A stretch of DNA of 64,000 nt from Terriglobus albidus (GTDB lineage Bacteria > Acidobacteriota > Terriglobia > Terriglobales > Acidobacteriaceae). The position numbers were made by a program, and so were the translations under genes. This document shows positions 1-64,000 of the stretch, in pieces. The DNA lies in the NCBI RefSeq assembly GCF_008000815.1, contig NZ_CP042806.1, positions 1,054,001 through 1,118,000 of the forward strand, in the 5' to 3' direction. The notes beneath the pieces were generated by a model. That model saw only the letters and a program-made list of their open reading frames with translations. It did not search any database and had not been told where the DNA came from. Numbering within the stretch: the stretch's first letter is position 1; every line of letters starts with the position of its first letter.

Positions 1-1
1 G

Positions 2-334
2 CTGCTGCTGCAGTATGGCGCTGGAGACTATAACTGCCTGCACCAGGATCTCTATGGCGAGCATGTCTTTCCCATTCAGGTAGCGTTTCTGCTGTCGGAG
101 CCGGGGAGGGATTTTACCGGCGGCGAATTCGTCCTGACCGAGCAGCGCCCAAGGATGCAGAGCCGGGCTGAGGTCGTGCCCCTGCGACAGGGCGATGCGG
201 TTGCTTTCGCTGTTCACCATCGTCCGGTACAGGGTACGCGCGGCAGCTATCGCGTGAATCTCCGGCATGGCGTCAGCCGCCTGCGATCGGGACAACGGTA
301 TACCCTCGGCGTTATCTTTCATGATGCCACATAG
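2..334 (+). CDS. 2OG-Fe(II) oxygenase, C-terminal part (cut by window start)
   Basis: An open frame runs from the window edge to a TAG stop and encodes the last 110 residues of a 2-oxoglutarate/Fe(II)-dependent dioxygenase. The visible part has the HxD iron ligand pair in [12 protein letters not shown], a following strand with [11 protein letters not shown] typical of the prolyl-hydroxylase-like double-stranded beta helix, the distal His in [10 protein letters not shown], and an Arg two strands later that would bind 2-oxoglutarate. The gene lies just upstream of alkB on the same strand, so a joint role in alkylation repair is plausible; substrate cannot be read from the sequence. The stop codon is the first three bases of an inserted palindromic repeat, so the native C-terminus may have been altered. 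Confidence 0.8.
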
Positions 335-447
335 AGCATTTTCCCTGTTGCTGGGTATCCCGGAAGGGGCGTGCAGCGGCGTTTTCATTGCGGAAAACGC
401 CCATAGATGCGGAAACCCTACACTACACCTACAGGGAAAATGCTCTA
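332..447. repeat. 116-bp MITE-like palindromic element, copy 1
   Basis: The element has 17-bp perfect terminal inverted repeats (TAGAGCATTTTCCCTGT and its complement) and an inner hairpin GGCGTTTTC/GAAAACGCC. A second copy of the same length lies at 16160-16275. It has no coding capacity that looks real. It supplies the stop codon of the upstream oxygenase gene. Confidence 0.8.
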
Positions 448-458
448 GCGTGGTGAGT

Positions 459-545
459 CTAAACTTCGCGACATAAATCATGAACAGCTTTGCCATCCGA
501 AGCGTTGAAAAGCAGGTCCTTCACTACGTTCAGGATGACAAAATT
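459..545. repeat. dispersed intergenic repeat (GCAGGTCCTTCAC family), copy 1
   Basis: The block ending in the GCAGGTCCTTCAC and TTCAGGATGACAA words reappears in reverse complement at 9181-9303. It directly precedes alkB and extends an in-frame reading frame upstream of the true alkB start, which would otherwise give a false N-terminus. Confidence 0.65.
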
Positions 546-584
546 TACGACAAGAACTTCAGACTCAGGACTCTAGCGGAAACC

Positions 585-1238
585 ATGACCCAGCCGCTCT
601 TCCAAACCCAACCTCCGGCGCCGCTACCGAAGAACCTTCTCGGTCCAGGCACGGCAGTGCTTGCCGGCTTTGCGCTTGCTGTAGAGGACGAGTTACTCCC
701 CGCGCTCCAGCGCGTCACCGAACAGTCACCATTTCGCAATATGGTGACGCCGAGCGGATTCCGCATGTCAGTCGCAATGTCGAACTGCGGCGAGCTGGGA
801 TGGGTGACAGATCGCACCGGCTATCGTTATGACCACTTCGATCCGGAGACGAATCGGCCCTGGCCTGAGATGCCTGCGGTGTTCAAAGAACTCGCAACGG
901 GTGCTGCGAACGAGGCAGGCTTTCCAGGGTTCAATCCGGACGCATGTCTCATCAACCGATACGAGCCAGGTTCGAAATTATCGCTGCATCAGGACAAGGA
1001 TGAGCGTGACTATACGCAACCGATTGTCTCGGTCTCGTTAGGCCTTTCTGCGACTTTCCTTTTCGGCGGGCTGAAGCGAACAGACCCGATCCAGCGCATC
1101 CAGGTGATTCATGGCGACGTGCTTGTGTGGGGAGGGCCTGCAAGGCTGCGTTATCACGGCATTGCTCCACTGCGGGATGGCACACATGTGCAGCTTGGCC
1201 CGGTTCGTTACAACCTCACCTTTCGGAAGGCCGGCTGA
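585..1238 (+). CDS. alkB: alpha-ketoglutarate-dependent DNA/RNA dioxygenase AlkB
   Basis: AlkB removes 1-methyladenine and 3-methylcytosine from nucleic acid by oxidative demethylation in the cytoplasm. The 217-residue product is almost the same length as E. coli AlkB. It carries the iron ligands H135, D137 and H191 and the 2-oxoglutarate arginines R208 and R214, each exactly four positions after the E. coli equivalents, plus the substrate-loop region GYRYDHFDP. I chose the ATG at 585 because the open frame upstream is made of a dispersed repeat and not of AlkB sequence. It follows a second 2OG-Fe(II) oxygenase gene on the same strand, separated by inserted repeats. Confidence 0.93.
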   Translation: MTQPLFQTQPPAPLPKNLLGPGTAVLAGFALAVEDELLPALQRVTEQSPFRNMVTPSGFRMSVAMSNCGELGWVTDRTGYRYDHFDPETNRPWPEMPAVFKELATGAANEAGFPGFNPDACLINRYEPGSKLSLHQDKDERDYTQPIVSVSLGLSATFLFGGLKRTDPIQRIQVIHGDVLVWGGPARLRYHGIAPLRDGTHVQLGPVRYNLTFRKAG

Positions 1239-1643
1239 AGACCCCTAACTGCAGAGTTATGGAGGCCCGCGGTTTGTCTTGCTTAAGGGCACGGCTTCAG
1301 CTGTTAAGTCTCCAGACATCCTTTACAGTCGATTTGCTCGCAATTCCCTATAAAGAGCGGTCGTAGTGGCTAGGGAAAGTGGGAAAAGGCCTTTCTTTTT
1401 CCAAGGTTGCGCAGCAACCGCCTTTTCCTGGCCTCTGTTGACCTCACAGGACTTCCGGCACAAAAGTGTAAAGGATGTCATGGAACTGAACAGCTTCAGC
1501 CGTGCCGTAGAAAAACCCGCAAATACGCGGCTTTAGCCGCTGAGGTCAGGTTCAGCCCAAGTGCGATATCCCGTCTCGAATCTTTTGTTTGCTATTTGGT
1601 CTGCATGAAGATCTGGTGACCCGAGGCATCTCCCTCAGCGGCT
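1239..1643. other. intergenic region with decayed repeats
   Basis: I see no convincing gene here. The stretch holds fragments of REP-like sequence (for example GGCTTTAGCCGCTGAGG around 1530) and ends in the left half of the REP palindrome split by the IS1111-type element. Confidence 0.6.
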
Positions 1644-1890
1644 TCTATGAGACGGCTGTATGGGTCAAGTTTTTTCCTTCATAGAGTTTTTGTATTTGCA
1701 GTTGCGGTTGTGTTTTGGATTCATCTCGGGGCTTCTATCCGCACTCGCAGTGAGCCGCTAAGGGACTCGGTGCCTGTTGGGACCCGATGGTGATGAATTG
1801 GGGCTGCTATCTGAAGCACGACCTGTATGGCCCAGCCGCTGAGCGCAGTCACCCGGACACGAGATTGTTCTGCTTTGGCCGATCCGCGGT
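1644..1890 (-). ncRNA. candidate bridge/seek RNA region of the IS1111-type element
   Basis: IS110-family recombinases use a guide RNA made from a non-coding end of the element, and in the IS1111 subgroup it comes from the region after the transposase gene. Here that region is 247 bp and is conserved in the second copy (59978-60224). Placement is by analogy; loops matching the REP target were not folded or matched. Confidence 0.35.
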
Positions 1891-2979
1891 TCAGGCTACG
1901 GTGGCCATTGCAGGTTGAGGGAAGTGTTGGAAGCTCTGTCCGCTGCGCCACATGCTGTGCAACAGGACCGCCAGTTTACGGGCCACCGCCACGATAGCTC
2001 GCTTTTTTGCTCTCTTGCCTCCACTGGATGCCAGCTTGAGGCCCCAGCGACGCAAGGCTGAGTCAGGACCGAAGCGACCCAGGATGTATTGCGCCGACTG
2101 CACCAGCAGACTTCGTAAATATCGGTTGCCGGTCTTGGAGATGCCTAACTCCGGATCCGAGTCCCCCGACTGACTTTGTCCGGGTCGCAGACCGAGCCAC
2201 GCACCTGCGGAACGGTTGCTTGCTATATTGGGCCGGTCCAGCGTGAGTACATACGTGGCCGCCACCACAGGACCCACGCCTGGAACCGTACGCAGCACAC
2301 CGATCTCCGGATACCTGGTACCCAGCTTTTCGATCTGTTCTTCCATACTGTCGATCTGACGGTTCAACGTCGCGATCTGCTCCAACAACGGAACCGCTAC
2401 CGTCGTCAGCACAGACGGAATCGATGCCCGCACCCGCACAGGAAACGACTCGGTGGAACAGGCCGGCAGACGGCCACCGGCGCTTTTGACCAGGCCACGC
2501 AACGCGTTGACCAGCATCGTCCGCGCACGTACTAGCGTAGCCCGCGCCTGGATCAGGTTCAGGTCCTGCTGCCGCTCCATGCTGCGGTGAAGCAGCGGCG
2601 CCAGCAACTTAGGATCAGACGCCGCGAAGCGAGCCAGCTGCTCGGCATCGTTGCGATCGTTCTTCGATTCACTCGAGCTGATCGCCGCGATCTTGCGCGC
2701 ATTGGCCACGATCACCTGATGACCTAAAGACTTGAGCAAACGGCTTACCCACGGAGAGTGCGTGCCGCACTCCAGTGCTATTCGCTGCCGCTCCTCGCCC
2801 TCGAAATGACGTCGGAACGCCGCCTCCGTACTCTGGATACGACCTTCCTCCATCACTTCCTTCCCTGCGTTCAACAGACAGTAGTGGCTGTAACGGTCCC
2901 CTAAATCAAGCCCTACCGTCAGCGCTGGCCTGTCACTCCCCATTTCCTCTAACCACTGCGCTTTGCTAACCTTCTTCAT
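1891..2979 (-). CDS. IS110-family (IS1111 group) transposase, DEDD type
   Basis: The 362-residue recombinase has the N-terminal RuvC-like DEDD domain: D in VGLDLGDRYSH, E in ALECGTHSP, and the NDRNDAEQLARF aspartates. A coiled middle segment follows, and the C-terminal transposase_20 domain has TVPGVGPVVAATYV, a helix-hairpin-helix-like motif, and the serine-rich RPGQSQSGDS stretch. The gene starts with ATG and is preceded by AGGAGAC. The second copy of the protein differs by only two residues (E11K and G39A there), so both are probably active or recently active. Transposition would be guided by an element-encoded RNA. Confidence 0.93.
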   Translation of the reverse strand: MKKVSKAQWLEEMGSDRPALTVGLDLGDRYSHYCLLNAGKEVMEEGRIQSTEAAFRRHFEGEERQRIALECGTHSPWVSRLLKSLGHQVIVANARKIAAISSSESKNDRNDAEQLARFAASDPKLLAPLLHRSMERQQDLNLIQARATLVRARTMLVNALRGLVKSAGGRLPACSTESFPVRVRASIPSVLTTVAVPLLEQIATLNRQIDSMEEQIEKLGTRYPEIGVLRTVPGVGPVVAATYVLTLDRPNIASNRSAGAWLGLRPGQSQSGDSDPELGISKTGNRYLRSLLVQSAQYILGRFGPDSALRRWGLKLASSGGKRAKKRAIVAVARKLAVLLHSMWRSGQSFQHFPQPAMATVA

Positions 2980-3056
2980 CGGCTGGTCTCCTTGAGCACC
3001 CCGAGTGCGTGCGAACAGCTTAGCTGCTTCGCGAGGCCAGCCGTCTCATCCCATCT

Positions 3057-3325
3057 GAAGCCGCTTGCTTTCCATGTTCGACTGCGGCACGGCTGAAGCC
3101 GTGCCTTTAAACAAGACATTCGCACCTGCGGTGCGAAATGGTTGCGCTACGCGCAACGGTTTGAGAGTTTCGCTGAAAGCGATACACCGGAACTAAACGC
3201 ATCCAGCTGATCTTAACAGCGACACCCTAGCTGCTTTGGATCGCCACCCGGTACCGAAGTAATCGGTGATCTGCTAAATGGTCGAAGGCCGTTCGGAGGT
3301 AAGATTTTTCCGTTAATTAACCAGT
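3057..3325. repeat. REP-like palindromes upstream of the ubiquitin-like operon
   Basis: Three short palindromes lie here: GGCACGGCTGAAGCCGTGCC near 3088-3107, GCACCTGCGGTGC and GCGCTACGCGC. The first is followed by TTTAAACAAGAC, a tail shared with copies near 58590 and 61578. I see no gene between the insertion sequence and the promoter at 3326. Confidence 0.6.
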
Positions 3326-3354
3326 TGTCGGGTTACACCAAATCGGATATAACT
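3326..3354 (+). promoter_or_regulatory. sigma-70-type promoter of the ubiquitin-like operon
   Basis: TTGTCG at 3326-3331 and TATAAC at 3349-3354 are separated by 17 bp and end 30 bp before the first start codon of the operon. The match is by eye only. Confidence 0.5.
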
Positions 3355-3384
3355 GGCTCACACTTGAGAACCTAGCGGGCGAGC

Positions 3385-4440
3385 ATGTCTTCGGAGAAGA
3401 TTACTGTCAGCGCTGAAGACATTGATTTGGCTGTGCATGTCTCGGCGCCTGCCGAAATTCCGGCCAAAAAGCAGCCTTCTCCTATTCCCGTCTGGGCCAA
3501 GGCGTGTCTGTGGCTTCTGGTTCCGGTTCTTCCTCTTCTGTGCGTGATCTCGGTCATTCTGCGGATTGCGTTTCGCACGCAGCCGCCGCGGACACGGTAT
3601 GCCCTGGTCTCTCTGCTGGCAACGCTGCTGACGGTAAGCAGTCTGCTGGCGCTGGTCGCAGGGGTAGCGATCTATTCGCTTGTTCCTTTGCCGCCGATGG
3701 TGAACTCTGGTCTGCCCGATCTTGACCAGCGGACTGGCTTCCCCTCGCTGTCTTCGGCTGTAACTCTTTCCAGTGCCGAGGTATCCACTCAGTTGAAGCC
3801 GCTGGTGGTTGTGGTATCGCCGGCCGTTCGGTTCTGGGGACGGGAGGCAGCTTCTGTGGGACTGGGGGCGGGTATGCTGCTCGAGGCAGGACCCGATGGC
3901 TATCTTTTTGCCACGGCCAATCATGTCGTCAGCGGAACGGCCTCGCCCGCCGGTGGAAGCGCTCCGCATGTGATGGTTGCCATGGAAGGTGGGCTCTGGT
4001 CAAAGGCCGACGTGATCGCCACCTGTCCCTCGAACGATATGGCGCTGCTCTGGGTCGAGCGGCACTCCGGCGCTGCAGCTTTCGTGCAGCCTATCGGCAA
4101 GCCGCAGGACGGCGAGCCGATCTTCGTGATCGGTCACCCGGAGGGATTGAAGTACACGCTTAGCAGCGGCATCATCTCCGGCCTGCATCAGGACGTGCTG
4201 CAGATCTCGGCGGCCATCAGTCCGGGTAACAGTGGCGGGCCGGTCTATGACGCGCACGGTGCGCTGCTGGGAGTTGTCAGCTCAAAGTTTGACCGCAACA
4301 ACGATGCCAATGCGGAGAATCTCGGTTTTGCCAACAGTGCCGAGCTGCTGCACAATCCGTCGCTTTGGTCGTTTTATGGAAATGGCCGTCAGAGGCTGGA
4401 ACAGTATTTGAAGGATCTACAGACAAAACAACAGATGTAG
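3385..4440 (+). CDS. membrane-anchored trypsin-like serine protease (S1C/HtrA-like)
   Basis: The 351-residue protein begins with a polar N-terminus, then two hydrophobic segments (about residues 36-62 and 72-100), then a trypsin-fold protease domain. The catalytic triad is readable as H180 (ATANH), D218 (SNDMALL) and S283 (SPGNSGGP). No PDZ domain follows, unlike DegP. It is the first gene of the cluster encoding a ubiquitin-like protein, E1, E2, JAMM protease and RING-like protein, 26 bp before the ubiquitin-like gene. With two membrane segments the protease domain would be on the same side as the N-terminus, probably the cytoplasm, where it could act on tagged proteins. That role is inference. 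Confidence 0.82.
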   Translation: MSSEKITVSAEDIDLAVHVSAPAEIPAKKQPSPIPVWAKACLWLLVPVLPLLCVISVILRIAFRTQPPRTRYALVSLLATLLTVSSLLALVAGVAIYSLVPLPPMVNSGLPDLDQRTGFPSLSSAVTLSSAEVSTQLKPLVVVVSPAVRFWGREAASVGLGAGMLLEAGPDGYLFATANHVVSGTASPAGGSAPHVMVAMEGGLWSKADVIATCPSNDMALLWVERHSGAAAFVQPIGKPQDGEPIFVIGHPEGLKYTLSSGIISGLHQDVLQISAAISPGNSGGPVYDAHGALLGVVSSKFDRNNDANAENLGFANSAELLHNPSLWSFYGNGRQRLEQYLKDLQTKQQM

Positions 4441-4466
4441 TTGAAGAACCTTCCGGGAAGGATGCG

Positions 4467-4736
4467 ATGCCTTACATCAACGTCACCGTCTACGATTCGA
4501 CGGAAAACAAACGCGTTCCAGCTGAGTTACCTGATGATGCTCCGTGCAGCAAGATCGTGACGGTGCTGGTGCAGAAGCTCCAGCTTCCGACCAATGGGCC
4601 GGACGGCGCGCCGCTGAGTTACAAGTTTCATCACAAGAACAGTGGCCGCCAGATCCAGGACAGCCAGACATTGGCCCAGGCCGGTGTGAACGAAGGCGAC
4701 ATCCTGCGGCTGCAGCCGGAGATCACCGCAGGCTGA
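4467..4736 (+). CDS. ubiquitin-like protein (YukD/EsaB-like fold) ending in Ala-Gly
   Basis: The 89-residue protein fits a beta-grasp pattern: a first strand INVTVYDS, a loop with PDDAPCSKIVTVLVQKL matching the ubiquitin helix, YKFHHKNSGRQI, and a final strand GDILRLQPE. It ends EITAG, so a C-terminal glycine is exposed without processing, as expected for a substrate of an E1. The start ATG at 4467 is chosen because GGAAGG lies 5 nt upstream; the longer open frame overlaps the preceding gene. The stop is 5 bp before the E1 start. Bacterial YukD/EsaB proteins have the same fold but usually lack the terminal glycine and an E1 partner; here the E1, E2 and JAMM neighbours argue for a true conjugated modifier. 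Confidence 0.85.
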   Translation: MPYINVTVYDSTENKRVPAELPDDAPCSKIVTVLVQKLQLPTNGPDGAPLSYKFHHKNSGRQIQDSQTLAQAGVNEGDILRLQPEITAG

Positions 4737-4741
4737 ACGCC

Positions 4742-5962
4742 ATGACCGAGACCCTCACCTTACGTACAGAGCTGGAGGAGGACCGGTTCAGCCGCTTCCG
4801 CCTTATCCCCTGGTGGGATCAGGCGAAGATCCAGTCCGCGCGTGTGCTGGTGATCGGTGCAGGCGCGCTCGGGAATGAGATCCTCAAGAACCTGGCCCTG
4901 CTCGGCTTCCTCAATATTGTCATCGTCGATCTCGACTCGATTGAGACCTCGAACCTGTCGCGGTCGGTGCTCTTCCGTGCGTCCGACGTCGGCAGCGCTA
5001 AGGCCGATGCGGCTGCGCGTGGTTATGGCAACCTGCTGCCTGAGGCGACCGTTCTCCCTCTGGCGGCGAATGTGATGCAGGATTGCGGCCTCGGCCTCTT
5101 CGCGTGGGCTGACCTGATCATTGCGGGGCTCGACAATCGCGAGGCCCGCCTCTGGATTAATCGCGCAGCATGGAAGGTCGGCCGACCCTGGATCGATGGC
5201 GCGATCGAGGGCATCAACGGTGTTGCCCGCGTCTTTCTGCCCAACCAGCCGCCTTGCTACGAGTGCACGCTTGGCGAGACCGATTGGGCGATCCTGAACC
5301 GTAGGATGTCCTGCAACCTCCTGCTCCACGAGGCTCAGCCGCAGGGACGTGTGCCGACGACACCGACTATCTCCTCTGTGATTGCGGGCATTCAGGTGCA
5401 GGAACTGGTCAAGGTGCTCCACGGTCTGCCGACGCTTGCCGGCAAGGGGTACGTCTTTGAAGGGCTGCAGCATACCTCTTACGTGACCCAGTACACCGAG
5501 AATCCGGACTGCATGAGTCATGCATCGCTGGAGAACATTGTGGAGCTGGGTGAGAGCTCCAGCGAGATCACCCTGGCGGAGTTGATGCGGCGCGGGCAGG
5601 AGCATCTCGGTGTCAGCGAAACGGTGATTGAGTTCAGCCGGGATATTATCTGGCGCCTGCGCTGTCCTCGTTGCGGCGCGATTGACGATCTCTTTGCTCC
5701 GGTGGGTTCGGTGGACTTCAACCGTGGCCGCTGTCTCGCTTGCAGCCCCGATAGTGCTGAGCCGCAGATGCGCATCGTGGATCTGCTTACCGGTTATCGC
5801 GGTGAACCGGAGCTCGCGGGCCGGACGCTCGATCAGCTTGGCCTTCCGCTCTTTGATGTGTTCACGGTGCGTTCGAACGACTCGGAAGTTAACTATCTGA
5901 TAGCAGGCGATGCCGCGGAGGTTCTTGGTCCGCTGGTGCGGGAGAAGGAGTTTGCCGTATGA
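4742..5962 (+). CDS. E1-like ubiquitin-activating enzyme (ThiF/MoeB fold)
   Basis: The 406-residue protein has a Rossmann-type adenylation domain: nucleotide loop GAGALG at 39-44, DLDSIETSNLSR at 63-74 (the canonical E1 acidic and Asn/Arg signature), DNREAR at 131-136, and PTTPTISS at 205-212. CYEC (172-175) followed by C191 in RRMSC resembles the catalytic-cysteine segment of eukaryotic UBA3-type E1s, so C191 is the candidate thioester residue. A second cysteine set, CPRC at 308-311 and CLAC at 331-334, forms a zinc-ribbon-like C-terminal region. The ATG at 4742 fits the alignment to the E1 family. The last codons overlap the JAMM gene start in an ATGA, so translation is probably coupled. 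It should adenylate and thioester-link the ubiquitin-like protein encoded just upstream. Confidence 0.88.
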   Translation: MTETLTLRTELEEDRFSRFRLIPWWDQAKIQSARVLVIGAGALGNEILKNLALLGFLNIVIVDLDSIETSNLSRSVLFRASDVGSAKADAAARGYGNLLPEATVLPLAANVMQDCGLGLFAWADLIIAGLDNREARLWINRAAWKVGRPWIDGAIEGINGVARVFLPNQPPCYECTLGETDWAILNRRMSCNLLLHEAQPQGRVPTTPTISSVIAGIQVQELVKVLHGLPTLAGKGYVFEGLQHTSYVTQYTENPDCMSHASLENIVELGESSSEITLAELMRRGQEHLGVSETVIEFSRDIIWRLRCPRCGAIDDLFAPVGSVDFNRGRCLACSPDSAEPQMRIVDLLTGYRGEPELAGRTLDQLGLPLFDVFTVRSNDSEVNYLIAGDAAEVLGPLVREKEFAV

Positions 5963-6849
5963 GCAAGAACACCGCTGCGGTTGAGCCAAAGATCGTGATC
6001 GATAGCGAGGTCACGCGCTGCATCCGTCAGCATGCCCGCGCGCATATGAAGACTGAGGTCTGCGGCGTGCTTATCGGCGAGAAGGTGGGAGACGCTGTCC
6101 AGATCCGCGCCTCCATCGAAGCCTCGCAGGCCAGCCAGGGAGGCACGCACGTCACCTTTACCCAGGAGGCCTGGGAGGAGATCTACCGCGTTAAGGACGT
6201 GCGTTATCCGGAGGAACGTATCGTCGGCTGGTATCACTCTCATCCGGGCTTCGGTGTCTTTCTCTCTGAGCACGATCTGTTTATCCAGCAGAACTTCTTC
6301 AACGCTCCCGATCAGGTGGCCTGGGTCTATGACCCTCACACGGACGAAGAGGGCTGCTTCGGCTGGGTGGGTGGTGCGGTTCATCGCATTCACTCGCTGA
6401 CCATCTCTGACCAGAACGGCGACGGTGTGGAACGCACACCGAAGCCGACTGAAATGCAGGTGACGGAAGAAGAGAGTGTCTCGCAGCCGGTTATGCGTGC
6501 AGAGGTTCGGCAGAAGACGCCGGAGTGGATGCGATGGGCGGCCACGGGAATGCTGAGCCTGACCATGTTGGTGGCCGGCTTCGCGGTGTCGTATTTCCTC
6601 TTCCCGCAGATCATTCCCTTTGCGGTCTTTATCGATCCGACTTCAGGCAGGCCGCTGGGAATCCGTGAGGCTCCGGAGCTGTTGCCCTTCCTGCACAAAG
6701 CATTGCTTGCACCGGAATCGTCGGCAGTGCCGACGGGACAGAGTCCGGCTCTTACTGCACCTGCACCTGCGCCTGGTGCTTCGACGGCAGCTCCGCCGCA
6801 GGCGCCTGCCTCGTCCACACCTGCGCCAGCCACTGGGAGGAAGCCATGA
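5959..6849 (+). CDS. membrane-anchored JAMM/MPN+ isopeptidase (deubiquitinase-like)
   Basis: The N-terminal domain of this 296-residue protein is a JAB1/MPN metalloprotease with all ligands: E33 (TEVCGVL), H93 and H95 in HSHP, S103 and D106 in the signature HSHP-x6-SxxD, as in CSN5. A hydrophobic segment follows at about 192-216, then a Pro/Ala-rich tail of about 50 residues. It would remove the ubiquitin-like protein from conjugates at the membrane. The gene overlaps both its neighbours by ATGA junctions, pointing to one transcript with E1 and the FHA gene. A role in cysteine or molybdopterin-type sulfur transfer is less likely because an E2 and a RING-like protein are also present. Confidence 0.87.
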   Translation: MSKNTAAVEPKIVIDSEVTRCIRQHARAHMKTEVCGVLIGEKVGDAVQIRASIEASQASQGGTHVTFTQEAWEEIYRVKDVRYPEERIVGWYHSHPGFGVFLSEHDLFIQQNFFNAPDQVAWVYDPHTDEEGCFGWVGGAVHRIHSLTISDQNGDGVERTPKPTEMQVTEEESVSQPVMRAEVRQKTPEWMRWAATGMLSLTMLVAGFAVSYFLFPQIIPFAVFIDPTSGRPLGIREAPELLPFLHKALLAPESSAVPTGQSPALTAPAPAPGASTAAPPQAPASSTPAPATGRKP

Positions 6850-7898
6850 GCGAACAGCCTGACGACGTGTTGCGTGTTTCGCTGGAAGACCTGGAGACAG
6901 TGCAGGCTGCGCCGCTCGCGGTGGCCTCAACCGAGACTACGGCGGGAGTGAAGAGCTACGGCAGCATCCATGAGCCGGCCGAGCCGGAGGCTCTGGCGAA
7001 AGAGGACGGAAACTTCTTTCTGAAGGCGTGGGTGTATCTGGGAATTGCCGGGTTGGTCGGAGCCCTGGCGGGCTGGGGCATTGCGGAACCCGGCTTTGTA
7101 GATGGTGCTGGCTATCGCTGGGGAAATATCTGGCTCATTCCCATCATCCTGACGCTGATGTGCGTCGGCTTCGGTGCAGCCGAGAGCATCGTAGAGCGCT
7201 CGTTGCGCAAAGCTGCCATCCGGATTGGAATCGCGCTGCCCCTGGGCGTGGTGATGAGCTTCATCTCCGACCGCATTGCCAACATGATTTATGCGATTGG
7301 GCTGGGCTTTTCCGCGGCTGCCGGTGTGCAGACCCACCATAACCCTGTTATCTGGATTGTGCGCGCGATCGCATGGGCATGCCTGGGCGCGGCCGGTGGC
7401 ATCATCTACGGGATTATCGACCGGTCCGGTAAGAAGATCGGCTATGGAGCCCTTGGCGGCGCGATCGGTGCGGCGATTGGCGGCCTGATCTTTGATCCCA
7501 TCTCGTTTGCAACCAAGGGAGGTGCGCCGAGCCGCGCCGTCGGCTTTGCGCTGCTGGGACTTGCCACCGGTGTTGCGATGGGGCTGGTGGAAAGCGCGCT
7601 GAAAGACCGCTGGCTCTATGTCACCTCCGGTCCGCTGGCCGGCAAGCAATTCATTCTCTATAAGCCGCAGACAGTGATTGGAAGCACGCAGACCTGCGAT
7701 ATCTATCTCTTCAAAGATCCCGAGATTTTGCCGCGGCATGCTGTGCTGATGCAGAAGGGGCCGCATATTCATCTCGCCGCCGAAGGAACGGTCTATGTCT
7801 CCGGTCAACCGGTGCGCGGCACGCGGGTACTGGAGAGTGGAGCCATCGTTCAGTTGGGCCGCTATAAGTTCAGGTATCAGGAAAGGACACGCGAATGA
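6846..7898 (+). CDS. polytopic membrane protein with C-terminal FHA domain
   Basis: The 350-residue protein has a polar N-terminus (about 55 residues), then about six or seven hydrophobic segments rich in Gly and Ala between residues 56 and 255, several with glycine-zipper spacing (GALGGAIGAAIGG). The C-terminal part (about 270-345) fits an FHA domain: TVIGSTQTCDIYL, LPRHAVL and a final strand region GAIVQLGRYKFRY. FHA domains bind phosphothreonine peptides, so this protein could recruit phosphorylated partners to the conjugation machinery. It starts in ATGA overlap with the JAMM gene and ends in ATGA overlap with the RING-like gene. No kinase gene was seen in the window. Confidence 0.8.
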   Translation: MSEQPDDVLRVSLEDLETVQAAPLAVASTETTAGVKSYGSIHEPAEPEALAKEDGNFFLKAWVYLGIAGLVGALAGWGIAEPGFVDGAGYRWGNIWLIPIILTLMCVGFGAAESIVERSLRKAAIRIGIALPLGVVMSFISDRIANMIYAIGLGFSAAAGVQTHHNPVIWIVRAIAWACLGAAGGIIYGIIDRSGKKIGYGALGGAIGAAIGGLIFDPISFATKGGAPSRAVGFALLGLATGVAMGLVESALKDRWLYVTSGPLAGKQFILYKPQTVIGSTQTCDIYLFKDPEILPRHAVLMQKGPHIHLAAEGTVYVSGQPVRGTRVLESGAIVQLGRYKFRYQERTRE

Positions 7899-8479
7899 CC
7901 TCCGCCTGTCCCTACTGTCGTTGTGGTTTTGAGCCGGAGGAAGAGGCGCTGACCTGCGAAGCCTGTGCTACGCCGCACCACGCTGACTGCTATGCGGAGA
8001 ACGGTGGCTGCACCGTCTTCGGCTGCGCCAAGGCTCCCGCAGATGAGCCAAAGGTGAGCATCTCGTCGGCGGACTTGAGCCAGGCACGGCCGGCAGTGGC
8101 TGCGGCCCCGCCACCGCCGAATCCTGCGCTGACCACGTCCGTGGCTCCGCCTCCTCGGCCGCCCGGTGCGCCACCCAGGATTCAGGTCACCGAGCCTGCG
8201 CCGGAGCGAGGGTTGAGCTTTGGCGGTTATAGCGCAGTATCCCATGCGCCAATCGCGCCGTATACGCGCCGTCGCACCCGCACGAATTATGTGTTGCTGG
8301 GAGTCTTTCTCGGGGGCCTGGGAGTACATAACTTCTACGCGGGCTATACGAAGCGCGCTGTGGGACAAATGCTGCTGACGTTGCTGTCGTTTTTCTTTCT
8401 TGGCTGGGCCGCCTGGATCTGGGCCTTAGTGGAAGTTTGCATCGTCAAGCAGGACGGCGATGGAGTGCCACTTCTTTGA
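7895..8479 (+). CDS. prokaryotic RING-finger protein with TM2 membrane domain (candidate E3 ligase)
   Basis: The first 44 residues of this 194-residue protein form a binuclear treble-clef pattern: C5-x2-C8, C21-x2-C24, H29-x2-C32 and C39-x4-C44, with the ENGGC segment common in the prokaryotic RING family. A Pro/Ala-rich linker (about 50-105) leads to a TM2 domain with two membrane helices (VLLGVFLGGLGVHNFYAG and a second segment near 155-185). RING domains in this setting are predicted to bind E2 enzymes, and an E2 gene lies at the end of the same cluster. The protein is therefore the best candidate for a membrane-bound ligase or E2 adaptor. Ligase activity is inference. Confidence 0.8.
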   Translation: MTSACPYCRCGFEPEEEALTCEACATPHHADCYAENGGCTVFGCAKAPADEPKVSISSADLSQARPAVAAAPPPPNPALTTSVAPPPRPPGAPPRIQVTEPAPERGLSFGGYSAVSHAPIAPYTRRRTRTNYVLLGVFLGGLGVHNFYAGYTKRAVGQMLLTLLSFFFLGWAAWIWALVEVCIVKQDGDGVPLL

Positions 8480-8514
8480 TGTAAGACGATTTCTTTTCTG
8501 ATTGGAGCTGCCTT

Positions 8515-9156
8515 GTGAACTACACCATCTTTCGTGACGGACAACAGTACGGTCCGTATACTCTCGCCGATCTACAACGCTATGTCGCCTCGGGCGATGT
8601 GCTGCTTACCGACCTGGCTTCCAGTGAAGGCATGGGGGAGCCGGTGCCGGTCTCGCAGATCGTCGGCACCATTCCAGTTCCGCTACAGGCCGCCGCTCCA
8701 TCGGCTCCGGCGATCGAGTATCCCAACCCGCCGAATCTTCATTGGGGCCTGGTGCTTCTGTTCACTATCCTGACCTGGGGAATGTTCATGTCGGTCTGGG
8801 GCGTTGTGCTGTCCTTCTGGCTCAAGAAGGTGGCCCCGTCCAGTCGGGCACTCTACTTCTACATCGCGGAACTGGGCTGCCTGGCGCTGGTATTTGCGCT
8901 TGGCATGGCTTCTGTCGTCGCGCATGGCGCCACCACATTGATACCGATCGTCCAGTTGGCCAGCTTCGTGTTGACGTTGATTGCGCGCTACAGCTTCCGT
9001 TCCTCGATGGAAGAGCACTACAACAATGTTGAAGGCATTCCGCTGACGTTGAGCGGCGTGATGACCTTCTTCTTCAGCACCATCTACTTCCAGTACCACG
9101 TCAATGACATTGTCCGGCGCAAGCGGGTTGAGCAGCTTCAACTCGTCACCGGCTAG
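8515..9156 (+). CDS. GYF_2-domain (DUF4339) membrane protein
   Basis: The N-terminal 55 residues have the GYF_2 pattern: YTIFRDGQQYGPYTLADLQ, then GDVLLTDLA and a GMGEPVPV segment. After a short Pro/Ala linker come about four hydrophobic segments between residues 78 and 195. GYF-type domains usually bind proline-rich peptides, and the JAMM and RING proteins of this cluster both carry proline-rich stretches, which would give a simple way to assemble the complex. Start is GTG at 8515 with GGAG 10 nt upstream. The gap to the preceding gene is 35 bp, so it probably shares the transcript. Confidence 0.72.
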   Translation: MNYTIFRDGQQYGPYTLADLQRYVASGDVLLTDLASSEGMGEPVPVSQIVGTIPVPLQAAAPSAPAIEYPNPPNLHWGLVLLFTILTWGMFMSVWGVVLSFWLKKVAPSSRALYFYIAELGCLALVFALGMASVVAHGATTLIPIVQLASFVLTLIARYSFRSSMEEHYNNVEGIPLTLSGVMTFFFSTIYFQYHVNDIVRRKRVEQLQLVTG

Positions 9157-9180
9157 TGTCTAAAGCTCTTGTCAAAATGT

Positions 9181-9303
9181 TGTCATCCTGAACGAACGGG
9201 GTCCCGGCCAGCTTTGCTGGCTGGGGTGGTGAAGTGAAGGACCTGCTTTTCCAAAGCTTCGGATGGCACAAGCCCTTCATGATTTATGTTGCGAACTTTA
9301 GGT
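9181..9303. repeat. dispersed intergenic repeat, copy 2, inside the ubiquitin-like cluster
   Basis: This is the reverse complement of the repeat at 459-545, with an added GGCCAGCTTTGCTGGC hairpin. It separates the GYF_2 gene from the E2 gene by 171 bp, so the E2 gene may have its own promoter or be expressed at a different level. Confidence 0.6.
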
Positions 9304-9327
9304 TCATCATTCTAAAGAGGAACTCCG

Positions 9328-9891
9328 ATGGCATCGCCGCGCACCCGCAGACTGAAGCTCGATCATGAGACGCTGACCCGCCGCTTTGCCGGCTGGCCGG
9401 TGATCCAGATTACCGGCAGCGCCGGCCTGCCGCCGGAAATCTATCAGTTCCAGTTCAACCTGAAAGGCATCTACGTCAACGCCGCCGGCGAGATTCTGGA
9501 ACGCGATACTCATGTTTTGGAAGTGCAGTTATCGCTCGAGTATCCCCGCCGCGCTCCACAATGCCGCATGCTGACGCCAGTCTTCCATCCAAACTTCGAC
9601 GAGACCAGCGTCTGCATCGGCGACTTCTGGGCGGCGTCAGAGGGCCTGGATGACTTAGTGGTGCGCATCGGACGCATGATCGCCTATCAGGAGTACAACA
9701 CCCGCAGCCCATTGAACGGCCTCGCCGCTAAATGGGCTGCGGAGCATCTTTCACTGCTGCCTATTGATAGCCGCACGGTAGCGCCGCCTTTGGAAGAAAC
9801 TGTTGTGGGGAAGAACGATATAGAAGCGGCTGCTCCAGCCGCGCTAGAAACTCCGGGTGATCCATGGAGTGAAAAGCTACATGTGACATAG
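9328..9891 (+). CDS. E2-like ubiquitin-conjugating enzyme (UBC fold)
   Basis: The 187-residue protein keeps the E2 core: YPRRAPQC matching the conserved YP-x-x-P segment, HPN at 87-89, the active-site cysteine C96 in VCIGDFW, and SPLNGLAAKWA (127-137) matching the eukaryotic DPLN-x-x-AA helix. About 45 extra residues of low complexity follow the domain. It would take the ubiquitin-like protein from the E1 and pass it to targets, with the RING-like protein as partner. GAGGAACTCCG precedes the ATG at 9328. The retention of both HPN and Cys argues against an inactive UEV-type variant. Confidence 0.87.
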   Translation: MASPRTRRLKLDHETLTRRFAGWPVIQITGSAGLPPEIYQFQFNLKGIYVNAAGEILERDTHVLEVQLSLEYPRRAPQCRMLTPVFHPNFDETSVCIGDFWAASEGLDDLVVRIGRMIAYQEYNTRSPLNGLAAKWAAEHLSLLPIDSRTVAPPLEETVVGKNDIEAAAPAALETPGDPWSEKLHVT

Positions 9892-10068
9892 GATGTTCGT
9901 TCGTCCGTTGCTGCATCTGGATAGCGGCGGAACGCTTTAAAGCCTATAGCTCGTCTTGTTGGAACTGTCGAACGGTGTCTTTTTGACAGTTTGAGTGAGA
10001 AGAAAACTAGTACTATTTCCACTCTACTATGGGTTTGAGTTTCACTTTGATGTCATTATGATTGCAAA
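9892..10068. promoter_or_regulatory. control region of the IetAS-like operon
   Basis: An inverted repeat AACTGTC (9963-9969) / GACAGTT (9985-9991) overlaps a consensus -35 box TTGACA (9983-9988). A clear -10 box at the right spacing was not found. The ribbon-helix-helix protein encoded next could bind this repeat and repress its own operon; that is inference. Confidence 0.35.
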
Positions 10069-10278
10069 ATGATGCATAAACCTAAACGCATGACCGCGAA
10101 CAAAAGAAAGGGTTTATTGCGGGTTGCCGTTACACTTCGACTTCCTGAGGATGTCGTCCGGCGTATTGATCAAGAACTGAATGGGCGGGACATTCCTGTA
10201 TCAAGAAATAATTGGTTTCTCGAGGCCGTGATCGAGAAGCTCCGCCGAAATGGATCTGGAGAACAACATGGCGCGTAG
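10069..10278 (+). CDS. small ribbon-helix-helix-like protein
   Basis: The 69-residue basic protein has a beta-strand LLRVAVTLRLPEDVVRRID followed by a second helix region SRNNWFLEAVIEKL, matching the ribbon-helix-helix (CopG/Arc-like) layout. Its last codons overlap the start of the AAA ATPase gene by 11 bp, so it belongs to the same operon and may be an autoregulator or an antitoxin-like partner of the ATPase/protease pair. Codon use is more AT-rich than in the upstream cluster. Confidence 0.65.
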   Translation: MMHKPKRMTANKRKGLLRVAVTLRLPEDVVRRIDQELNGRDIPVSRNNWFLEAVIEKLRRNGSGEQHGA

Positions 10279-11320
10279 CGACCTTCTTGTTTCTCTCGTG
10301 AAGGCGGGTACCTGCGGTGACAGCCGCGGTTTCAGGTCGGCGGCAGAAGCGATCATTGCTGAGGAACGTGCAAAGCAACACGGCGTTTTGGCAGATCGAC
10401 TAACAAAAGCCATTCAAGTCAATGGCACCGGAAATATTGTGCGAGCTAATTTCCAAACAATCAGTTCATCGGATCCGCACTATCGTGGTAAGGACTTCAT
10501 ATCCGAGGTTGTTCCAAGGCGTCGTCTTGATGATCTAATTCTTCCGTTACTGGCTAGGCAAAACGTGCTGGAGCTGATCGAAGAACAGCAAAGAGCAGAT
10601 CTATTGCGAGCACATGGCCTTGAACCGAGAAATCGAATCCTATTGGTGGGGCCTCCGGGAACAGGTAAGACGACTCTTGCTGAAGCAATTGCAGAAGCTG
10701 TCTCCGTGCCTCTATTCGTGGTCCGTTATGAAGCAATGATTGGAAGCTATTTGGGAGAAACGGCTTCACGTCTAAAAAGGGTTGTTGACTATGCGAAGAC
10801 AACTCCTTGCGTACTCTTTTTCGACGAATTTGACGCAATCGGAAAGGAAAGAGGAGATATCCACGAAACCGGAGAGATTAAGCGGGTTGTTAGCACATTG
10901 CTTATGCAGATTGATGACCTACCAAGTTATGCAATGGTTGCCGCAGCAACCAACCATCCTGAATTGCTTGATCGAGCGGCATGGAGACGTTTTCAGGTTC
11001 GTGTGCAATTGGAGCTGCCAACCCGAAATGATTTGGCAAAATATCTCGAGAATTTTCTTATTCAGTTTCGTGAGTCAGCCGGCATTTCTGCAGCGACTTT
11101 AGCAAAAGCGTTAGGACACATAAGCTATGCTGACGCAGAACAATTCTGTCTCGATGTGAGACGCAGGCAAGTTCTGGCAGCAGGCGAACGTAGCCTGAAA
11201 CAGATAGTGGCAGATCAGTTGAGGATCTGGACCGCGAAGTCACGAGCTCAGCAGCCAAAGCCAAAGGAGAAAGAGGATGCCGACGCGACCTCTGCTTCCA
11301 CTTCCCACACCGAACCATGA
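10268..11320 (+). CDS. ietA: AAA+ ATPase, IetA-like (ATPase of ATPase/subtilase defence pair)
   Basis: The 350-residue protein has one AAA module: Walker A GPPGTGKTT at 128-136, Walker B LFFDEFDAI with D186 and E187, a sensor-1 segment AATNHPELLD and an arginine-finger-like AWRRF. An N-terminal region of about 125 residues precedes it. The start at 10268 is chosen over 10250 because of the CTGGAG ribosome-binding site 7 nt upstream. The next gene, overlapping by 44 bp, encodes a subtilase. This ATPase plus subtilisin-like protease pairing is the IetAS arrangement, first described as a plasmid incompatibility locus in Agrobacterium and later reported as an anti-phage system. AT-richer than surrounding genes, consistent with transfer. 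Confidence 0.78.
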   Translation: MARSDLLVSLVKAGTCGDSRGFRSAAEAIIAEERAKQHGVLADRLTKAIQVNGTGNIVRANFQTISSSDPHYRGKDFISEVVPRRRLDDLILPLLARQNVLELIEEQQRADLLRAHGLEPRNRILLVGPPGTGKTTLAEAIAEAVSVPLFVVRYEAMIGSYLGETASRLKRVVDYAKTTPCVLFFDEFDAIGKERGDIHETGEIKRVVSTLLMQIDDLPSYAMVAAATNHPELLDRAAWRRFQVRVQLELPTRNDLAKYLENFLIQFRESAGISAATLAKALGHISYADAEQFCLDVRRRQVLAAGERSLKQIVADQLRIWTAKSRAQQPKPKEKEDADATSASTSHTEP

Positions 11321-13874
11321 ACCTCCTCCGCCTGGACATTCAGGGTATACACCTCTACGGCTTCCCTCAAGGGATCGTCAGAGAGAGTACTTCGGCCCAA
11401 CATTCGAGCGGCTGAGGCGGGCAATTACAGATAACACAGGAGAGGCCGCGCAGATTTTTGATGATGCGAATAATCTCGCTCCTGAGAGGGTTCTCGTATT
11501 CGAGACAGCGGGACCGGTACAAAATTTTCTTAAAGCCATAGCTAAGGTCCCCGGGTTCCAATTCATGGGCGACTTTGAATCAGAATTTGAAGCGGACGAG
11601 AACTTTGCCGTAATAGATCAGAGAAAAGGTCGCGGCGGTGCGGATCGGACCGATGAGCCAATTGCAAGCCGCTATTACCTAACAATGCCGAATCTGGCGG
11701 CGTTATCTCAACTCTTGAGTCTTTGGGACCGCTGGAGAAGGCAGGAGCAAATGGCAGAGGGCTTTGCCCCTTTCGCCGATCTCTTCAACCGACTTCACGA
11801 TCTCCGACCCTGGGGGCCAACGGATCGTGTCTCTCCTGAAGCTATATCTATTTGGCGAGAAGAGATCGTTTCAAATCCACGGCGTCCAGTTCGAATCGAG
11901 ATTGAACTGTGGTTTAAGGAGGCCCGAGGAGACCGCGAGGCGGCTTCGAGTGACGTCACTGCTTTAATTACGCAAGCAGAAGGTCGCATCCTTCAGGAGA
12001 TTATCGTAGAGGAGATCGCTTATCACGGGATGCTAGTCGAGCTTCCTGTGGGGGAAATTGAGAACCTCATTGCACACCGAAACGTTGCTCTCGCAATCGA
12101 CGATGACGTAATGTTTCTCCGCCCTCAAAGTGTTTTACAGGGGCCCTTTGAGATGGAAGCATCGACCTTTGAAGAGGAGGGCGAACGTATCGTTGATACC
12201 CGCATTGGGAATCCGGTTGCTGCCCTATTCGATGGAGTGCCGATGCAGGCACACAGACTGCTTGCTAATCGTCTGGTCATTGACGACCCGTACGATTTAG
12301 AAGGTCGGGCTGTAGTCGCCCATCGCAGACATGGTACCGCCATGGCGTCTCTGGTGTTGCACGGGGACCTCAATGCAGGCGATGAATCGCTGTCCCGTCG
12401 ACTCTATGTGCTCCCATTACTTTCTTCGTCGAATGGAGAATCTGAGCACTCTGACCCTGACCGGCTTCTAATTGATCTGATCCATTCGGCCGTTGTTCGA
12501 ATGAAAGGGCAAAATGGGACAGAGGGGAGTGCCCCAAATGTATTTCTGGTTAACCTTTCTCTCGGCGATCCCAAACGGCCTTTTTCGCGGTTGATGAGTC
12601 CTTTGGCTAGGCTTCTCGACTATCTATCGTACAGATACAATCTGTTATTTTTTGTAAGCGGTGGAAATGTGACGGCCCCGCTTGCTATCGCAGATTTCGA
12701 CACCTGGACTGATCTAGAAACCGCATCTCCCGAGGAGCGAGAAAAAAGTTTCATTCGAGCGCTCAACACCGCGAAGCGTGAAAGAACAATTTTGTCTCCA
12801 GCAGAAGCGCTCAATGCCATTACTGTCGGTGCCCAACATCATGACGATGTTCCGAACAGACCACGCACTATCAATACGGTTGATCCATTCCGATCGAACA
12901 CACTGCCAAATGTGAGCTCGGGACTTGGTCTCGGCCACCGCCGAATGATAAAGCCGGAAATCTATTTACCCGGAGGCAGGGAGTACGTCCGGATGAGAAG
13001 CTCGGGAGGGGGAGTAACTATTTCAATAGGCCCTCCAGGACGATTGTATGGATTGAGCGCCGCAGTGCCTGACGATGCGGGACAAGGACGCTTGAATCAG
13101 GTAGCCCTAAGTGATGGAACTAGTTCTGCCACAGCACTTGCCACCAGGGCAGGACATCAAATATTCGACGGATTGATGGATGCCGAAGGGGGATCTTTAC
13201 TGTCGGACATCCCTCCACGATATTATGCCGTGGTTACCAAGGCTCTACTAATCCATAGTGCGGAATGGCACGAGAGCGCGTCTCTAATCAAAGAGATCTG
13301 CGGCCCTGCGGGTCAATATCAGCATGCTGAAAGAACGGAAAATTCGTGCAGATTCGTCGGCTTCGGAATACCAGACATAATAAAAGTCCTGGATTGCGAG
13401 CCGAATCAGGCGACACTTGCAGGCTATGGCGAAATTAGAACTGAGCAGTCGGTTGTGTATCGAATCCCGTTACCGGAGAGTCTGGAACGAGTCACAGCAC
13501 CTAGAAGCCTCTCCATCACTGTCGCATGGCTTTCACCAGTTAAGCCGAAACATCAAGCCTATCGCTGCGTTCGGCTAGAAGCCGAGCCCGTTACTAAGTC
13601 AATCGAATCTTTTGGGGTAAGAAGAAAAAAAACACAACCCACTGATGGTTCTGTCCGCAAGGGGAGCGTCTTTCACGAGCACTATGAAGGTGCTGCGGCA
13701 ATCCCTTTCATTGATGATGGCCACTTGCTTTTGAGAGTGTGGTGTAAAGATGACGCCGGTATTTCAGCCGAGGTGGCGATTCAGTATGGAATAGCAATCA
13801 CGATTCAGGCTGAAGGCGCATTACCGATATATCAGGAGGTCCAGCAACGCCTCAGGGTACAGCCAATTCCATAG
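11277..13874 (+). CDS. ietS: subtilisin-like serine protease (S8), IetS-like
   Basis: The 865-residue protein has an N-terminal region of about 300 residues, then an S8 domain with D319 (FDGVP), H352 (RRHGTAMAS), the oxyanion N464 (SGGN) and S616 (GTSSATA). A beta-rich C-terminal domain of about 180 residues follows. There is no signal peptide, so the protease is cytoplasmic, as expected for an abortive-infection type effector controlled by its AAA partner. The start codon overlaps the ATPase gene. It ends 53 bp before a convergent HEPN gene. Functional assignment to IetAS rests on domain pairing and length. Confidence 0.8.
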   Translation: MPTRPLLPLPTPNHEPPPPGHSGYTPLRLPSRDRQREYFGPTFERLRRAITDNTGEAAQIFDDANNLAPERVLVFETAGPVQNFLKAIAKVPGFQFMGDFESEFEADENFAVIDQRKGRGGADRTDEPIASRYYLTMPNLAALSQLLSLWDRWRRQEQMAEGFAPFADLFNRLHDLRPWGPTDRVSPEAISIWREEIVSNPRRPVRIEIELWFKEARGDREAASSDVTALITQAEGRILQEIIVEEIAYHGMLVELPVGEIENLIAHRNVALAIDDDVMFLRPQSVLQGPFEMEASTFEEEGERIVDTRIGNPVAALFDGVPMQAHRLLANRLVIDDPYDLEGRAVVAHRRHGTAMASLVLHGDLNAGDESLSRRLYVLPLLSSSNGESEHSDPDRLLIDLIHSAVVRMKGQNGTEGSAPNVFLVNLSLGDPKRPFSRLMSPLARLLDYLSYRYNLLFFVSGGNVTAPLAIADFDTWTDLETASPEEREKSFIRALNTAKRERTILSPAEALNAITVGAQHHDDVPNRPRTINTVDPFRSNTLPNVSSGLGLGHRRMIKPEIYLPGGREYVRMRSSGGGVTISIGPPGRLYGLSAAVPDDAGQGRLNQVALSDGTSSATALATRAGHQIFDGLMDAEGGSLLSDIPPRYYAVVTKALLIHSAEWHESASLIKEICGPAGQYQHAERTENSCRFVGFGIPDIIKVLDCEPNQATLAGYGEIRTEQSVVYRIPLPESLERVTAPRSLSITVAWLSPVKPKHQAYRCVRLEAEPVTKSIESFGVRRKKTQPTDGSVRKGSVFHEHYEGAAAIPFIDDGHLLLRVWCKDDAGISAEVAIQYGIAITIQAEGALPIYQEVQQRLRVQPIP

Positions 13875-13927
13875 GATACAAATGCTAGGGGATTTACAGG
13901 ATGTCCTTGCAGATAAACAGGACGATA

Positions 13928-14839
13928 CTAGAATTCCTCCGATAGCGGTTCCTTAGGAGGGAGCTTGGCAATGAGATCGTTCAGTTCGCAGGAGTATTCG
14001 GCAACGATCTTTTTGAGTGCCAAAATTTTAGCTAAGTTCCAAGACCCTTCAGCTCCATCGCTCGTTCTCCCATTGCGATGAACGATGTCGTGACGGTCCC
14101 GGATCGCGGTCTTCAATCCCTCTGGAGTGACTGGAAATACCACTCCGAAGGCGCGTTTGTACATCATCGAGGATTCATCGAGACGATGCCAATTATGGGC
14201 AAGTACAAAATTGCGCACCTCGGCATCAATCTTTTTGAATCGCTCGAAAATGTCGCTGAGCTTGATTGGAGTGTTCTGGAAATGGGCGGTCTTTCGAACG
14301 AAATTCTCCGTGTATTCGTCGCTTTTCGAAAGTGTCTTTATGAATAGGTCACCGAGAAATGTTTCCAGAGCTGCAATGATATTGGCGTACAAAAGCTTGT
14401 GCAGGATTCTTCGGTCCTTCTCAAAAACCTCTATCCTTGCCGCATCCTCGATTTCAACAAGGCTGGATATCAAATTAATGTAAGGATCAGGTCCGCTCTC
14501 TAGCAGGTCTAGAAAGTAATCGTCATCTGGCGGCTCTGGCTTCCCCGACCATTCCAAACTTATGTCATTGAGATCGGATGCCAACTCTTCTATAACCTCA
14601 TCCGCAACTATCCCACCAAACTCAGTCTGCAGTTGCTCTTCTGCGTCATAAGGACCGCCCCAAATCCATTGGTAACCTCCCTCGGCAGAGTCGTACGGAA
14701 GCTCATCAGGAGATTCGAAATTATCCTCGAACCAATCGCGCATCGCCTCGATTTGCAATTCCTGCCTTTTTCGTTTGAGTTGGGCTCTTGTGATGTTTTT
14801 ACCCGTGCTGGGAATGAGATACCGCAGTGGACGCAACAT
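13928..14839 (-). CDS. HEPN-domain protein (RiboL-PSP-HEPN-like)
   Basis: The C-terminal half of this 303-residue protein is a helical domain with an ALETFLGDLFI helix and the HEPN nuclease signature R-x4-6-H in RDRHDIVHRN (R247 or R249, H254). The N-terminal 110 residues are acidic, with the pattern YQWIWGGPYDAEEQ seen in a family of HEPN-associated proteins. HEPN proteins of this type are often RNases in toxin or defence systems. It converges with the subtilase gene and shares its AT-rich composition. Target and partner are unknown; no antitoxin gene is adjacent. Confidence 0.65.
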   Translation of the reverse strand: MLRPLRYLIPSTGKNITRAQLKRKRQELQIEAMRDWFEDNFESPDELPYDSAEGGYQWIWGGPYDAEEQLQTEFGGIVADEVIEELASDLNDISLEWSGKPEPPDDDYFLDLLESGPDPYINLISSLVEIEDAARIEVFEKDRRILHKLLYANIIAALETFLGDLFIKTLSKSDEYTENFVRKTAHFQNTPIKLSDIFERFKKIDAEVRNFVLAHNWHRLDESSMMYKRAFGVVFPVTPEGLKTAIRDRHDIVHRNGRTSDGAEGSWNLAKILALKKIVAEYSCELNDLIAKLPPKEPLSEEF

Positions 14840-14885
14840 GATTCAATGCCTTTCAAATGCAAGATGAAGTGCCAGAGACTTATTG

Positions 14886-16148
14886 CTAGTTGGGAAAAAT
14901 ACTCACAACTAACAACAGGCGCTGCACGCCCTTCCAGGCGTCGGTGATGTCGATGGTCTCATTTACCGTGTGTGCGTCTTTGCCGGTGCCACCGGCACCG
15001 AGGGTTATGGATGGAATGCCGAGGCTCATGGGGAAATTGGAGTCGGTGGATTGCCGGCTGGTGGTCAATGCTGATAGGCCCATCGCCTGGTTTACTCCGC
15101 GCACCGTATCAATCAGCGTTGAGTCTGCAGGTGTTGAGCCTGTAGGGCGATAGCCGAGCAGGTCGATCTTCATCGTGAGCTTGCCGTGATCGTGCCAGCG
15201 GGCGTTCTCTTCGTCCAGGGCAGTCTGTGCCGCCCGCTCCACGGCCGCTTTTGTCGCCTCGAGCGGGCCTGAATCTTCGGAGCGCATATCGATCTCTGCG
15301 AAGGCGCTCGAAGAGATGGTGTTCACCGAGGTGCCGCCGCCGATGCGGCCTACGTTGAAGGTTGTCCGTGGCGTCTCGGGTGTCTGGATCTCGTCGATCT
15401 TTGCGATGGCGCGGCCGAGCGCATGGATGGGATTGGCGATGCCGAAGGCGTTGAAGCTGTGTCCGCCTGGACCTGAGTACGTGAGCCGCAGACGATAGCT
15501 GCCGACTCCTCCCGTTATGGCGTCGGTGATGGGTTCCGGTCCATCGATGGAGATGAAGGCGTCGATGTCGGAATTGCTCTTATTACGGAAGAACTCCTTC
15601 ATGCCGCGAAGATCTCCGAGACCTTCTTCGCCGGTATCTGCAACGAAGGTGATGGTTCCTGCAGTCTGTACCTTCCCTGCGTCTAATGCCTGCGCAACAC
15701 CAACCAGAGCCGCGAGACCGCGGCAATCGTCGTAGATCCCTGGCCCCTTCAACACATTTCCATTGCGTGTGACGTGAACATCCGTGCCTTCCGGAAAGAC
15801 GGTGTCCAGATGCGCAGCGATCACGATATGAGGACGCGGGTTGTTACCAGGTCTATCGCCGATGAGGTTTCCTGCGGCGTCGGTATGTACGTTTTGCAGG
15901 TGCGCTGCTTTGAAGAGCTCTTCGACTGCGGCGGCACGCTTCTCCTCGTGAAACTCAGGCGCAGCGATCTCGCAGAGGTGTATCTGCGTTTCGATATTGG
16001 CTTCGGCGTTGGATTGTACGAAGCGCAATGCCTCGGCGACGGCGGGTTGTTGCATGGTGGCTTTGGGATCGGACTTCTCCGCAGCGTGGGTGAGACATGG
16101 AAAGAGGAACAACGCGATTGCCGCACATCGCAACGTCGATCGGTTCAT
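14886..16148 (-). CDS. secreted M20-family metallopeptidase
   Basis: The 420-residue protein begins with a signal peptide (MNRSTLRCAAIALFLFPC, cleavage near HAA-EK). The peptidase domain shows the zinc-site motifs AAHLDTVFPEG, GIYDDCRGLAALVG, TGEEGLGDL and GAGGTGKDAHTVNE, with a dimerisation domain between (GPGGHSFNAFG). M20 peptidases cleave di- or tripeptides or related amides. The ATG at 16148 is used because upstream in-frame codons fall in a palindromic repeat. The C-terminus ends soon after the final helix, close to the border of the AT-rich block; slight truncation there cannot be excluded. Confidence 0.85.
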   Translation of the reverse strand: MNRSTLRCAAIALFLFPCLTHAAEKSDPKATMQQPAVAEALRFVQSNAEANIETQIHLCEIAAPEFHEEKRAAAVEELFKAAHLQNVHTDAAGNLIGDRPGNNPRPHIVIAAHLDTVFPEGTDVHVTRNGNVLKGPGIYDDCRGLAALVGVAQALDAGKVQTAGTITFVADTGEEGLGDLRGMKEFFRNKSNSDIDAFISIDGPEPITDAITGGVGSYRLRLTYSGPGGHSFNAFGIANPIHALGRAIAKIDEIQTPETPRTTFNVGRIGGGTSVNTISSSAFAEIDMRSEDSGPLEATKAAVERAAQTALDEENARWHDHGKLTMKIDLLGYRPTGSTPADSTLIDTVRGVNQAMGLSALTTSRQSTDSNFPMSLGIPSITLGAGGTGKDAHTVNETIDITDAWKGVQRLLLVVSIFPN

Positions 16149-16159
16149 GGGATTCACTC

Positions 16160-16275
16160 TAGAGCATTTTCCCTGTTGCTTGGTATCCCGGACGAGGAGT
16201 GCCGCGGCGTTTTCATTGCGGAAAACGCCCATAGATGTGGAAGCCCTACACTACACCTACAGAGAAAATGCTCTA
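16160..16275. repeat. 116-bp MITE-like palindromic element, copy 2
   Basis: Same length and design as the copy at 332-447, with one mismatch in the right terminal repeat. It sits 12 bp upstream of the M20 peptidase start and so separates this gene from its promoter region. Confidence 0.8.
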
Positions 16276-16626
16276 TCGAATGCATTCGAATCGTTCCAAA
16301 GATTCAGGCGATATATTCGCTTGCATTGAGAACTATGGAGCGGGCCTTCAGCTCTTTGTTTTCTATGGCCAGCACACCTGGGGCGTTGCCCCAGGCTGAT
16401 ATAGAACGCGCCTTCAGCGCTTAGAGCCCGACATCCTTGTTTTGTCATTTCGGCGCGCCCGGTGTCCGCAGCTTTCAGCGCTTATCTCGCCCAGCCCTTG
16501 GATTTCTCCGGCGTGCGTGGTGCTTTCGAAAATTTGCGTATTAGGCCGTAAACTCTCGGTGCCGGTGGCCCGATTTCAGATTCCTCGCAAGAGGGGTCTA
16601 TAATCCCGGCGCAGAAAGGGACTGTG
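16276..16626. other. intergenic region with a dispersed repeat
   Basis: No gene is seen. A 46-bp repeat at 16377-16422 (palindrome CCTGGGGCGTTGCCCCAGG plus GATATAGAACGCGCCTTCAG) has a same-length copy at 47103-47148. GAAAGGG just before 16627 is a ribosome-binding site for the next gene. Confidence 0.6.
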
Positions 16627-17094
16627 ATGACAACAGATACCAAGCAAATCGCACGTAGGTTCATAGACGAGTGTTGGAACCAGGGAAAGCTGGAATCGAT
16701 CGGTGAACTGGTTTCGGCTAACTGTCGTATCCATGATCCTGTCTTTCCCGCCCTCACCTCGGGAGCGGACAATCTCAAACGTCATATAGGCATGTGCAAG
16801 AACGGCTTTCCTGACCTCAAGTTTTCGATCGACGACACCATCGCCGAAGGCAAGGAAGTCGTGCACCACTGGACAGCCCGGGGCACTCACAAGGCCGAAT
16901 TCCTCGGCATGCAACCCACCAATCGCAACGCCACGGTCTCAGGCACATCGATCTACCGCATTGAAGGCGACAAGATCGTTGAACAATGGGCCGATTGGAA
17001 CCTTATGTCGCTGATGGAACAACTCGGAGTCGGTAAGGCTCCCTCGATGGAAGCACAGGCACGCGACTCAAGCGTCAAGCAAGCACGCGCCTGA
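16627..17094 (+). CDS. SnoaL-like/ester-cyclase family protein (NTF2-like fold)
   Basis: The 155-residue protein fits the SnoaL-type polyketide cyclase-like family: an N-terminal helix ARRFIDECWNQGKLE, CRIHDPVFP, the HIGMCKNGFPDLKFSIDD segment, and the terminal strands VSGTSIYRIEGDKIVEQWADWN. These small cone-shaped proteins act as cyclases, isomerases or simple binders; the substrate is not readable. ATG 16627 is preferred over the GTG at 16624 because of ribosome-binding-site spacing. Confidence 0.8.
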   Translation: MTTDTKQIARRFIDECWNQGKLESIGELVSANCRIHDPVFPALTSGADNLKRHIGMCKNGFPDLKFSIDDTIAEGKEVVHHWTARGTHKAEFLGMQPTNRNATVSGTSIYRIEGDKIVEQWADWNLMSLMEQLGVGKAPSMEAQARDSSVKQARA

Positions 17095-17226
17095 CGAGCA
17101 CCCCACGCCCGTGTTTTAGTTCCTACTGAAAACCGAGAACACAATCGCGCTGCCTTCAGCGATGGGGGCAGCGCTTCTAGAGTCGTCTTCTGACTTGGTA
17201 GGGTTCTGGGAAATGATTGATTCGAA

Positions 17227-17303
17227 TGGTCGGGGCGGAGGGATTCGAACCCCCGACCCTCTGCTCCCAAAGCAGATGCGCTACCAGACTGCGCTACGCC
17301 CCG
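17227..17303 (-). tRNA. tRNA-Pro (anticodon UGG)
   Basis: The minus strand folds as a full cloverleaf: acceptor CGGGGCG/CGCCCCG, D arm GCGCAGTCTGGTAGCGC, anticodon stem TCTGC/GCAGA with loop TTTGGGA, TPsiC loop GTTCGAATC, discriminator A and an encoded CCA end. Length is 77 nt. Confidence 0.95.
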
Positions 17304-17440
17304 ACGTGATAATTTCTGCGAGCCAGCCGAAGAGGTCTCCGACGCGCCGCGCTGTTTGATTTTACCTTAGCTGGCCGGGGTAGGGTCTGGAGGTATCGAC
17401 AATTCGGTTGGTCTGAACTGGTGGGAGCAGCGGGCTTCAG

Positions 17441-17670
17441 CCTAATGTCACTTACTTTTCAGTTTCCATAGGAGTTGAGGCGTCCAATGCGTTCCGATTG
17501 CACTACGGAACTCTTAGGGGGTGAGCTGGAAATGAATGTGAGTTTAGTTTTCACTGAGAAAACGGTACCGGCCTTGGTTCCTGCTGTAGGGTTTGGCAAC
17601 CTAATTTCTCTCCATTTGCTTCAAGAAGCCCGCTGTTCCACTCTTGGTTGCGAAAGTAAGTGACATTAGG
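17441..17670. mobile_element. 230-bp MITE with CCTAATGTCACTTAC ends, copy 1
   Basis: The element has terminal inverted repeats CCTAATGTCACTTACTTT and its complement, and is flanked by a CTTCAG direct repeat, which is the centre of a GGGCTTCAGCCC palindrome. A copy of identical length lies at 29177-29406. No transposase is encoded. Confidence 0.85.
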
Positions 17671-17711
17671 CTTCAGCCCGCTGATAAAGGCGTAAAAGTA
17701 AATGGGCTGAA

Positions 17712-17859
17712 CAGGCTGCGGAAAAACTCGATTTTCGAGAAGCGCAAAAAAACGATCGCGTCAGAAAGACCTATAAGCGATCCGGGGACATTGGGTGATG
17801 ATTTTCTATCCCCAAATTTGACCCGATTATCCCCTCATATAGAGTTTTTCCGCAGCCTG
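17712..17859. mobile_element. 148-bp MITE related to the IS5-like element
   Basis: Terminal inverted repeats CAGGCTGCGGAAAAACTC match those of the element at 60308-61574 (CAGTTTGCGGAAAAACTC) at 16 of 18 positions. The flanks TGAA and TTAA lie in a GGGCT-AGCCC palindrome. The inside is too short to encode a protein, so it is probably moved by the related transposase. Confidence 0.7.
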
Positions 17860-17985
17860 TTAAAGCCCATTTTTCTGGATGCTGATTGACCGTGGCCTGA
17901 AGGCCACGGCGCCCACCTGGTTCGAGCTTTGCTCGAATAGTTAACCTCGGCAGAGTGTGGGTTTCTCGAATTTATCGGTACCCCT

Positions 17986-18519
17986 CTAACGCTGCCAGAT
18001 CGGGTGCATGGGGATACCGAGGAGCCATCCCAGCAGCCAGATGGTGACTACCACCGGAACCGCGAGCAGCGCCAGGAACATGGCTCCCAGGACAAAGAGG
18101 AAAACCCAGTCCTTCCAGGTGTGCCGGCGAGGCTGGGCGATGTGGCGGGTCAGCAGCTCGTAGTTGCGGCGATTGGCCTTCCAGGCGATATCGAAGGCGT
18201 CGCCTATGAATGGAATTGCGCCCACCACCACATCGATGCCGATATTGGCCATCATGCGCAGCAGGCCCGCCGTAGGCACTCCGCGGGCCCAGGCGGCGAT
18301 GACGATGACGGCGCTGGCAAGGCCGCTCAGCAGGTCGCCGATACCTGGAACCAGGCCGATGATGCCGTCGATGCCGAAGCGGATCGAAGTGCCGGGAATG
18401 CGGAACCAGTCATCGAGCACGCGGGCGAGGAACTCCAGGTTCTCATCCGAGAACGCACCCGAGCGGCCGATGCCGCGCGGGCGAAGCACTTCTCCGTAGG
18501 TTGCGGAACGCGAGTTCAT
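17986..18519 (-). CDS. DUF4112 membrane protein
   Basis: The 177-residue protein has the DUF4112 core: LDDWFRIPGTSIRFGIDGIIGLVPGIGDLLSG, GIDVVVGAIPFIGDAFDIAWKANRRN, with about three membrane segments and a strongly hydrophobic C-terminus. Function is unknown. Its start codon overlaps the stop of the preceding LolA-like gene (ATGA), so the two are co-transcribed. Confidence 0.8.
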   Translation of the reverse strand: MNSRSATYGEVLRPRGIGRSGAFSDENLEFLARVLDDWFRIPGTSIRFGIDGIIGLVPGIGDLLSGLASAVIVIAAWARGVPTAGLLRMMANIGIDVVVGAIPFIGDAFDIAWKANRRNYELLTRHIAQPRRHTWKDWVFLFVLGAMFLALLAVPVVVTIWLLGWLLGIPMHPIWQR

Positions 18520-19397
18520 TGCTTCGGAGGATTGGATGCCGGCGGAGCAGTTTGCGGAGGCGTTTTCTGCTGCTCCTCCTGCTTGCGTTTGTCGGCGCCC
18601 TCGGTCACGTCCTGACCTTCATAGATCAGGCGGATCGTCGAACGGAAGCGCTTGTAGTTGGTGTAGCGCACATACGAGCGGACATGCACATCCTCACCGA
18701 TAGAACCGTCCTGCGCGGCAAAGTGCAGAATGCCCTCGCCCTTGGTGTAGGTGGGGAACCAGTACTTGCCGTCGATCTGCTCGTAGTACGTGGTGTAGGG
18801 AATGTGCAGGTCTTCGTGTCCGCGACGCAGGTCGTCGGGAACGGTCTTGCCGTTCACCAGCACGATCTGAAAGTCCTGCTGATCGACGTAGACCTTGCCC
18901 TGGAAGTAGCGCTGGTTCTTCTCGAGAGTCTTTGGCTCGGCGGAGAGCACGTAGGTGTCGAGCTCGTCGATCTTCTGCTTGCCGATGTACTTGATGTTGT
19001 ACTGCGGCAGATCCTCGGCGGTGAGCACGAAGGGCAGCTTGCGCTCGATGTCCTGCACGTCCGAGGGCGACATGATGATGCGCTCCAGCGTGTTCTGCGG
19101 AGCGAAGACGACATTCTCCACCTGCCGGCCTTCTTTGCTGAAGGTGATGTCGGCCACCATCTGATACTCACCGTCGATCTTGTTCACATCGTTCAGGGTC
19201 TGGATCTTGACCGTGCGGCGGAAGCCGTAGTCCTCGCGCACCTTGGCGAACTCACTCTCGCGTGCGCCCATCTTCTTGACGATGTCGTCCGGGGTCAGGC
19301 CGGCGGGAGCTGTCGTGTCGAGCGGGCCAAAGCCTGAGTTCTGCGCAAAGACGGCCGAAGCGCAGAGAAGAACGAGGGCAGGGAGAAGGCGTTTCAT
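18516..19397 (-). CDS. periplasmic LolA/outer-membrane lipoprotein-sorting-like protein
   Basis: A signal peptide (MKRLLPALVLLCASAVFAQ) leads a 293-residue protein with the half-barrel pattern of LolA-like and outer-membrane lipoprotein-sorting proteins: DIVKKMGARESEF, TFSKEGRQVENVVF, a KVYVDQQDFQIVLVNG strand pair and IPYTTYYEQIDGKYWFPTY. The C-terminus is a Gln/Pro-rich tail. Proteins of this type are widespread in Acidobacteria; the cargo is not known. First gene of a two-gene operon with the DUF4112 protein. Confidence 0.7.
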   Translation of the reverse strand: MKRLLPALVLLCASAVFAQNSGFGPLDTTAPAGLTPDDIVKKMGARESEFAKVREDYGFRRTVKIQTLNDVNKIDGEYQMVADITFSKEGRQVENVVFAPQNTLERIIMSPSDVQDIERKLPFVLTAEDLPQYNIKYIGKQKIDELDTYVLSAEPKTLEKNQRYFQGKVYVDQQDFQIVLVNGKTVPDDLRRGHEDLHIPYTTYYEQIDGKYWFPTYTKGEGILHFAAQDGSIGEDVHVRSYVRYTNYKRFRSTIRLIYEGQDVTEGADKRKQEEQQKTPPQTAPPASNPPKQ

Positions 19398-19434
19398 AGG
19401 GACTATAAGGATAGACGCGAAAGGCAGTTCCTAG

Positions 19435-19570
19435 TTGCCAGCAAAGCAGTTTCCAGTTGCCAGTTAACAGTTGCCAGTTGAAAGATCAGGGCGTGGGTGA
19501 GGCACTATCTTGTGTCTCACCCACGCTTTAGGTTCTTACTGGTAACTGGAAACTGTTAACTGGCAACTCA
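19435..19570. repeat. large inverted repeat between convergent transcription units
   Basis: Nested inverted repeats occupy the gap: an outer arm built from CAGTTGCCAGTTAACAG-type words (19445-19480 and 19538-19567) and an inner stem GCGTGGGTGAG (19491-19501) / CTCACCCACGC (19516-19526). It could form a long cruciform or a rho-independent-like structure at the end of gatA. Confidence 0.55.
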
Positions 19571-19580
19571 AAGAGGCAAC

Positions 19581-21017
19581 TTACTTCTGGGCGTTCTCCA
19601 CTGCCTGAGCGACCCTGAGAGCCATGCCTTCGTCGAAGTGTCTGCCTAGAATCTGGACGCCGATCGGCAGGCCTTCTTTCGTGTTTCCGCAAGGGACGGA
19701 GACGCCGCAGATGCCGGCCAGCGATGCGGCAACGGTGTAGACGTCGGCCAGGTACATGGCGACCGGGTCGTCTGTCTTCTCGCCCAGTTTGAAGGCCGGG
19801 GTCGGCGTCATCGGAGTGACGATGGCGTCTACGTCGGCGAAGGCTGACAGGAAGTCGCGGGTAAGCAGGGTGCGAACCTGTTGGGCTTTCTTGTAGTAGG
19901 CGTCGTAGTATCCGGCTGACAGAGCGTAGGTTCCAAGCAGGATACGGCGCTTTACCTCGGCGCCAAAGCCGGCGTCGCGGGTCTGGCGATACATCCCGGT
20001 CAGCGTGGATGCGGACTTGTCGCGCAGGCCGAAGCGTACTCCGTCGAAGCGCGAGAGATTGCTTGAAGCCTCTGCCGTAGCGATGACGTAGTAGGTCGGA
20101 ATCGCGTAGCGGGTGTGCGGCAGGCTGATCTTCTTGATCTCGCAGCCTGCGGCCTTGAGGTCGGCGATGGACTTCTCGACCGCCGCGCGGATCTCGAGAT
20201 CAAGACCCTCGCCGAAGTACTCCTCGGGGACACCGATCTTCAGGCCGGCGACGGGCTTCTGGCTCTCAGCCACGTAGTCGTTGACCGGAGTGTGCGATGC
20301 GGTCGCGTCCATGATGTCGGAACCGGCCATGACGCCCAGCAGGGTGGCGGCGTCCTTCACGTTCCTGGTGAACGGTCCGATGCGATCGAGCGACGAGGCA
20401 AAGGCGATCAGGCCGAAGCGCGAGACACGGCCCCAGGTGGGAAGCAGGCCAGTCACACCGCAGAAGGCCGCGGGTTGGCGAATGGATCCACCGGTGTCGG
20501 TGCCCAGGCTGGCGACGCAAAAACCTGCAGCAACCGCCGCAGCTGAGCCACCCGAGCTTCCGCCGGGAACGCGATCCAGGGCACGCGGATTATGCACCGG
20601 GCCGTACGCGGAGTTCTCGTTCGAGCTCCCCATGGCGAACTCGTCGCAGTTCAGCTTACCCAGCAGGACAGCGCCCGCGGCTTCCAGCTTGGCGACGGCG
20701 GTGCAGTCATACGGCGGATGGTAGCCTTCGAGGATCTTCGATCCGGCAGTCGCGGGCGACCCAACCATGGTCAGCACGTCCTTGATGCCGAGGGGAACGC
20801 CTGCGAGTGGAGGCAGAGGGTCACCGGCCTTGGCCAGCGCGTCAATCTTTGCAGCCTGCGCCAGGGCACGGTCCTTCGCCAGCGAGAGATAGCTGTTGAT
20901 CTCGCCGTCCTTTTGCGCGATGCGCGCGTAGTGAACTTCGGCGAGTGCGGTGGCGGTGGTCTCACCGCTGGTCAGCGCGGCGCGCGTCTGGTCGATGCTC
21001 AGGGTTTCAAGATTCAT
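19581..21017 (-). CDS. gatA: Asp-tRNA(Asn)/Glu-tRNA(Gln) amidotransferase subunit A
   Basis: GatA hydrolyses glutamine and supplies ammonia to GatB to amidate Glu-tRNA(Gln) or Asp-tRNA(Asn). The 478-residue protein has the amidase signature: PLGIKDV with the catalytic lysine, GGSSGGSAAAVAAG with the cis-serine, and GTDTGGSIRQPAAFCG with the nucleophilic serine. Length is normal for the family. The gatC gene lies immediately upstream with no gap; gatB is not in the window. Confidence 0.95.
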   Translation of the reverse strand: MNLETLSIDQTRAALTSGETTATALAEVHYARIAQKDGEINSYLSLAKDRALAQAAKIDALAKAGDPLPPLAGVPLGIKDVLTMVGSPATAGSKILEGYHPPYDCTAVAKLEAAGAVLLGKLNCDEFAMGSSNENSAYGPVHNPRALDRVPGGSSGGSAAAVAAGFCVASLGTDTGGSIRQPAAFCGVTGLLPTWGRVSRFGLIAFASSLDRIGPFTRNVKDAATLLGVMAGSDIMDATASHTPVNDYVAESQKPVAGLKIGVPEEYFGEGLDLEIRAAVEKSIADLKAAGCEIKKISLPHTRYAIPTYYVIATAEASSNLSRFDGVRFGLRDKSASTLTGMYRQTRDAGFGAEVKRRILLGTYALSAGYYDAYYKKAQQVRTLLTRDFLSAFADVDAIVTPMTPTPAFKLGEKTDDPVAMYLADVYTVAASLAGICGVSVPCGNTKEGLPIGVQILGRHFDEGMALRVAQAVENAQK

Positions 21018-21338
21018 TTAGCGCTCAATCACCTTCGGGACCTTGAAGAAGCGGTGGTCGGCTTCGGGTGCTTCCCGCAGCACCGCGGTCCGGTCAATCG
21101 AGGGGCGCACGAGGTCTTCCCGCAGCGCATCGGCGGAGGCTTCGACCTGTCCGCCGAGGATCTCGCTGACCTGCGCCATCGGCGGAACTCCGGCCGTATC
21201 CAGCTCATTCAACTGGTCGATGTGGCCAAGAATGGCGTTCAGGTCTTTCTGCATGCGGACGACTTCGTCGTCTTTCAGCTCGAGCAGAGCCAGCTCGGCC
21301 ACGCGGCGTACGACGTCAAGGGTTACCGTCTCACTCAT
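21018..21338 (-). CDS. gatC: amidotransferase subunit C
   Basis: The 106-residue protein shows the GatC pattern: VRRVAELALLELKDDEVVRMQKDLNAILGHIDQL and the C-terminal LREDLVRPS...HRFFKVPKVIE. It clamps GatA and GatB together. The start ATG at 21338 overlaps the stop of the DUF721 gene (TGATG), and its stop is adjacent to the gatA start, so the three genes form one operon. Confidence 0.93.
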   Translation of the reverse strand: MSETVTLDVVRRVAELALLELKDDEVVRMQKDLNAILGHIDQLNELDTAGVPPMAQVSEILGGQVEASADALREDLVRPSIDRTAVLREAPEADHRFFKVPKVIER

Positions 21339-21640
21339 CACTTCTGAGTATAGCGAGGCCGCTCCTGGCCCGACACAAAGCGCAGGCCAGTCACGGAGAC
21401 ACCGGCGACTTTCTTCAGGTCGCCTACCAGGCGTCCGCACATGGCTTCAAGCTGAGGCCGCCATGCGGGGTCGTCCACCTGCAGGATGACGGTGCCTTCT
21501 TCGTATGCGGTGACCTGGCTGTGCGAGGCAATGGCGGAGCCGGCGACGACCGGCCATGCGGCCGCCAGCCGGTCGGTCTCGCTGAGTGTTCGCAGCGACT
21601 TCCCCAGGGTATTGCGCAGCACATCCCGCATCCGTTCCAT
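21338..21640 (-). CDS. DUF721 family protein
   Basis: The 100-residue protein has the DUF721 features: an N-terminal helix RDVLRNTLG, LAAAWPVVAGSAIASHSQV, a GTVILQVDDPAW strand and a helix LEAMCGRLVGDL. Proteins of this family are often annotated as DciA-like or RNA-binding, but function here is open. It lies between gmhB and gatC in a tight operon. Confidence 0.75.
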   Translation of the reverse strand: MERMRDVLRNTLGKSLRTLSETDRLAAAWPVVAGSAIASHSQVTAYEEGTVILQVDDPAWRPQLEAMCGRLVGDLKKVAGVSVTGLRFVSGQERPRYTQK

Positions 21641-21642
21641 GA

Positions 21643-22200
21643 CTACACCTTCTGATATCTCTCTGCGATCCAGCGCTCGACCTCGGCCAGGGATTCGATG
21701 GCCGTATGCGGCTCGCCGCAGCCGGCCTCTTCCGTTCCCCGAATGAGGAAGACCTTTTCTATTCCTGCAGCATGACCGGCGGCAAGATCGGAGCAGCGGT
21801 CGCCCACCAAAATACTTGTGGCAAGGTCGATGCCCAGCTCGCGCTCGCCCTTCAGCAGCATTCCCGGGCCGGGTTTGCGTTCGTCGCATTCACGCTTGTA
21901 TTCACCGACACCGTGCACCGGGTGATGGGCGCAATAGTAGACCGCATCGACGTCGGCCTGCTCGCGGTCGAGCTCGGCACGCATCCAGACCATCAGTTCG
22001 TGGAACTGATCCTCGGTGTACATGCCGCGGGCGATGCCGGCCTGGTTGGTGACGATAGCCACCTTCATACCGTGCGCACGGGCTGTGCGGATGAGCGACG
22101 TAATGCCGGGCATCCACTGAACCTCAGGAATCTTATGCAGGTAGCCAATTTCGACGTTTACAACGCCGTCACGATCAAGAAATAAACAGGGAGGAGCCAC
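21643..22200 (-). CDS. gmhB: D-glycero-beta-D-manno-heptose 1,7-bisphosphate 7-phosphatase
   Basis: This 185-residue HAD phosphatase acts in ADP-heptose synthesis for lipopolysaccharide. It shows FLDRDGVVN (catalytic Asp pair), VTNQAGIARGMY, a zinc-binding CAHHPVHG...CDERKPGPG loop and the final VGDRCSDLAAG motif. Start is GTG at 22200 just after GGGAGG-like sequence is absent, so the start is taken from family alignment. The only 2 bp gap to the DUF721 gene indicates an operon. Confidence 0.87.
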   Translation of the reverse strand: MAPPCLFLDRDGVVNVEIGYLHKIPEVQWMPGITSLIRTARAHGMKVAIVTNQAGIARGMYTEDQFHELMVWMRAELDREQADVDAVYYCAHHPVHGVGEYKRECDERKPGPGMLLKGERELGIDLATSILVGDRCSDLAAGHAAGIEKVFLIRGTEEAGCGEPHTAIESLAEVERWIAERYQKV

Positions 22201-22252
22201 ACCTAAGGATATACAGGCATCCGGGATAACACGTGTGCACTCCTACCCACGC

Positions 22253-22444
22253 ATGGCGACGACACAACAACAGGAACGCGATGCGAAGGTAACTCCCTCG
22301 GGCCCGAAGGGTGATAATCCGGCGACTGCCGGGCCGGGGCAGACGAAGGTGAACTCCAGTACGCCGGAGAATAAGGCCGGAGAGATCGATCCGGCGGCGC
22401 CGGGTGAGACCGGTACGACGCCGGGATCGACGAAGGCGCCGTAG
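22253..22444 (+). CDS. small Gly/Pro-rich hypothetical protein
   Basis: A 63-residue frame starting at ATG 22253 encodes a low-complexity polar protein rich in Gly, Pro, Thr and Ala, without hydrophobic segments. Composition looks like an intrinsically disordered cytoplasmic peptide. I do not recognise it, and coding status is uncertain. Confidence 0.35.
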   Translation: MATTQQQERDAKVTPSGPKGDNPATAGPGQTKVNSSTPENKAGEIDPAAPGETGTTPGSTKAP

Positions 22445-22552
22445 GCACGGGGAATCCAAAGGGAGACAACAGGTACTCCATGGCTTTATTGCTACATCTT
22501 TCTAACGAAAGAGAAAGCCTGGAGCGCATGCCGCCCTATCTTTTGGAACCTA

Positions 22553-22780
22553 CTGGGTGGGAGCAGCGGGCTTCAGCCCGCTGACAAAAGAGTCCTCAAA
22601 AGGAATGGGCTTTAGCCCTGGGCCTTCTGTTTCCTTCAGAGAAAAGGCCAGGGCTTCAAGCCCGTTCCATATTGCGCCAATAGACCGTGGGCTGAAGCCC
22701 ACGGCTCCCACCCAGTTTCGCCGGAACCCGATATCCCACCCATCGCGTTGCGATGGATGGGGCACCCGGTGCATGGGTTA
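22553..22780. repeat. composite REP array
   Basis: In order: AGCGGGCTTCAGCCCGCTG, a long stem of GGGCTTTAGCCCTGGGCC with its partner GGCCAGGGCTTCAAGCCC, GTGGGCTGAAGCCCAC, the CATCGCGTTGCGATG hairpin and a GGGGCACCCGGTGCATGGG end module. The same order recurs at 28934-29176 and 46343-46585. Confidence 0.75.
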
Positions 22781-22789
22781 CCCAAAAGC

Positions 22790-22815
22790 AAAAGCCCCGG
22801 CGGACCGGGGCTTTT
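22790..22815 (-). terminator. rho-independent terminator of the BamD-like gene
   Basis: On the minus strand a stem of AAAAGCCCCGG / CCGGGGCTTTT with a short loop lies 20 bp after the stop codon at 22836 and ends in a T run. Confidence 0.8.
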
Positions 22816-22835
22816 GCGTGAGTCGTAGAAAGTGC

Positions 22836-24578
22836 TTAGAAGGGGTTGATCTTGCCCAGACCCTTCTTCTTCTTGTTCTTGGAGGAGCTCTCCTCGCTCT
22901 TATCGATCGAAGGCTTTGCAGCCTTCTTGCCGTTGGCGGGCGCCTGCTGGGCTGCAGGTGTCTTCTGGCCAGGGGCGATATCGTTCACGGTGTCTTCCGC
23001 CGCTGCAGGCTTTTCTACCGGGGGCACTGCCTGGTTGTTCTCGGCGCCACCGACGGCCTTCAGACCGTAGGTCCGCGGCGTCTCGCCGGCCTTGGGTGTC
23101 ACAATCTCCAGGCCAACTCCGGTTCCGGTCGCTCCTGCTGCCGGGGCGGCCGCCGGAGTCGTCATGTTGACCGCTCCTGAGTTCGGAGCTGAGCCATCAG
23201 CCGGGTTGTTGATGTCGTTGAAGCCGAGCGGAGTCGCGGGCGCTGCCGGAGCGCCAGGCTGTGCTGCCGCCGGCGTTTCAGAGGCTGCGGCTTCGGGAGC
23301 CGCCTTGACTGCCTTGGGAGCGGCTGCTGCCGATGCTCCGGGGTTGAGCGCTTCGCGGAAGGAGTCTTCGACAAACTTTGCCACTTCGGGCGCCAGGGTG
23401 GGACGCGGATCGGCCATGGTGGGCTCACCAACCGTCGCGGTCTGGACGACGTCTGGGCGGCGCAGGAACATGATCTTGGCGATATCGAGCAGCTTGTACT
23501 GCGAGCGGCTGTTCTCCAGTGCCTGGCTGGCTGCTGTCTGTTCCTGGGTGGCCTCGGGCTGCGGACGGTTCAGGGCGGCGATACGGTCGCGGGCATCCTC
23601 AACGTGATTCGAAGCGGAGTGCTCGGTCACGGCCTTGGTGTAGGCGGCCATCGCGCGGTCATCGAACTCCTGCTCCAGCTTGGCCTTCGGTCCCTCGGGA
23701 AGATTGGCTCCCCGGACGAAACGCGCCTGCGCGGCATAGCCGTCGCCGATGCCGATCAGCACCTGATCCATTCCGCTGTAGAGCGGATAGGTGTCGGCCA
23801 CTGTCTGGTAGCGTGCGATCGCAGCGGCCCAGTTCTCGTGGGAGGCGTAGAACAAGGCGACCTCGGATTCACGGGTAGCCAGTACTTCCTGTACCTCACG
23901 CAGACGCTGCTTGGCCTGCGGCACCAGCGTGGACTGCGGGAACTGCTGAATCATGTTCCGGTACTCTTCCTGCGCGTGCATGGCCTTGGTGTAGTCGCGG
24001 TCAGGCTTATCCATCTGGCGGAAGTAGATGTCGCCGACGCGCATCTGGGCCTCGGCGGCCTCGGGCACGTTGGGGAAGAAGGTGATGAAGTCCTTGTACT
24101 CGGCCTCGGCCTGGGCCAGGGCGGCGGAGCCGCCTTCCTTGTACCAGCTATCGGCGACGGCCAGCTTGGCGCGCATCTGGTACTGCGAGTCCGGATAGGT
24201 ATTGAGCATGGTCTGCAGGTCCAGGCGGGCGACGTCGAAGTGGCCCTTGTTCAGGGCTTCGAGCGCCTTGTCGTAGAGCTGCTTGTCGGGCAGGTTCTTG
24301 TCCACGTCGGCCAGCGGGTTCCGCTTCAGGCGCTTCTTCTCGGCTGCTTTGGTGTCTTTGGACTGCTGAACCTTCTGGTCCTTCTTGGACTCCTTTGGTT
24401 CGTCGCCTTTGCGCTTCTTTGCCTGCTTGCCCGTGGAGAGCGTGACGCTCTCAGACTGTGAACCGTCAGGATTCGTGCCGGCCGCCTGCGCGTGCAGGCT
24501 CAGTGAACCGGCCAGAAGGGCCGCAGCCACGGCGGCGGAAAGCGGTGCGAAACGGGTCGAGAAAACAAAACGGCGCAT
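22836..24578 (-). CDS. BamD/YfiO-like tetratricopeptide protein with long C-terminal extension
   Basis: The 580-residue protein has a signal peptide (cleavage near LHAQA), a lysine-rich linker, and TPR-type repeats from about residue 95 to 300 with the BamD pattern: LYDKALEALNKGHFDVARLDLQ, YPDSQYQMRAKLAVADSWYKEG, EAEYKDFITFFPNVPEA. BamD helps insert beta-barrel proteins in the outer membrane. Usual BamD proteins are about 250 residues; the extra 280 residues here are Ala/Pro-rich and end in a lysine-rich KNKKKKGLGKINPF. No lipobox cysteine is visible at the signal peptide, which is atypical for BamD. Confidence 0.75.
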   Translation of the reverse strand: MRRFVFSTRFAPLSAAVAAALLAGSLSLHAQAAGTNPDGSQSESVTLSTGKQAKKRKGDEPKESKKDQKVQQSKDTKAAEKKRLKRNPLADVDKNLPDKQLYDKALEALNKGHFDVARLDLQTMLNTYPDSQYQMRAKLAVADSWYKEGGSAALAQAEAEYKDFITFFPNVPEAAEAQMRVGDIYFRQMDKPDRDYTKAMHAQEEYRNMIQQFPQSTLVPQAKQRLREVQEVLATRESEVALFYASHENWAAAIARYQTVADTYPLYSGMDQVLIGIGDGYAAQARFVRGANLPEGPKAKLEQEFDDRAMAAYTKAVTEHSASNHVEDARDRIAALNRPQPEATQEQTAASQALENSRSQYKLLDIAKIMFLRRPDVVQTATVGEPTMADPRPTLAPEVAKFVEDSFREALNPGASAAAAPKAVKAAPEAAASETPAAAQPGAPAAPATPLGFNDINNPADGSAPNSGAVNMTTPAAAPAAGATGTGVGLEIVTPKAGETPRTYGLKAVGGAENNQAVPPVEKPAAAEDTVNDIAPGQKTPAAQQAPANGKKAAKPSIDKSEESSSKNKKKKGLGKINPF

Positions 24579-24712
24579 GCAACCTCACTGCTCTCTGGAT
24601 GAGAAAGCGCAACCTTCCCCGGCTTAGCGGGCACGGTAGGAAGGTGTGTTTATTTTAGACGGTCAGATGGCGAGATGGGATATGGTCCGGATGCTTTTGC
24701 AGTCACCCGGAA

Positions 24713-25411
24713 TTATCTGCCTGACGTGGCCAATTCAGTCTTTCGCGCCAGCTCGGCCTTCCTTGCCAGATCCAGCAGGCTACGGGCGTCCTCGACGGCC
24801 TGTCCGCGGCCAAAGACCGAGGTGCCGGCGACCAGCAGCTCGGCTCCGGCCTTAACCACGCTTTCTACCGTCGTGTGGTCGATGCCGCCGTCGACCTGAA
24901 TGCGGAAGTCCAGGTCGCGCTCCTGCCGCATCTGGGCCAGGCGCTCGATCTTTTTCAGTGTGCCGGGGATGAACGCCTGCCCTCCGAAGCCGGGGTTTAC
25001 GGTCATCACCAGGACGTGATCCACAATGTCCAGCACATCGGTGAGAAACTCCACCGGAGTCGCCGGATTGATCACAACACCGGGCTTCATGCCGTGGCTC
25101 CGGATCAGCTCCAGCGTGCGGTTCAGGTGCCGGCACGCCTCCCACTGCACGCTCACCCAGTCGGCGCCGTTGTCGGCAAAGGCTGGGATGTAGGCATCGG
25201 CATTGGCGATCATCAGGTGGCAGTCGATGGGCAGCGCCGTCGCCTTGCGCAGGCTATTCAGCACCGGCGGCCCGATGCTGATGTTGGGAACAAAGACGCC
25301 ATCCATCACATCGAAATGGACCACCGTGCCACCGCCTTCTGTGGCTTTAGCGACGTCATCAGCGAGGTGGGCAAAGTCGGCCGCGAGGATGGAAAAGCAG
25401 AGCTCGGTCAC
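24713..25411 (-). CDS. rpe: ribulose-phosphate 3-epimerase
   Basis: Rpe interconverts ribulose 5-phosphate and xylulose 5-phosphate in the pentose phosphate pathway. The 232-residue TIM barrel has FSILAADFAHL, HFDVMDGVFVPNISIG, CHLMI, VMTVNPGFGGQ and IQVDGGI with the metal-site residues. The GTG at 25411 is chosen because FSILAADF should be near the N-terminus; the longer frame is repeat sequence. The C-terminal 15 residues are variable. Confidence 0.93.
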   Translation of the reverse strand: MTELCFSILAADFAHLADDVAKATEGGGTVVHFDVMDGVFVPNISIGPPVLNSLRKATALPIDCHLMIANADAYIPAFADNGADWVSVQWEACRHLNRTLELIRSHGMKPGVVINPATPVEFLTDVLDIVDHVLVMTVNPGFGGQAFIPGTLKKIERLAQMRQERDLDFRIQVDGGIDHTTVESVVKAGAELLVAGTSVFGRGQAVEDARSLLDLARKAELARKTELATSGR

Positions 25412-25524
25412 AGGTTCGAGTGTACCAAGCGTCCGCCCTATCTCTGTGCACGTTTTACGCCGCCTGTGCACGTTTACGTCTGTGCGCGGGCAGATGGAGT
25501 AAGCTGCCTCTACCCACTTCAAAT

Positions 25525-25622
25525 AGAACGGCTTCGGCCGGAACCAAGCGGCTTCGGCCCAAACCAAATGGCTTCAGCCAGAACCAAGTGGCTTCGGCCA
25601 AAAACCAAGTGGCTTCGGCCAA
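25525..25622 (+). repeat. tandem array of about 21-bp REP half-units
   Basis: Five units of AACCAAGTGGCTTCGGCCA type (with AGCG, AATG and AGTG variants) lie head to tail and end 16 bp before the catalase-like start, right at its ribosome-binding site AAGGAGA. Confidence 0.8.
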
Positions 25623-25638
25623 GGAGATCGATCCCCCT

Positions 25639-26589
25639 ATGCCTCTTCCGAACGATGAACGCGTCGTCGACCTCGCCAACCGTATTCTTGCCCAGTTTGA
25701 TACGCTCTTCGGTCTTCATCCCGGTTTCCGTGCTGCTCACGCCAAGGGGCTGATGCTGACCGGCTCCTTTACAGCGGCGCCTGAGGCTTTGTCCCTGACC
25801 AACGCGCCTCATGTCTCCCGTCCGTCGACGCCGGTAACGGCACGTTTCTCGAACTCCACCGGTCTGCCGATGCTGCCGGATAGCGTGGCGGACGCTAATC
25901 CGCGGGGCCTGGCGATCCGTTTCAACCTGGCGGAGCACGTCCACACCGACATCGTCAGCCATTCCATCGATGCCTTCCCCACGCGTACGGGCGACGAGTT
26001 CATCGAGCTGCTGAAGGCCATCGGCGCCAGCGGACCCGATGTTCCCTCACCCAAGCCGGTTGAGGTCTTTCTTGGCTCGCATCCGGCGGCGCTGGCGTTT
26101 GTCCAGGCTCCCAAGCCCTTCCCGGTCAGCCTGGCGACCGAAAGCTACTTCGGTGTGACCGCGTTTGCCTTTACCAACGCGCAGGGCGAGACGAAGTATG
26201 GCCGCTATCGCATCGTTCCGGAGGCGGGCGAACACTTCTTCAGCGATGAGGAAGGAGCAAAGCTTGCTCAGGACTATCACTATGACGAGATCGCCGAGCG
26301 CGTCTCCAAGGCGCCGATCAGGTTCCGGATTCTGGTGCAGGTTGCCGGCCCGGAGGACACGGTCGACGATGCAACGGCGCACTGGCCGGAGTCGCGTCCG
26401 CTGGTGGAACTGGGTGTGGTGGAGTTGAATGCTGTCCTGCCGGACTCCCTGGCACAGCAGAAGCACATCATCTTCGATCCCATTCCGCGCTGTGAAGGCA
26501 TTGAGGCGTCTGCAGATCCGTTGCTGGAGCTGCGGGCAGCCATCTATCTGCTGAGCGGCCGCCGCCGTCGTGCGGCGCAGCCGGCGTAG
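25639..26589 (+). CDS. catalase-related peroxidase (SrpA-like, minimal catalase core)
   Basis: The 316-residue protein has the short catalase core: RAAHAKGLMLTGSF with the distal His, VTARFSNSTGLP, NPRGLAIRF, and SHSIDAFPTRTGDEFIELL. It lacks the N- and C-terminal domains of full catalases, as in SrpA-type proteins that act as heme peroxidases. No signal peptide is visible. Start ATG 25639 follows AAGGAG. A tandem repeat array sits directly before it. Confidence 0.85.
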   Translation: MPLPNDERVVDLANRILAQFDTLFGLHPGFRAAHAKGLMLTGSFTAAPEALSLTNAPHVSRPSTPVTARFSNSTGLPMLPDSVADANPRGLAIRFNLAEHVHTDIVSHSIDAFPTRTGDEFIELLKAIGASGPDVPSPKPVEVFLGSHPAALAFVQAPKPFPVSLATESYFGVTAFAFTNAQGETKYGRYRIVPEAGEHFFSDEEGAKLAQDYHYDEIAERVSKAPIRFRILVQVAGPEDTVDDATAHWPESRPLVELGVVELNAVLPDSLAQQKHIIFDPIPRCEGIEASADPLLELRAAIYLLSGRRRRAAQPA

Positions 26590-26724
26590 ACAAAGGCTTT
26601 GCGCTTGCCTGGGGCTTACTAAAGATACGCTTGCAACCCGTCCGGAAGCTGGTTATGGTGTTTGTCGCTGCTTGTACAACGGAATTACTTGCACGACTCT
26701 CAAACTGAGTTTGGGTTTTGAAAC

Positions 26725-26753
26725 GAAGCAGCGGGAGACTCTCCCGCTGCTTC
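26725..26753 (+). other. perfect 13-bp stem-loop in the leader of the GGDEF/EAL gene
   Basis: GAAGCAGCGGGAG (26725-26737) pairs with CTCCCGCTGCTTC (26741-26753) over a 3-nt loop. There is no T run after it, so it is either a terminator remnant of the catalase-like gene or a leader structure 27 bp before the start codon. Confidence 0.55.
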
Positions 26754-26780
26754 AGGACAAGACGGCCGGGAGGTCTTTTG

Positions 26781-28931
26781 ATGCGCTGCCCCTCCACCCT
26801 GGTCGACGAGTCTGGACGACTGCGGGCGCTGGAGGAGTACGCTCTGAGCGAGCGGCTCGGTCTTCCTGCGCTGGCGCCGGTTGTCCGTCTCGCGGCTGAG
26901 ATGTTCCAGATGCCGATGTCGGCGGTCAATTTGATCGGCGAACAGCACGTCTTCTTCGCTGCCAGTTACGGTATTGATGGTTTCGACATGTCGCGCGACG
27001 TGTCGTTCTGCGCGCATGCCATCCTGCAGGACGATGTCATGGTCGTGCCTGACGCTACTCATGACGTCCGCTTCCACGACAATCCATTGGTGACTGGTGA
27101 GCCGGGAATCCGGTTTTACGCCGGGATGCCTCTGCGTTCGCCCTCCGGACATGCCATCGGCGCGCTCTGTGTCATTGACCGGGCGCCGCATGCGACCTTC
27201 GCGGAACGTGACCAGGAACGGCTTCGTGAATTCGCAGCACTGGTCAGCGACAAGCTGGAGCTGCGCAGGCTGGAAGTAGCACACCAGACGAGCCGGTTTC
27301 AAGAGATTGCGGCTACATCTCCGGGGCCTTTGCTTGGCTTCAACCGGAAACTTGAGCTGACCTTCTGTAATAGCGCTGCGGCAGCCGTTCTGGGAGCTGC
27401 GCGTGAGACGTTACTCGCGAGACGGATTGGTGAGATTCTGCCGCGTCTGGATGAAAGGCGGATTCTGGAGTTTATCGGCAATGTAATCGCCACCGGAGTC
27501 TCGCAGCATGTCTCCATCGAAACCCTTGCGTTGCGTCCCGAAGGCTCAATGCTGCCGGTCGAGGTTGTGTTCTTCACCTGGAAGGAAGAGGGAGAAGAAC
27601 GTTACGGCCTGATGCTGACCGACATCACCGAGCGGCGGAATCATGAGCAGGAGCTATTCCGGCTGGAAAACTTCGACAAGCTCACCGGCCTGGCCAATCG
27701 CAAGGTGCTGCGGCATGAGGTTGCCGGCGCATTGGAAGAGCACGTTGCCCTCGCACTGGTGGCGATCGATCTGGACAGCTTCAAAGACATGAACGACACC
27801 CTCGGATACAAGGCGGGCGATGAGGTGCTGCATGCATTGTCAGAACGGATGACCCGCCTGCTGAAACCGGGTGACATGCTGGCCCGCATGGGCGGCGATG
27901 AGTTCGCCGTGCTTCTTCGCGGACGCGAGCTTCCGGCAGTCCGCGCATTTGCGAACACGCTGTTGACCACCGTCGGCAAGCAGCTTGAGGTCGCCGGCCA
28001 TCGCATCCGTGTCACGGCGAGCTGTGGCATCGCGCTCGCCGCCGAGCAGCGGGACGACGCGGAGGAGCTCCTGGGAAATGCGGACCTGGCCCTGTACCAG
28101 GCGAAGACGCTCGGCCGTGGTCACGTCTCGGTCTATCTGCCGGCGCTGCGGCAGGAGGCGATCGAGCGGCGGCAGTTCGACGCCGAGCTCCATCATGCCG
28201 TCGAGAACGAGGAGTTCGAGCTCTTCTATCAGCCGCAGATTCATCTACAGACCGGCACCCTGGTGGGAGCTGAGGCGCTGATTCGCTGGAGACATCCTCA
28301 GAAGGGATATCTGGCGCCGGCGGCGTTTCTTCCGCTGCTGGAAGCCAGCTCTCTGGCTGGAACCGTCGGGACGTGGGTGTTACGGAGAGCCTGTGAACAG
28401 GCGTCTCTCTGGCGCCAGAGAGACGAAGGCAGATTCCGCATGGGAGTCAATCTCTTCGCCGCCCAATTCCTTACCGGTGACCTGGTGGAACAGGTGCAGC
28501 AGAGTATCGACCAGTATCATCTGCTGCCACGGAACGTGGAGCTGGAGATCACCGAGAACATCATCCTGAATCAGGACGGGACGATTCTGGACACATTGAG
28601 GCAGTTGCGGGAGGCCGGGGTCTGCATCGCATTCGACGATTTCGGTACTGGCTTTGCTTCGTTGAGCCTGCTGCGCGATTATCCGGTCACGCAGATCAAG
28701 ATCGATCGCAGCTTTACCAGCAACATGTGCTGCTCCACGCGCGATGAGGCAACGGTGGCCGCGACGATCGGTCTGGCACGGAACTACGACCTGGATGTGA
28801 TTGCCGAGGGCATCGAGACCGAAGAGCAACTACAGAAGCTCAAGCGGATCGGGTGTGATGAGGGGCAGGGATATCTGTTCGGGAAACCAATGCCTGCGGT
28901 GGAGTTTGAGAAGAAGTTTCTGGCGTCGTAG
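26781..28931 (+). CDS. GAF-PAS-GGDEF-EAL cyclic-di-GMP signalling protein
   Basis: The 716-residue cytoplasmic protein has an N-terminal GAF domain (about 15-165; ending GALCVIDRAPH), a PAS domain (about 175-300), a diguanylate cyclase domain with intact GGDEF at 371-375, and an EAL phosphodiesterase domain with EAL at 498-500 plus the downstream FDDFGTGFASL and DVIAEGIETEEQL loops. Both catalytic motifs look intact, so it could make and degrade c-di-GMP depending on signal. ATG 26781 follows GGGAGG by 7 nt; the longer frame includes the leader hairpin. Confidence 0.93.
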   Translation: MRCPSTLVDESGRLRALEEYALSERLGLPALAPVVRLAAEMFQMPMSAVNLIGEQHVFFAASYGIDGFDMSRDVSFCAHAILQDDVMVVPDATHDVRFHDNPLVTGEPGIRFYAGMPLRSPSGHAIGALCVIDRAPHATFAERDQERLREFAALVSDKLELRRLEVAHQTSRFQEIAATSPGPLLGFNRKLELTFCNSAAAAVLGAARETLLARRIGEILPRLDERRILEFIGNVIATGVSQHVSIETLALRPEGSMLPVEVVFFTWKEEGEERYGLMLTDITERRNHEQELFRLENFDKLTGLANRKVLRHEVAGALEEHVALALVAIDLDSFKDMNDTLGYKAGDEVLHALSERMTRLLKPGDMLARMGGDEFAVLLRGRELPAVRAFANTLLTTVGKQLEVAGHRIRVTASCGIALAAEQRDDAEELLGNADLALYQAKTLGRGHVSVYLPALRQEAIERRQFDAELHHAVENEEFELFYQPQIHLQTGTLVGAEALIRWRHPQKGYLAPAAFLPLLEASSLAGTVGTWVLRRACEQASLWRQRDEGRFRMGVNLFAAQFLTGDLVEQVQQSIDQYHLLPRNVELEITENIILNQDGTILDTLRQLREAGVCIAFDDFGTGFASLSLLRDYPVTQIKIDRSFTSNMCCSTRDEATVAATIGLARNYDLDVIAEGIETEEQLQKLKRIGCDEGQGYLFGKPMPAVEFEKKFLAS

Positions 28932-28933
28932 AG

Positions 28934-29176
28934 CCCATGAACCGGGTGCCCCATCCATCGCAACGCGATGGGTGGGAGATTTGTGGGACGGCGAACTTTG
29001 GTCCGCTAGGGTGAAGTATTCGAGCGAAGCTCGAACCGGGTGGGAGCCGTGGGCTTCAGCCCACGGTCTATCGGCTCAGTATAGAAATGGGCTTTAGCCC
29101 TGGGCCTTTGCTGATCGACAGAGAAGGCCCAGGGCTAAAGCCCGTTTACTTTTATGCCTTAATCAGCGGGCTGAAG
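28934..29176. repeat. composite REP array before the 230-bp MITE
   Basis: Begins with the CCCATGAACCGGGTGCCCC end module and CATCGCAACGCGATGGG hairpin, then GTGGGCTTCAGCCCAC, a long GGGCTTTAGCCCTGGGCC stem and its partner, and the left half of GCGGGCTGAAGCCCGC, which is interrupted by the MITE. Confidence 0.75.
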
Positions 29177-29406
29177 CCTAATGTCACTTACTTTTCAGTT
29201 TCCATAGGAGTTGAGGCCCCCAATGCGTTCCGATTGCACTACGGAACTCTTAGGGGGTGAGCTGGAAATGAATGTGAGTTTAGTTTTCACTGAGAAAACG
29301 GTACCGGCCTTGGTTCCTGCTGTAGGGTTTGGCAACCTAATTTCTCTCCATTTGCTTCAAGAAGCCCGTTGTTCCACTCTTGGTTGCGAAAGTAAGTGAC
29401 ATTAGG
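29177..29406. mobile_element. 230-bp MITE with CCTAATGTCACTTAC ends, copy 2
   Basis: Same length as the copy at 17441-17670 and nearly identical. It is flanked by a CTGAAG direct repeat that is the centre of GCGGGCTGAAGCCCGC. Confidence 0.85.
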
Positions 29407-29468
29407 CTGAAGCCCGCTGCCCCCACCCGGTTCTAGCCATCCCTAGAGCTATTTTAGGCCTAAATGGA

Positions 29469-30710
29469 TTAAGCGATAGTCTCCGGTGCCGTCACTACCC
29501 GATTCCCCAGCGCGGCTGCGCCGTTCAGCATGCGGCGCCATGGCCAGTCCTTGTCGGCGAAGAAGATGCGTCCGGTGCGGGACTTCTCGGGCCGGTAGTA
29601 CCAGCGCTTCAACAGGGCGAGATGATCACCCAGCAGCGCCATATCGGCGGGTGTTTTAGCGCGCTTCTGAAGCCGCTGCAGCAGATCGCGTAGACGGTCT
29701 TCCGGCCCAGCGGCCTCGGACTCACCTTCCAGGGCGACAGGTTGCAACGTCAATGGCTGGGCGAAGAGGGAGCTTCCTGTCTCTTCCTGGGCACGGGCGG
29801 CGCGGATATCGCGTGTCGCGAAGATCTCCGGACCGGTGAGGCAGCCGCCGTGGACCAGAAAGACGGTAACCTCGCCTTCTCCGCAGGGCTGCAGCAGCAC
29901 AGCGCGCAATCGAGGCAAGGCCGTGACCAGTTCGGGAGCGAGGTCGGCGGCGGACTTCACCTTTTGCCAGCGGGCATGAAGCTCGGCGGCGCGCTCGAAC
30001 TCCATCGCGGCCGAGGCATCGTCGCGCTCCTGGGCCACGGTGGATAGGAGGGATTGGCCGTCGGTCTCCAGAAAGGCGCGGACACGCGTGGACTCGTCGG
30101 CGTACTCCTCCGGTGTGCACCGCTGCTGGCATGGGGCCAGGCACTTCTTCATCTCGCCGTAGACGCAGCCCGGGTGCTCCGGATAGGGTTCAAGCTCCTC
30201 CCAGCAGCGGCGCAGCTTGAAGAGATCGAGCATGGCATCGGCGTAGCGTTCGGCGGCGGCGCGTGAGGGGAAGGGGCCGTAGGTCTCATTGAGGGCATTC
30301 TTCGCGAGCCGGTTGGTGACATAGACCCGGGGAAAGGCGTTTTCGGCGACGAAGCGGACGGTATAGGGAACGAAGAGCTTGAGCCGCTTGCGGGCCTCCG
30401 GAAGGGAGAAGAAGGCGGCGGTGGCCTGATAGAGGCAGAGCAGGCTTTCGAAGTCGCTGCCGGCGGTGGTCCACTCGACGAAGGCGACACGGTCGCGCAG
30501 GTTCAGACGGCGGGTCTGTCCTTCGGCTGGGGCGAGCAGGCGGGCGGCGCGGCGGCGCAGGTTGGCAGCCTTGGTCAGGTAGGGCTGCGTGGTCTCGTCG
30601 GCTCCGCGCAGGGCCAGGACACCGGCTGATTCCGGCAACTGGCGCAGGGTCTCCTGGGCCGTATCGGCCGAGAAGGAGACGCGGTGCCTGAGGTGGAACG
30701 CATCCGGCAT
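29469..30710 (-). CDS. UvrC N-terminal-like nuclease (Cho-like), lacking the C-terminal half
   Basis: The 413-residue protein resembles the first half of UvrC: an N-terminal region similar to the GIY-YIG domain start (PESAGVLALRG, TKAANLRRR), a central segment YGPFPSRAAAERYADAMLDLFKLRRC, the UvrC cysteine cluster CVYGEMKKCLAPCQQRCTPEEY and a UVR-like helix AAMEFERAAELHARWQKV. The RNase H-like and HhH domains of full UvrC are missing, and the second GIY-YIG tyrosine motif is not clear. It may be a Cho-type repair nuclease or a non-catalytic relative. Confidence 0.75.
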   Translation of the reverse strand: MPDAFHLRHRVSFSADTAQETLRQLPESAGVLALRGADETTQPYLTKAANLRRRAARLLAPAEGQTRRLNLRDRVAFVEWTTAGSDFESLLCLYQATAAFFSLPEARKRLKLFVPYTVRFVAENAFPRVYVTNRLAKNALNETYGPFPSRAAAERYADAMLDLFKLRRCWEELEPYPEHPGCVYGEMKKCLAPCQQRCTPEEYADESTRVRAFLETDGQSLLSTVAQERDDASAAMEFERAAELHARWQKVKSAADLAPELVTALPRLRAVLLQPCGEGEVTVFLVHGGCLTGPEIFATRDIRAARAQEETGSSLFAQPLTLQPVALEGESEAAGPEDRLRDLLQRLQKRAKTPADMALLGDHLALLKRWYYRPEKSRTGRIFFADKDWPWRRMLNGAAALGNRVVTAPETIA

Positions 30711-30774
30711 AAGCGCGATTGTACGGTGCGGAGATATCGGTCCGGAGGGCGCGGGGCGGGGTTAGACTCAACGC

Positions 30775-31368
30775 ATGCAACTCTCGCTCGACAAAGTCGC
30801 GATGCCCGCACGGCTTACTCCCTCAAAGCCGATGACGGATGCGGAACTCCTGGAGTTCTGCGCGACGAATGACTTCTATCAGATTGAGCGTGAGCCGAAC
30901 GGGGACCTGAGTATCATGACTCCTTCTGGGGGAAGCACTAGCCATCGGAATGTCTACATTGCACGCATGCTGGATGAATGGGCGGAGAAGTTCGGTGGCG
31001 TCGCCTTCGATTCGAACGCTGGATTTGTTTTGCCGGATGGCTCGATGCGCAGTCCGGATGCGGCATGGATCGAGGGAGAACGCTGGTGGGCGCTCTCTGA
31101 ACGCGAGCAGGAGGTATTTGCTCCGATCACTCCGTACTTTGTGATCGAGTTGCGGTCGCCGTCGGATAAGCTTCCTGAGCTCGAAGCCAAGATGGAGATG
31201 TGGCTCGCTAACGGGGTGCAACTGGCGTGGCTGATTGATCCTCTGCGGAAGACGGTTGTGATCTACCGTCCCGGTCGAGAGCCTGAGGAGCAGGAAGGGC
31301 ATACTTCTGCTTTCGGTGAAGGGCTGTTGGCGAGTTTTGAGTTGCCCCTAGGCCGGATTTGGAGATAG
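30775..31368 (+). CDS. Uma2 family endonuclease-like protein (DUF820, PD-(D/E)XK fold)
   Basis: The 197-residue protein has the Uma2 layout: IEREPNGDLSIMTPSGGSTSHRNVYIARMLDEW, RSPDAAWIEGERW with the first catalytic acid, and PYFVIELRSPSD followed by ANGVQLAWLIDP, matching D-(E/L)-x-K-type positions. Function in vivo is unknown. The start is 64 bp from the divergent UvrC-like gene. Confidence 0.85.
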   Translation: MQLSLDKVAMPARLTPSKPMTDAELLEFCATNDFYQIEREPNGDLSIMTPSGGSTSHRNVYIARMLDEWAEKFGGVAFDSNAGFVLPDGSMRSPDAAWIEGERWWALSEREQEVFAPITPYFVIELRSPSDKLPELEAKMEMWLANGVQLAWLIDPLRKTVVIYRPGREPEEQEGHTSAFGEGLLASFELPLGRIWR

Positions 31369-31540
31369 TTCGTTCCGATGTACCCACATCTGCTTCGCAG
31401 ATATGGGGCACCCCCTTTCTAAGGGGACGAGAGCCTTCCCGCTGGCCTAGATGCTGTATTTCATGTCACATCCGGCTTCGGCTGCCTCAAAACTAGTGCA
31501 ATGGCGCGGGTTTTCGTCACATTTGCTCTTCTGCGAAGGG
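31369..31540. other. intergenic region upstream of the rpl-rpo promoter
   Basis: It holds the end of a degraded repeat (GATATGGGGCACCCC near 31401) and no gene. The rplK gene usually found before rplA is absent. Confidence 0.5.
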
Positions 31541-31569
31541 TTGACACCCCAGAAATTTTCCACCATACT
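31541..31569 (+). promoter_or_regulatory. strong sigma-70-type promoter of the rplA operon
   Basis: TTGACA at 31541-31546 and CATACT at 31564-31569 are exactly 17 bp apart. It leaves a leader of about 230 nt before rplA, long enough for autoregulation by L1 or L10, though no known fold was identified. Confidence 0.7.
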
Positions 31570-31806
31570 CGTAAGAGTGCCCGGGCCATAGGTCCGTGGC
31601 ACATGTACCACGGCCGAACGACCGACCCCATCCAGCAGTTGTCGTACCAGCAATTCCGGGGGCGGTTCCGCGAGAAAAAAGGTCGCGGCGGGTGAACCTA
31701 AGTCAGGTGAGCAACAAATCTCTGGCTTCCAGCGGGCAGAAGCAACATATCAGCCCGGTTCACCCAAGGGTTCGTGCGGTGGGAGACTCAAGAAGGATTA
31801 CAGTCG

Positions 31807-32517
31807 ATGGCTAAGAAGCTTTCCAAGAATGTCGCGAAGGCGCGTGCGGCCGTAGAGCCCCGCCCCTACACTCTCGCAGACGCCGTTTCCCTGTTGCAGA
31901 AGGTCAAGTTTGCCAAGTTCGACGAGACCGTCGATCTGACCATGCGCCTGGGCGTTGATACCCGCCACGCCGACCAGATGGTCCGCAGCACCGTGGTTCT
32001 GCCGCATGGTCTGGGTAAGACCAAGCGCGTTGCCGTCATCACGACCGGCGACCGTCTGCGCGACGCAGAGGCAGCGGGTGCCGACTTCTTCGGCGGCGAA
32101 GAGCTGGTGGAGAAGATTCAGAAGGAAAACTGGACCGATTTCGACGCCCTGATCGCGACGCCCGACATGATGAAGTCGGTCGGCCGCCTCGGTAAGGTGC
32201 TCGGTCCTAAGGGCTTGATGCCCAACCCGAAGACCGGAACGGTCACCACTGACGTGGCTGCCGCGATCAAGGAGATCAAGGCCGGTAAGGTTGAGTTCCG
32301 CGCCGACAAGACGGCTCTTGTGCACGTCCCGGTGGGCAAGCTCTCCTTCGATCAGCAAAAGCTGGTTGAGAATGCCATGACCGTGATCACCGCCGTCGTG
32401 AAGGCGAAGCCTTCCGCTGCCAAGGGCAAGTATGTGAAGGCTGCCTATGTCAGCTCCACGATGGGTCCCGGGGTTCAGCTGGATTCGTCGGTAATCGACG
32501 CCGCCGGCAAGGCATAA
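31807..32517 (+). CDS. rplA: 50S ribosomal protein L1
   Basis: L1 forms the ribosomal stalk that handles E-site tRNA and also represses its own operon. The 236-residue protein has the L1 signature segments [40 protein letters not shown] and [24 protein letters not shown] 31807 fits family starts. It is first in an operon with rplJ, rplL and the RNA polymerase genes. Confidence 0.97.
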
Positions 32518-32585
32518 GGTTTCCGCCGCTGAACAGCGGCTTATGAATTCTCGCCGGGATTGAGCCGGCACAAAGGATTTTCACC

Positions 32586-33197
32586 ATGGCAGTGTCCAAG
32601 GCAAAGAAGCACGCAACGGTCGAGTTCCTCGCGAAGGATCTGGCCAACTCCACCTCGGCGATCGTCGGCACCTTCTCGGGTCTGACGGCGGGCAAGGATT
32701 TCTCGCTCCGCAAGACCATCCGCGAGGCGGGCGGCAAGTATCACGTCATTAAGAACAAGCTGGCGCCGAAGGCGGCCGCCGGCACCAAGATTGAGGCTGC
32801 ACTGCACGGTCTGAAGGGCGTCAGCTCGGTTGCTTATACCGAGGGCGATCCGGTCGCTCTGGCCAAGGCGCTCTCGACCTGGGTCAAGGACAACGCTGAG
32901 TTCACCTTTAAGCTGGGCATTATCGACGGCAAGGTGATCACGGTTGCCGAGATCGGCGATCTGGCTGCCCTGCCCGGCAAGGAAGAGATCTTCTCGAAGC
33001 TGCTCTTCCTCATCAATGCTCCGGCACAGCGTCTGGCGACGGTCATCAATGCGACCGGCCGCGACCTGGCGGTTGTGATCAACCAGGGCGTCGAGAAGGG
33101 CAAGTTCGGCGGCGCGGCCCCGGCTGCTGCCGCAGTGGCAGAGCCCGAGACGCAGGCCGAAGCGGCTGCAACCGAGGCTCCGGCCGAGGGCGCGTAA
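32586..33197 (+). CDS. rplJ: 50S ribosomal protein L10
   Basis: L10 anchors L7/L12 dimers on the ribosome. The 203-residue protein has the N-terminal rRNA-binding domain (VEFLAKDLANSTSAIVGTFSGLTAGKDFSLRKTIREAGGKYHVIKNKL) and the helical L7/L12-binding end, with an Ala/Glu-rich tail of about 30 residues that makes it longer than the E. coli protein (165). Confidence 0.96.
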   Translation: MAVSKAKKHATVEFLAKDLANSTSAIVGTFSGLTAGKDFSLRKTIREAGGKYHVIKNKLAPKAAAGTKIEAALHGLKGVSSVAYTEGDPVALAKALSTWVKDNAEFTFKLGIIDGKVITVAEIGDLAALPGKEEIFSKLLFLINAPAQRLATVINATGRDLAVVINQGVEKGKFGGAAPAAAAVAEPETQAEAAATEAPAEGA

Positions 33198-33336
33198 ATC
33201 AAGTTTCGCTGTCGCGACGGGGCGCTTGTCTGGGCGCATCGGAGCCTGTCGAGGATGGCAACCGGAGTGGAAGTGGGCTCCGGAAAGTAGTAAGCAGTAA
33301 ACAAAATTTCAAGTTCAGAAGTACTGGAGAAACAAC

Positions 33337-33714
33337 ATGGCGGACATTCAGCAGTTGGAAGATCAGATCGTTAGCCTGAGCCTGCTCGACGCGGCGGCTC
33401 TCGTCAAGAAGCTCGAGGAGCGCCTCGGCGTCTCCGCGGCAGCCGCGGCCCCTGTGGTCGTCGCTGGCGCCGGTGCGGGTGCTGCTGCTCCCGCGGCCGA
33501 AGAGAAGACCGAGTTCACCGTCATCCTGAAGGAAGCCGGCGCGAACAAGATCAACACCATCAAGGCTGTGCGCGAAGTCACCAGCCTGGGCCTCAAGGAA
33601 GCCAAGGACCTGGTCGACGGCGCTCCGAAGCCCTTGAAGGAGAACGTCTCGAAGGACGAAGCGGCTGCCGTTGCGAAGAAGTTCGAAGGCATCGCGGCTG
33701 TCGAGATCAAGTAA
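33337..33714 (+). CDS. rplL: 50S ribosomal protein L7/L12
   Basis: The 125-residue protein has the N-terminal dimer helices, an Ala-rich hinge (about 35-55) and the conserved factor-binding domain with [40 protein letters not shown] spacer of 139 bp separates it from rplJ and GGAGAAACAAC precedes the start. Confidence 0.97.
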
Positions 33715-34441
33715 CTTCTCGCCTTCGGGCGAAGGGTTCTGGCGGACTCCGGGCTGCGGCCCGGAGATTCGTCTGTGAGACGGATTTCGGCTCGCACCCA
33801 GCACTTGCACTTCCAAAGCGGAAGCGGTATCCTCTATGGATGAGGAGACCCGCTCCTGCCTGGGTGTGCGTAACGGGGCAGATGGGCTCGCGACGACTTT
33901 CCGGTCTCACCGATACTCGACAAGATCAGGATTTACTCCCGGCCCACCAAGGGCCGGTCATGCAGAATGCGTGAGCGGCGAGCGCACCGGCATGGTACCC
34001 CGAGCAGTAATCATTCGCGGCAATAGCTTTCGGAAGGGCGAACCGAAAGCAGGCGGCAGATATTTACATCGAAAAGATTCAGCTAGTGCACAAGCCGGTC
34101 GTTGCGCTCTTGGGACTCGTCGTCTCTAAGGGCGTTTTGCCGTCTTTGCATCCGGGCAGCAGATAGCGTCTCTCTGCGCTGCTCGCGCTTGTTATAGCAG
34201 AATTCACTGCCGGGCAGCCAACAAAATTCAGGTTTCAAGGTCGAAGTTTCGCCACTTCGGCGCAGCATCCTGCGCATGGACCAGTCCGGCAACCGAGGAC
34301 GGGCGGGTCTGAACAGCGCAAACATCCGGGCGGAATCTCAGAAGCTTGAGTCCGCCGCCCCTTCGGAAGGCATTGCGGGTTAGATGCGACGCAAAGCCAA
34401 CCGGAGGCCTCGGAAGGCACGAAGTCAGGAGCAAACACACG
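33715..34441. other. 727-bp leader between rplL and rpoB
   Basis: No convincing gene is present. Stem-loops are CTCGCCTTCGGGCGAAG just after rplL, CTCCGGGCTGCGGCCCGGAG (33747-33766), CGGCCCACCAAGGGCCGG near 33941 and CTTTCGG...CCGAAAG near 34028. None is followed by a T run. The space may hold an attenuator or a secondary rpoBC promoter. Confidence 0.5.
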
Positions 34442-38908
<4,467 letters not shown>

Positions 38909-39055
38909 CGAAGGTGGCGGTCACCGAAAGGTGATCGCCCACCCGCTCAAGATCTGGTAAGTACCGGCAACGCGGTCCGCCAAAAGTGACCGCAGTGAAG
39001 TGAAACCAAAGACAGTGAGAGGAAGTTGAGCTCACTGCCACGGAGACTGAAGATT

Positions 39056-43246
<4,191 letters not shown>

Positions 43247-43287
43247 GACTACGCGTCCAGCGAGACGCACCTGCGGTGCAAAACAGA

Positions 43288-43314
43288 AGGGCCGGCGAAA
43301 GCCGGCCCTTTCTT
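43288..43314 (+). terminator. rho-independent terminator of the rpl-rpo operon
   Basis: AGGGCCGGC / GCCGGCCCT with a GAAA tetraloop is followed by TTCTT, 41 bp after the rpoC stop. Confidence 0.85.
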
Positions 43315-43338
43315 CGTGTGCACATAGATTCTCCTTAA

Positions 43339-43390
43339 CCCATGCACCGGGTGCCCCAGGTCCCTCGGGGACCTGGGCCCGGCCTTTCAC
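43339..43390. repeat. 52-bp inverted repeat, left arm around the RAYT gene
   Basis: Contains CCCATGCACCGGGTGCCCC and CAGGTCCCTCGGGGACCTG. The right arm at 43896-43947 is its reverse complement with one mismatch. Confidence 0.9.
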
Positions 43391-43422
43391 AGAAACATCC
43401 TTTCGTGAGATATCCTTGGCGC

Positions 43423-43899
43423 GTGACGCTCGGGATGTTGCGGATCCAAGACGAAGGGGACAAGCACTTCGTGACGGTCAGTTGTTACGAACGAAAGCCT
43501 TACTTCAATAAATCCGAACACTGTGAATTGTTTGAAGACGCGCTCGAACGGATGCGGGAGAGATATCAATTCGAGATCTTCGCGTATGTCATCATGCCAG
43601 AGCATGTACATCTTCTGGTGTCAGAACCAAAGGTGGGTCTGCTATCCGATGCTATGAAGGCGATCAAGCTTTCGGTAACGCAGCGGAGTATGTGGACCCG
43701 GTTCTGGATGCCGCGATATTACGACTTCAATGTGTACTCGGGACCGAAGTACAAGGAGAAAGTGAAGTATATCCACCGCAATCCTGTGACTCGGGGTCTC
43801 GTTTACGAGCCCGAAGAGTGGAAGTGGTCTAGTTATCGTCACTATCTGACCGGAGAGATCGGCCGTGTGGAAATAGCCTCGGAATGGGCAAGACGGTGA
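43423..43899 (+). CDS. REP-associated tyrosine transposase (RAYT), Y1/HUH type
   Basis: The 158-residue protein belongs to the IS200-like TnpA family that handles REP sequences: HFVTVSCYERKPYF, the HUH-type pair in MPEHVHLLV, AIKLSVTQ, and the tyrosine helix KYIHRNPVTRGLV with WKWSSY. GTG 43423 is used as start because it aligns residue for residue with the ATG of the second RAYT at 55253. The gene is bracketed by 52-bp inverted repeats, and its stop codon lies inside the right arm. RAYTs are single-copy, host-adapted relatives of transposases that cut and spread REP hairpins. Confidence 0.88.
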   Translation: MTLGMLRIQDEGDKHFVTVSCYERKPYFNKSEHCELFEDALERMRERYQFEIFAYVIMPEHVHLLVSEPKVGLLSDAMKAIKLSVTQRSMWTRFWMPRYYDFNVYSGPKYKEKVKYIHRNPVTRGLVYEPEEWKWSSYRHYLTGEIGRVEIASEWARR

Positions 43900-43947
43900 A
43901 AGGCCGGGCCCAGGTCCCCGAGGGACCTGGGGCACCCAGTGCATGGG
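43896..43947. repeat. 52-bp inverted repeat, right arm around the RAYT gene
   Basis: Reverse complement of 43339-43390 with a single C/T difference. It includes the stop codon of the RAYT gene. Confidence 0.9.
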
Positions 43948-44068
43948 GGCCATGATGTATCCGGGAACCTTTCTACATCCGGGGGTGTCTATCTCTGGCA
44001 GTTAGACTCACTAAACCCAACCTCCACGGTCTAAACTGCCGTAGTTGTTGTGCCCTCGGAGGCCTGCA

Positions 44069-46291
44069 TTGAGATCGTCTGCTGCCGCGCTGGTTGCTTC
44101 ACTCCTCTCATCTTCACTTCTCAACCCTGCCAACATTGCAGCCCAGCAGGCTGCCGCGCCTACGACGCCGCGTGTGCTGCGTGCTGCGAAGGAAGCCACG
44201 GCGCAGAGCCTACCCGTGCGAAGTGTTGCACTCTATAAGAACGGTGTCGGCTTCTTCGAACACGCAGGTGAGGTCACCGGCAATCAGCAGGTGACGATCG
44301 ACTTCACCAGCGAGCAGCTCAACGATGTGCTGCAGACACTGACCGCGATCGACCTGAACGGCGGCAAGATTAACGGCGCAGGTTACAACTCCACGACACC
44401 GCTGGACCAGCAGTTGAAGAGCCTGCCGCTGGCGCTGAGTCAGAACCCTACCGAAGCCGATCTCTACCAGGCGATTCGTGGCGCACGCATTGAGGTCACG
44501 GGCAATGGTGCGGCTGTTACTGGGCGGTTGTTGAATGTGGAGTCGCGTGATCTTCCTGCAGGCAACACCGGCAGCGGAGACGATAAGCCGCGGCCAATGG
44601 CACAGTTCCTGACCGTGGTCTCCGATGGTGGAGGCGTGCGGACCATCCAACTCAACTCGCAGACACAGGTACGTCTGCTCGATGGTGCTCTGCATCAGGA
44701 TCTCTCGCATTACCTGGAGCTGTTGGCTGCAAATCGCGGAGGCGGTCTGCGTCACCTGACTCTTAGTGCGACCGGTACCGGTGCACGGCAGATCCGCGTG
44801 AGTTACATCTCTGAGGTGCCGGTGTGGAAGTCGACCTATCGGTTGATCTTCTCGGATGGTGGACAGAAGCAGCAGGCGACGCTGCAGTCGTGGGCAGTGA
44901 TTGATAACACTGTCGGCACGGATTGGAATAACGTCCAGCTCTCGTTGATTGCAGGTTCTCCGCAGAGCTTTGTCCAGCCGATCTCGCAACCGTATTACAC
45001 GCGTCGGCCTGAGATTGGATTGCCTCAGGAGGCACAGCTGGCGCCGCAGACACACGATGCTGCGATCAATGGAAGGGAGCTCAAAAAGGAAGTGTTAGGC
45101 GGCTATGCTCCTGCCCCCCTCAGTGTTGGAAATGGCACTGGCATTGGCTCCGGAAATGCCTCCGGACTTGGACCAGGCTCTGGCGGCAACTATGGCGGGG
45201 GCGCCATGAGAGTTGGTCAGGGAGTTGCTATGAATTCGTTGGTGGCTGCGTCTCCGGCTCCTCCGACCGCTTATGAAGACTCCGCTGCGGCATCCATCAC
45301 TCCGAATGCTGCAGCAAATGCCTACGACGATTATTTTGAGTACAAGCTGAATCAACCCATTACGATTCGCAAGAACGAATCGGCAATGGTGCCGGTGCTG
45401 CAGTCGAAGGTCGATGTCGAGCGAGTTACACTGTGGTCGTCGACGCAGCCGCGCCCGCTGCGTGCGTTGTGGCTTACCAACTCGACTGGAGCAACACTCG
45501 ATCGTGGCAGCTTCTCCGTCATCGAGAACGGAAGCTTCGGTGGTGAAGGTCTGGTCGATCCCATCCATCCCAGCGAGCGACGTTTGCTTTCGTATGCGGC
45601 GGATGATGCGGTGCGGGTTTCAACCGAGTCGAGGCTGGACTCGCGTCATCTGCAGCAGGCAACGATGCATCAGGGTGTGCTGAAGATGAGCAGCCGCGAG
45701 ATTGCAGAGATTACCTACGTCGTCCGCAACTCCGGTACCTCGGCGCGCATGGTGATCGTGGAACATGCCCGCCGTAACGGATGGGAGCTCGACTCCGATA
45801 CCGCACCTGCAGAGACTACGCCGAATGCCTATCGTTATCGCGTTGCCGCAGCGCCCGGTGAGACAGTTCGCCTGCACGTCGGTGAGCGCCACACCATCGC
45901 GCAGAGCTGGCGTCTGGCGACGATGAATGAGCAAACGTTCGATGTGATTATCCTTACTAACGGTAACGATCCTAAGTTGCGGCAGGAGCTTCAGCCCATT
46001 CTGGAAGCACGTCGTCAGCTTACGGAGATCGACAACCAGATCAAGGACAAGCAGACTCAGATCGATAGCATCAGTAAAGATCAGGATCGTCTGCGTAACA
46101 ATCTCTCGGCGTTGAAGAACTCAGCCGAGGAGCGGGACTTGATTCGTCGCTATACGCGTGAGTTGAACGAACAGGAAGATCAGTTTGCCGCGCTGCGCAA
46201 AGAACAGGATGCGCTGAAGCAGAAGCGTACACAGGCGCAGGCTGATCTGGATGCAAAGGTCGGATCATTGGAGACGGATCAGAGTTTTTGA
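44069..46291 (+). CDS. secreted DUF4139-domain protein
   Basis: The 740-residue protein begins with a signal peptide (RSSAAALVASLLSSSLLNP, cleavage near IAAQQ). It has VRSVALYKNGVGFFEHAGEV typical of DUF4139 N-termini, a beta-rich middle with SYISEVPVWKSTYRL and NVQLSLIAGSPQSF, a Gly/Ser-rich linker near 360-395, and a C-terminal coiled coil (about 655-735). The function is unknown; eukaryotic relatives are mucoidy-inhibitor-like proteins. TTG 44069 is chosen as start because GGAGG lies 6 nt upstream and it puts the signal peptide at the terminus. Confidence 0.78.
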   Translation: MRSSAAALVASLLSSSLLNPANIAAQQAAAPTTPRVLRAAKEATAQSLPVRSVALYKNGVGFFEHAGEVTGNQQVTIDFTSEQLNDVLQTLTAIDLNGGKINGAGYNSTTPLDQQLKSLPLALSQNPTEADLYQAIRGARIEVTGNGAAVTGRLLNVESRDLPAGNTGSGDDKPRPMAQFLTVVSDGGGVRTIQLNSQTQVRLLDGALHQDLSHYLELLAANRGGGLRHLTLSATGTGARQIRVSYISEVPVWKSTYRLIFSDGGQKQQATLQSWAVIDNTVGTDWNNVQLSLIAGSPQSFVQPISQPYYTRRPEIGLPQEAQLAPQTHDAAINGRELKKEVLGGYAPAPLSVGNGTGIGSGNASGLGPGSGGNYGGGAMRVGQGVAMNSLVAASPAPPTAYEDSAAASITPNAAANAYDDYFEYKLNQPITIRKNESAMVPVLQSKVDVERVTLWSSTQPRPLRALWLTNSTGATLDRGSFSVIENGSFGGEGLVDPIHPSERRLLSYAADDAVRVSTESRLDSRHLQQATMHQGVLKMSSREIAEITYVVRNSGTSARMVIVEHARRNGWELDSDTAPAETTPNAYRYRVAAAPGETVRLHVGERHTIAQSWRLATMNEQTFDVIILTNGNDPKLRQELQPILEARRQLTEIDNQIKDKQTQIDSISKDQDRLRNNLSALKNSAEERDLIRRYTRELNEQEDQFAALRKEQDALKQKRTQAQADLDAKVGSLETDQSF

Positions 46292-46342
46292 AGGGTCGAT
46301 ATTTGCAGGTGGTATGGGTGCTACCAATACTCTTCAAACAAA

Positions 46343-46585
46343 CCTATGCACTGGGTGCCCAACAAACTTTGTTCGTTGGGATGAAAAGCGATGGGTGGGA
46401 CGTTCGAGCGAAGCTCGAATCTGGTGGGAGGCGAGGGCTTTAGCCTTCGCTTTATCGGGCTTGTATAAATTGGGCTTTAGCCCTGGGCTGTTTGTTCAGT
46501 TGAGAAGAAAGCCCAGGGCTAAAGCCCAATTTTTCAGAGACTCTAAATCAGCGGGCTGAAGCCCGCTGCTCCCACCCATAAAGCC
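46343..46585. repeat. composite REP array
   Basis: Same module order as 22553-22780 and 28934-29176, here with ACAAACTTTGTTCGTTGGG in the hairpin position, a TTGGGCTTTAGCCCTGGGC stem with partner at 46506-46530, and AGCGGGCTGAAGCCCGCTG near the end. It fills the gap between the DUF4139 and copper-protein genes. Confidence 0.75.
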
Positions 46586-46619
46586 CGCTGCTCTTACTCA
46601 TTACCTTCGCAAAATATTC

Positions 46620-46976
46620 CTACGCAGCCCGTCTCCGCTTCCCGGAAATCGCTTCACAGCTCTCGGCGCAGTGCTCGCACACATCCGCGCAGCGTTGCAT
46701 GAACTCTCCATCAGCGGCCAGTTCGCGGCAGCTTTCGCTGCAACGGCGGCAGATCTCGGCGCACAGACCGCACAGCTCTGATCCAAACTCTGAGCTGCGG
46801 CTCATGAAGCCTGCAGCCAGATCGCAGATCTCGGCACAGTCGTGCATCGTGGTCAGGTGTCCGGGGTCGGCGTGTTTGCCGCCCATCTCCAGACACATGG
46901 CAGAGGTCTCGGTACAGACCTGGTAGCACTGGAGACAGTCCTCGATACATTGGCGAACGTTCTGTGGGATGGTCAT
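46620..46976 (-). CDS. four-helix-bundle copper-binding protein (DUF326/Csp-like)
   Basis: The 118-residue protein has about 14 cysteines spaced along four predicted helices (CIEDCLQCYQVC, CLEMGG, HDCAEICDLAAGFM, CGLCAEICRRCSESC, CADVCEHCAESC). This is the pattern of cytosolic copper storage protein Csp3 and DUF326 proteins, which bind many Cu(I) ions inside the bundle. No signal peptide is present, so it is the cytosolic type. ATG 46976 follows GAGGTG by 7 nt, better than the GTG nine bases upstream. Confidence 0.85.
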   Translation of the reverse strand: MTIPQNVRQCIEDCLQCYQVCTETSAMCLEMGGKHADPGHLTTMHDCAEICDLAAGFMSRSSEFGSELCGLCAEICRRCSESCRELAADGEFMQRCADVCEHCAESCEAISGKRRRAA

Positions 46977-47301
46977 GGAATTCACCTCAAATAACTCCGC
47001 TGGGTGCGGTGCTGGCTGCGATGCCCCATGTCCATGAGGGCGTTGCCAGATGAATTCCGATTCATCGTTTTGTTATCCCGCACGAACGAAAGAAGCCCGA
47101 AACCTGGGGCGTTGCCCCAGGCTGATATAGAACGCGCCTTCAGCGCTTTGATCGATGGCTGCCCTTTGTTTGTCATTTCGCAGTGACCGGAGGGAACGGA
47201 GAAATCTGCTTTTCTACCGATAACTGCAACGATGAGTTCAATGCGAGAAGCAGATTCCTCCGCGTTGCTACGGAATGACAAAGGATAGGACCGTGTTCCA
47301 C
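46977..47301. repeat. intergenic region with two dispersed repeats
   Basis: A 46-bp repeat at 47103-47148 matches 16377-16422. A second block at 47165-47281 (TTTGTTTGTCATTTCG, GGAGGGAACGGAGAAATCTGC, ending GGAATGACAAAG) matches 48067-48172 and has inverted ends, so it can fold on itself. Confidence 0.65.
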
Positions 47302-47670
47302 TCAGCGGCTGCTCAGCACGAACTTATTCCCATCCACATCCTCGAAGATGGCGGCGGTTCCCCAGTCCTCCTTCTTCGGATCTTTGAAGAAGCTCACGCC
47401 CTTTCGTTTCAGCTGGTCAGTGGTGGCGAAGACGTCGTCGCACCACATGCTGATGGGCTGGAAGGTGCCGATACGGTCTTCGTGGCCTTCGGGCGTGAAG
47501 AGGGCGAGGCCTGTGTCGGCGCCGGGAATGGCGAGTTCGATCCAGCGCTGTCCGCCGGGGACGAACTCCTGGTCGGTCTTGACCTTGAAGCCGAGCGTCT
47601 CGGTATAGAACTTCAGCGACGCGTCCTGGTCCTTGACCGGAACGCTGATGAACTTGATGCCGCGAATCAT
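47302..47670 (-). CDS. VOC-superfamily (glyoxalase-like) protein
   Basis: The 122-residue protein has the paired beta-alpha-beta-beta-beta modules of the vicinal oxygen chelate fold: FISVPVKDQDASLKFYTETLGFKV, RWIELAIPG, and PISMWCDDVFATTDQLKRKGV with FEDVDGNKFVL. Metal-ligand residues are not all clear, and the substrate cannot be assigned. Confidence 0.83.
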   Translation of the reverse strand: MIRGIKFISVPVKDQDASLKFYTETLGFKVKTDQEFVPGGQRWIELAIPGADTGLALFTPEGHEDRIGTFQPISMWCDDVFATTDQLKRKGVSFFKDPKKEDWGTAAIFEDVDGNKFVLSSR

Positions 47671-47756
47671 AGTGAGTATCTCCGAGGGAGAGGCTACCCC
47701 TGTGTTCTGCGGAACTCAATGTGCCATTCGTTGCTATACCATTCACAGGTATAGCT

Positions 47757-48050
47757 ATGAAACCGGTCTCACTTGACGCTTACATTCCGCAGACGTTGCT
47801 CCGTGATCTGGTTGGGCATGACCGGAAGCCGGCGGCGTTTCTGATCTATCTGTGGCTGTATGCGGAGCAGCAGCGGAACGGTGAGTCGGTTGCCATCAGT
47901 TATGCAGCTTTAGCCGAGGAGACGGGGCTTTCGCGTTCGGCGGCGCAGACAGCAGTGGGCTGGCTGCGGAAGCGGAAGTTGCTGGCGGTGAAGCAGGAGA
48001 GCGTGACGGCGACTCCGGTGTATACGGTGCAGATGCCTTGGAGACGGTAG
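47757..48050 (+). CDS. helix-turn-helix DNA-binding protein
   Basis: The 97-residue protein has a winged-helix pattern: KPAAFLIYLWLYAEQQ, then AISYAALAEETGLSRSAAQTAVGWLRKRKLLAV and a wing strand VTATPVYTV. It is transcribed divergently from the VOC gene with 86 bp between them, so it may regulate that gene or itself. Confidence 0.7.
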   Translation: MKPVSLDAYIPQTLLRDLVGHDRKPAAFLIYLWLYAEQQRNGESVAISYAALAEETGLSRSAAQTAVGWLRKRKLLAVKQESVTATPVYTVQMPWRR

Positions 48051-48066
48051 GAGAGCCGAGGGATTG

Positions 48067-48240
48067 TTTGTTTGTCATTTCGGAGTGATCGGAGGGAACG
48101 GAGAAATCTGCTTCTCTACCCAATCCCTCGGCCCAAAAAGAGAAAAAGCAGATCCCTTCGGGATGACAAAGAAAGGCGGTTCGCGCGTAGCGCGAATACC
48201 CAGGTCCCCAAGGGACCTGGGGCACCCGGTGTATGGGTTT
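48067..48240. repeat. dispersed repeat blocks before gyrA
   Basis: 48067-48172 repeats the block of 47165-47281. It is followed by a GGTTCGCGCGTAGCGCGAAT hairpin, the CCCAGGTCCCCAAGGGACCTGGG palindrome and a GGCACCCGGTGTATGGG end module, the same modules as flank the RAYT gene. Confidence 0.7.
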
Positions 48241-48391
48241 TGCCCTCATTTCCGGGGGCGAAGAACAGGCGTATTTCCACCGCTCCTGACGACGGTTTGA
48301 AATGCGCAAAAATACCAATAAAATCAATCACTTTCGTGCGCTCGCCAGCCTGTCAAAACCACCCGTAAAACGGTATACTTAAACCATCCAC

Positions 48392-51061
48392 ATGGCAGAC
48401 GATCAGAACAATCTCCCGCTCAACTCAGGCAACAGCGGCGACGGCAATTCCCCCGCCGGCACTTCTATCATTCCGATCAATATCGAAGATGAGATGCGCC
48501 GCAGCTATCTCGACTACTCCATGTCGGTGATCATCGGCCGCGCGTTGCCCGATGTTCGCGACGGGTTGAAGCCTGTGCATCGCCGCATCCTCTACACCAT
48601 GTCGGAGATGGGGCTGACGGCCAATAAGAAGTACACCAAGTCGGCCAAGATCGTCGGCCAGGCCATGGGTCAGTACCATCCGCACGGCGACTCCGCCATC
48701 TATGACGCGTTGGTGCGTCTGGCGCAGCCTTTCAGCATGCGTTATCCCATGGTCGACGGTCAGGGTAACTTCGGTTCGGTCGACGGCGATCCGCCGGCCG
48801 CCATGCGTTACACCGAGTCGCGTATGACCAAGATCGCCGGCGAGATGCTGGCCGATATCGACATGGATACTGTCGACTTCACGCCGAACTACGACGAATC
48901 GGTGCTGGAGCCCACGGTGCTGCCCACGCGCGTGCCGAACCTCATCATCAACGGGGCGGAAGGTATTGCTGTGGGCATGGCCACCAAGATTCCGCCGCAC
49001 AACCTCACCGAGGTGGTGAATGCGGCCATCGATATGGTCAACAACCCCAGCATCGGGGTGAAAGAAGTGCTTCGCCATGTGCAGGGACCGGACTTCCCCA
49101 CCGGCGGCATCATCTACGGCAAGAGCGGCATCGAGAAAGCCTACTCCACCGGCCGTGGACGCTTCCTGGTCCGCGCCAAGGTTGCGACCGAGGCTATCTC
49201 CGGAGGACGCCAGTCCATCGTCGTCACCGAGCTTCCCTTCCAGGTCAACAAGTCCAACCTCATCAAGCGCATCGCCGAGCTGGTCAATGACAAGGTCATC
49301 GACGAGATCTCCGGCGTGGACGACTTCTCCGACCGCGAGGGTATGCGCATCGTCATCGAACTGAAGCGCGGAGCTCAGCCCGAGATTGTGCTCAACCAGC
49401 TCTTCAAGCACACGCAGATGCAGGAGAGCTTCTCCATGATCTTCCTGGCCGTGCACAACGGCCAGCCGCGCGAGCTTCCGCTGCCCGACGCGATCCGCGC
49501 CTTCATCGAGCACCGTATCGATGTGGTGCGCCGCCGCACCGCCTTCCTGCTGGGCAAGGCCCGCGACCGCGAACACATCCTGGTCGGCTACCAGATTGCG
49601 TTGGATCACCTGGACCAGGTCATCCGCACCATCCGCAACAGCTCCAGCCGCGCCGATGCCCGCGAGAATCTGTTCCGCTACTTCTCCGGCCGCGCTATCT
49701 CGCTCAACGGCACTGAGATTGCCGGCATCACGCTCGACCCGGTCAAGTACGGCATCACGGCGGAGACACTGCCCGCCAACGGCAGCCTGATCCTCAGCTA
49801 CCGCCAGATCGACGCCATCCTGGAACTGCAGCTCTACAGACTGACTCAGCTCTCGATCGACGAGATCCTGAAGGAACTGGGCGAGGTTCGCGACAACATT
49901 GCCGAGTACGAGTCGATCCTGGCCTCAGACAAGAAGCTGCGCAGGGTTATCGTCAAGGAGCTCGAAGAGGTCCGTGACAAGTACGGCAACGAGCGCCGCA
50001 CGCAGATCGTCGATGAAGGCGCCGAGCTTACGCTCGAAGACCTGATCGCCGACGAGCAGGTTGCCGTGACGGTCTCGAACACCGGCTACCTGAAGCGCAC
50101 GCCGATCTCGACCTATCGTCAGCAGCGCCGCGGCGGCACCGGCCGCCTGGGCATGAAGACGCGTGAGGAGGACTTCGTCGCACAGTTGATCGTCGAGTCC
50201 ACGCACTCGTACCTGTTGTGCTTCACCAACACCGGCCGTGTCTTCTGGGTGAAGATCTACGAGATTCCCGACGTCGGCGCCGCCGGCAAGGGCAAGCACA
50301 TCGCCAACCTGCTGGCGCTGCAGCCGGGCGAGAAGGTCGTGACCTACCTCGGCATCCGCGACCTGACGGAAGAGGGCAAGTTCATCTTCTTCGCGACGCA
50401 GCAGGGCACGGTCAAGAAGACCCCGCTGACTGACTTCTCCAACGTCATGACCCGCGGCATCATTGCCATCGGGATCGGCAAGGACGACGAGCTGGTCGGC
50501 ACCCGCGTCACCGACGGCAACCAGGTCATCTTCCTCGCTACTCGTGAGGGTATGGCCATTCGCTTCCCGGAGACGGACGTCCGCAGCATGGGCCGCCCGG
50601 CCGCTGGTGTGAAGGGCATCACGCTGAAAAAGGATGACTACGTCATCGCTCTGGCGACGACGCCGAGCGAAGAGTCCCGTCAGAAGCGTGCGGCAGAGGG
50701 CGCAACCATTACGCCGTGCCTCATCCTCTCGGTTTCGGAGAACGGCTTCGGTAAGCGTACCGATGCTGAGGAGTACCGCCTGCAGACCCGCGGCGGCTCG
50801 GGCGTCATCAACATGAAGGCGACAGCCAAGACCGGCAAGGTTTCGTCCATCAACTTGGTCGACGAGACCAGCGAACTGATGGCGATCAGCCAGTTCGGCA
50901 AGATGATCCGCATCGACACCAAGACAATTCGAGCCGCCGGCCGCAGCACCCAGGGGGTCAAACTCCTCAGCTTGGATGAAGCGGACAAGGTCGCAGCAGC
51001 CGTGGTGATTCCGCCGGATGAATCAAACCATAAGGAACCGGAACAGGGATTGTTGCAGTAG
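48392..51061 (+). CDS. gyrA: DNA gyrase subunit A
   Basis: The 889-residue protein has the breakage-reunion domain with [22 protein letters not shown], the quinolone region [10 protein letters not shown] (S101 and D105, equivalent to E. coli S83 and D87, both drug-sensitive type) and catalytic Y140 in AMRYTESRM. The C-terminal beta-pinwheel carries the GyrA box QRRGGTG near residue 573, which distinguishes it from ParC. The N-terminus has a 25-residue Asn/Gly-rich extension. gyrB is not nearby. Confidence 0.96.
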
Positions 51062-51197
51062 GTAAGGCAGTTTCGTGCACAGGGACACGACTGAGACATG
51101 ATGAAACATTAGGAGACAGGGGAGACAGGTCAAACCTCTCCCCTCTCCTATCCCCTTGAAAACTTGAAAATTGGAGCCTTAAATGGGCTGTTTCACG

Positions 51198-51226
51198 AAA
51201 GGTGCGCGAAAACTCGCACCTTTTTC
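51198..51226 (+). terminator. rho-independent terminator downstream of gyrA
   Basis: AAAGGTGCG / CGCACCTTTTT around a loop of about 8 nt, with a T run, 137 bp after the gyrA stop. Confidence 0.75.
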
Positions 51227-51442
51227 TATTTATCAGCGAATTCTCGCGGGAAAATCACTTGCGGGGTATGAACCCAAGCTCCGTGTATCTCGGAGGGTTC
51301 GAATCTAAGTTCTTTACTGTTAGGTATTTACGGGGATACTCTCTAACCATCGATTGGGAGTGGATCCTTTGTGACGATCGACACCAGGACGAAGGCTAGC
51401 AATCCGCGGTAGCTAGCCGATTGAATTTGGAGCGATAGATAG
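51227..51442. other. AT-richer intergenic stretch after gyrA
   Basis: No gene or repeat is evident. Composition drops from the GC-rich host style and stays lower through to 53.7 kb, marking the left side of an acquired segment. Confidence 0.4.
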
Positions 51443-52003
51443 ATGGCGAGCAAGCGGCAACGGCTTCGTAAGGAATTGTGGTCAGAAGATGAGGACGTTT
51501 GGACTGGGGAAGAGGTCGGGTGGTTTAAAATCCCGCGTACCTTCCCGCTTTGCTTGGCGCTCTTGAAGAAGGACATCCGCGGACCTGAAGATCCTACGGC
51601 GGTTTATCTTGAACTACTTTCCCATCATTACGGGGAAGGTTTCATAGAGCTAAAGCAAGAATCAGACCACGCGTTCGCATGTGGATTCTCTGTCGGTCGT
51701 CTAAGGTCATGGCATGAGCGGATGGCCAAATTAGAGGAGTTAGGTTTTATCAAAACAAAGAGCGCAGGGGCCTCGAAATATAAGTATGTTTTACTGATGC
51801 ATCCGACGACGGTGATCCAAAACCTGCGGGATCAAGGGAAAATAGAAGACAGATGGTGGAATATGTACATCGCCCGAAAGGCGGAAACTCGAGAACTGAC
51901 ATACGAGCAGAGGGATCAACAAAAGAAGCAAGCCGCAAACACGCGAAAGAGATCTGGCAAAACTATTCGTATAGGGAAATCATTAAGTAAAAAGTCGCCA
52001 TAG
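51443..52003 (+). CDS. hypothetical winged-helix-like protein
   Basis: The 186-residue protein has a basic N-terminus, GWFKIPRTFPLCLALL, a middle part that fits a winged helix (FIELKQESDHAFACGFSVGRLRSWHERMAKLEELGFIKTK with a strand KYKYVLL) and a long lysine-rich C-terminal tail. The pattern resembles replication-initiator or plasmid-type DNA-binding proteins, but I do not recognise the family. It converges on the ATPase gene with a 20-bp gap, and both are AT-rich. Confidence 0.6.
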   Translation: MASKRQRLRKELWSEDEDVWTGEEVGWFKIPRTFPLCLALLKKDIRGPEDPTAVYLELLSHHYGEGFIELKQESDHAFACGFSVGRLRSWHERMAKLEELGFIKTKSAGASKYKYVLLMHPTTVIQNLRDQGKIEDRWWNMYIARKAETRELTYEQRDQQKKQAANTRKRSGKTIRIGKSLSKKSP

Positions 52004-52023
52004 TGCCTGCAAGAGAGATCGGA

Positions 52024-53610
52024 CTAATCAACGATCCCTGCATCATCAAGAATTTCTTTTCCTAGGATGATTCGCCTGATGCTTCTCTTGTCATCGAATG
52101 GGACAACATAATCCTTGTTATCCGCTTCTGCAGGATATTCGATGAACCCTAGTTCGGGACGTCGGCTTGTATTCATAAGATCTACATATGTTCCGTAATC
52201 TAGTGAATAGATGTTATATCGTACTCCGGGTTTGTCCTTGTCGGCATAGCCTCTTTGAACTAGGTGAAGTACTCGTAGGTCGAACAGCTCGTGAATCACT
52301 GGGTGATTCGCTAGTTCACGCGGCAGAAGAAAAGAACGAGCGCGTTTATTGCCGATCACATTATCTGTGATGGTGCGCAACACGATCCTTAGTCGCTCGC
52401 TCAGATTTCTTTCTTTATCTTGCTCGAACCATTGGCGAGCTGCTTCAAGAACGGCATCCCGTTCAATCTTATCCTTGCCCTTTCTATGCGCGAAGAAATA
52501 GGCCTTCGAGAAGATATTGATGAGGTCGCGAATAACCCCTTCCGAGGCCCGCACAAGCTCTTGAAAGACCTTTCGTTCGGTAAAGAGCTTGCTTGCAAGC
52601 TTCGCGCCTGTTTCTATGCCAATGCCCTCCAAATAGTTTTCGGGAAGTTCATTTCTAAGATGTCTCACGAGCATGTCCGCGAAGGCATCCGTAATGCGCT
52701 CGGGATTGCGATCATAAACATAGTAATCATCGATGTCCAGAAACGCAGATATGTCTGCCCCCATTTCAAGGCCAATAAATCCTCTCTCTGTATTGATCGC
52801 AAAGTCGGAGCGGTATTCCAGAGAACCAATTTTGACTGCGACGTTTGTGAGAGGAATCACCGAGCGTTTTAGGAATTCCGCGAAGTACGGCTGGATATCG
52901 ATGGGAATAGAGGACCACTCATCCAGCAAAATGTAGAAGGTGGCATTGCAGAGCAACGTGAGGTTCTTGATAGGGGTACTTATCGCAGGGAAGATGACTT
53001 TATCGATGTATTCGAATCGGTAAGTGGAAGAAGTGCTTTGTTCGGTTGATGTAGTTCTCCCAGCCTTGCCTTCGAGGCTAAACAGCTTAGATGGTTCCGA
53101 TTTGATTATTCCCCCGGTTTCGGAGGTCCCTTTTTTAGAATCATTTGCTGTAGCGGAGTCTTGCTTTGTGAGCTGTATCGGCTGGGTCGCGGACTCTGCG
53201 AGATTATTGATTTCGTCGAGTGCAAGATCAACGTTTTTGCCGCCTTCTGCAACCACAAATTCCAAGAAGCCGTTATAAAGCTCTGCAAGAAAATCTCTGA
53301 ACAAGGCTGTGCATCGTGCGGACAACCCAATAGATACGTCAGAGAATTGGCTAGTGCTACCAAATGTTCGGGCGTCAATATATATGACGCAGCATCTCGG
53401 CGCGGCTGTCAGTTGGCTCTGCAGAACTTTAAGCACATGAGTCTTACCAGTCCCTCGTCGTCCGTAAATTATCTGGCTGTTAATATTGTTGATCTGGGGA
53501 AGGATCCCAAGGTCAACAAAAGCTCCCATTAGCTTTTGGCTGTCGCTTTGTTTCTCCGAGCGCTGTGGGATGGAAGCGACTGCTTTAGCTAACTCTGGCG
53601 TCTGGACCAC
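52024..53610 (-). CDS. ORC/CDC6-like P-loop ATPase of unknown function
   Basis: The 528-residue protein has Walker A GRRGTGKTH near residue 48-56, a Walker B-like FYILLDEWSSI near residue 230, and a C-terminal region with winged-helix character (RARSFLLPRELANHPVIHELFDLRVLHLVQRG). A 60-residue low-complexity insert separates the two nucleotide motifs. Such ORC-like or STAND-like ATPases are common in accessory and defence islands. Start is GTG 53610 preceded by AAGAGGA. No nuclease or other effector domain is evident. Confidence 0.6.
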   Translation of the reverse strand: MVQTPELAKAVASIPQRSEKQSDSQKLMGAFVDLGILPQINNINSQIIYGRRGTGKTHVLKVLQSQLTAAPRCCVIYIDARTFGSTSQFSDVSIGLSARCTALFRDFLAELYNGFLEFVVAEGGKNVDLALDEINNLAESATQPIQLTKQDSATANDSKKGTSETGGIIKSEPSKLFSLEGKAGRTTSTEQSTSSTYRFEYIDKVIFPAISTPIKNLTLLCNATFYILLDEWSSIPIDIQPYFAEFLKRSVIPLTNVAVKIGSLEYRSDFAINTERGFIGLEMGADISAFLDIDDYYVYDRNPERITDAFADMLVRHLRNELPENYLEGIGIETGAKLASKLFTERKVFQELVRASEGVIRDLINIFSKAYFFAHRKGKDKIERDAVLEAARQWFEQDKERNLSERLRIVLRTITDNVIGNKRARSFLLPRELANHPVIHELFDLRVLHLVQRGYADKDKPGVRYNIYSLDYGTYVDLMNTSRRPELGFIEYPAEADNKDYVVPFDDKRSIRRIILGKEILDDAGIVD

Positions 53611-53778
53611 AATATTCCTCTTCTGCTCTGTAGTTGTTAGGCAGCAGAACAGTTTATTTGGCCGTTGTCAATGATGGATACCCTATTCAATATTCGGTAG
53701 GAGTCGACGAGTCAATTTTTCCCCATAGACGCCTATGGTGGCAGCGGAACTTTCGATAGCTAGTTGCGTAGCATCATT

Positions 53779-54522
53779 ATGCTTCGTGTATCAACTCTCC
53801 TCCTTTTCTGCTCGCTCGCCGCGTATGCGCAGGATGGCTTCGAGGCGGCCAGCATTCATCCCACCAAAGAGTCTGTTCCTAACGAGCGTGATGGCGCCAT
53901 CTCGGCTGCTCATGGGACGCTTCGGCTGCATGATGTCACGCTGAAGTCCTGCATTCACTATGCCTACGGCATCTCCACCGCGCAGATTGTGGGTGGTACG
54001 AATCTCTCCGGAGAGCGGTATGACATTCTGGCCACTGCCGGGCGGGATCTTGGAGATGCGGAGCTGCGGCGTATGCTGCAGGGGCTGCTGGCGGAGCGGT
54101 TTCATCTCACTCTGCACCACGAGCAGCGCGAGATGCGGGGCTATGTGCTCTCCGCCGCTCCAGGGGGCGTGAAGGACTCCGCCGCGATGCATACCGCAGC
54201 CGCCGAGGGCGAGCCGACCCACCAGAACTCCGAGATCGGATTTACCGCCCGCAGCTTCACCATGAAGGATCTGGCGGCGTATCTCGCCAGTCCTCTCGAT
54301 GGCCCGGTGGCGGATGAGACCGGTCTTAGCGGACGGTATGACATCGCAGTCGACTTCCGCCGCTATGTGAATACCGGTCCTACGACACAGGAAGAACGTC
54401 CGAGTGTCATGTCTGTGCTGAGTGCTGCGCTCAAAGGTGAGCTCGGCTTGCAGCTCGCGGCGAAGAAGGGGATGTATGACGTTGTGGTCGTCGACCACGT
54501 TGAGGCTCCGTCGGGGAATTGA
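53779..54522 (+). CDS. TIGR03435 family secreted protein
   Basis: The 247-residue protein has a signal peptide (MLRVSTLLLFCSLAAYAQ) followed by FEAASIHPTKES, LRLHDVTLKSCIHYAYGI, GERYDILATAGRD, LLAERFHLTLHHEQREMRGYVL and the final LGLQLAAKKGMYDVVVVDHVEAPS. This is the TIGR03435 layout, a family found in large paralogous sets in soil Acidobacteria, with no known function. It is the strongest single taxonomic hint in the window. Confidence 0.88.
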   Translation: MLRVSTLLLFCSLAAYAQDGFEAASIHPTKESVPNERDGAISAAHGTLRLHDVTLKSCIHYAYGISTAQIVGGTNLSGERYDILATAGRDLGDAELRRMLQGLLAERFHLTLHHEQREMRGYVLSAAPGGVKDSAAMHTAAAEGEPTHQNSEIGFTARSFTMKDLAAYLASPLDGPVADETGLSGRYDIAVDFRRYVNTGPTTQEERPSVMSVLSAALKGELGLQLAAKKGMYDVVVVDHVEAPSGN

Positions 54523-54533
54523 GGGGTTCGAGC

Positions 54534-54793
54534 ACCCATGCACCGGGTGCCCCACATACGCGAAGCGGGGTCCCCGGCCAGCTTCGCTGGCTGGGGTGCA
54601 AGCTTATGTGGGTATCGGGGTCCCCTCTGGGGTGATCTATCGAGCGTTAGCTCGACCGGCTTTTAGGCGCTCTACCTGAGGACGAAGGAAAAACGGTTCG
54701 CGCGAAGCGCGAATCTCCCACATAAGCTTGCACCCCAACGAACAAGTTCGTTGAGGCCCCGCGGCGCGTATGTGGGGCACCCGGTATCCAGCC
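54534..54793. repeat. composite REP array, left of the second RAYT
   Basis: Modules include CCATGCACCGGGTGCCCC, GGCCAGCTTCGCTGGC, CAAGCTTATGTGGG, GGTTCGCGCGAAGCGCGAAT and a reverse-oriented AAGCTTGCACCCCAACGAAC block ending GGGGCACCCGG. Parts recur inverted at 55261-55437. Confidence 0.75.
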
Positions 54794-54794
54794 T

Positions 54795-55253
54795 CTAGCT
54801 GATCTTCACGGGAAGTTCTGTCCGGATGGTGTAGAAGTCGTAACTCGACCACTTCCACAACTCCGCAAGTGGAACCAGGCCACGTTCGACAGGGTTCTGA
54901 TGCATGTAGTGGAGCTTTTCCTTGACCTTCACAGTTGTGAGGACATTGAAGTCGTAGTAACGATGCTGCCAGAACGGCCTCTCCTGGGATTGTTTTGAGA
55001 CCGATAACTTGAGGGCTTTAATGGCAATCGATAGGGGATGTTCCGGCGGTTCTCCGAGGAGAAGATGAACATGCTCGGGCATGACGACATAACCATGCAC
55101 TGGGAGCAGATACCGTTGACGGGTCTGTTCCAGAGTCCTAACGAAAAGGTCACGTGATTGGGATGTACTGAGATAGGGCCGGCGTTGATAACAACTGAAC
55201 GTAACGAAATGAATATGCCCGAAGTTTTGGAATCGCTTGAGACCTTTGGGCAT
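54795..55253 (-). CDS. REP-associated tyrosine transposase (RAYT), second gene
   Basis: The 152-residue protein shares HFVTFSCYQRRPYL, MPEHVHLLLGEPPEHPLSIAIKALKLSVS, WQHRYYDFNV, MHQNPVERGLV and WKWSSYDFY with the RAYT at 43423. The two are clearly divergent paralogues, so each may act on its own REP subfamily; the palindrome modules around the two genes differ accordingly. It lies between inverted REP arrays. Confidence 0.87.
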   Translation of the reverse strand: MPKGLKRFQNFGHIHFVTFSCYQRRPYLSTSQSRDLFVRTLEQTRQRYLLPVHGYVVMPEHVHLLLGEPPEHPLSIAIKALKLSVSKQSQERPFWQHRYYDFNVLTTVKVKEKLHYMHQNPVERGLVPLAELWKWSSYDFYTIRTELPVKIS

Positions 55254-55260
55254 GGTGGGA

Positions 55261-55437
55261 TTTTAGACGGATCGAGCTTTGCTCGATAGATCACCCCAGA
55301 GAACAAGTTCTCCGGGGACCCCGATAGATCACCCCAGAGAACAGGTTCTCCGGGGACCCCGATGGACCCACATAAGCTTGCACCCCAACGAACAAGTTCG
55401 TTGAGGCCCCGCGGCGCGTATGTGGCACCCTTCCTCG
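55261..55437. repeat. composite REP array, right of the second RAYT
   Basis: Holds ATCGAGCTTTGCTCGAT, two direct copies of a 45-bp unit (GATAGATCACCCCAGAGAAC plus GTTCTCCGGGGACCCC) and the CACATAAGCTTGCACCCC block, inverted relative to 54534-54793. Confidence 0.75.
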
Positions 55438-55468
55438 GCTCCCGCCGGAAAGCTTCACCATCTGACTT

Positions 55469-55807
55469 CTACCGAAGCCGCACTGTAAGCCGTTCAATTC
55501 GCTCTCCTCTGCGAATCCGTTTGGCCTGCTTCCGCAGATGTGCCGTCGGGTCGTCGGGGCCGGCTTCGTCATCGTCTTCAGCGGGCTCGTCTAACTTCTC
55601 CTCCAGCACATACTGCACCTGTGGCTGCGCCATGGTCTGCAGCTCCTGCAGCGCATTCCCGACTGCAGCGGTGGAGGGATAGAAGCCCCAGCGGGATTTG
55701 CCTCGGCGCTTGTTCCACCGGTAGCGGAAACGTCGATAGAAGAAGAGACACAGAAACACAACCGCGAGCTCGTCCAGGCCTCGCATCAGCAATAAATCAA
55801 GATCCAT
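55469..55807 (-). CDS. small hypothetical protein with N-terminal membrane segment
   Basis: The 112-residue protein has one hydrophobic helix at about 3-24, a basic YRRFRYRWNKRRGKSRWGFYPS stretch and an acidic middle region (LDEPAEDDDEAGPDD) followed by a basic end. The tripartite charge pattern and intact frame suggest a real gene, probably a cytoplasmic-tail membrane protein. I do not know the family. Confidence 0.6.
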   Translation of the reverse strand: MDLDLLLMRGLDELAVVFLCLFFYRRFRYRWNKRRGKSRWGFYPSTAAVGNALQELQTMAQPQVQYVLEEKLDEPAEDDDEAGPDDPTAHLRKQAKRIRRGERIERLTVRLR

Positions 55808-55879
55808 GAAATCGCCTCGCATGAGCTGGCAAACAACCACGCAGCCGCAGGCCGTCAGGACTGCGGAGGGAGATGTGCT

Positions 55880-56131
55880 CTAAACGGAAGGCGAGGGAGG
55901 CGGGCGCTGGAAGCGTGTGGGGCGTACTGGAGTAAGTCGCCGTCTATGGGGTGAAACCGCGGCCAGCCGAACCTGTTTCTCTTTGGGGATGCCGAAGACA
56001 AAGACGGTTAGCAGGATGAGGCAGCACGCGAACCCTGCATCATGAGGGACTGCCAGCAGGAGCAGAAGCGCGATTGCCAGAACGGCAAGAACGACACTTC
56101 TGAATCCGGATTGGCGCAGGCGCGCGTTCAC
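55880..56131 (-). CDS. small membrane protein, hypothetical
   Basis: The 83-residue frame encodes two hydrophobic helices (about 12-30 and 32-47) and an Arg/Pro-rich C-terminus. It lies between two other minus-strand small genes with about 70-90 bp gaps. Coding is plausible but not certain. Confidence 0.5.
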   Translation of the reverse strand: MNARLRQSGFRSVVLAVLAIALLLLLAVPHDAGFACCLILLTVFVFGIPKEKQVRLAAVSPHRRRLTPVRPTRFQRPPPSPSV

Positions 56132-56218
56132 ATGCCGAGTGTATCAAGAAGATCGAAAATGCAAATGGGGCGCCGCTCTCGCAGAGCGGCGCCCCATTCG
56201 CGTTCGCGATGACGATCG

Positions 56219-56440
56219 CTAGAAGGTGATGATATCCAGCGCCGGGGTCGGCTTGATCGCGACCGGTTCGAAGACGTTGCCGTGTTTGCCCTTGCTGATG
56301 TCTCCCAGAACGTTGTTTACGGTATCTTCGGTGCGGGTCTGCGGCATGTGCGTTACACGGGTGACGCGAGCAGTGGCCTGGCAGAGACGGAAACGGTTCG
56401 GGATGCGGGTCAATGCCCGGTATACGTGTTCAGATCGCAT
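56219..56440 (-). CDS. RNA polymerase omega-like small protein
   Basis: The 73-residue protein has the omega/Rpb6 core pattern: HVYRALTRIPNRFRLCQATARVTRVTHMPQTRTEDTVNNVL, with the NRF-x-L and basic helix of RpoZ and the HMPQTRTEDT stretch reminiscent of acidobacterial omega proteins. Omega helps assemble beta' and binds ppGpp in some bacteria. GGAG lies 8 nt before the ATG. Whether this is the main rpoZ or an extra paralogue cannot be decided from one window. Confidence 0.6.
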   Translation of the reverse strand: MRSEHVYRALTRIPNRFRLCQATARVTRVTHMPQTRTEDTVNNVLGDISKGKHGNVFEPVAIKPTPALDIITF

Positions 56441-56759
56441 AAAGAAAACTCCAGTCGGAAAAGCCTTGAACGTTCGCGAAATGCGGGCTCGTCTCGTGAC
56501 AAGAGCTTCAATCAGAAGGAAGCGAGCAGGAAGGGCTACTCCAAGTCTATGCCCAAACGGGCGTAGAAAGCGGCGGGGAGAAAAAGAAAGCAGAGAAGTT
56601 CATTTAGAAACGGTTCGCGCACAGCGCGAATACCCACGTCCCAGAATCGGGACATGGGTCACCCGGTGTATGAGTTGTTATAGATATTCGCGGCGGGTAA
56701 TACAAAGGCCGCGCTTACGCGCGGCCCTTATTCAATCCTTCACTCATTCCATCCTTCAA
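56441..56759. other. intergenic region with REP modules and a terminator
   Basis: A GGTTCGCGCACAGCGCGAAT hairpin, GTCCCAGAATCGGGAC and a GTCACCCGGTGTATG end module lie at 56608-56668. AGGGCCGCGCGTAAGCGCGGCCT (minus strand, 56706-56728) with a following T-rich stretch terminates the gene at 56760. Confidence 0.65.
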
Positions 56760-57410
56760 TTAGTAAGCAGCCGTAAACCGCTGACCACGGAACTGCGGTT
56801 TCTCCAGCTCATCGGCGACTGCGATTGCGTAGTCGGCATACGAGATCTCGCTCTTGCCGTTTTCGCCGACGATCAGGTCGTCCTTGCCCAGGCGGAAGCT
56901 GCCCTTGCGGGGGCCGACTTCGAAGAAGCCTGCGGGGGAGAAATAAGTCCAGTCGACGGTCTGGTTCTTCTTGAGGTTGTCGAGGACCTTGATATGCGAG
57001 TCGACGATCGGCAGCCACTCCGCCGGAAGATAGCCGCTGTCGCGCAGCGTGACACGTTTGCCGTCCTGCCCGGTGACGTAGAGGCTGCCGGCTCCGCCTA
57101 CCACCAGCAGGCGAGGTCCGCTGTTCTTACCGCCCGCTAGCGAGACGCCTTCGACCACGCGATCGGTCAGGCCGACGATCTGGTCGGTATCCGTCATCGG
57201 CGGCGCCAGGGCGCTTACTACGGCGTCAGCGCCGCGTACGACGGCTGCAATCTTGTCCGGGTGGCCGGCGTCATCCACCGTGCTGGTGGCTCCCGGTGCG
57301 CTGTAGTCTGCGTGACGGGTCACCGCCACCACCTGATGTCCGCGCGACACCAATTCCTTCACAATTTCAACGCCCGACTTACCCTTAGCTCCATACACAA
57401 CAACCTTCAT
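56760..57410 (-). CDS. NAD(P)-binding oxidoreductase (NmrA/SDR-like, YwnB type)
   Basis: The 216-residue Rossmann protein starts with VVVYGAKGKSGVEIVKELVSRGHQVVAVTRH, the GxxGxxG nucleotide loop, then GADAVVSALAPP, RLLVVGGAGSLYV and a C-terminal SYADYAIAVADELEKPQFRGQRFT. This matches small NAD(P)H-binding atypical SDRs of the NmrA type. The catalytic Tyr-x-x-x-Lys is not evident, so substrate and activity are open. Confidence 0.85.
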   Translation of the reverse strand: MKVVVYGAKGKSGVEIVKELVSRGHQVVAVTRHADYSAPGATSTVDDAGHPDKIAAVVRGADAVVSALAPPMTDTDQIVGLTDRVVEGVSLAGGKNSGPRLLVVGGAGSLYVTGQDGKRVTLRDSGYLPAEWLPIVDSHIKVLDNLKKNQTVDWTYFSPAGFFEVGPRKGSFRLGKDDLIVGENGKSEISYADYAIAVADELEKPQFRGQRFTAAY

Positions 57411-57550
57411 GACGACCCTCCATTTATTTCGATATCGAAATATCGACTCGTATCACTAGATGACCCTCGTACCTTCTCGGATGCAGGAAAAGTGACACCG
57501 AGGCCGGGCACAGGTTAGAGTGGCGGTGAAAACGGAGCAAGGAAAGGGCC

Positions 57551-58435
57551 ATGGCGAAGACGATAGGCATCATGCTCACTGAAGGAATTGAAGCCGGCGT
57601 GGTGGAAGACAACGCGCTGGTGGGTGCGACCACTCATTTTCCGGAGAACCGGTCGGAGACGAATGCACTGGTCGAGAAGCCTCATGAAGACCTGGTAGAG
57701 CTGTTGTGCGACCGTATCCTCGACATTGCACAGGGCCACAGCGACATTACTGCCGTGGGGCTTGGCCTGCCCGGCCTGGTCCGACAAGGCGTCGTGGAAG
57801 AGGCTCCGAACCTGCCCCAACTGAAGGGCGCGAAGATTCAGCAGGCGGTAAGCTTTGCCCTGCACGAGCGCGGATTCGATACGAACGTAAAGACCATCAA
57901 CGATGCCGATGCCATGGCTGCCGGTCTGGCGGCGCAGTTTGGCAAGCTCGACCGCATGATTCGCGTCTGGACGCTCGGACGAGGTATCGGCTACGGGCGG
58001 TATCCGTTCATCGACGGAGTGTGGGAGGGTGGCCATATGGTGGTCACGCTCGATGACAAGGAACGCTACTGCGGCTGCGGCGGGCGTGGACACCTGGAAG
58101 GCATCATGGGCCATCGTGCCATGCGCATGCGCTTTTTGGACCTGGAGCCGGAAGAGGTCTTCGAAATGGCGAAGAAGGGCGACGAGCGCTGCCTGCAGTT
58201 CAAGAAGCTGTGGCACAAGGCGCTGGCGGCGGCCACGGCGAGCAGTATTCACATGACCGGGCCCGGCAAGTTCTATCTGACGGGCACGAACACGCGTTAT
58301 ATCGATCTGCCGATGCTGGAAAACTATGTGCACCAGATGGTGACGATGAGTCCGCTGCAGAGCTTCTCGATTGAGGTGGTGAAGGACTCGACCGGTACCG
58401 CGGTCCGCGGCGCCGGGATTGTTGCTGGGATGTAG
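57551..58435 (+). CDS. ROK family protein (glucokinase-like)
   Basis: The 294-residue protein has the ROK/ASKHA layout: an N-terminal phosphate loop region, VGLGLPGLV, INDADAMAAGLAAQFG, GRGIGYGRYPF, and the metal segment EGGHM plus CGCGGRGHLEGI. ROK sugar kinases normally have CxCGxxGCxE; here the third cysteine position is His. No DNA-binding domain is present, so it is of the kinase branch and not a repressor. The phosphate loop DxGxT is degenerate (IMLTEGIEAG), which casts doubt on kinase activity. Confidence 0.78.
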   Translation: MAKTIGIMLTEGIEAGVVEDNALVGATTHFPENRSETNALVEKPHEDLVELLCDRILDIAQGHSDITAVGLGLPGLVRQGVVEEAPNLPQLKGAKIQQAVSFALHERGFDTNVKTINDADAMAAGLAAQFGKLDRMIRVWTLGRGIGYGRYPFIDGVWEGGHMVVTLDDKERYCGCGGRGHLEGIMGHRAMRMRFLDLEPEEVFEMAKKGDERCLQFKKLWHKALAAATASSIHMTGPGKFYLTGTNTRYIDLPMLENYVHQMVTMSPLQSFSIEVVKDSTGTAVRGAGIVAGM

Positions 58436-58481
58436 CGCGCCTCTGGCGAGGCGGGTTGAATGGTTGGATTGTTGAATGGTC

Positions 58482-58508
58482 AAAGGCCGCGCGTGAAGCG
58501 CGGCCTTT
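58482..58508 (+). terminator. rho-independent terminator of the ROK gene
   Basis: AAAGGCCGCGC / GCGCGGCCTTT with a short TGAA loop, followed by GTGTTT, 46 bp after the stop. Confidence 0.75.
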
Positions 58509-58540
58509 GTGTTTGTTCCATTGTTTTGGTGGGTATTCGT

Positions 58541-58811
58541 TTACCCATGGAATTGCCCTCAGTGGCTGAAGCCGCTTCCTTTTGCAGCCGGTACGGGACG
58601 GCTGAAGCCGTCCCCTTAAGCAAGACCAAAGCGCCTTTGGCGCTTTATTTGTCCAGCGTTGCTGGCCAGATAGAAACCGATTTTTCCGGTTCATTTGGAG
58701 GAGGCCAGGTGAATCACTAACTGCGTAGCTGGTTCGCACCTCAGGTGCGAATGCCTTTCTTAAGGACACGGCTTCAGCCGTGTCGTACAGGCGCCGAAAG
58801 GAAGCGGCTTC
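58541..58811. repeat. REP array ending in the left target half of IS1111 copy 2
   Basis: Includes the intact palindrome CTCAGTGGCTGAAGCCGCTT (58558-58577), GGGACGGCTGAAGCCGTCCC followed by CTTAAGCAAGAC, AAAGCGCCTTTGGCGCTTT, GCACCTCAGGTGC and ACACGGCTTCAGCCGTGT. The intact first palindrome shows what the IS1111 target looks like before insertion. Confidence 0.75.
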
Positions 58812-58888
58812 AGATGGGATGAGACGGCTGGCCTCGCGAAGCAGCTAAGCTGTTCGCACGCACTCGGGGTGCTCAAGGAGACCAGCCG

Positions 58889-59977
58889 ATGAAGAAGGTT
58901 AGCAAAGCGCAGTGGTTAAAGGAAATGGGGAGTGACAGGCCAGCGCTGACGGTAGGGCTTGATTTAGGGGACCGTTACAGCCACTACTGTCTGTTGAACG
59001 CAGCGAAGGAAGTGATGGAGGAAGGTCGTATCCAGAGTACGGAGGCGGCGTTCCGACGTCATTTCGAGGGCGAGGAGCGGCAGCGAATAGCACTGGAGTG
59101 CGGCACGCACTCTCCGTGGGTAAGCCGTTTGCTCAAGTCTTTAGGTCATCAGGTGATCGTGGCCAATGCGCGCAAGATCGCGGCGATCAGCTCGAGTGAA
59201 TCGAAGAACGATCGCAACGATGCCGAGCAGCTGGCTCGCTTCGCGGCGTCTGATCCTAAGTTGCTGGCGCCGCTGCTTCACCGCAGCATGGAGCGGCAGC
59301 AGGACCTGAACCTGATCCAGGCGCGGGCTACGCTAGTACGTGCGCGGACGATGCTGGTCAACGCGTTGCGTGGCCTGGTCAAAAGCGCCGGTGGCCGTCT
59401 GCCGGCCTGTTCCACCGAGTCGTTTCCTGTGCGGGTGCGGGCATCGATTCCGTCTGTGCTGACGACGGTAGCGGTTCCGTTGTTGGAGCAGATCGCGACG
59501 TTGAACCGTCAGATCGACAGTATGGAAGAACAGATCGAAAAGCTGGGTACCAGGTATCCGGAGATCGGTGTGCTGCGTACGGTTCCAGGCGTGGGTCCTG
59601 TGGTGGCGGCCACGTATGTACTCACGCTGGACCGGCCCAATATAGCAAGCAACCGTTCCGCAGGTGCGTGGCTCGGTCTGCGACCCGGACAAAGTCAGTC
59701 GGGGGACTCGGATCCGGAGTTAGGCATCTCCAAGACCGGCAACCGATATTTACGAAGTCTGCTGGTGCAGTCGGCGCAATACATCCTGGGTCGCTTCGGT
59801 CCTGACTCAGCCTTGCGTCGCTGGGGCCTCAAGCTGGCATCCAGTGGAGGCAAGAGAGCAAAAAAGCGAGCTATCGTGGCGGTGGCCCGTAAACTGGCGG
59901 TCCTGTTGCACAGCATGTGGCGCAGCGGACAGAGCTTCCAACACTTCCCTCAACCTGCAATGGCCACCGTAGCCTGA
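58889..59977 (+). CDS. IS110-family (IS1111 group) transposase, copy 2
   Basis: The 362-residue protein differs from copy 1 at residues 11 (Lys instead of Glu) and 39 (Ala instead of Gly) and is otherwise identical in the translated sequence. All DEDD residues and the Ser region are kept. AGGAGACC precedes the ATG. Confidence 0.93.
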   Translation: MKKVSKAQWLKEMGSDRPALTVGLDLGDRYSHYCLLNAAKEVMEEGRIQSTEAAFRRHFEGEERQRIALECGTHSPWVSRLLKSLGHQVIVANARKIAAISSSESKNDRNDAEQLARFAASDPKLLAPLLHRSMERQQDLNLIQARATLVRARTMLVNALRGLVKSAGGRLPACSTESFPVRVRASIPSVLTTVAVPLLEQIATLNRQIDSMEEQIEKLGTRYPEIGVLRTVPGVGPVVAATYVLTLDRPNIASNRSAGAWLGLRPGQSQSGDSDPELGISKTGNRYLRSLLVQSAQYILGRFGPDSALRRWGLKLASSGGKRAKKRAIVAVARKLAVLLHSMWRSGQSFQHFPQPAMATVA

Positions 59978-60224
59978 ACCGCGGATCGGCCAAAGCAGAA
60001 CAATCTCGTGTCCGGGTGACTGCGCTCAGCGGCTGGGCCATACAGGTCGTGCTTCAGATAGCAGCCCCAATTCATCACCATCGGGTCCCAACAGGCACCG
60101 AGTCCCTTAGCGGCTCACTGCGAGTGCGGATAGAAGCCCCGAGATGAATCCAAAACACAACCGCAACTGCAAATACAAAAACTCTATGAAGGAAAAAACT
60201 TGACCCATACAGCCGTCTCATAGA
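59978..60224 (+). ncRNA. candidate bridge/seek RNA region, copy 2
   Basis: Conserved 247-bp non-coding end after the transposase gene, equivalent to 1644-1890. Assignment is by position in the IS1111 group only. Confidence 0.35.
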
Positions 60225-60307
60225 AGCCGCTGAGGTACGGTTGTATGCTGATTGCCCTCAGGGGCTGAAGCCCCATTGTCGAGTGTGTCTTTGACGGGAC
60301 GGCTGAA

Positions 60308-61574
60308 CAGTTTGCGGAAAAACGCGTCTTTTCGCCTGCGGGTCAGTCTGTTGTGAGGGATCGGTGAGTTGTTTTGGTTCTCTATGGCACGTTGTTATGC
60401 GGTTTGGGTGGGTTTAGAGGGTGTTTAGACACACTACGGCCGTGTCATGACTGTGCTGGGATGGGAGGTATCAGCTTCACCAGCCGCAGCAGATTATGGG
60501 CTGCGGCCATGAGCTGTACCATCCAGTCCACCTTGCGTAGCCCACGCAGCTTGGTCTGTCGCATCGAACGGTCCAGCTTCATCCAACCGAAGACCTTCTC
60601 AACCAGTTTGCGTTTCCTCTGACTGATCGCATATCCCGGCTCGCTGCGTTCCTTGCTGTTGAGCCAGTTGGGCCATTTGGGGTTCGGCTCATACTCGGCC
60701 ACGTGCGGCCTGACCTTGCGACGGCGCAGGGCCTTGATGAACTTCTCGTACTGATAGCCCTTGTCGGCTCCCAGCGTGATCCGCTTTTTACGCTTGATCC
60801 GCTTCAACATCTTCAGAGCCGCTGCACGTTCCTCTGTCGTCCCGGCCTGTGTGGCCATGGCCGCCACCACCAGACCGTTGCGGTTCTCGGTGATCACATG
60901 GCCCAGATAGCTGGGAACCGATGCTCCGCTGGAGCTCTTGCGATACAGCCGCGCTTCCGGATCGGTAGAGGACTCATGAGTATCACGCAGTAGCTTTTTA
61001 CCACCCGCTCCCGTCCCACGGTCCGGAGGATCGGCCTTCTCATGGAAGCTGCGCCGGTTGGCCCATGCCTGGATCAGCGTGCCGTCCACCGTGAAGTGTT
61101 CTTCGCTGAGCAGCTTGTGCTGGCTAGCTTCCTCCAGCACCGCCAGCAGAAGCTTCTGGCTGGCTTCGCCGGCGATCAGACGCTCCCGGTTCTTGGTAAA
61201 TACCGTCACGTCCCACACCGGATCGTCAATCTCCATGCCCACGAACCAGCGGAACAACAGGTTATAGTTCAGCTGCTCCATCAACTGCCGTTCCGAGCGA
61301 ATCGAGTACAGCACCATCAGCAACTGCGCACGCAGCAGACGTTCCGGCGCGATCGATGGTCGCCCTGTCGCCGCGTAAAGCTGCGACAACTCACCATCCA
61401 TCCGCTTCAGTGCCGCATCCACCATAGTCCGGATCCTCCGCACCGGATGATCCGATGCGATCCGCTGCTCCATCGTTACGTAACTGAACATCCCGCTCTG
61501 CTTCGCTTCTTCTCCCCGCATACCTCTCTCTTACGACAATCCCCGAAAAACGAAAAGAGTTTTTCCGCAAACTG
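60308..61574 (-). mobile_element. IS5-like insertion sequence with TGAA target duplication
   Basis: Terminal inverted repeats CAGTTTGCGGAAAAAC are perfect over 16 bp. TGAA is duplicated on both sides (60304-60307 and 61575-61578), and removing the element rejoins GGGACGGCTGAAGCCGTCCC, a REP palindrome. Confidence 0.85.
60445..61521 (-). CDS. IS5-family-type DDE transposase
   Basis: The 358-residue transposase has the DUF772 N-terminal part (RPSIAPERLLRAQLLMVLYSIRSERQLMEQLNYNLLFRWFVG), then the DDE core: D in FTVDGTLIQAW, D in LGADKGYQYEKF and E in RKLVEKVFGWMK. The frame is intact, so it could be active and could also mobilise the 148-bp MITE at 17712. Confidence 0.9.
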   Translation of the reverse strand: MRGEEAKQSGMFSYVTMEQRIASDHPVRRIRTMVDAALKRMDGELSQLYAATGRPSIAPERLLRAQLLMVLYSIRSERQLMEQLNYNLLFRWFVGMEIDDPVWDVTVFTKNRERLIAGEASQKLLLAVLEEASQHKLLSEEHFTVDGTLIQAWANRRSFHEKADPPDRGTGAGGKKLLRDTHESSTDPEARLYRKSSSGASVPSYLGHVITENRNGLVVAAMATQAGTTEERAAALKMLKRIKRKKRITLGADKGYQYEKFIKALRRRKVRPHVAEYEPNPKWPNWLNSKERSEPGYAISQRKRKLVEKVFGWMKLDRSMRQTKLRGLRKVDWMVQLMAAAHNLLRLVKLIPPIPAQS

Positions 61575-61703
61575 TGAAGCCGTCCCCTTAAGCAAGGCAA
61601 TCGCGCTTTGCGCGATACCCCACCCTTTCTCCTGCGACGAAAGAGCGGGGCAACAAATGTATTCATCGCCAACTCGAGCCACAACCACTCCAAGTATGCT
61701 CGC

Positions 61704-62870
<1,167 letters not shown>

Positions 62871-63048
62871 CACTTACGAGGGTACGGCCTGACGGCGGGC
62901 GAAGGAAGTGTCGCGAGAGGTTAACCGTTGGGATACCACCGCCAGGTGCTGCAACTGCAGTGCACAACCATCAGCGAAGGACGTTTTCAATCTGCATTCA
63001 CGATCCGTCGGCAACCCGACGAAACCTTACACCCCTCCAATTCAAGAC

Positions 63049-64000
63049 ATGGTCCGACTTGCTGCTCTCCCCCTGCTCGCTGCCGCGTCCGCCATCGCTC
63101 TTGCGCAAAACCCTGATGCGCTTGTCGACCAGATCATCAAAGCGGCGGATTCGCTGAGACGATCACCACCTTCTGCACACAGAAGAATGCGCGCAGCGCA
63201 CAGCAGTATCAGGCGGCGCTCAGCGAGTGGAAGCAGCGCAATCACTGGGAGGCCATCTCCACCAGGGCGGAGCCAGGAAAGATGGACGAGGCGTCAGCCA
63301 GCGCGACACAGGCTCTCCGCAAACAGGGGAACAAAGCGATTGTGCTGTGCCTGGACCTGCGGAAGACCCTCTCCACCCCGACCTTCGATCCATCGCAGCA
63401 GCACGCGCAGGAGCTGGCTCAACTGGCTGGAGGAGGTACAACATCGCCTGCTCCTGCAGCCCCGCAGACGGCCCAGCCAGAGCAGACGCCGCCCGCCACA
63501 ACGGCAGATGCGGCTCCGTCGCCACTACCGCCCACCGCTGGAAACACTCCGCCAGCCGCGCCGCCCACGATGGCCACAGCACCGGGCGGCCCCGGCCAGG
63601 TCGGTGATGCCAGTTTTACCGTGCCTGCCACCTGGCGTGCCGGCAAAGCAACGGCCACGGAGGCTCTCTATCAGAGACCCACGAAAGACCGCGGCGAGGT
63701 GCAGATCATCGTCTTCGAACAGAAGCCGATGCAGGGCGACTTCAAGACCAGCTTCGCAGCCACCGTACGCGGCCTGTTTCCCGGCAAACCACCCGAACTG
63801 AAATACATCTACCCGGCTATGACACGCACCGGTCTGCCTGCCTTTCACGTCAGAGATGGCAGCCAACTCCGCTCCGGGAAATCTGCCGCGTTGCGTGCAG
63901 TTGGCATGCAACTGCCGGGGAACCAGATCTTCGTCATCATGCTGCTCTCGACAGACCACTACGGCGGCCTGTACGACGCCGAGAAGGAGCTGACCTCGGT
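63049..64000 (+). pseudogene. secreted protein with an apparent frameshift, cut by window end
   Basis: ATG 63049 begins a clear signal peptide (MVRLAALPLLAAASAIALAQ) and NPDALVDQIIKAAD, after which the sensible reading moves by one base. The continuing frame from about 63140 to the window edge encodes ETITTFCTQKNARS, a Pro/Ala/Thr-rich linker near residues 125-185 and a beta-rich part with SFTVPATWRAGK, GEVQIIVFEQKPM and NQIFVIMLLSTD. One missing T in the GATTCGCTGAG stretch would restore a single frame. It may be a true pseudogene or a sequencing error. Function unknown. Confidence 0.6.

Follow-up and report, generated by a model that had tools for sequence, protein, structure and literature searches.

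An eight-gene operon of Terriglobus albidus predicted to encode a membrane-anchored ubiquitin-like conjugation pathway

Our analysis suggests that an operon of the soil acidobacterium Terriglobus albidus probably encodes a membrane-anchored ubiquitin-like conjugation pathway, in which a predicted set of E1, E2, ubiquitin-like modifier (Ubl), JAB peptidase and RING protein is accompanied by protease, FHA and GYF_2 partners. Gene content, fixed gene order, catalytic residues, a C-terminal glycine of the Ubl with variable tails and purifying selection are observed directly; the reaction steps, the membrane side, the binding of the GYF_2 protein to the RING protein and the role of the protease we infer.

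Results

Within the window (the whole stretch of 64,000 nucleotides that was analysed), positions 3385-9891 carry eight ORFs on the + strand, as the first-pass annotation had proposed and as our ORF check and the Pfam matches bear out:

3385..4440, +, membrane trypsin-like protease; TM hairpin and HtrA/DegS-type domain (Pfam Trypsin_2 1.2e-19)
4467..4736, +, YukD-type Ubl, 89 aa, ending ...QPEITAG (Pfam YukD 2.3e-14)
4742..5962, +, E1 activating enzyme, ThiF fold, Cys191 (Pfam ThiF 1.4e-49)
5959..6849, +, JAMM/JAB peptidase, single TM segment, tail rich in Pro and Ala (Pfam JAB 3.8e-17)
6846..7898, +, polytopic membrane protein ending in a degenerate FHA/YscD-like domain (Pfam Yop-YscD_cpl 2.1e-10, FHA 1.1e-5)
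7895..8479, +, presumed E3 with N-terminal Prok-RING_1 finger, Pro-rich linker and TM2 (Pfam Prok-RING_1 1.4e-8, TM2 6.8e-11)
8515..9156, +, GYF_2 domain and about 3 TM segments (Pfam GYF_2 1.9e-6)
9328..9891, +, E2 conjugating enzyme, HPN at 87-89, Cys96 (Pfam UQ_con 1.4e-8)

The Ubl and E1 genes start with ATG at 4467 and 4742, and the three ATGA junction overlaps noticed at first reading are found at 5959, 6846 and 7895. Gene order and strand were identical in all 30 complete loci spanning the first to the last gene (window included, counted as 28 + 2), which come from Acidobacteriota and three Verrucomicrobiota. Together with dN/dS values of 0 to 0.145 across the eight genes against the nearest relative, this order without exception shows that the arrangement is more than chance. 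The protease, FHA and GYF_2 genes had been put forward as fixed members; they do accompany the core in 27/30 complete loci, which hold all eight genes, but loci L056, L072 and L075 are exceptions. TM modules were predicted by Pfam and a hydropathy scan in five of the eight window proteins, the scan being noisy, since it also placed one TM segment in 8/29 E1 rows and 2/38 E2 rows. The neighbouring IetAS genes were considered as part of the operon and set aside: IetS was found in 1 of 19 genomes of the genus, the source genome itself, and neither IetA nor IetS was matched in the other loci, whose sequence extends no further than some 10 kb past the E2 gene.

The three enzymes of the core retain their catalytic residues. 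In the E1, which has one adenylation domain, the GAGALG motif is conserved and Cys191 shows no exception among the residues present in a 29-row alignment. UBA3 is its nearest PDB neighbour in both sequence and fold, the Foldseek alignment covering most of the chain with an rmsd above 10 A; a ubiquitin-fold domain at the E1 C-terminus is only suggested. The E2 residues H87, P88, N89 and C96 are invariant in 38 rows, and the nearest PDB sequence is UBE2B/RAD6 (profile match 4.5e-13 over positions 1-143); judged from UQ_con, this profile match and the invariant residues, the protein appears to be an E2 of the eukaryotic type (HPN and catalytic Cys in a UBC fold). Likewise, E33, H93, S94, H95, S103 and D106 of the JAB protein are without exception in 30 rows, which matches the JAMM deubiquitinase motif (E-HxH-x7-S-x2-D), and RPN11 is its nearest PDB sequence. 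This peptidase has one TM segment in 28/30 rows by the hydropathy scan, and charge counts place the JAB domain preferably in the cytoplasm. All the active-site residues named in the first-pass annotation for these enzymes are thus confirmed, and homologous clusters lacking the E1 or E2 cysteine, which it had said would speak against its reading, did not occur in the alignments.

The ubiquitin-like protein with a C-terminal glycine was also correctly recognized. It is a single, extremely conserved domain of 89 aa whose Gly89 is invariant in 28 rows found by homology, and 1-6 variable residues follow the final glycine in 12 of 31 copies (the window and 30 others). Since the survey of these 30 copies used the QPEITAG motif itself as query, the invariance of Gly89 rests on the 28 homology-found rows. 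The tails are reminiscent of ubiquitin-like precursors that need trimming, and the invariant glycine with tails is indirect evidence that the Ubl may be conjugated to targets. Against the PDB, the Ubl profile matched polyubiquitin chains only, by summed repeats, no single stretch passing.

The RING-like protein of the first reading holds up by its Prok-RING_1 score, which exceeds the cut-off, and by an eight-ligand zinc motif found in 32/33 loci, with only the locus truncated at the contig start lacking it. Its finger fold matched PHD and RING structures about equally and no Foldseek match reached E 0.001, so that E3 ligase activity is presumed and unproven. Pfam describes TM helices in bacterial members of Prok-RING_1, and here the protein also carries a TM2 membrane module that is exchanged among loci for CD225 or a DUF805-like module. 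The GYF_2 domain assigned to the next gene stands in the window, where the hydropathy scan gives the protein 3 TM segments; as a separate gene it does not hold throughout, since L072 and L075 encode RING-GYF_2 fusions and L056 has no GYF_2 at all. For this protein the positive-inside charge rule gives a contradictory topology. The GYF_2 protein might possibly read Pro-rich linkers such as that of the RING protein. A shuffling test of this idea was weak: of 28 loci in which GYF stands as its own gene, only 10 had a longest linker proline run that fewer than 5% of shuffles reached.

The first description of the two remaining partners needs correction. A trypsin-like membrane protease is indeed encoded, with the triad H180/D218/S283 and 2 TM segments in 24/28 rows (hydropathy scan), and it is retained with its triad in all other rows, except that H180 is unread in two cut rows; however, of two Verrucomicrobiota loci, L056 has its triad replaced and L075 lacks the protease domain entirely, and therefore the protease cannot be an essential step there. 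Its closest families are HtrA/DegS, and its charge pattern puts it preferably outside. The FHA domain is likewise present in a polytopic protein, but the residues for reading phosphothreonine are lost. FHA domains that bind phosphothreonine have the consensus contact residues GR, S and N; here R occurs at position 280 in 4/32 rows, and the consensus Ser and Asn were not at their places in the alignment rows. The domain scores best as type III YscD_cpl, and charge counts place it preferably in the cytoplasm.

Discussion

The conjugation pathway that we favor might proceed as follows. The YukD-type Ubl would be produced mature or as a short precursor, which the JAB peptidase would trim to Gly89; the same peptidase might later strip the Ubl off its targets. 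The E1 would adenylate Gly89 and form a thioester on Cys191, from which the Ubl would pass to Cys96 of the E2. The RING protein, which its TM2 (or CD225/DUF805-like) module would anchor in the inner membrane, could then steer the Ubl onto lysines of membrane or membrane-near proteins, with the assistance of the GYF_2 protein, probably through binding to the proline-rich linker, and with the polytopic FHA-like protein as a putative scaffold. The trypsin-like protease, probably periplasmic, may serve as an optional output, cutting or clearing envelope proteins that bear the tag. A more encompassing view is doubtful: that a YukD-family modifier serves as a processed covalent tag, which a membrane RING ligase with an exchangeable anchor puts on envelope targets, with an optional periplasmic protease, in an ERAD-like or immune surveillance route.

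As to physiological role, an accessory stress or defence system has close to an even chance. Anti-phage defence in the manner of Bil or CBASS, in which the Ubl would be coupled, during infection, to a protein of the phage or of the host while the membrane parts execute or contain the response, is a tentative option, somewhat short of even; a role in defence is plausible, as yet unproven, and the link to it is circumstantial. The operon occupies a variable slot that it shares with IetAS (PADLOC 3.4e-145 and 3.5e-288) and a weak HEPN protein; the corresponding slot of a sister genome (G015) contains TIR and Argonaute genes, and another genome (G008) has matching flanks and no operon. Close Ubl relatives are patchy, being found in 3 of 396 genomes of the phylum, source genome included. 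Of the 109 proteins flanking other loci, three gave matches to ResIII and individual ones to methyltransferase or Argonaute models, and a PDC-S24 (Fic-like) gene lies near the operon in L046. Nevertheless, out of 126 flank Pfam families the 25 listed are mostly metabolic, peptidase or regulatory, each flank family recurs in at most 4 of 36 loci, and each PADLOC family has at most 2 matches among the 109 flank proteins, in raw counts. Viral contigs yielded no Ubl and phage records no E2, and the search for a phage or plasmid origin gave nothing beyond one plasmid E2 at 32% identity. Moreover, the operon looks stable rather than fast-moving, since the three Verrucomicrobiota group together in the tree and flanks are common to loci within close lineages, and the Ubl hardly diversifies.

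Envelope protein quality control, the main alternative role, strikes us as rather unlikely. It would consist of an inner-membrane tagging route with a logic like that of ER-associated degradation and an HtrA-like protease as output, which fits the five membrane proteins and a protease that resembles HtrA/DegS and is placed outside by its charges; but the operon is rare in the phylum, and thus not general housekeeping, the protease is lost or triad-less in two loci, and no unfoldase or proteasome-like gene is found among the eight conserved products. It is very improbable that the Ubl instead plays a structural part in a membrane or secretion complex, as YukD/EsaB does in type VII secretion, with E1 and E2 acting on something else. 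The YukD profile, the YscD_cpl-like FHA domain and a distant E1-Ubl-E2-JAB cluster near a type VI gene in genome G007 point that way, whereas the invariant glycine with its variable tails and the full E1/E2/JAB set would be hard to explain, and the eight conserved products include no secretion ATPase.

Regarding known systems, Burroughs, Iyer and Aravind are said to have predicted bacterial Ubl/E1/E2/RING/JAB operons in 2011, with conjugation of YukD-like Ubls reportedly proposed in the abstract. Like operons of that type, the window and the other loci have adjacent E1, E2, JAB and Ubl genes, together with a RING finger of the same Prok-RING_1 family. The core was already predicted in 2011, in line with the first-pass annotation, which placed such predictions in the comparative-genomics literature, and the window set is a variant of it; what the present analysis measured is the Ubl tails, the FHA decay, the RING-GYF fusions and the module swaps. 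A review passage in PMC4197634 reports, citing the 2011 paper, operons in Acidobacteria related to the archaeal ubiquitin cluster. In Caldiarchaeum subterraneum, the relevant sections of PMC4197634 and PMC11354881 describe Ub, E1, E2, RING and Rpn11-like peptidase genes side by side; against these five genes as described, the window operon has a YukD-type Ubl and membrane RING, JAB, FHA, GYF_2 and protease proteins.

The Bil system (BilABCD) also unites Ubl, E2, JAB and E1 in a single operon, but BilA has two Ubl domains, BilB a CEHH motif and BilD two adenylation domains, according to the section of PMC11354881 on this system. The window operon has one Ubl domain, an HPN-type E2, one adenylation domain and additional membrane genes; its E2 gave no PADLOC match at E 0.01 and carries HPN-C rather than CEHH, so that identity with Bil was rejected on the single Ubl domain and the E2 type. 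Type II CBASS (Cap2/Cap3) shares E1/E2-type conjugation and a JAB peptidase, and PADLOC E1-E2 and JAB models match the window proteins weakly. Here, in contrast, E1, E2 and Ubl are separate genes, and no CD-NTase was found among the ten window proteins scanned (the eight, IetA and IetS), which rejects this identity. The YukD/EsaB proteins of type VII secretion are of the same family as the window Ubl; these ten proteins include neither secretion ATPase nor WXG100 proteins, and type VII secretion was set aside on that ground. Bacillus YukD is reported as not conjugated in the part of PMC1779556 that deals with it, which counts against the conjugation pathway that we favor.

The operon would make it testable whether bacteria conjugate YukD-like Ubls, and whether a full E1-E2-E3-deubiquitinase chain can be bound to a bacterial membrane. 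It may also bear on the origin of eukaryotic ubiquitin, because E1, E2 and JAB best match eukaryotic enzymes among solved structures, a collection that is itself rich in eukaryotic enzymes. The set is compact and offers, for every step, a conserved residue as a target for mutation. The type strain Edaphobacter aggregans DSM 19364 (L046) also carries the operon.

Layout and distribution of the operon

The genome holding the window is a single contig of 6.4 Mb, and the named organisms closest to it are Acidobacteriaceae. The first-pass annotation had placed eight consecutive genes on one strand at 3385-9891, with three ATGA overlaps. ORFs and a Pfam match for each product bear out this layout, and three gene junctions indeed read ATGA.

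Genes of the ubiquitin-like (Ubl) operon, window 3385-9891, one strand throughout, with Pfam families
Gene 1: Trypsin_2
Gene 2: YukD
Gene 3: ThiF (E1)
Gene 4: JAB
Gene 5: Yop-YscD_cpl/FHA
Gene 6: Prok-RING_1 + TM2
Gene 7: GYF_2
Gene 8: UQ_con (E2)

The E2 was present in 7/101 related genomes, the window's own included; two of these matches are a fragment at a contig end (G012) and a different cluster at 32% (G007). Scanning 84,980 species genomes with an E2 alignment yielded 36 loci. This number is a minimum, as candidates were required to fit either of two short peptide motifs. These loci belong mostly to Acidobacteriota, together with four from Verrucomicrobiota (L056, L072, L075, L079) and one from a KSB1 bin (L078), on whose contig the E2 alone was found. 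Thirty loci extend over the full distance between the protease and E2 genes: 26 of the initial 36, the window, L039, L088 and L089. The end gene itself is cut in L059, L063 and L080. These locus counts leave out G012, whose contigs are cut, as well as the distant G007, G124 and G206 clusters. Gene order and strand were identical in 30/30. The proposal that all eight genes are kept together held in the neighbourhood search for 27/30 loci, which carry the complete set, and failed for GYF in the other three: the domain sits within the RING gene in L072 and L075 and is absent from L056. In ten truncated loci the order is preserved for as much as the sequence covers, and the truncated L079 likewise has no GYF between RING and E2. 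Moreover, profile matches revealed additional GYF genes in four loci (L071, L074, L076, L077).

Compared with the nearest relative (96% E2), dN/dS ranged from 0 to 0.145, the lowest values being those of the Ubl (0) and E2 (0.054). In comparisons with four less related loci, where synonymous sites are saturated or nearly so, computable ratios were 0.02 to 0.35, GYF being highest. Of 396 phylum genomes, three, counting the window's own, have close Ubl relatives; two distant relatives also turned up, and a search of viral contigs did not find the Ubl. A tree built on five proteins of 26 loci, in which two nodes are weak, groups the three Verrucomicrobiota together and puts L059, labelled Bryobacterales, among Acidobacteriaceae. 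The operon is an accessory system, patchy yet stable.

Conservation of the predicted conjugation chemistry

The catalytic residues proposed for E1 (C191), E2 (HPN, C96) and JAB were confirmed by our alignments. There were zero exceptions at E1 G39-G44 and C191 (29 rows), at E2 H87, P88, N89 and C96 (38 rows) or at JAB E33, H93, S94, H95, S103 and D106 (30 rows). Eight presumed zinc ligands make up the RING motif, which was found in 32/33 loci, the remaining one (L054) being cut by the contig start. Among solved structures, the best profile matches were UBA3 for E1 (1.2e-39; bacterial Cap2 5.6e-12), UBE2B/RAD6 for E2 (4.5e-13) and RPN11 for JAB (5.1e-12); since the structure collection is rich in eukaryotic enzymes, these matches show eukaryote-like sequence and not descent. 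The predicted E1 structure (mean pLDDT 86.9) also matched UBA3 first (6.6e-23) and ThiF/MoeB across the adenylation domain (TMt about 0.87), and its C-terminal part shows beta-grasp-like elements in a loose superposition. The predicted RING domain (pLDDT 87-97, blocks of ten) matched PHD and RING-H2 fingers with probability 0.99 and E 0.08-0.2, none <0.001. This model is consistent with a cross-brace finger, a putative E3.

The Ubl is 76-100% identical to the window copy in 27 other rows, and 53/89 positions are invariant across 28 rows, including K15, K37, K53, K57 and the end QPEITAG. Searching the fetched loci by motif gave 30 copies: the 27, L043 of G012, L088 and L089. Of these and the window copy, 19/31 end at the conserved Gly89 and 12/31 carry 1-6 extra residues, mostly different (AR three times, A twice, SW, AQWNR, CR, SMRVGR, AWAF, AAREN, GQ). 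Ubiquitin-like precursors show the same pattern: the Gly never changes, and the residues after it vary and are dispensable. The Gly and its variable tails are the best sequence evidence that Gly89 would be the reactive end and the JAB protein the processing enzyme. The distant Ubls adjoining an E2 end in AG-SFQC (L086) and AG-GC (L087). Against PDB sequences, the Ubl profile matched polyubiquitins alone, via summed repeats, with no single stretch passing.

Partner proteins and membrane topology

The FHA partner had been read as an FHA protein; in our alignment its phosphothreonine site is degenerate. G279 and H298 are present in 32/32 rows, R at 280 in 4/32, and the consensus Ser and Asn, which contact phosphothreonine, are absent. 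Given this loss, the domain probably serves in binding or assembly, as a YscD-like domain. In L056 the protease still matches Trypsin_2 (7e-9), with all three triad positions replaced in the alignment and GxSGG gone, and in L075 a TM hairpin alone is left; GxSGG is present in the remaining 26/28 rows. Thus, the constant part of the protease protein is the hairpin, not the activity. The membrane module of the RING protein also varies: TM2 in the window and L079, CD225 in L056 and L072, and a DUF805-like match, below cut-off, in L075. CD225, the interferon-induced transmembrane protein family, is joined to RING at L056 5147-5671 (2.1e-15) and L072 9120-9785 (1.1e-25). In L072 and L075, GYF_2 is located between RING and the membrane module, and this fusion ties it to the RING protein. 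The linker of many unfused RING proteins contains proline runs that could plausibly serve as a GYF ligand; in a shuffle test of run length, itself weak, fewer than 5% of shuffled linkers matched the longest run in 10/28 loci that have GYF as its own gene.

Simple hydropathy, a noisy scan that called one TM also in 8/29 E1 rows, gave two TM segments for the protease (24/28 rows), one for JAB (28/30), 3-6 for FHA (32 rows), two or three for GYF (32/35) and one or two for RING (24/33, several rows cut). Together with Pfam TM2, five of the eight products are predicted membrane proteins. Charge counts lean towards a cytoplasmic position for the JAB and FHA domains and a periplasmic one for the protease; they are contradictory for GYF and give no preferred side for RING. 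A RING ligase role, if real, would need the cytoplasmic side.

Genomic context

Within the genus, the slot is flanked on the left by alkB and beyond and on the right by an M20 peptidase, as conserved in G008, where the slot has, in place of the operon, a single protein of 934 aa that matches nothing in Pfam or PADLOC. The G015 slot holds the operon, TIR (PADLOC 5.1e-126) and Argonaute (3e-205). In the window slot, an IS110-like gene (by eye) precedes the operon, and IetAS and a protein with weak HEPN matches follow it. The slot is therefore variable, with known defence genes in two of three comparable genomes. In G006 and G004, alkB is present, and the operon and right-hand partner are absent from the fetched stretch. 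IetS was found in 1/19 genus genomes.

Features around the operon
Window 1891-2979: IS110-type transposase (by eye) between alkB and operon; no counterpart in the G015 slot
Window 10069-13874: small ribbon-helix-helix-like ORF (by eye), then IetA and IetS, a known anti-phage pair
Window 13928-14839, minus strand: right after IetAS, weak HEPN matches (5.1e-5, below Pfam cut-off)
L045 10625-13541 (G015 contig): TIR-domain protein and short Argonaute immediately after the operon

Among 109 flank proteins of other loci, most of the 25 Pfam families listed (of 126) were metabolic, peptidase or regulatory; ResIII had three members (raw count). No PADLOC family was shared by more than two of these proteins at 1e-10 (58 families, many overlapping; raw counts), and no flank family occurred in more than 4 of 36 loci.

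Relation to described systems

Operons related to the archaeal ubiquitin cluster are mentioned for Actinobacteria, Planctomycetes and Acidobacteria in passages of a 2014 review (PMC4197634, citing Burroughs et al. 2011). Passages of a 2006 paper (PMC1779556) group YukD with secretion genes, and those of a 2020 eLife paper (PMC7159879) describe Ubl conjugation in FtsH ternary systems, the eight-gene module not being among the passages covered. At the level of titles and abstract openings, with Burroughs et al. 2011 and two 2024 Bil papers outside this scope, paper searches turned up none on an operon with trypsin, FHA and GYF_2 members. This analysis adds the fixed gene order in two phyla, the tails on the Ubl, the decay of the FHA site, the dispensable protease, the RING-GYF fusions and the exchanged membrane anchors.

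Other Ubl clusters were also observed. In L086 8669-10003 (G124), the Ubl, E2 and JAB genes have no E1 beside them. L087 447-3848 (G206), on a 4.3-kb contig, encodes Ubl, E2, E1 and a protein in which, by eye, some stretches resemble FHA and others a cysteine-rich finger. The Crinalium plasmid NC_019754.1, predicted mobilizable, carries an E2 of 32% identity at 40587-41045, annotated as ubiquitin-conjugating enzyme. In the same genus as the window, L042 7942-10728 (G007) encodes a DnaJ-domain protein, E1, a Ubl with a GG-LR end, E2 and JAB, about 1.5 kb from the type VI secretion gene T6SS_VasE (1.3e-33); a possible link between Ubl conjugation and type VI secretion would merit separate study.
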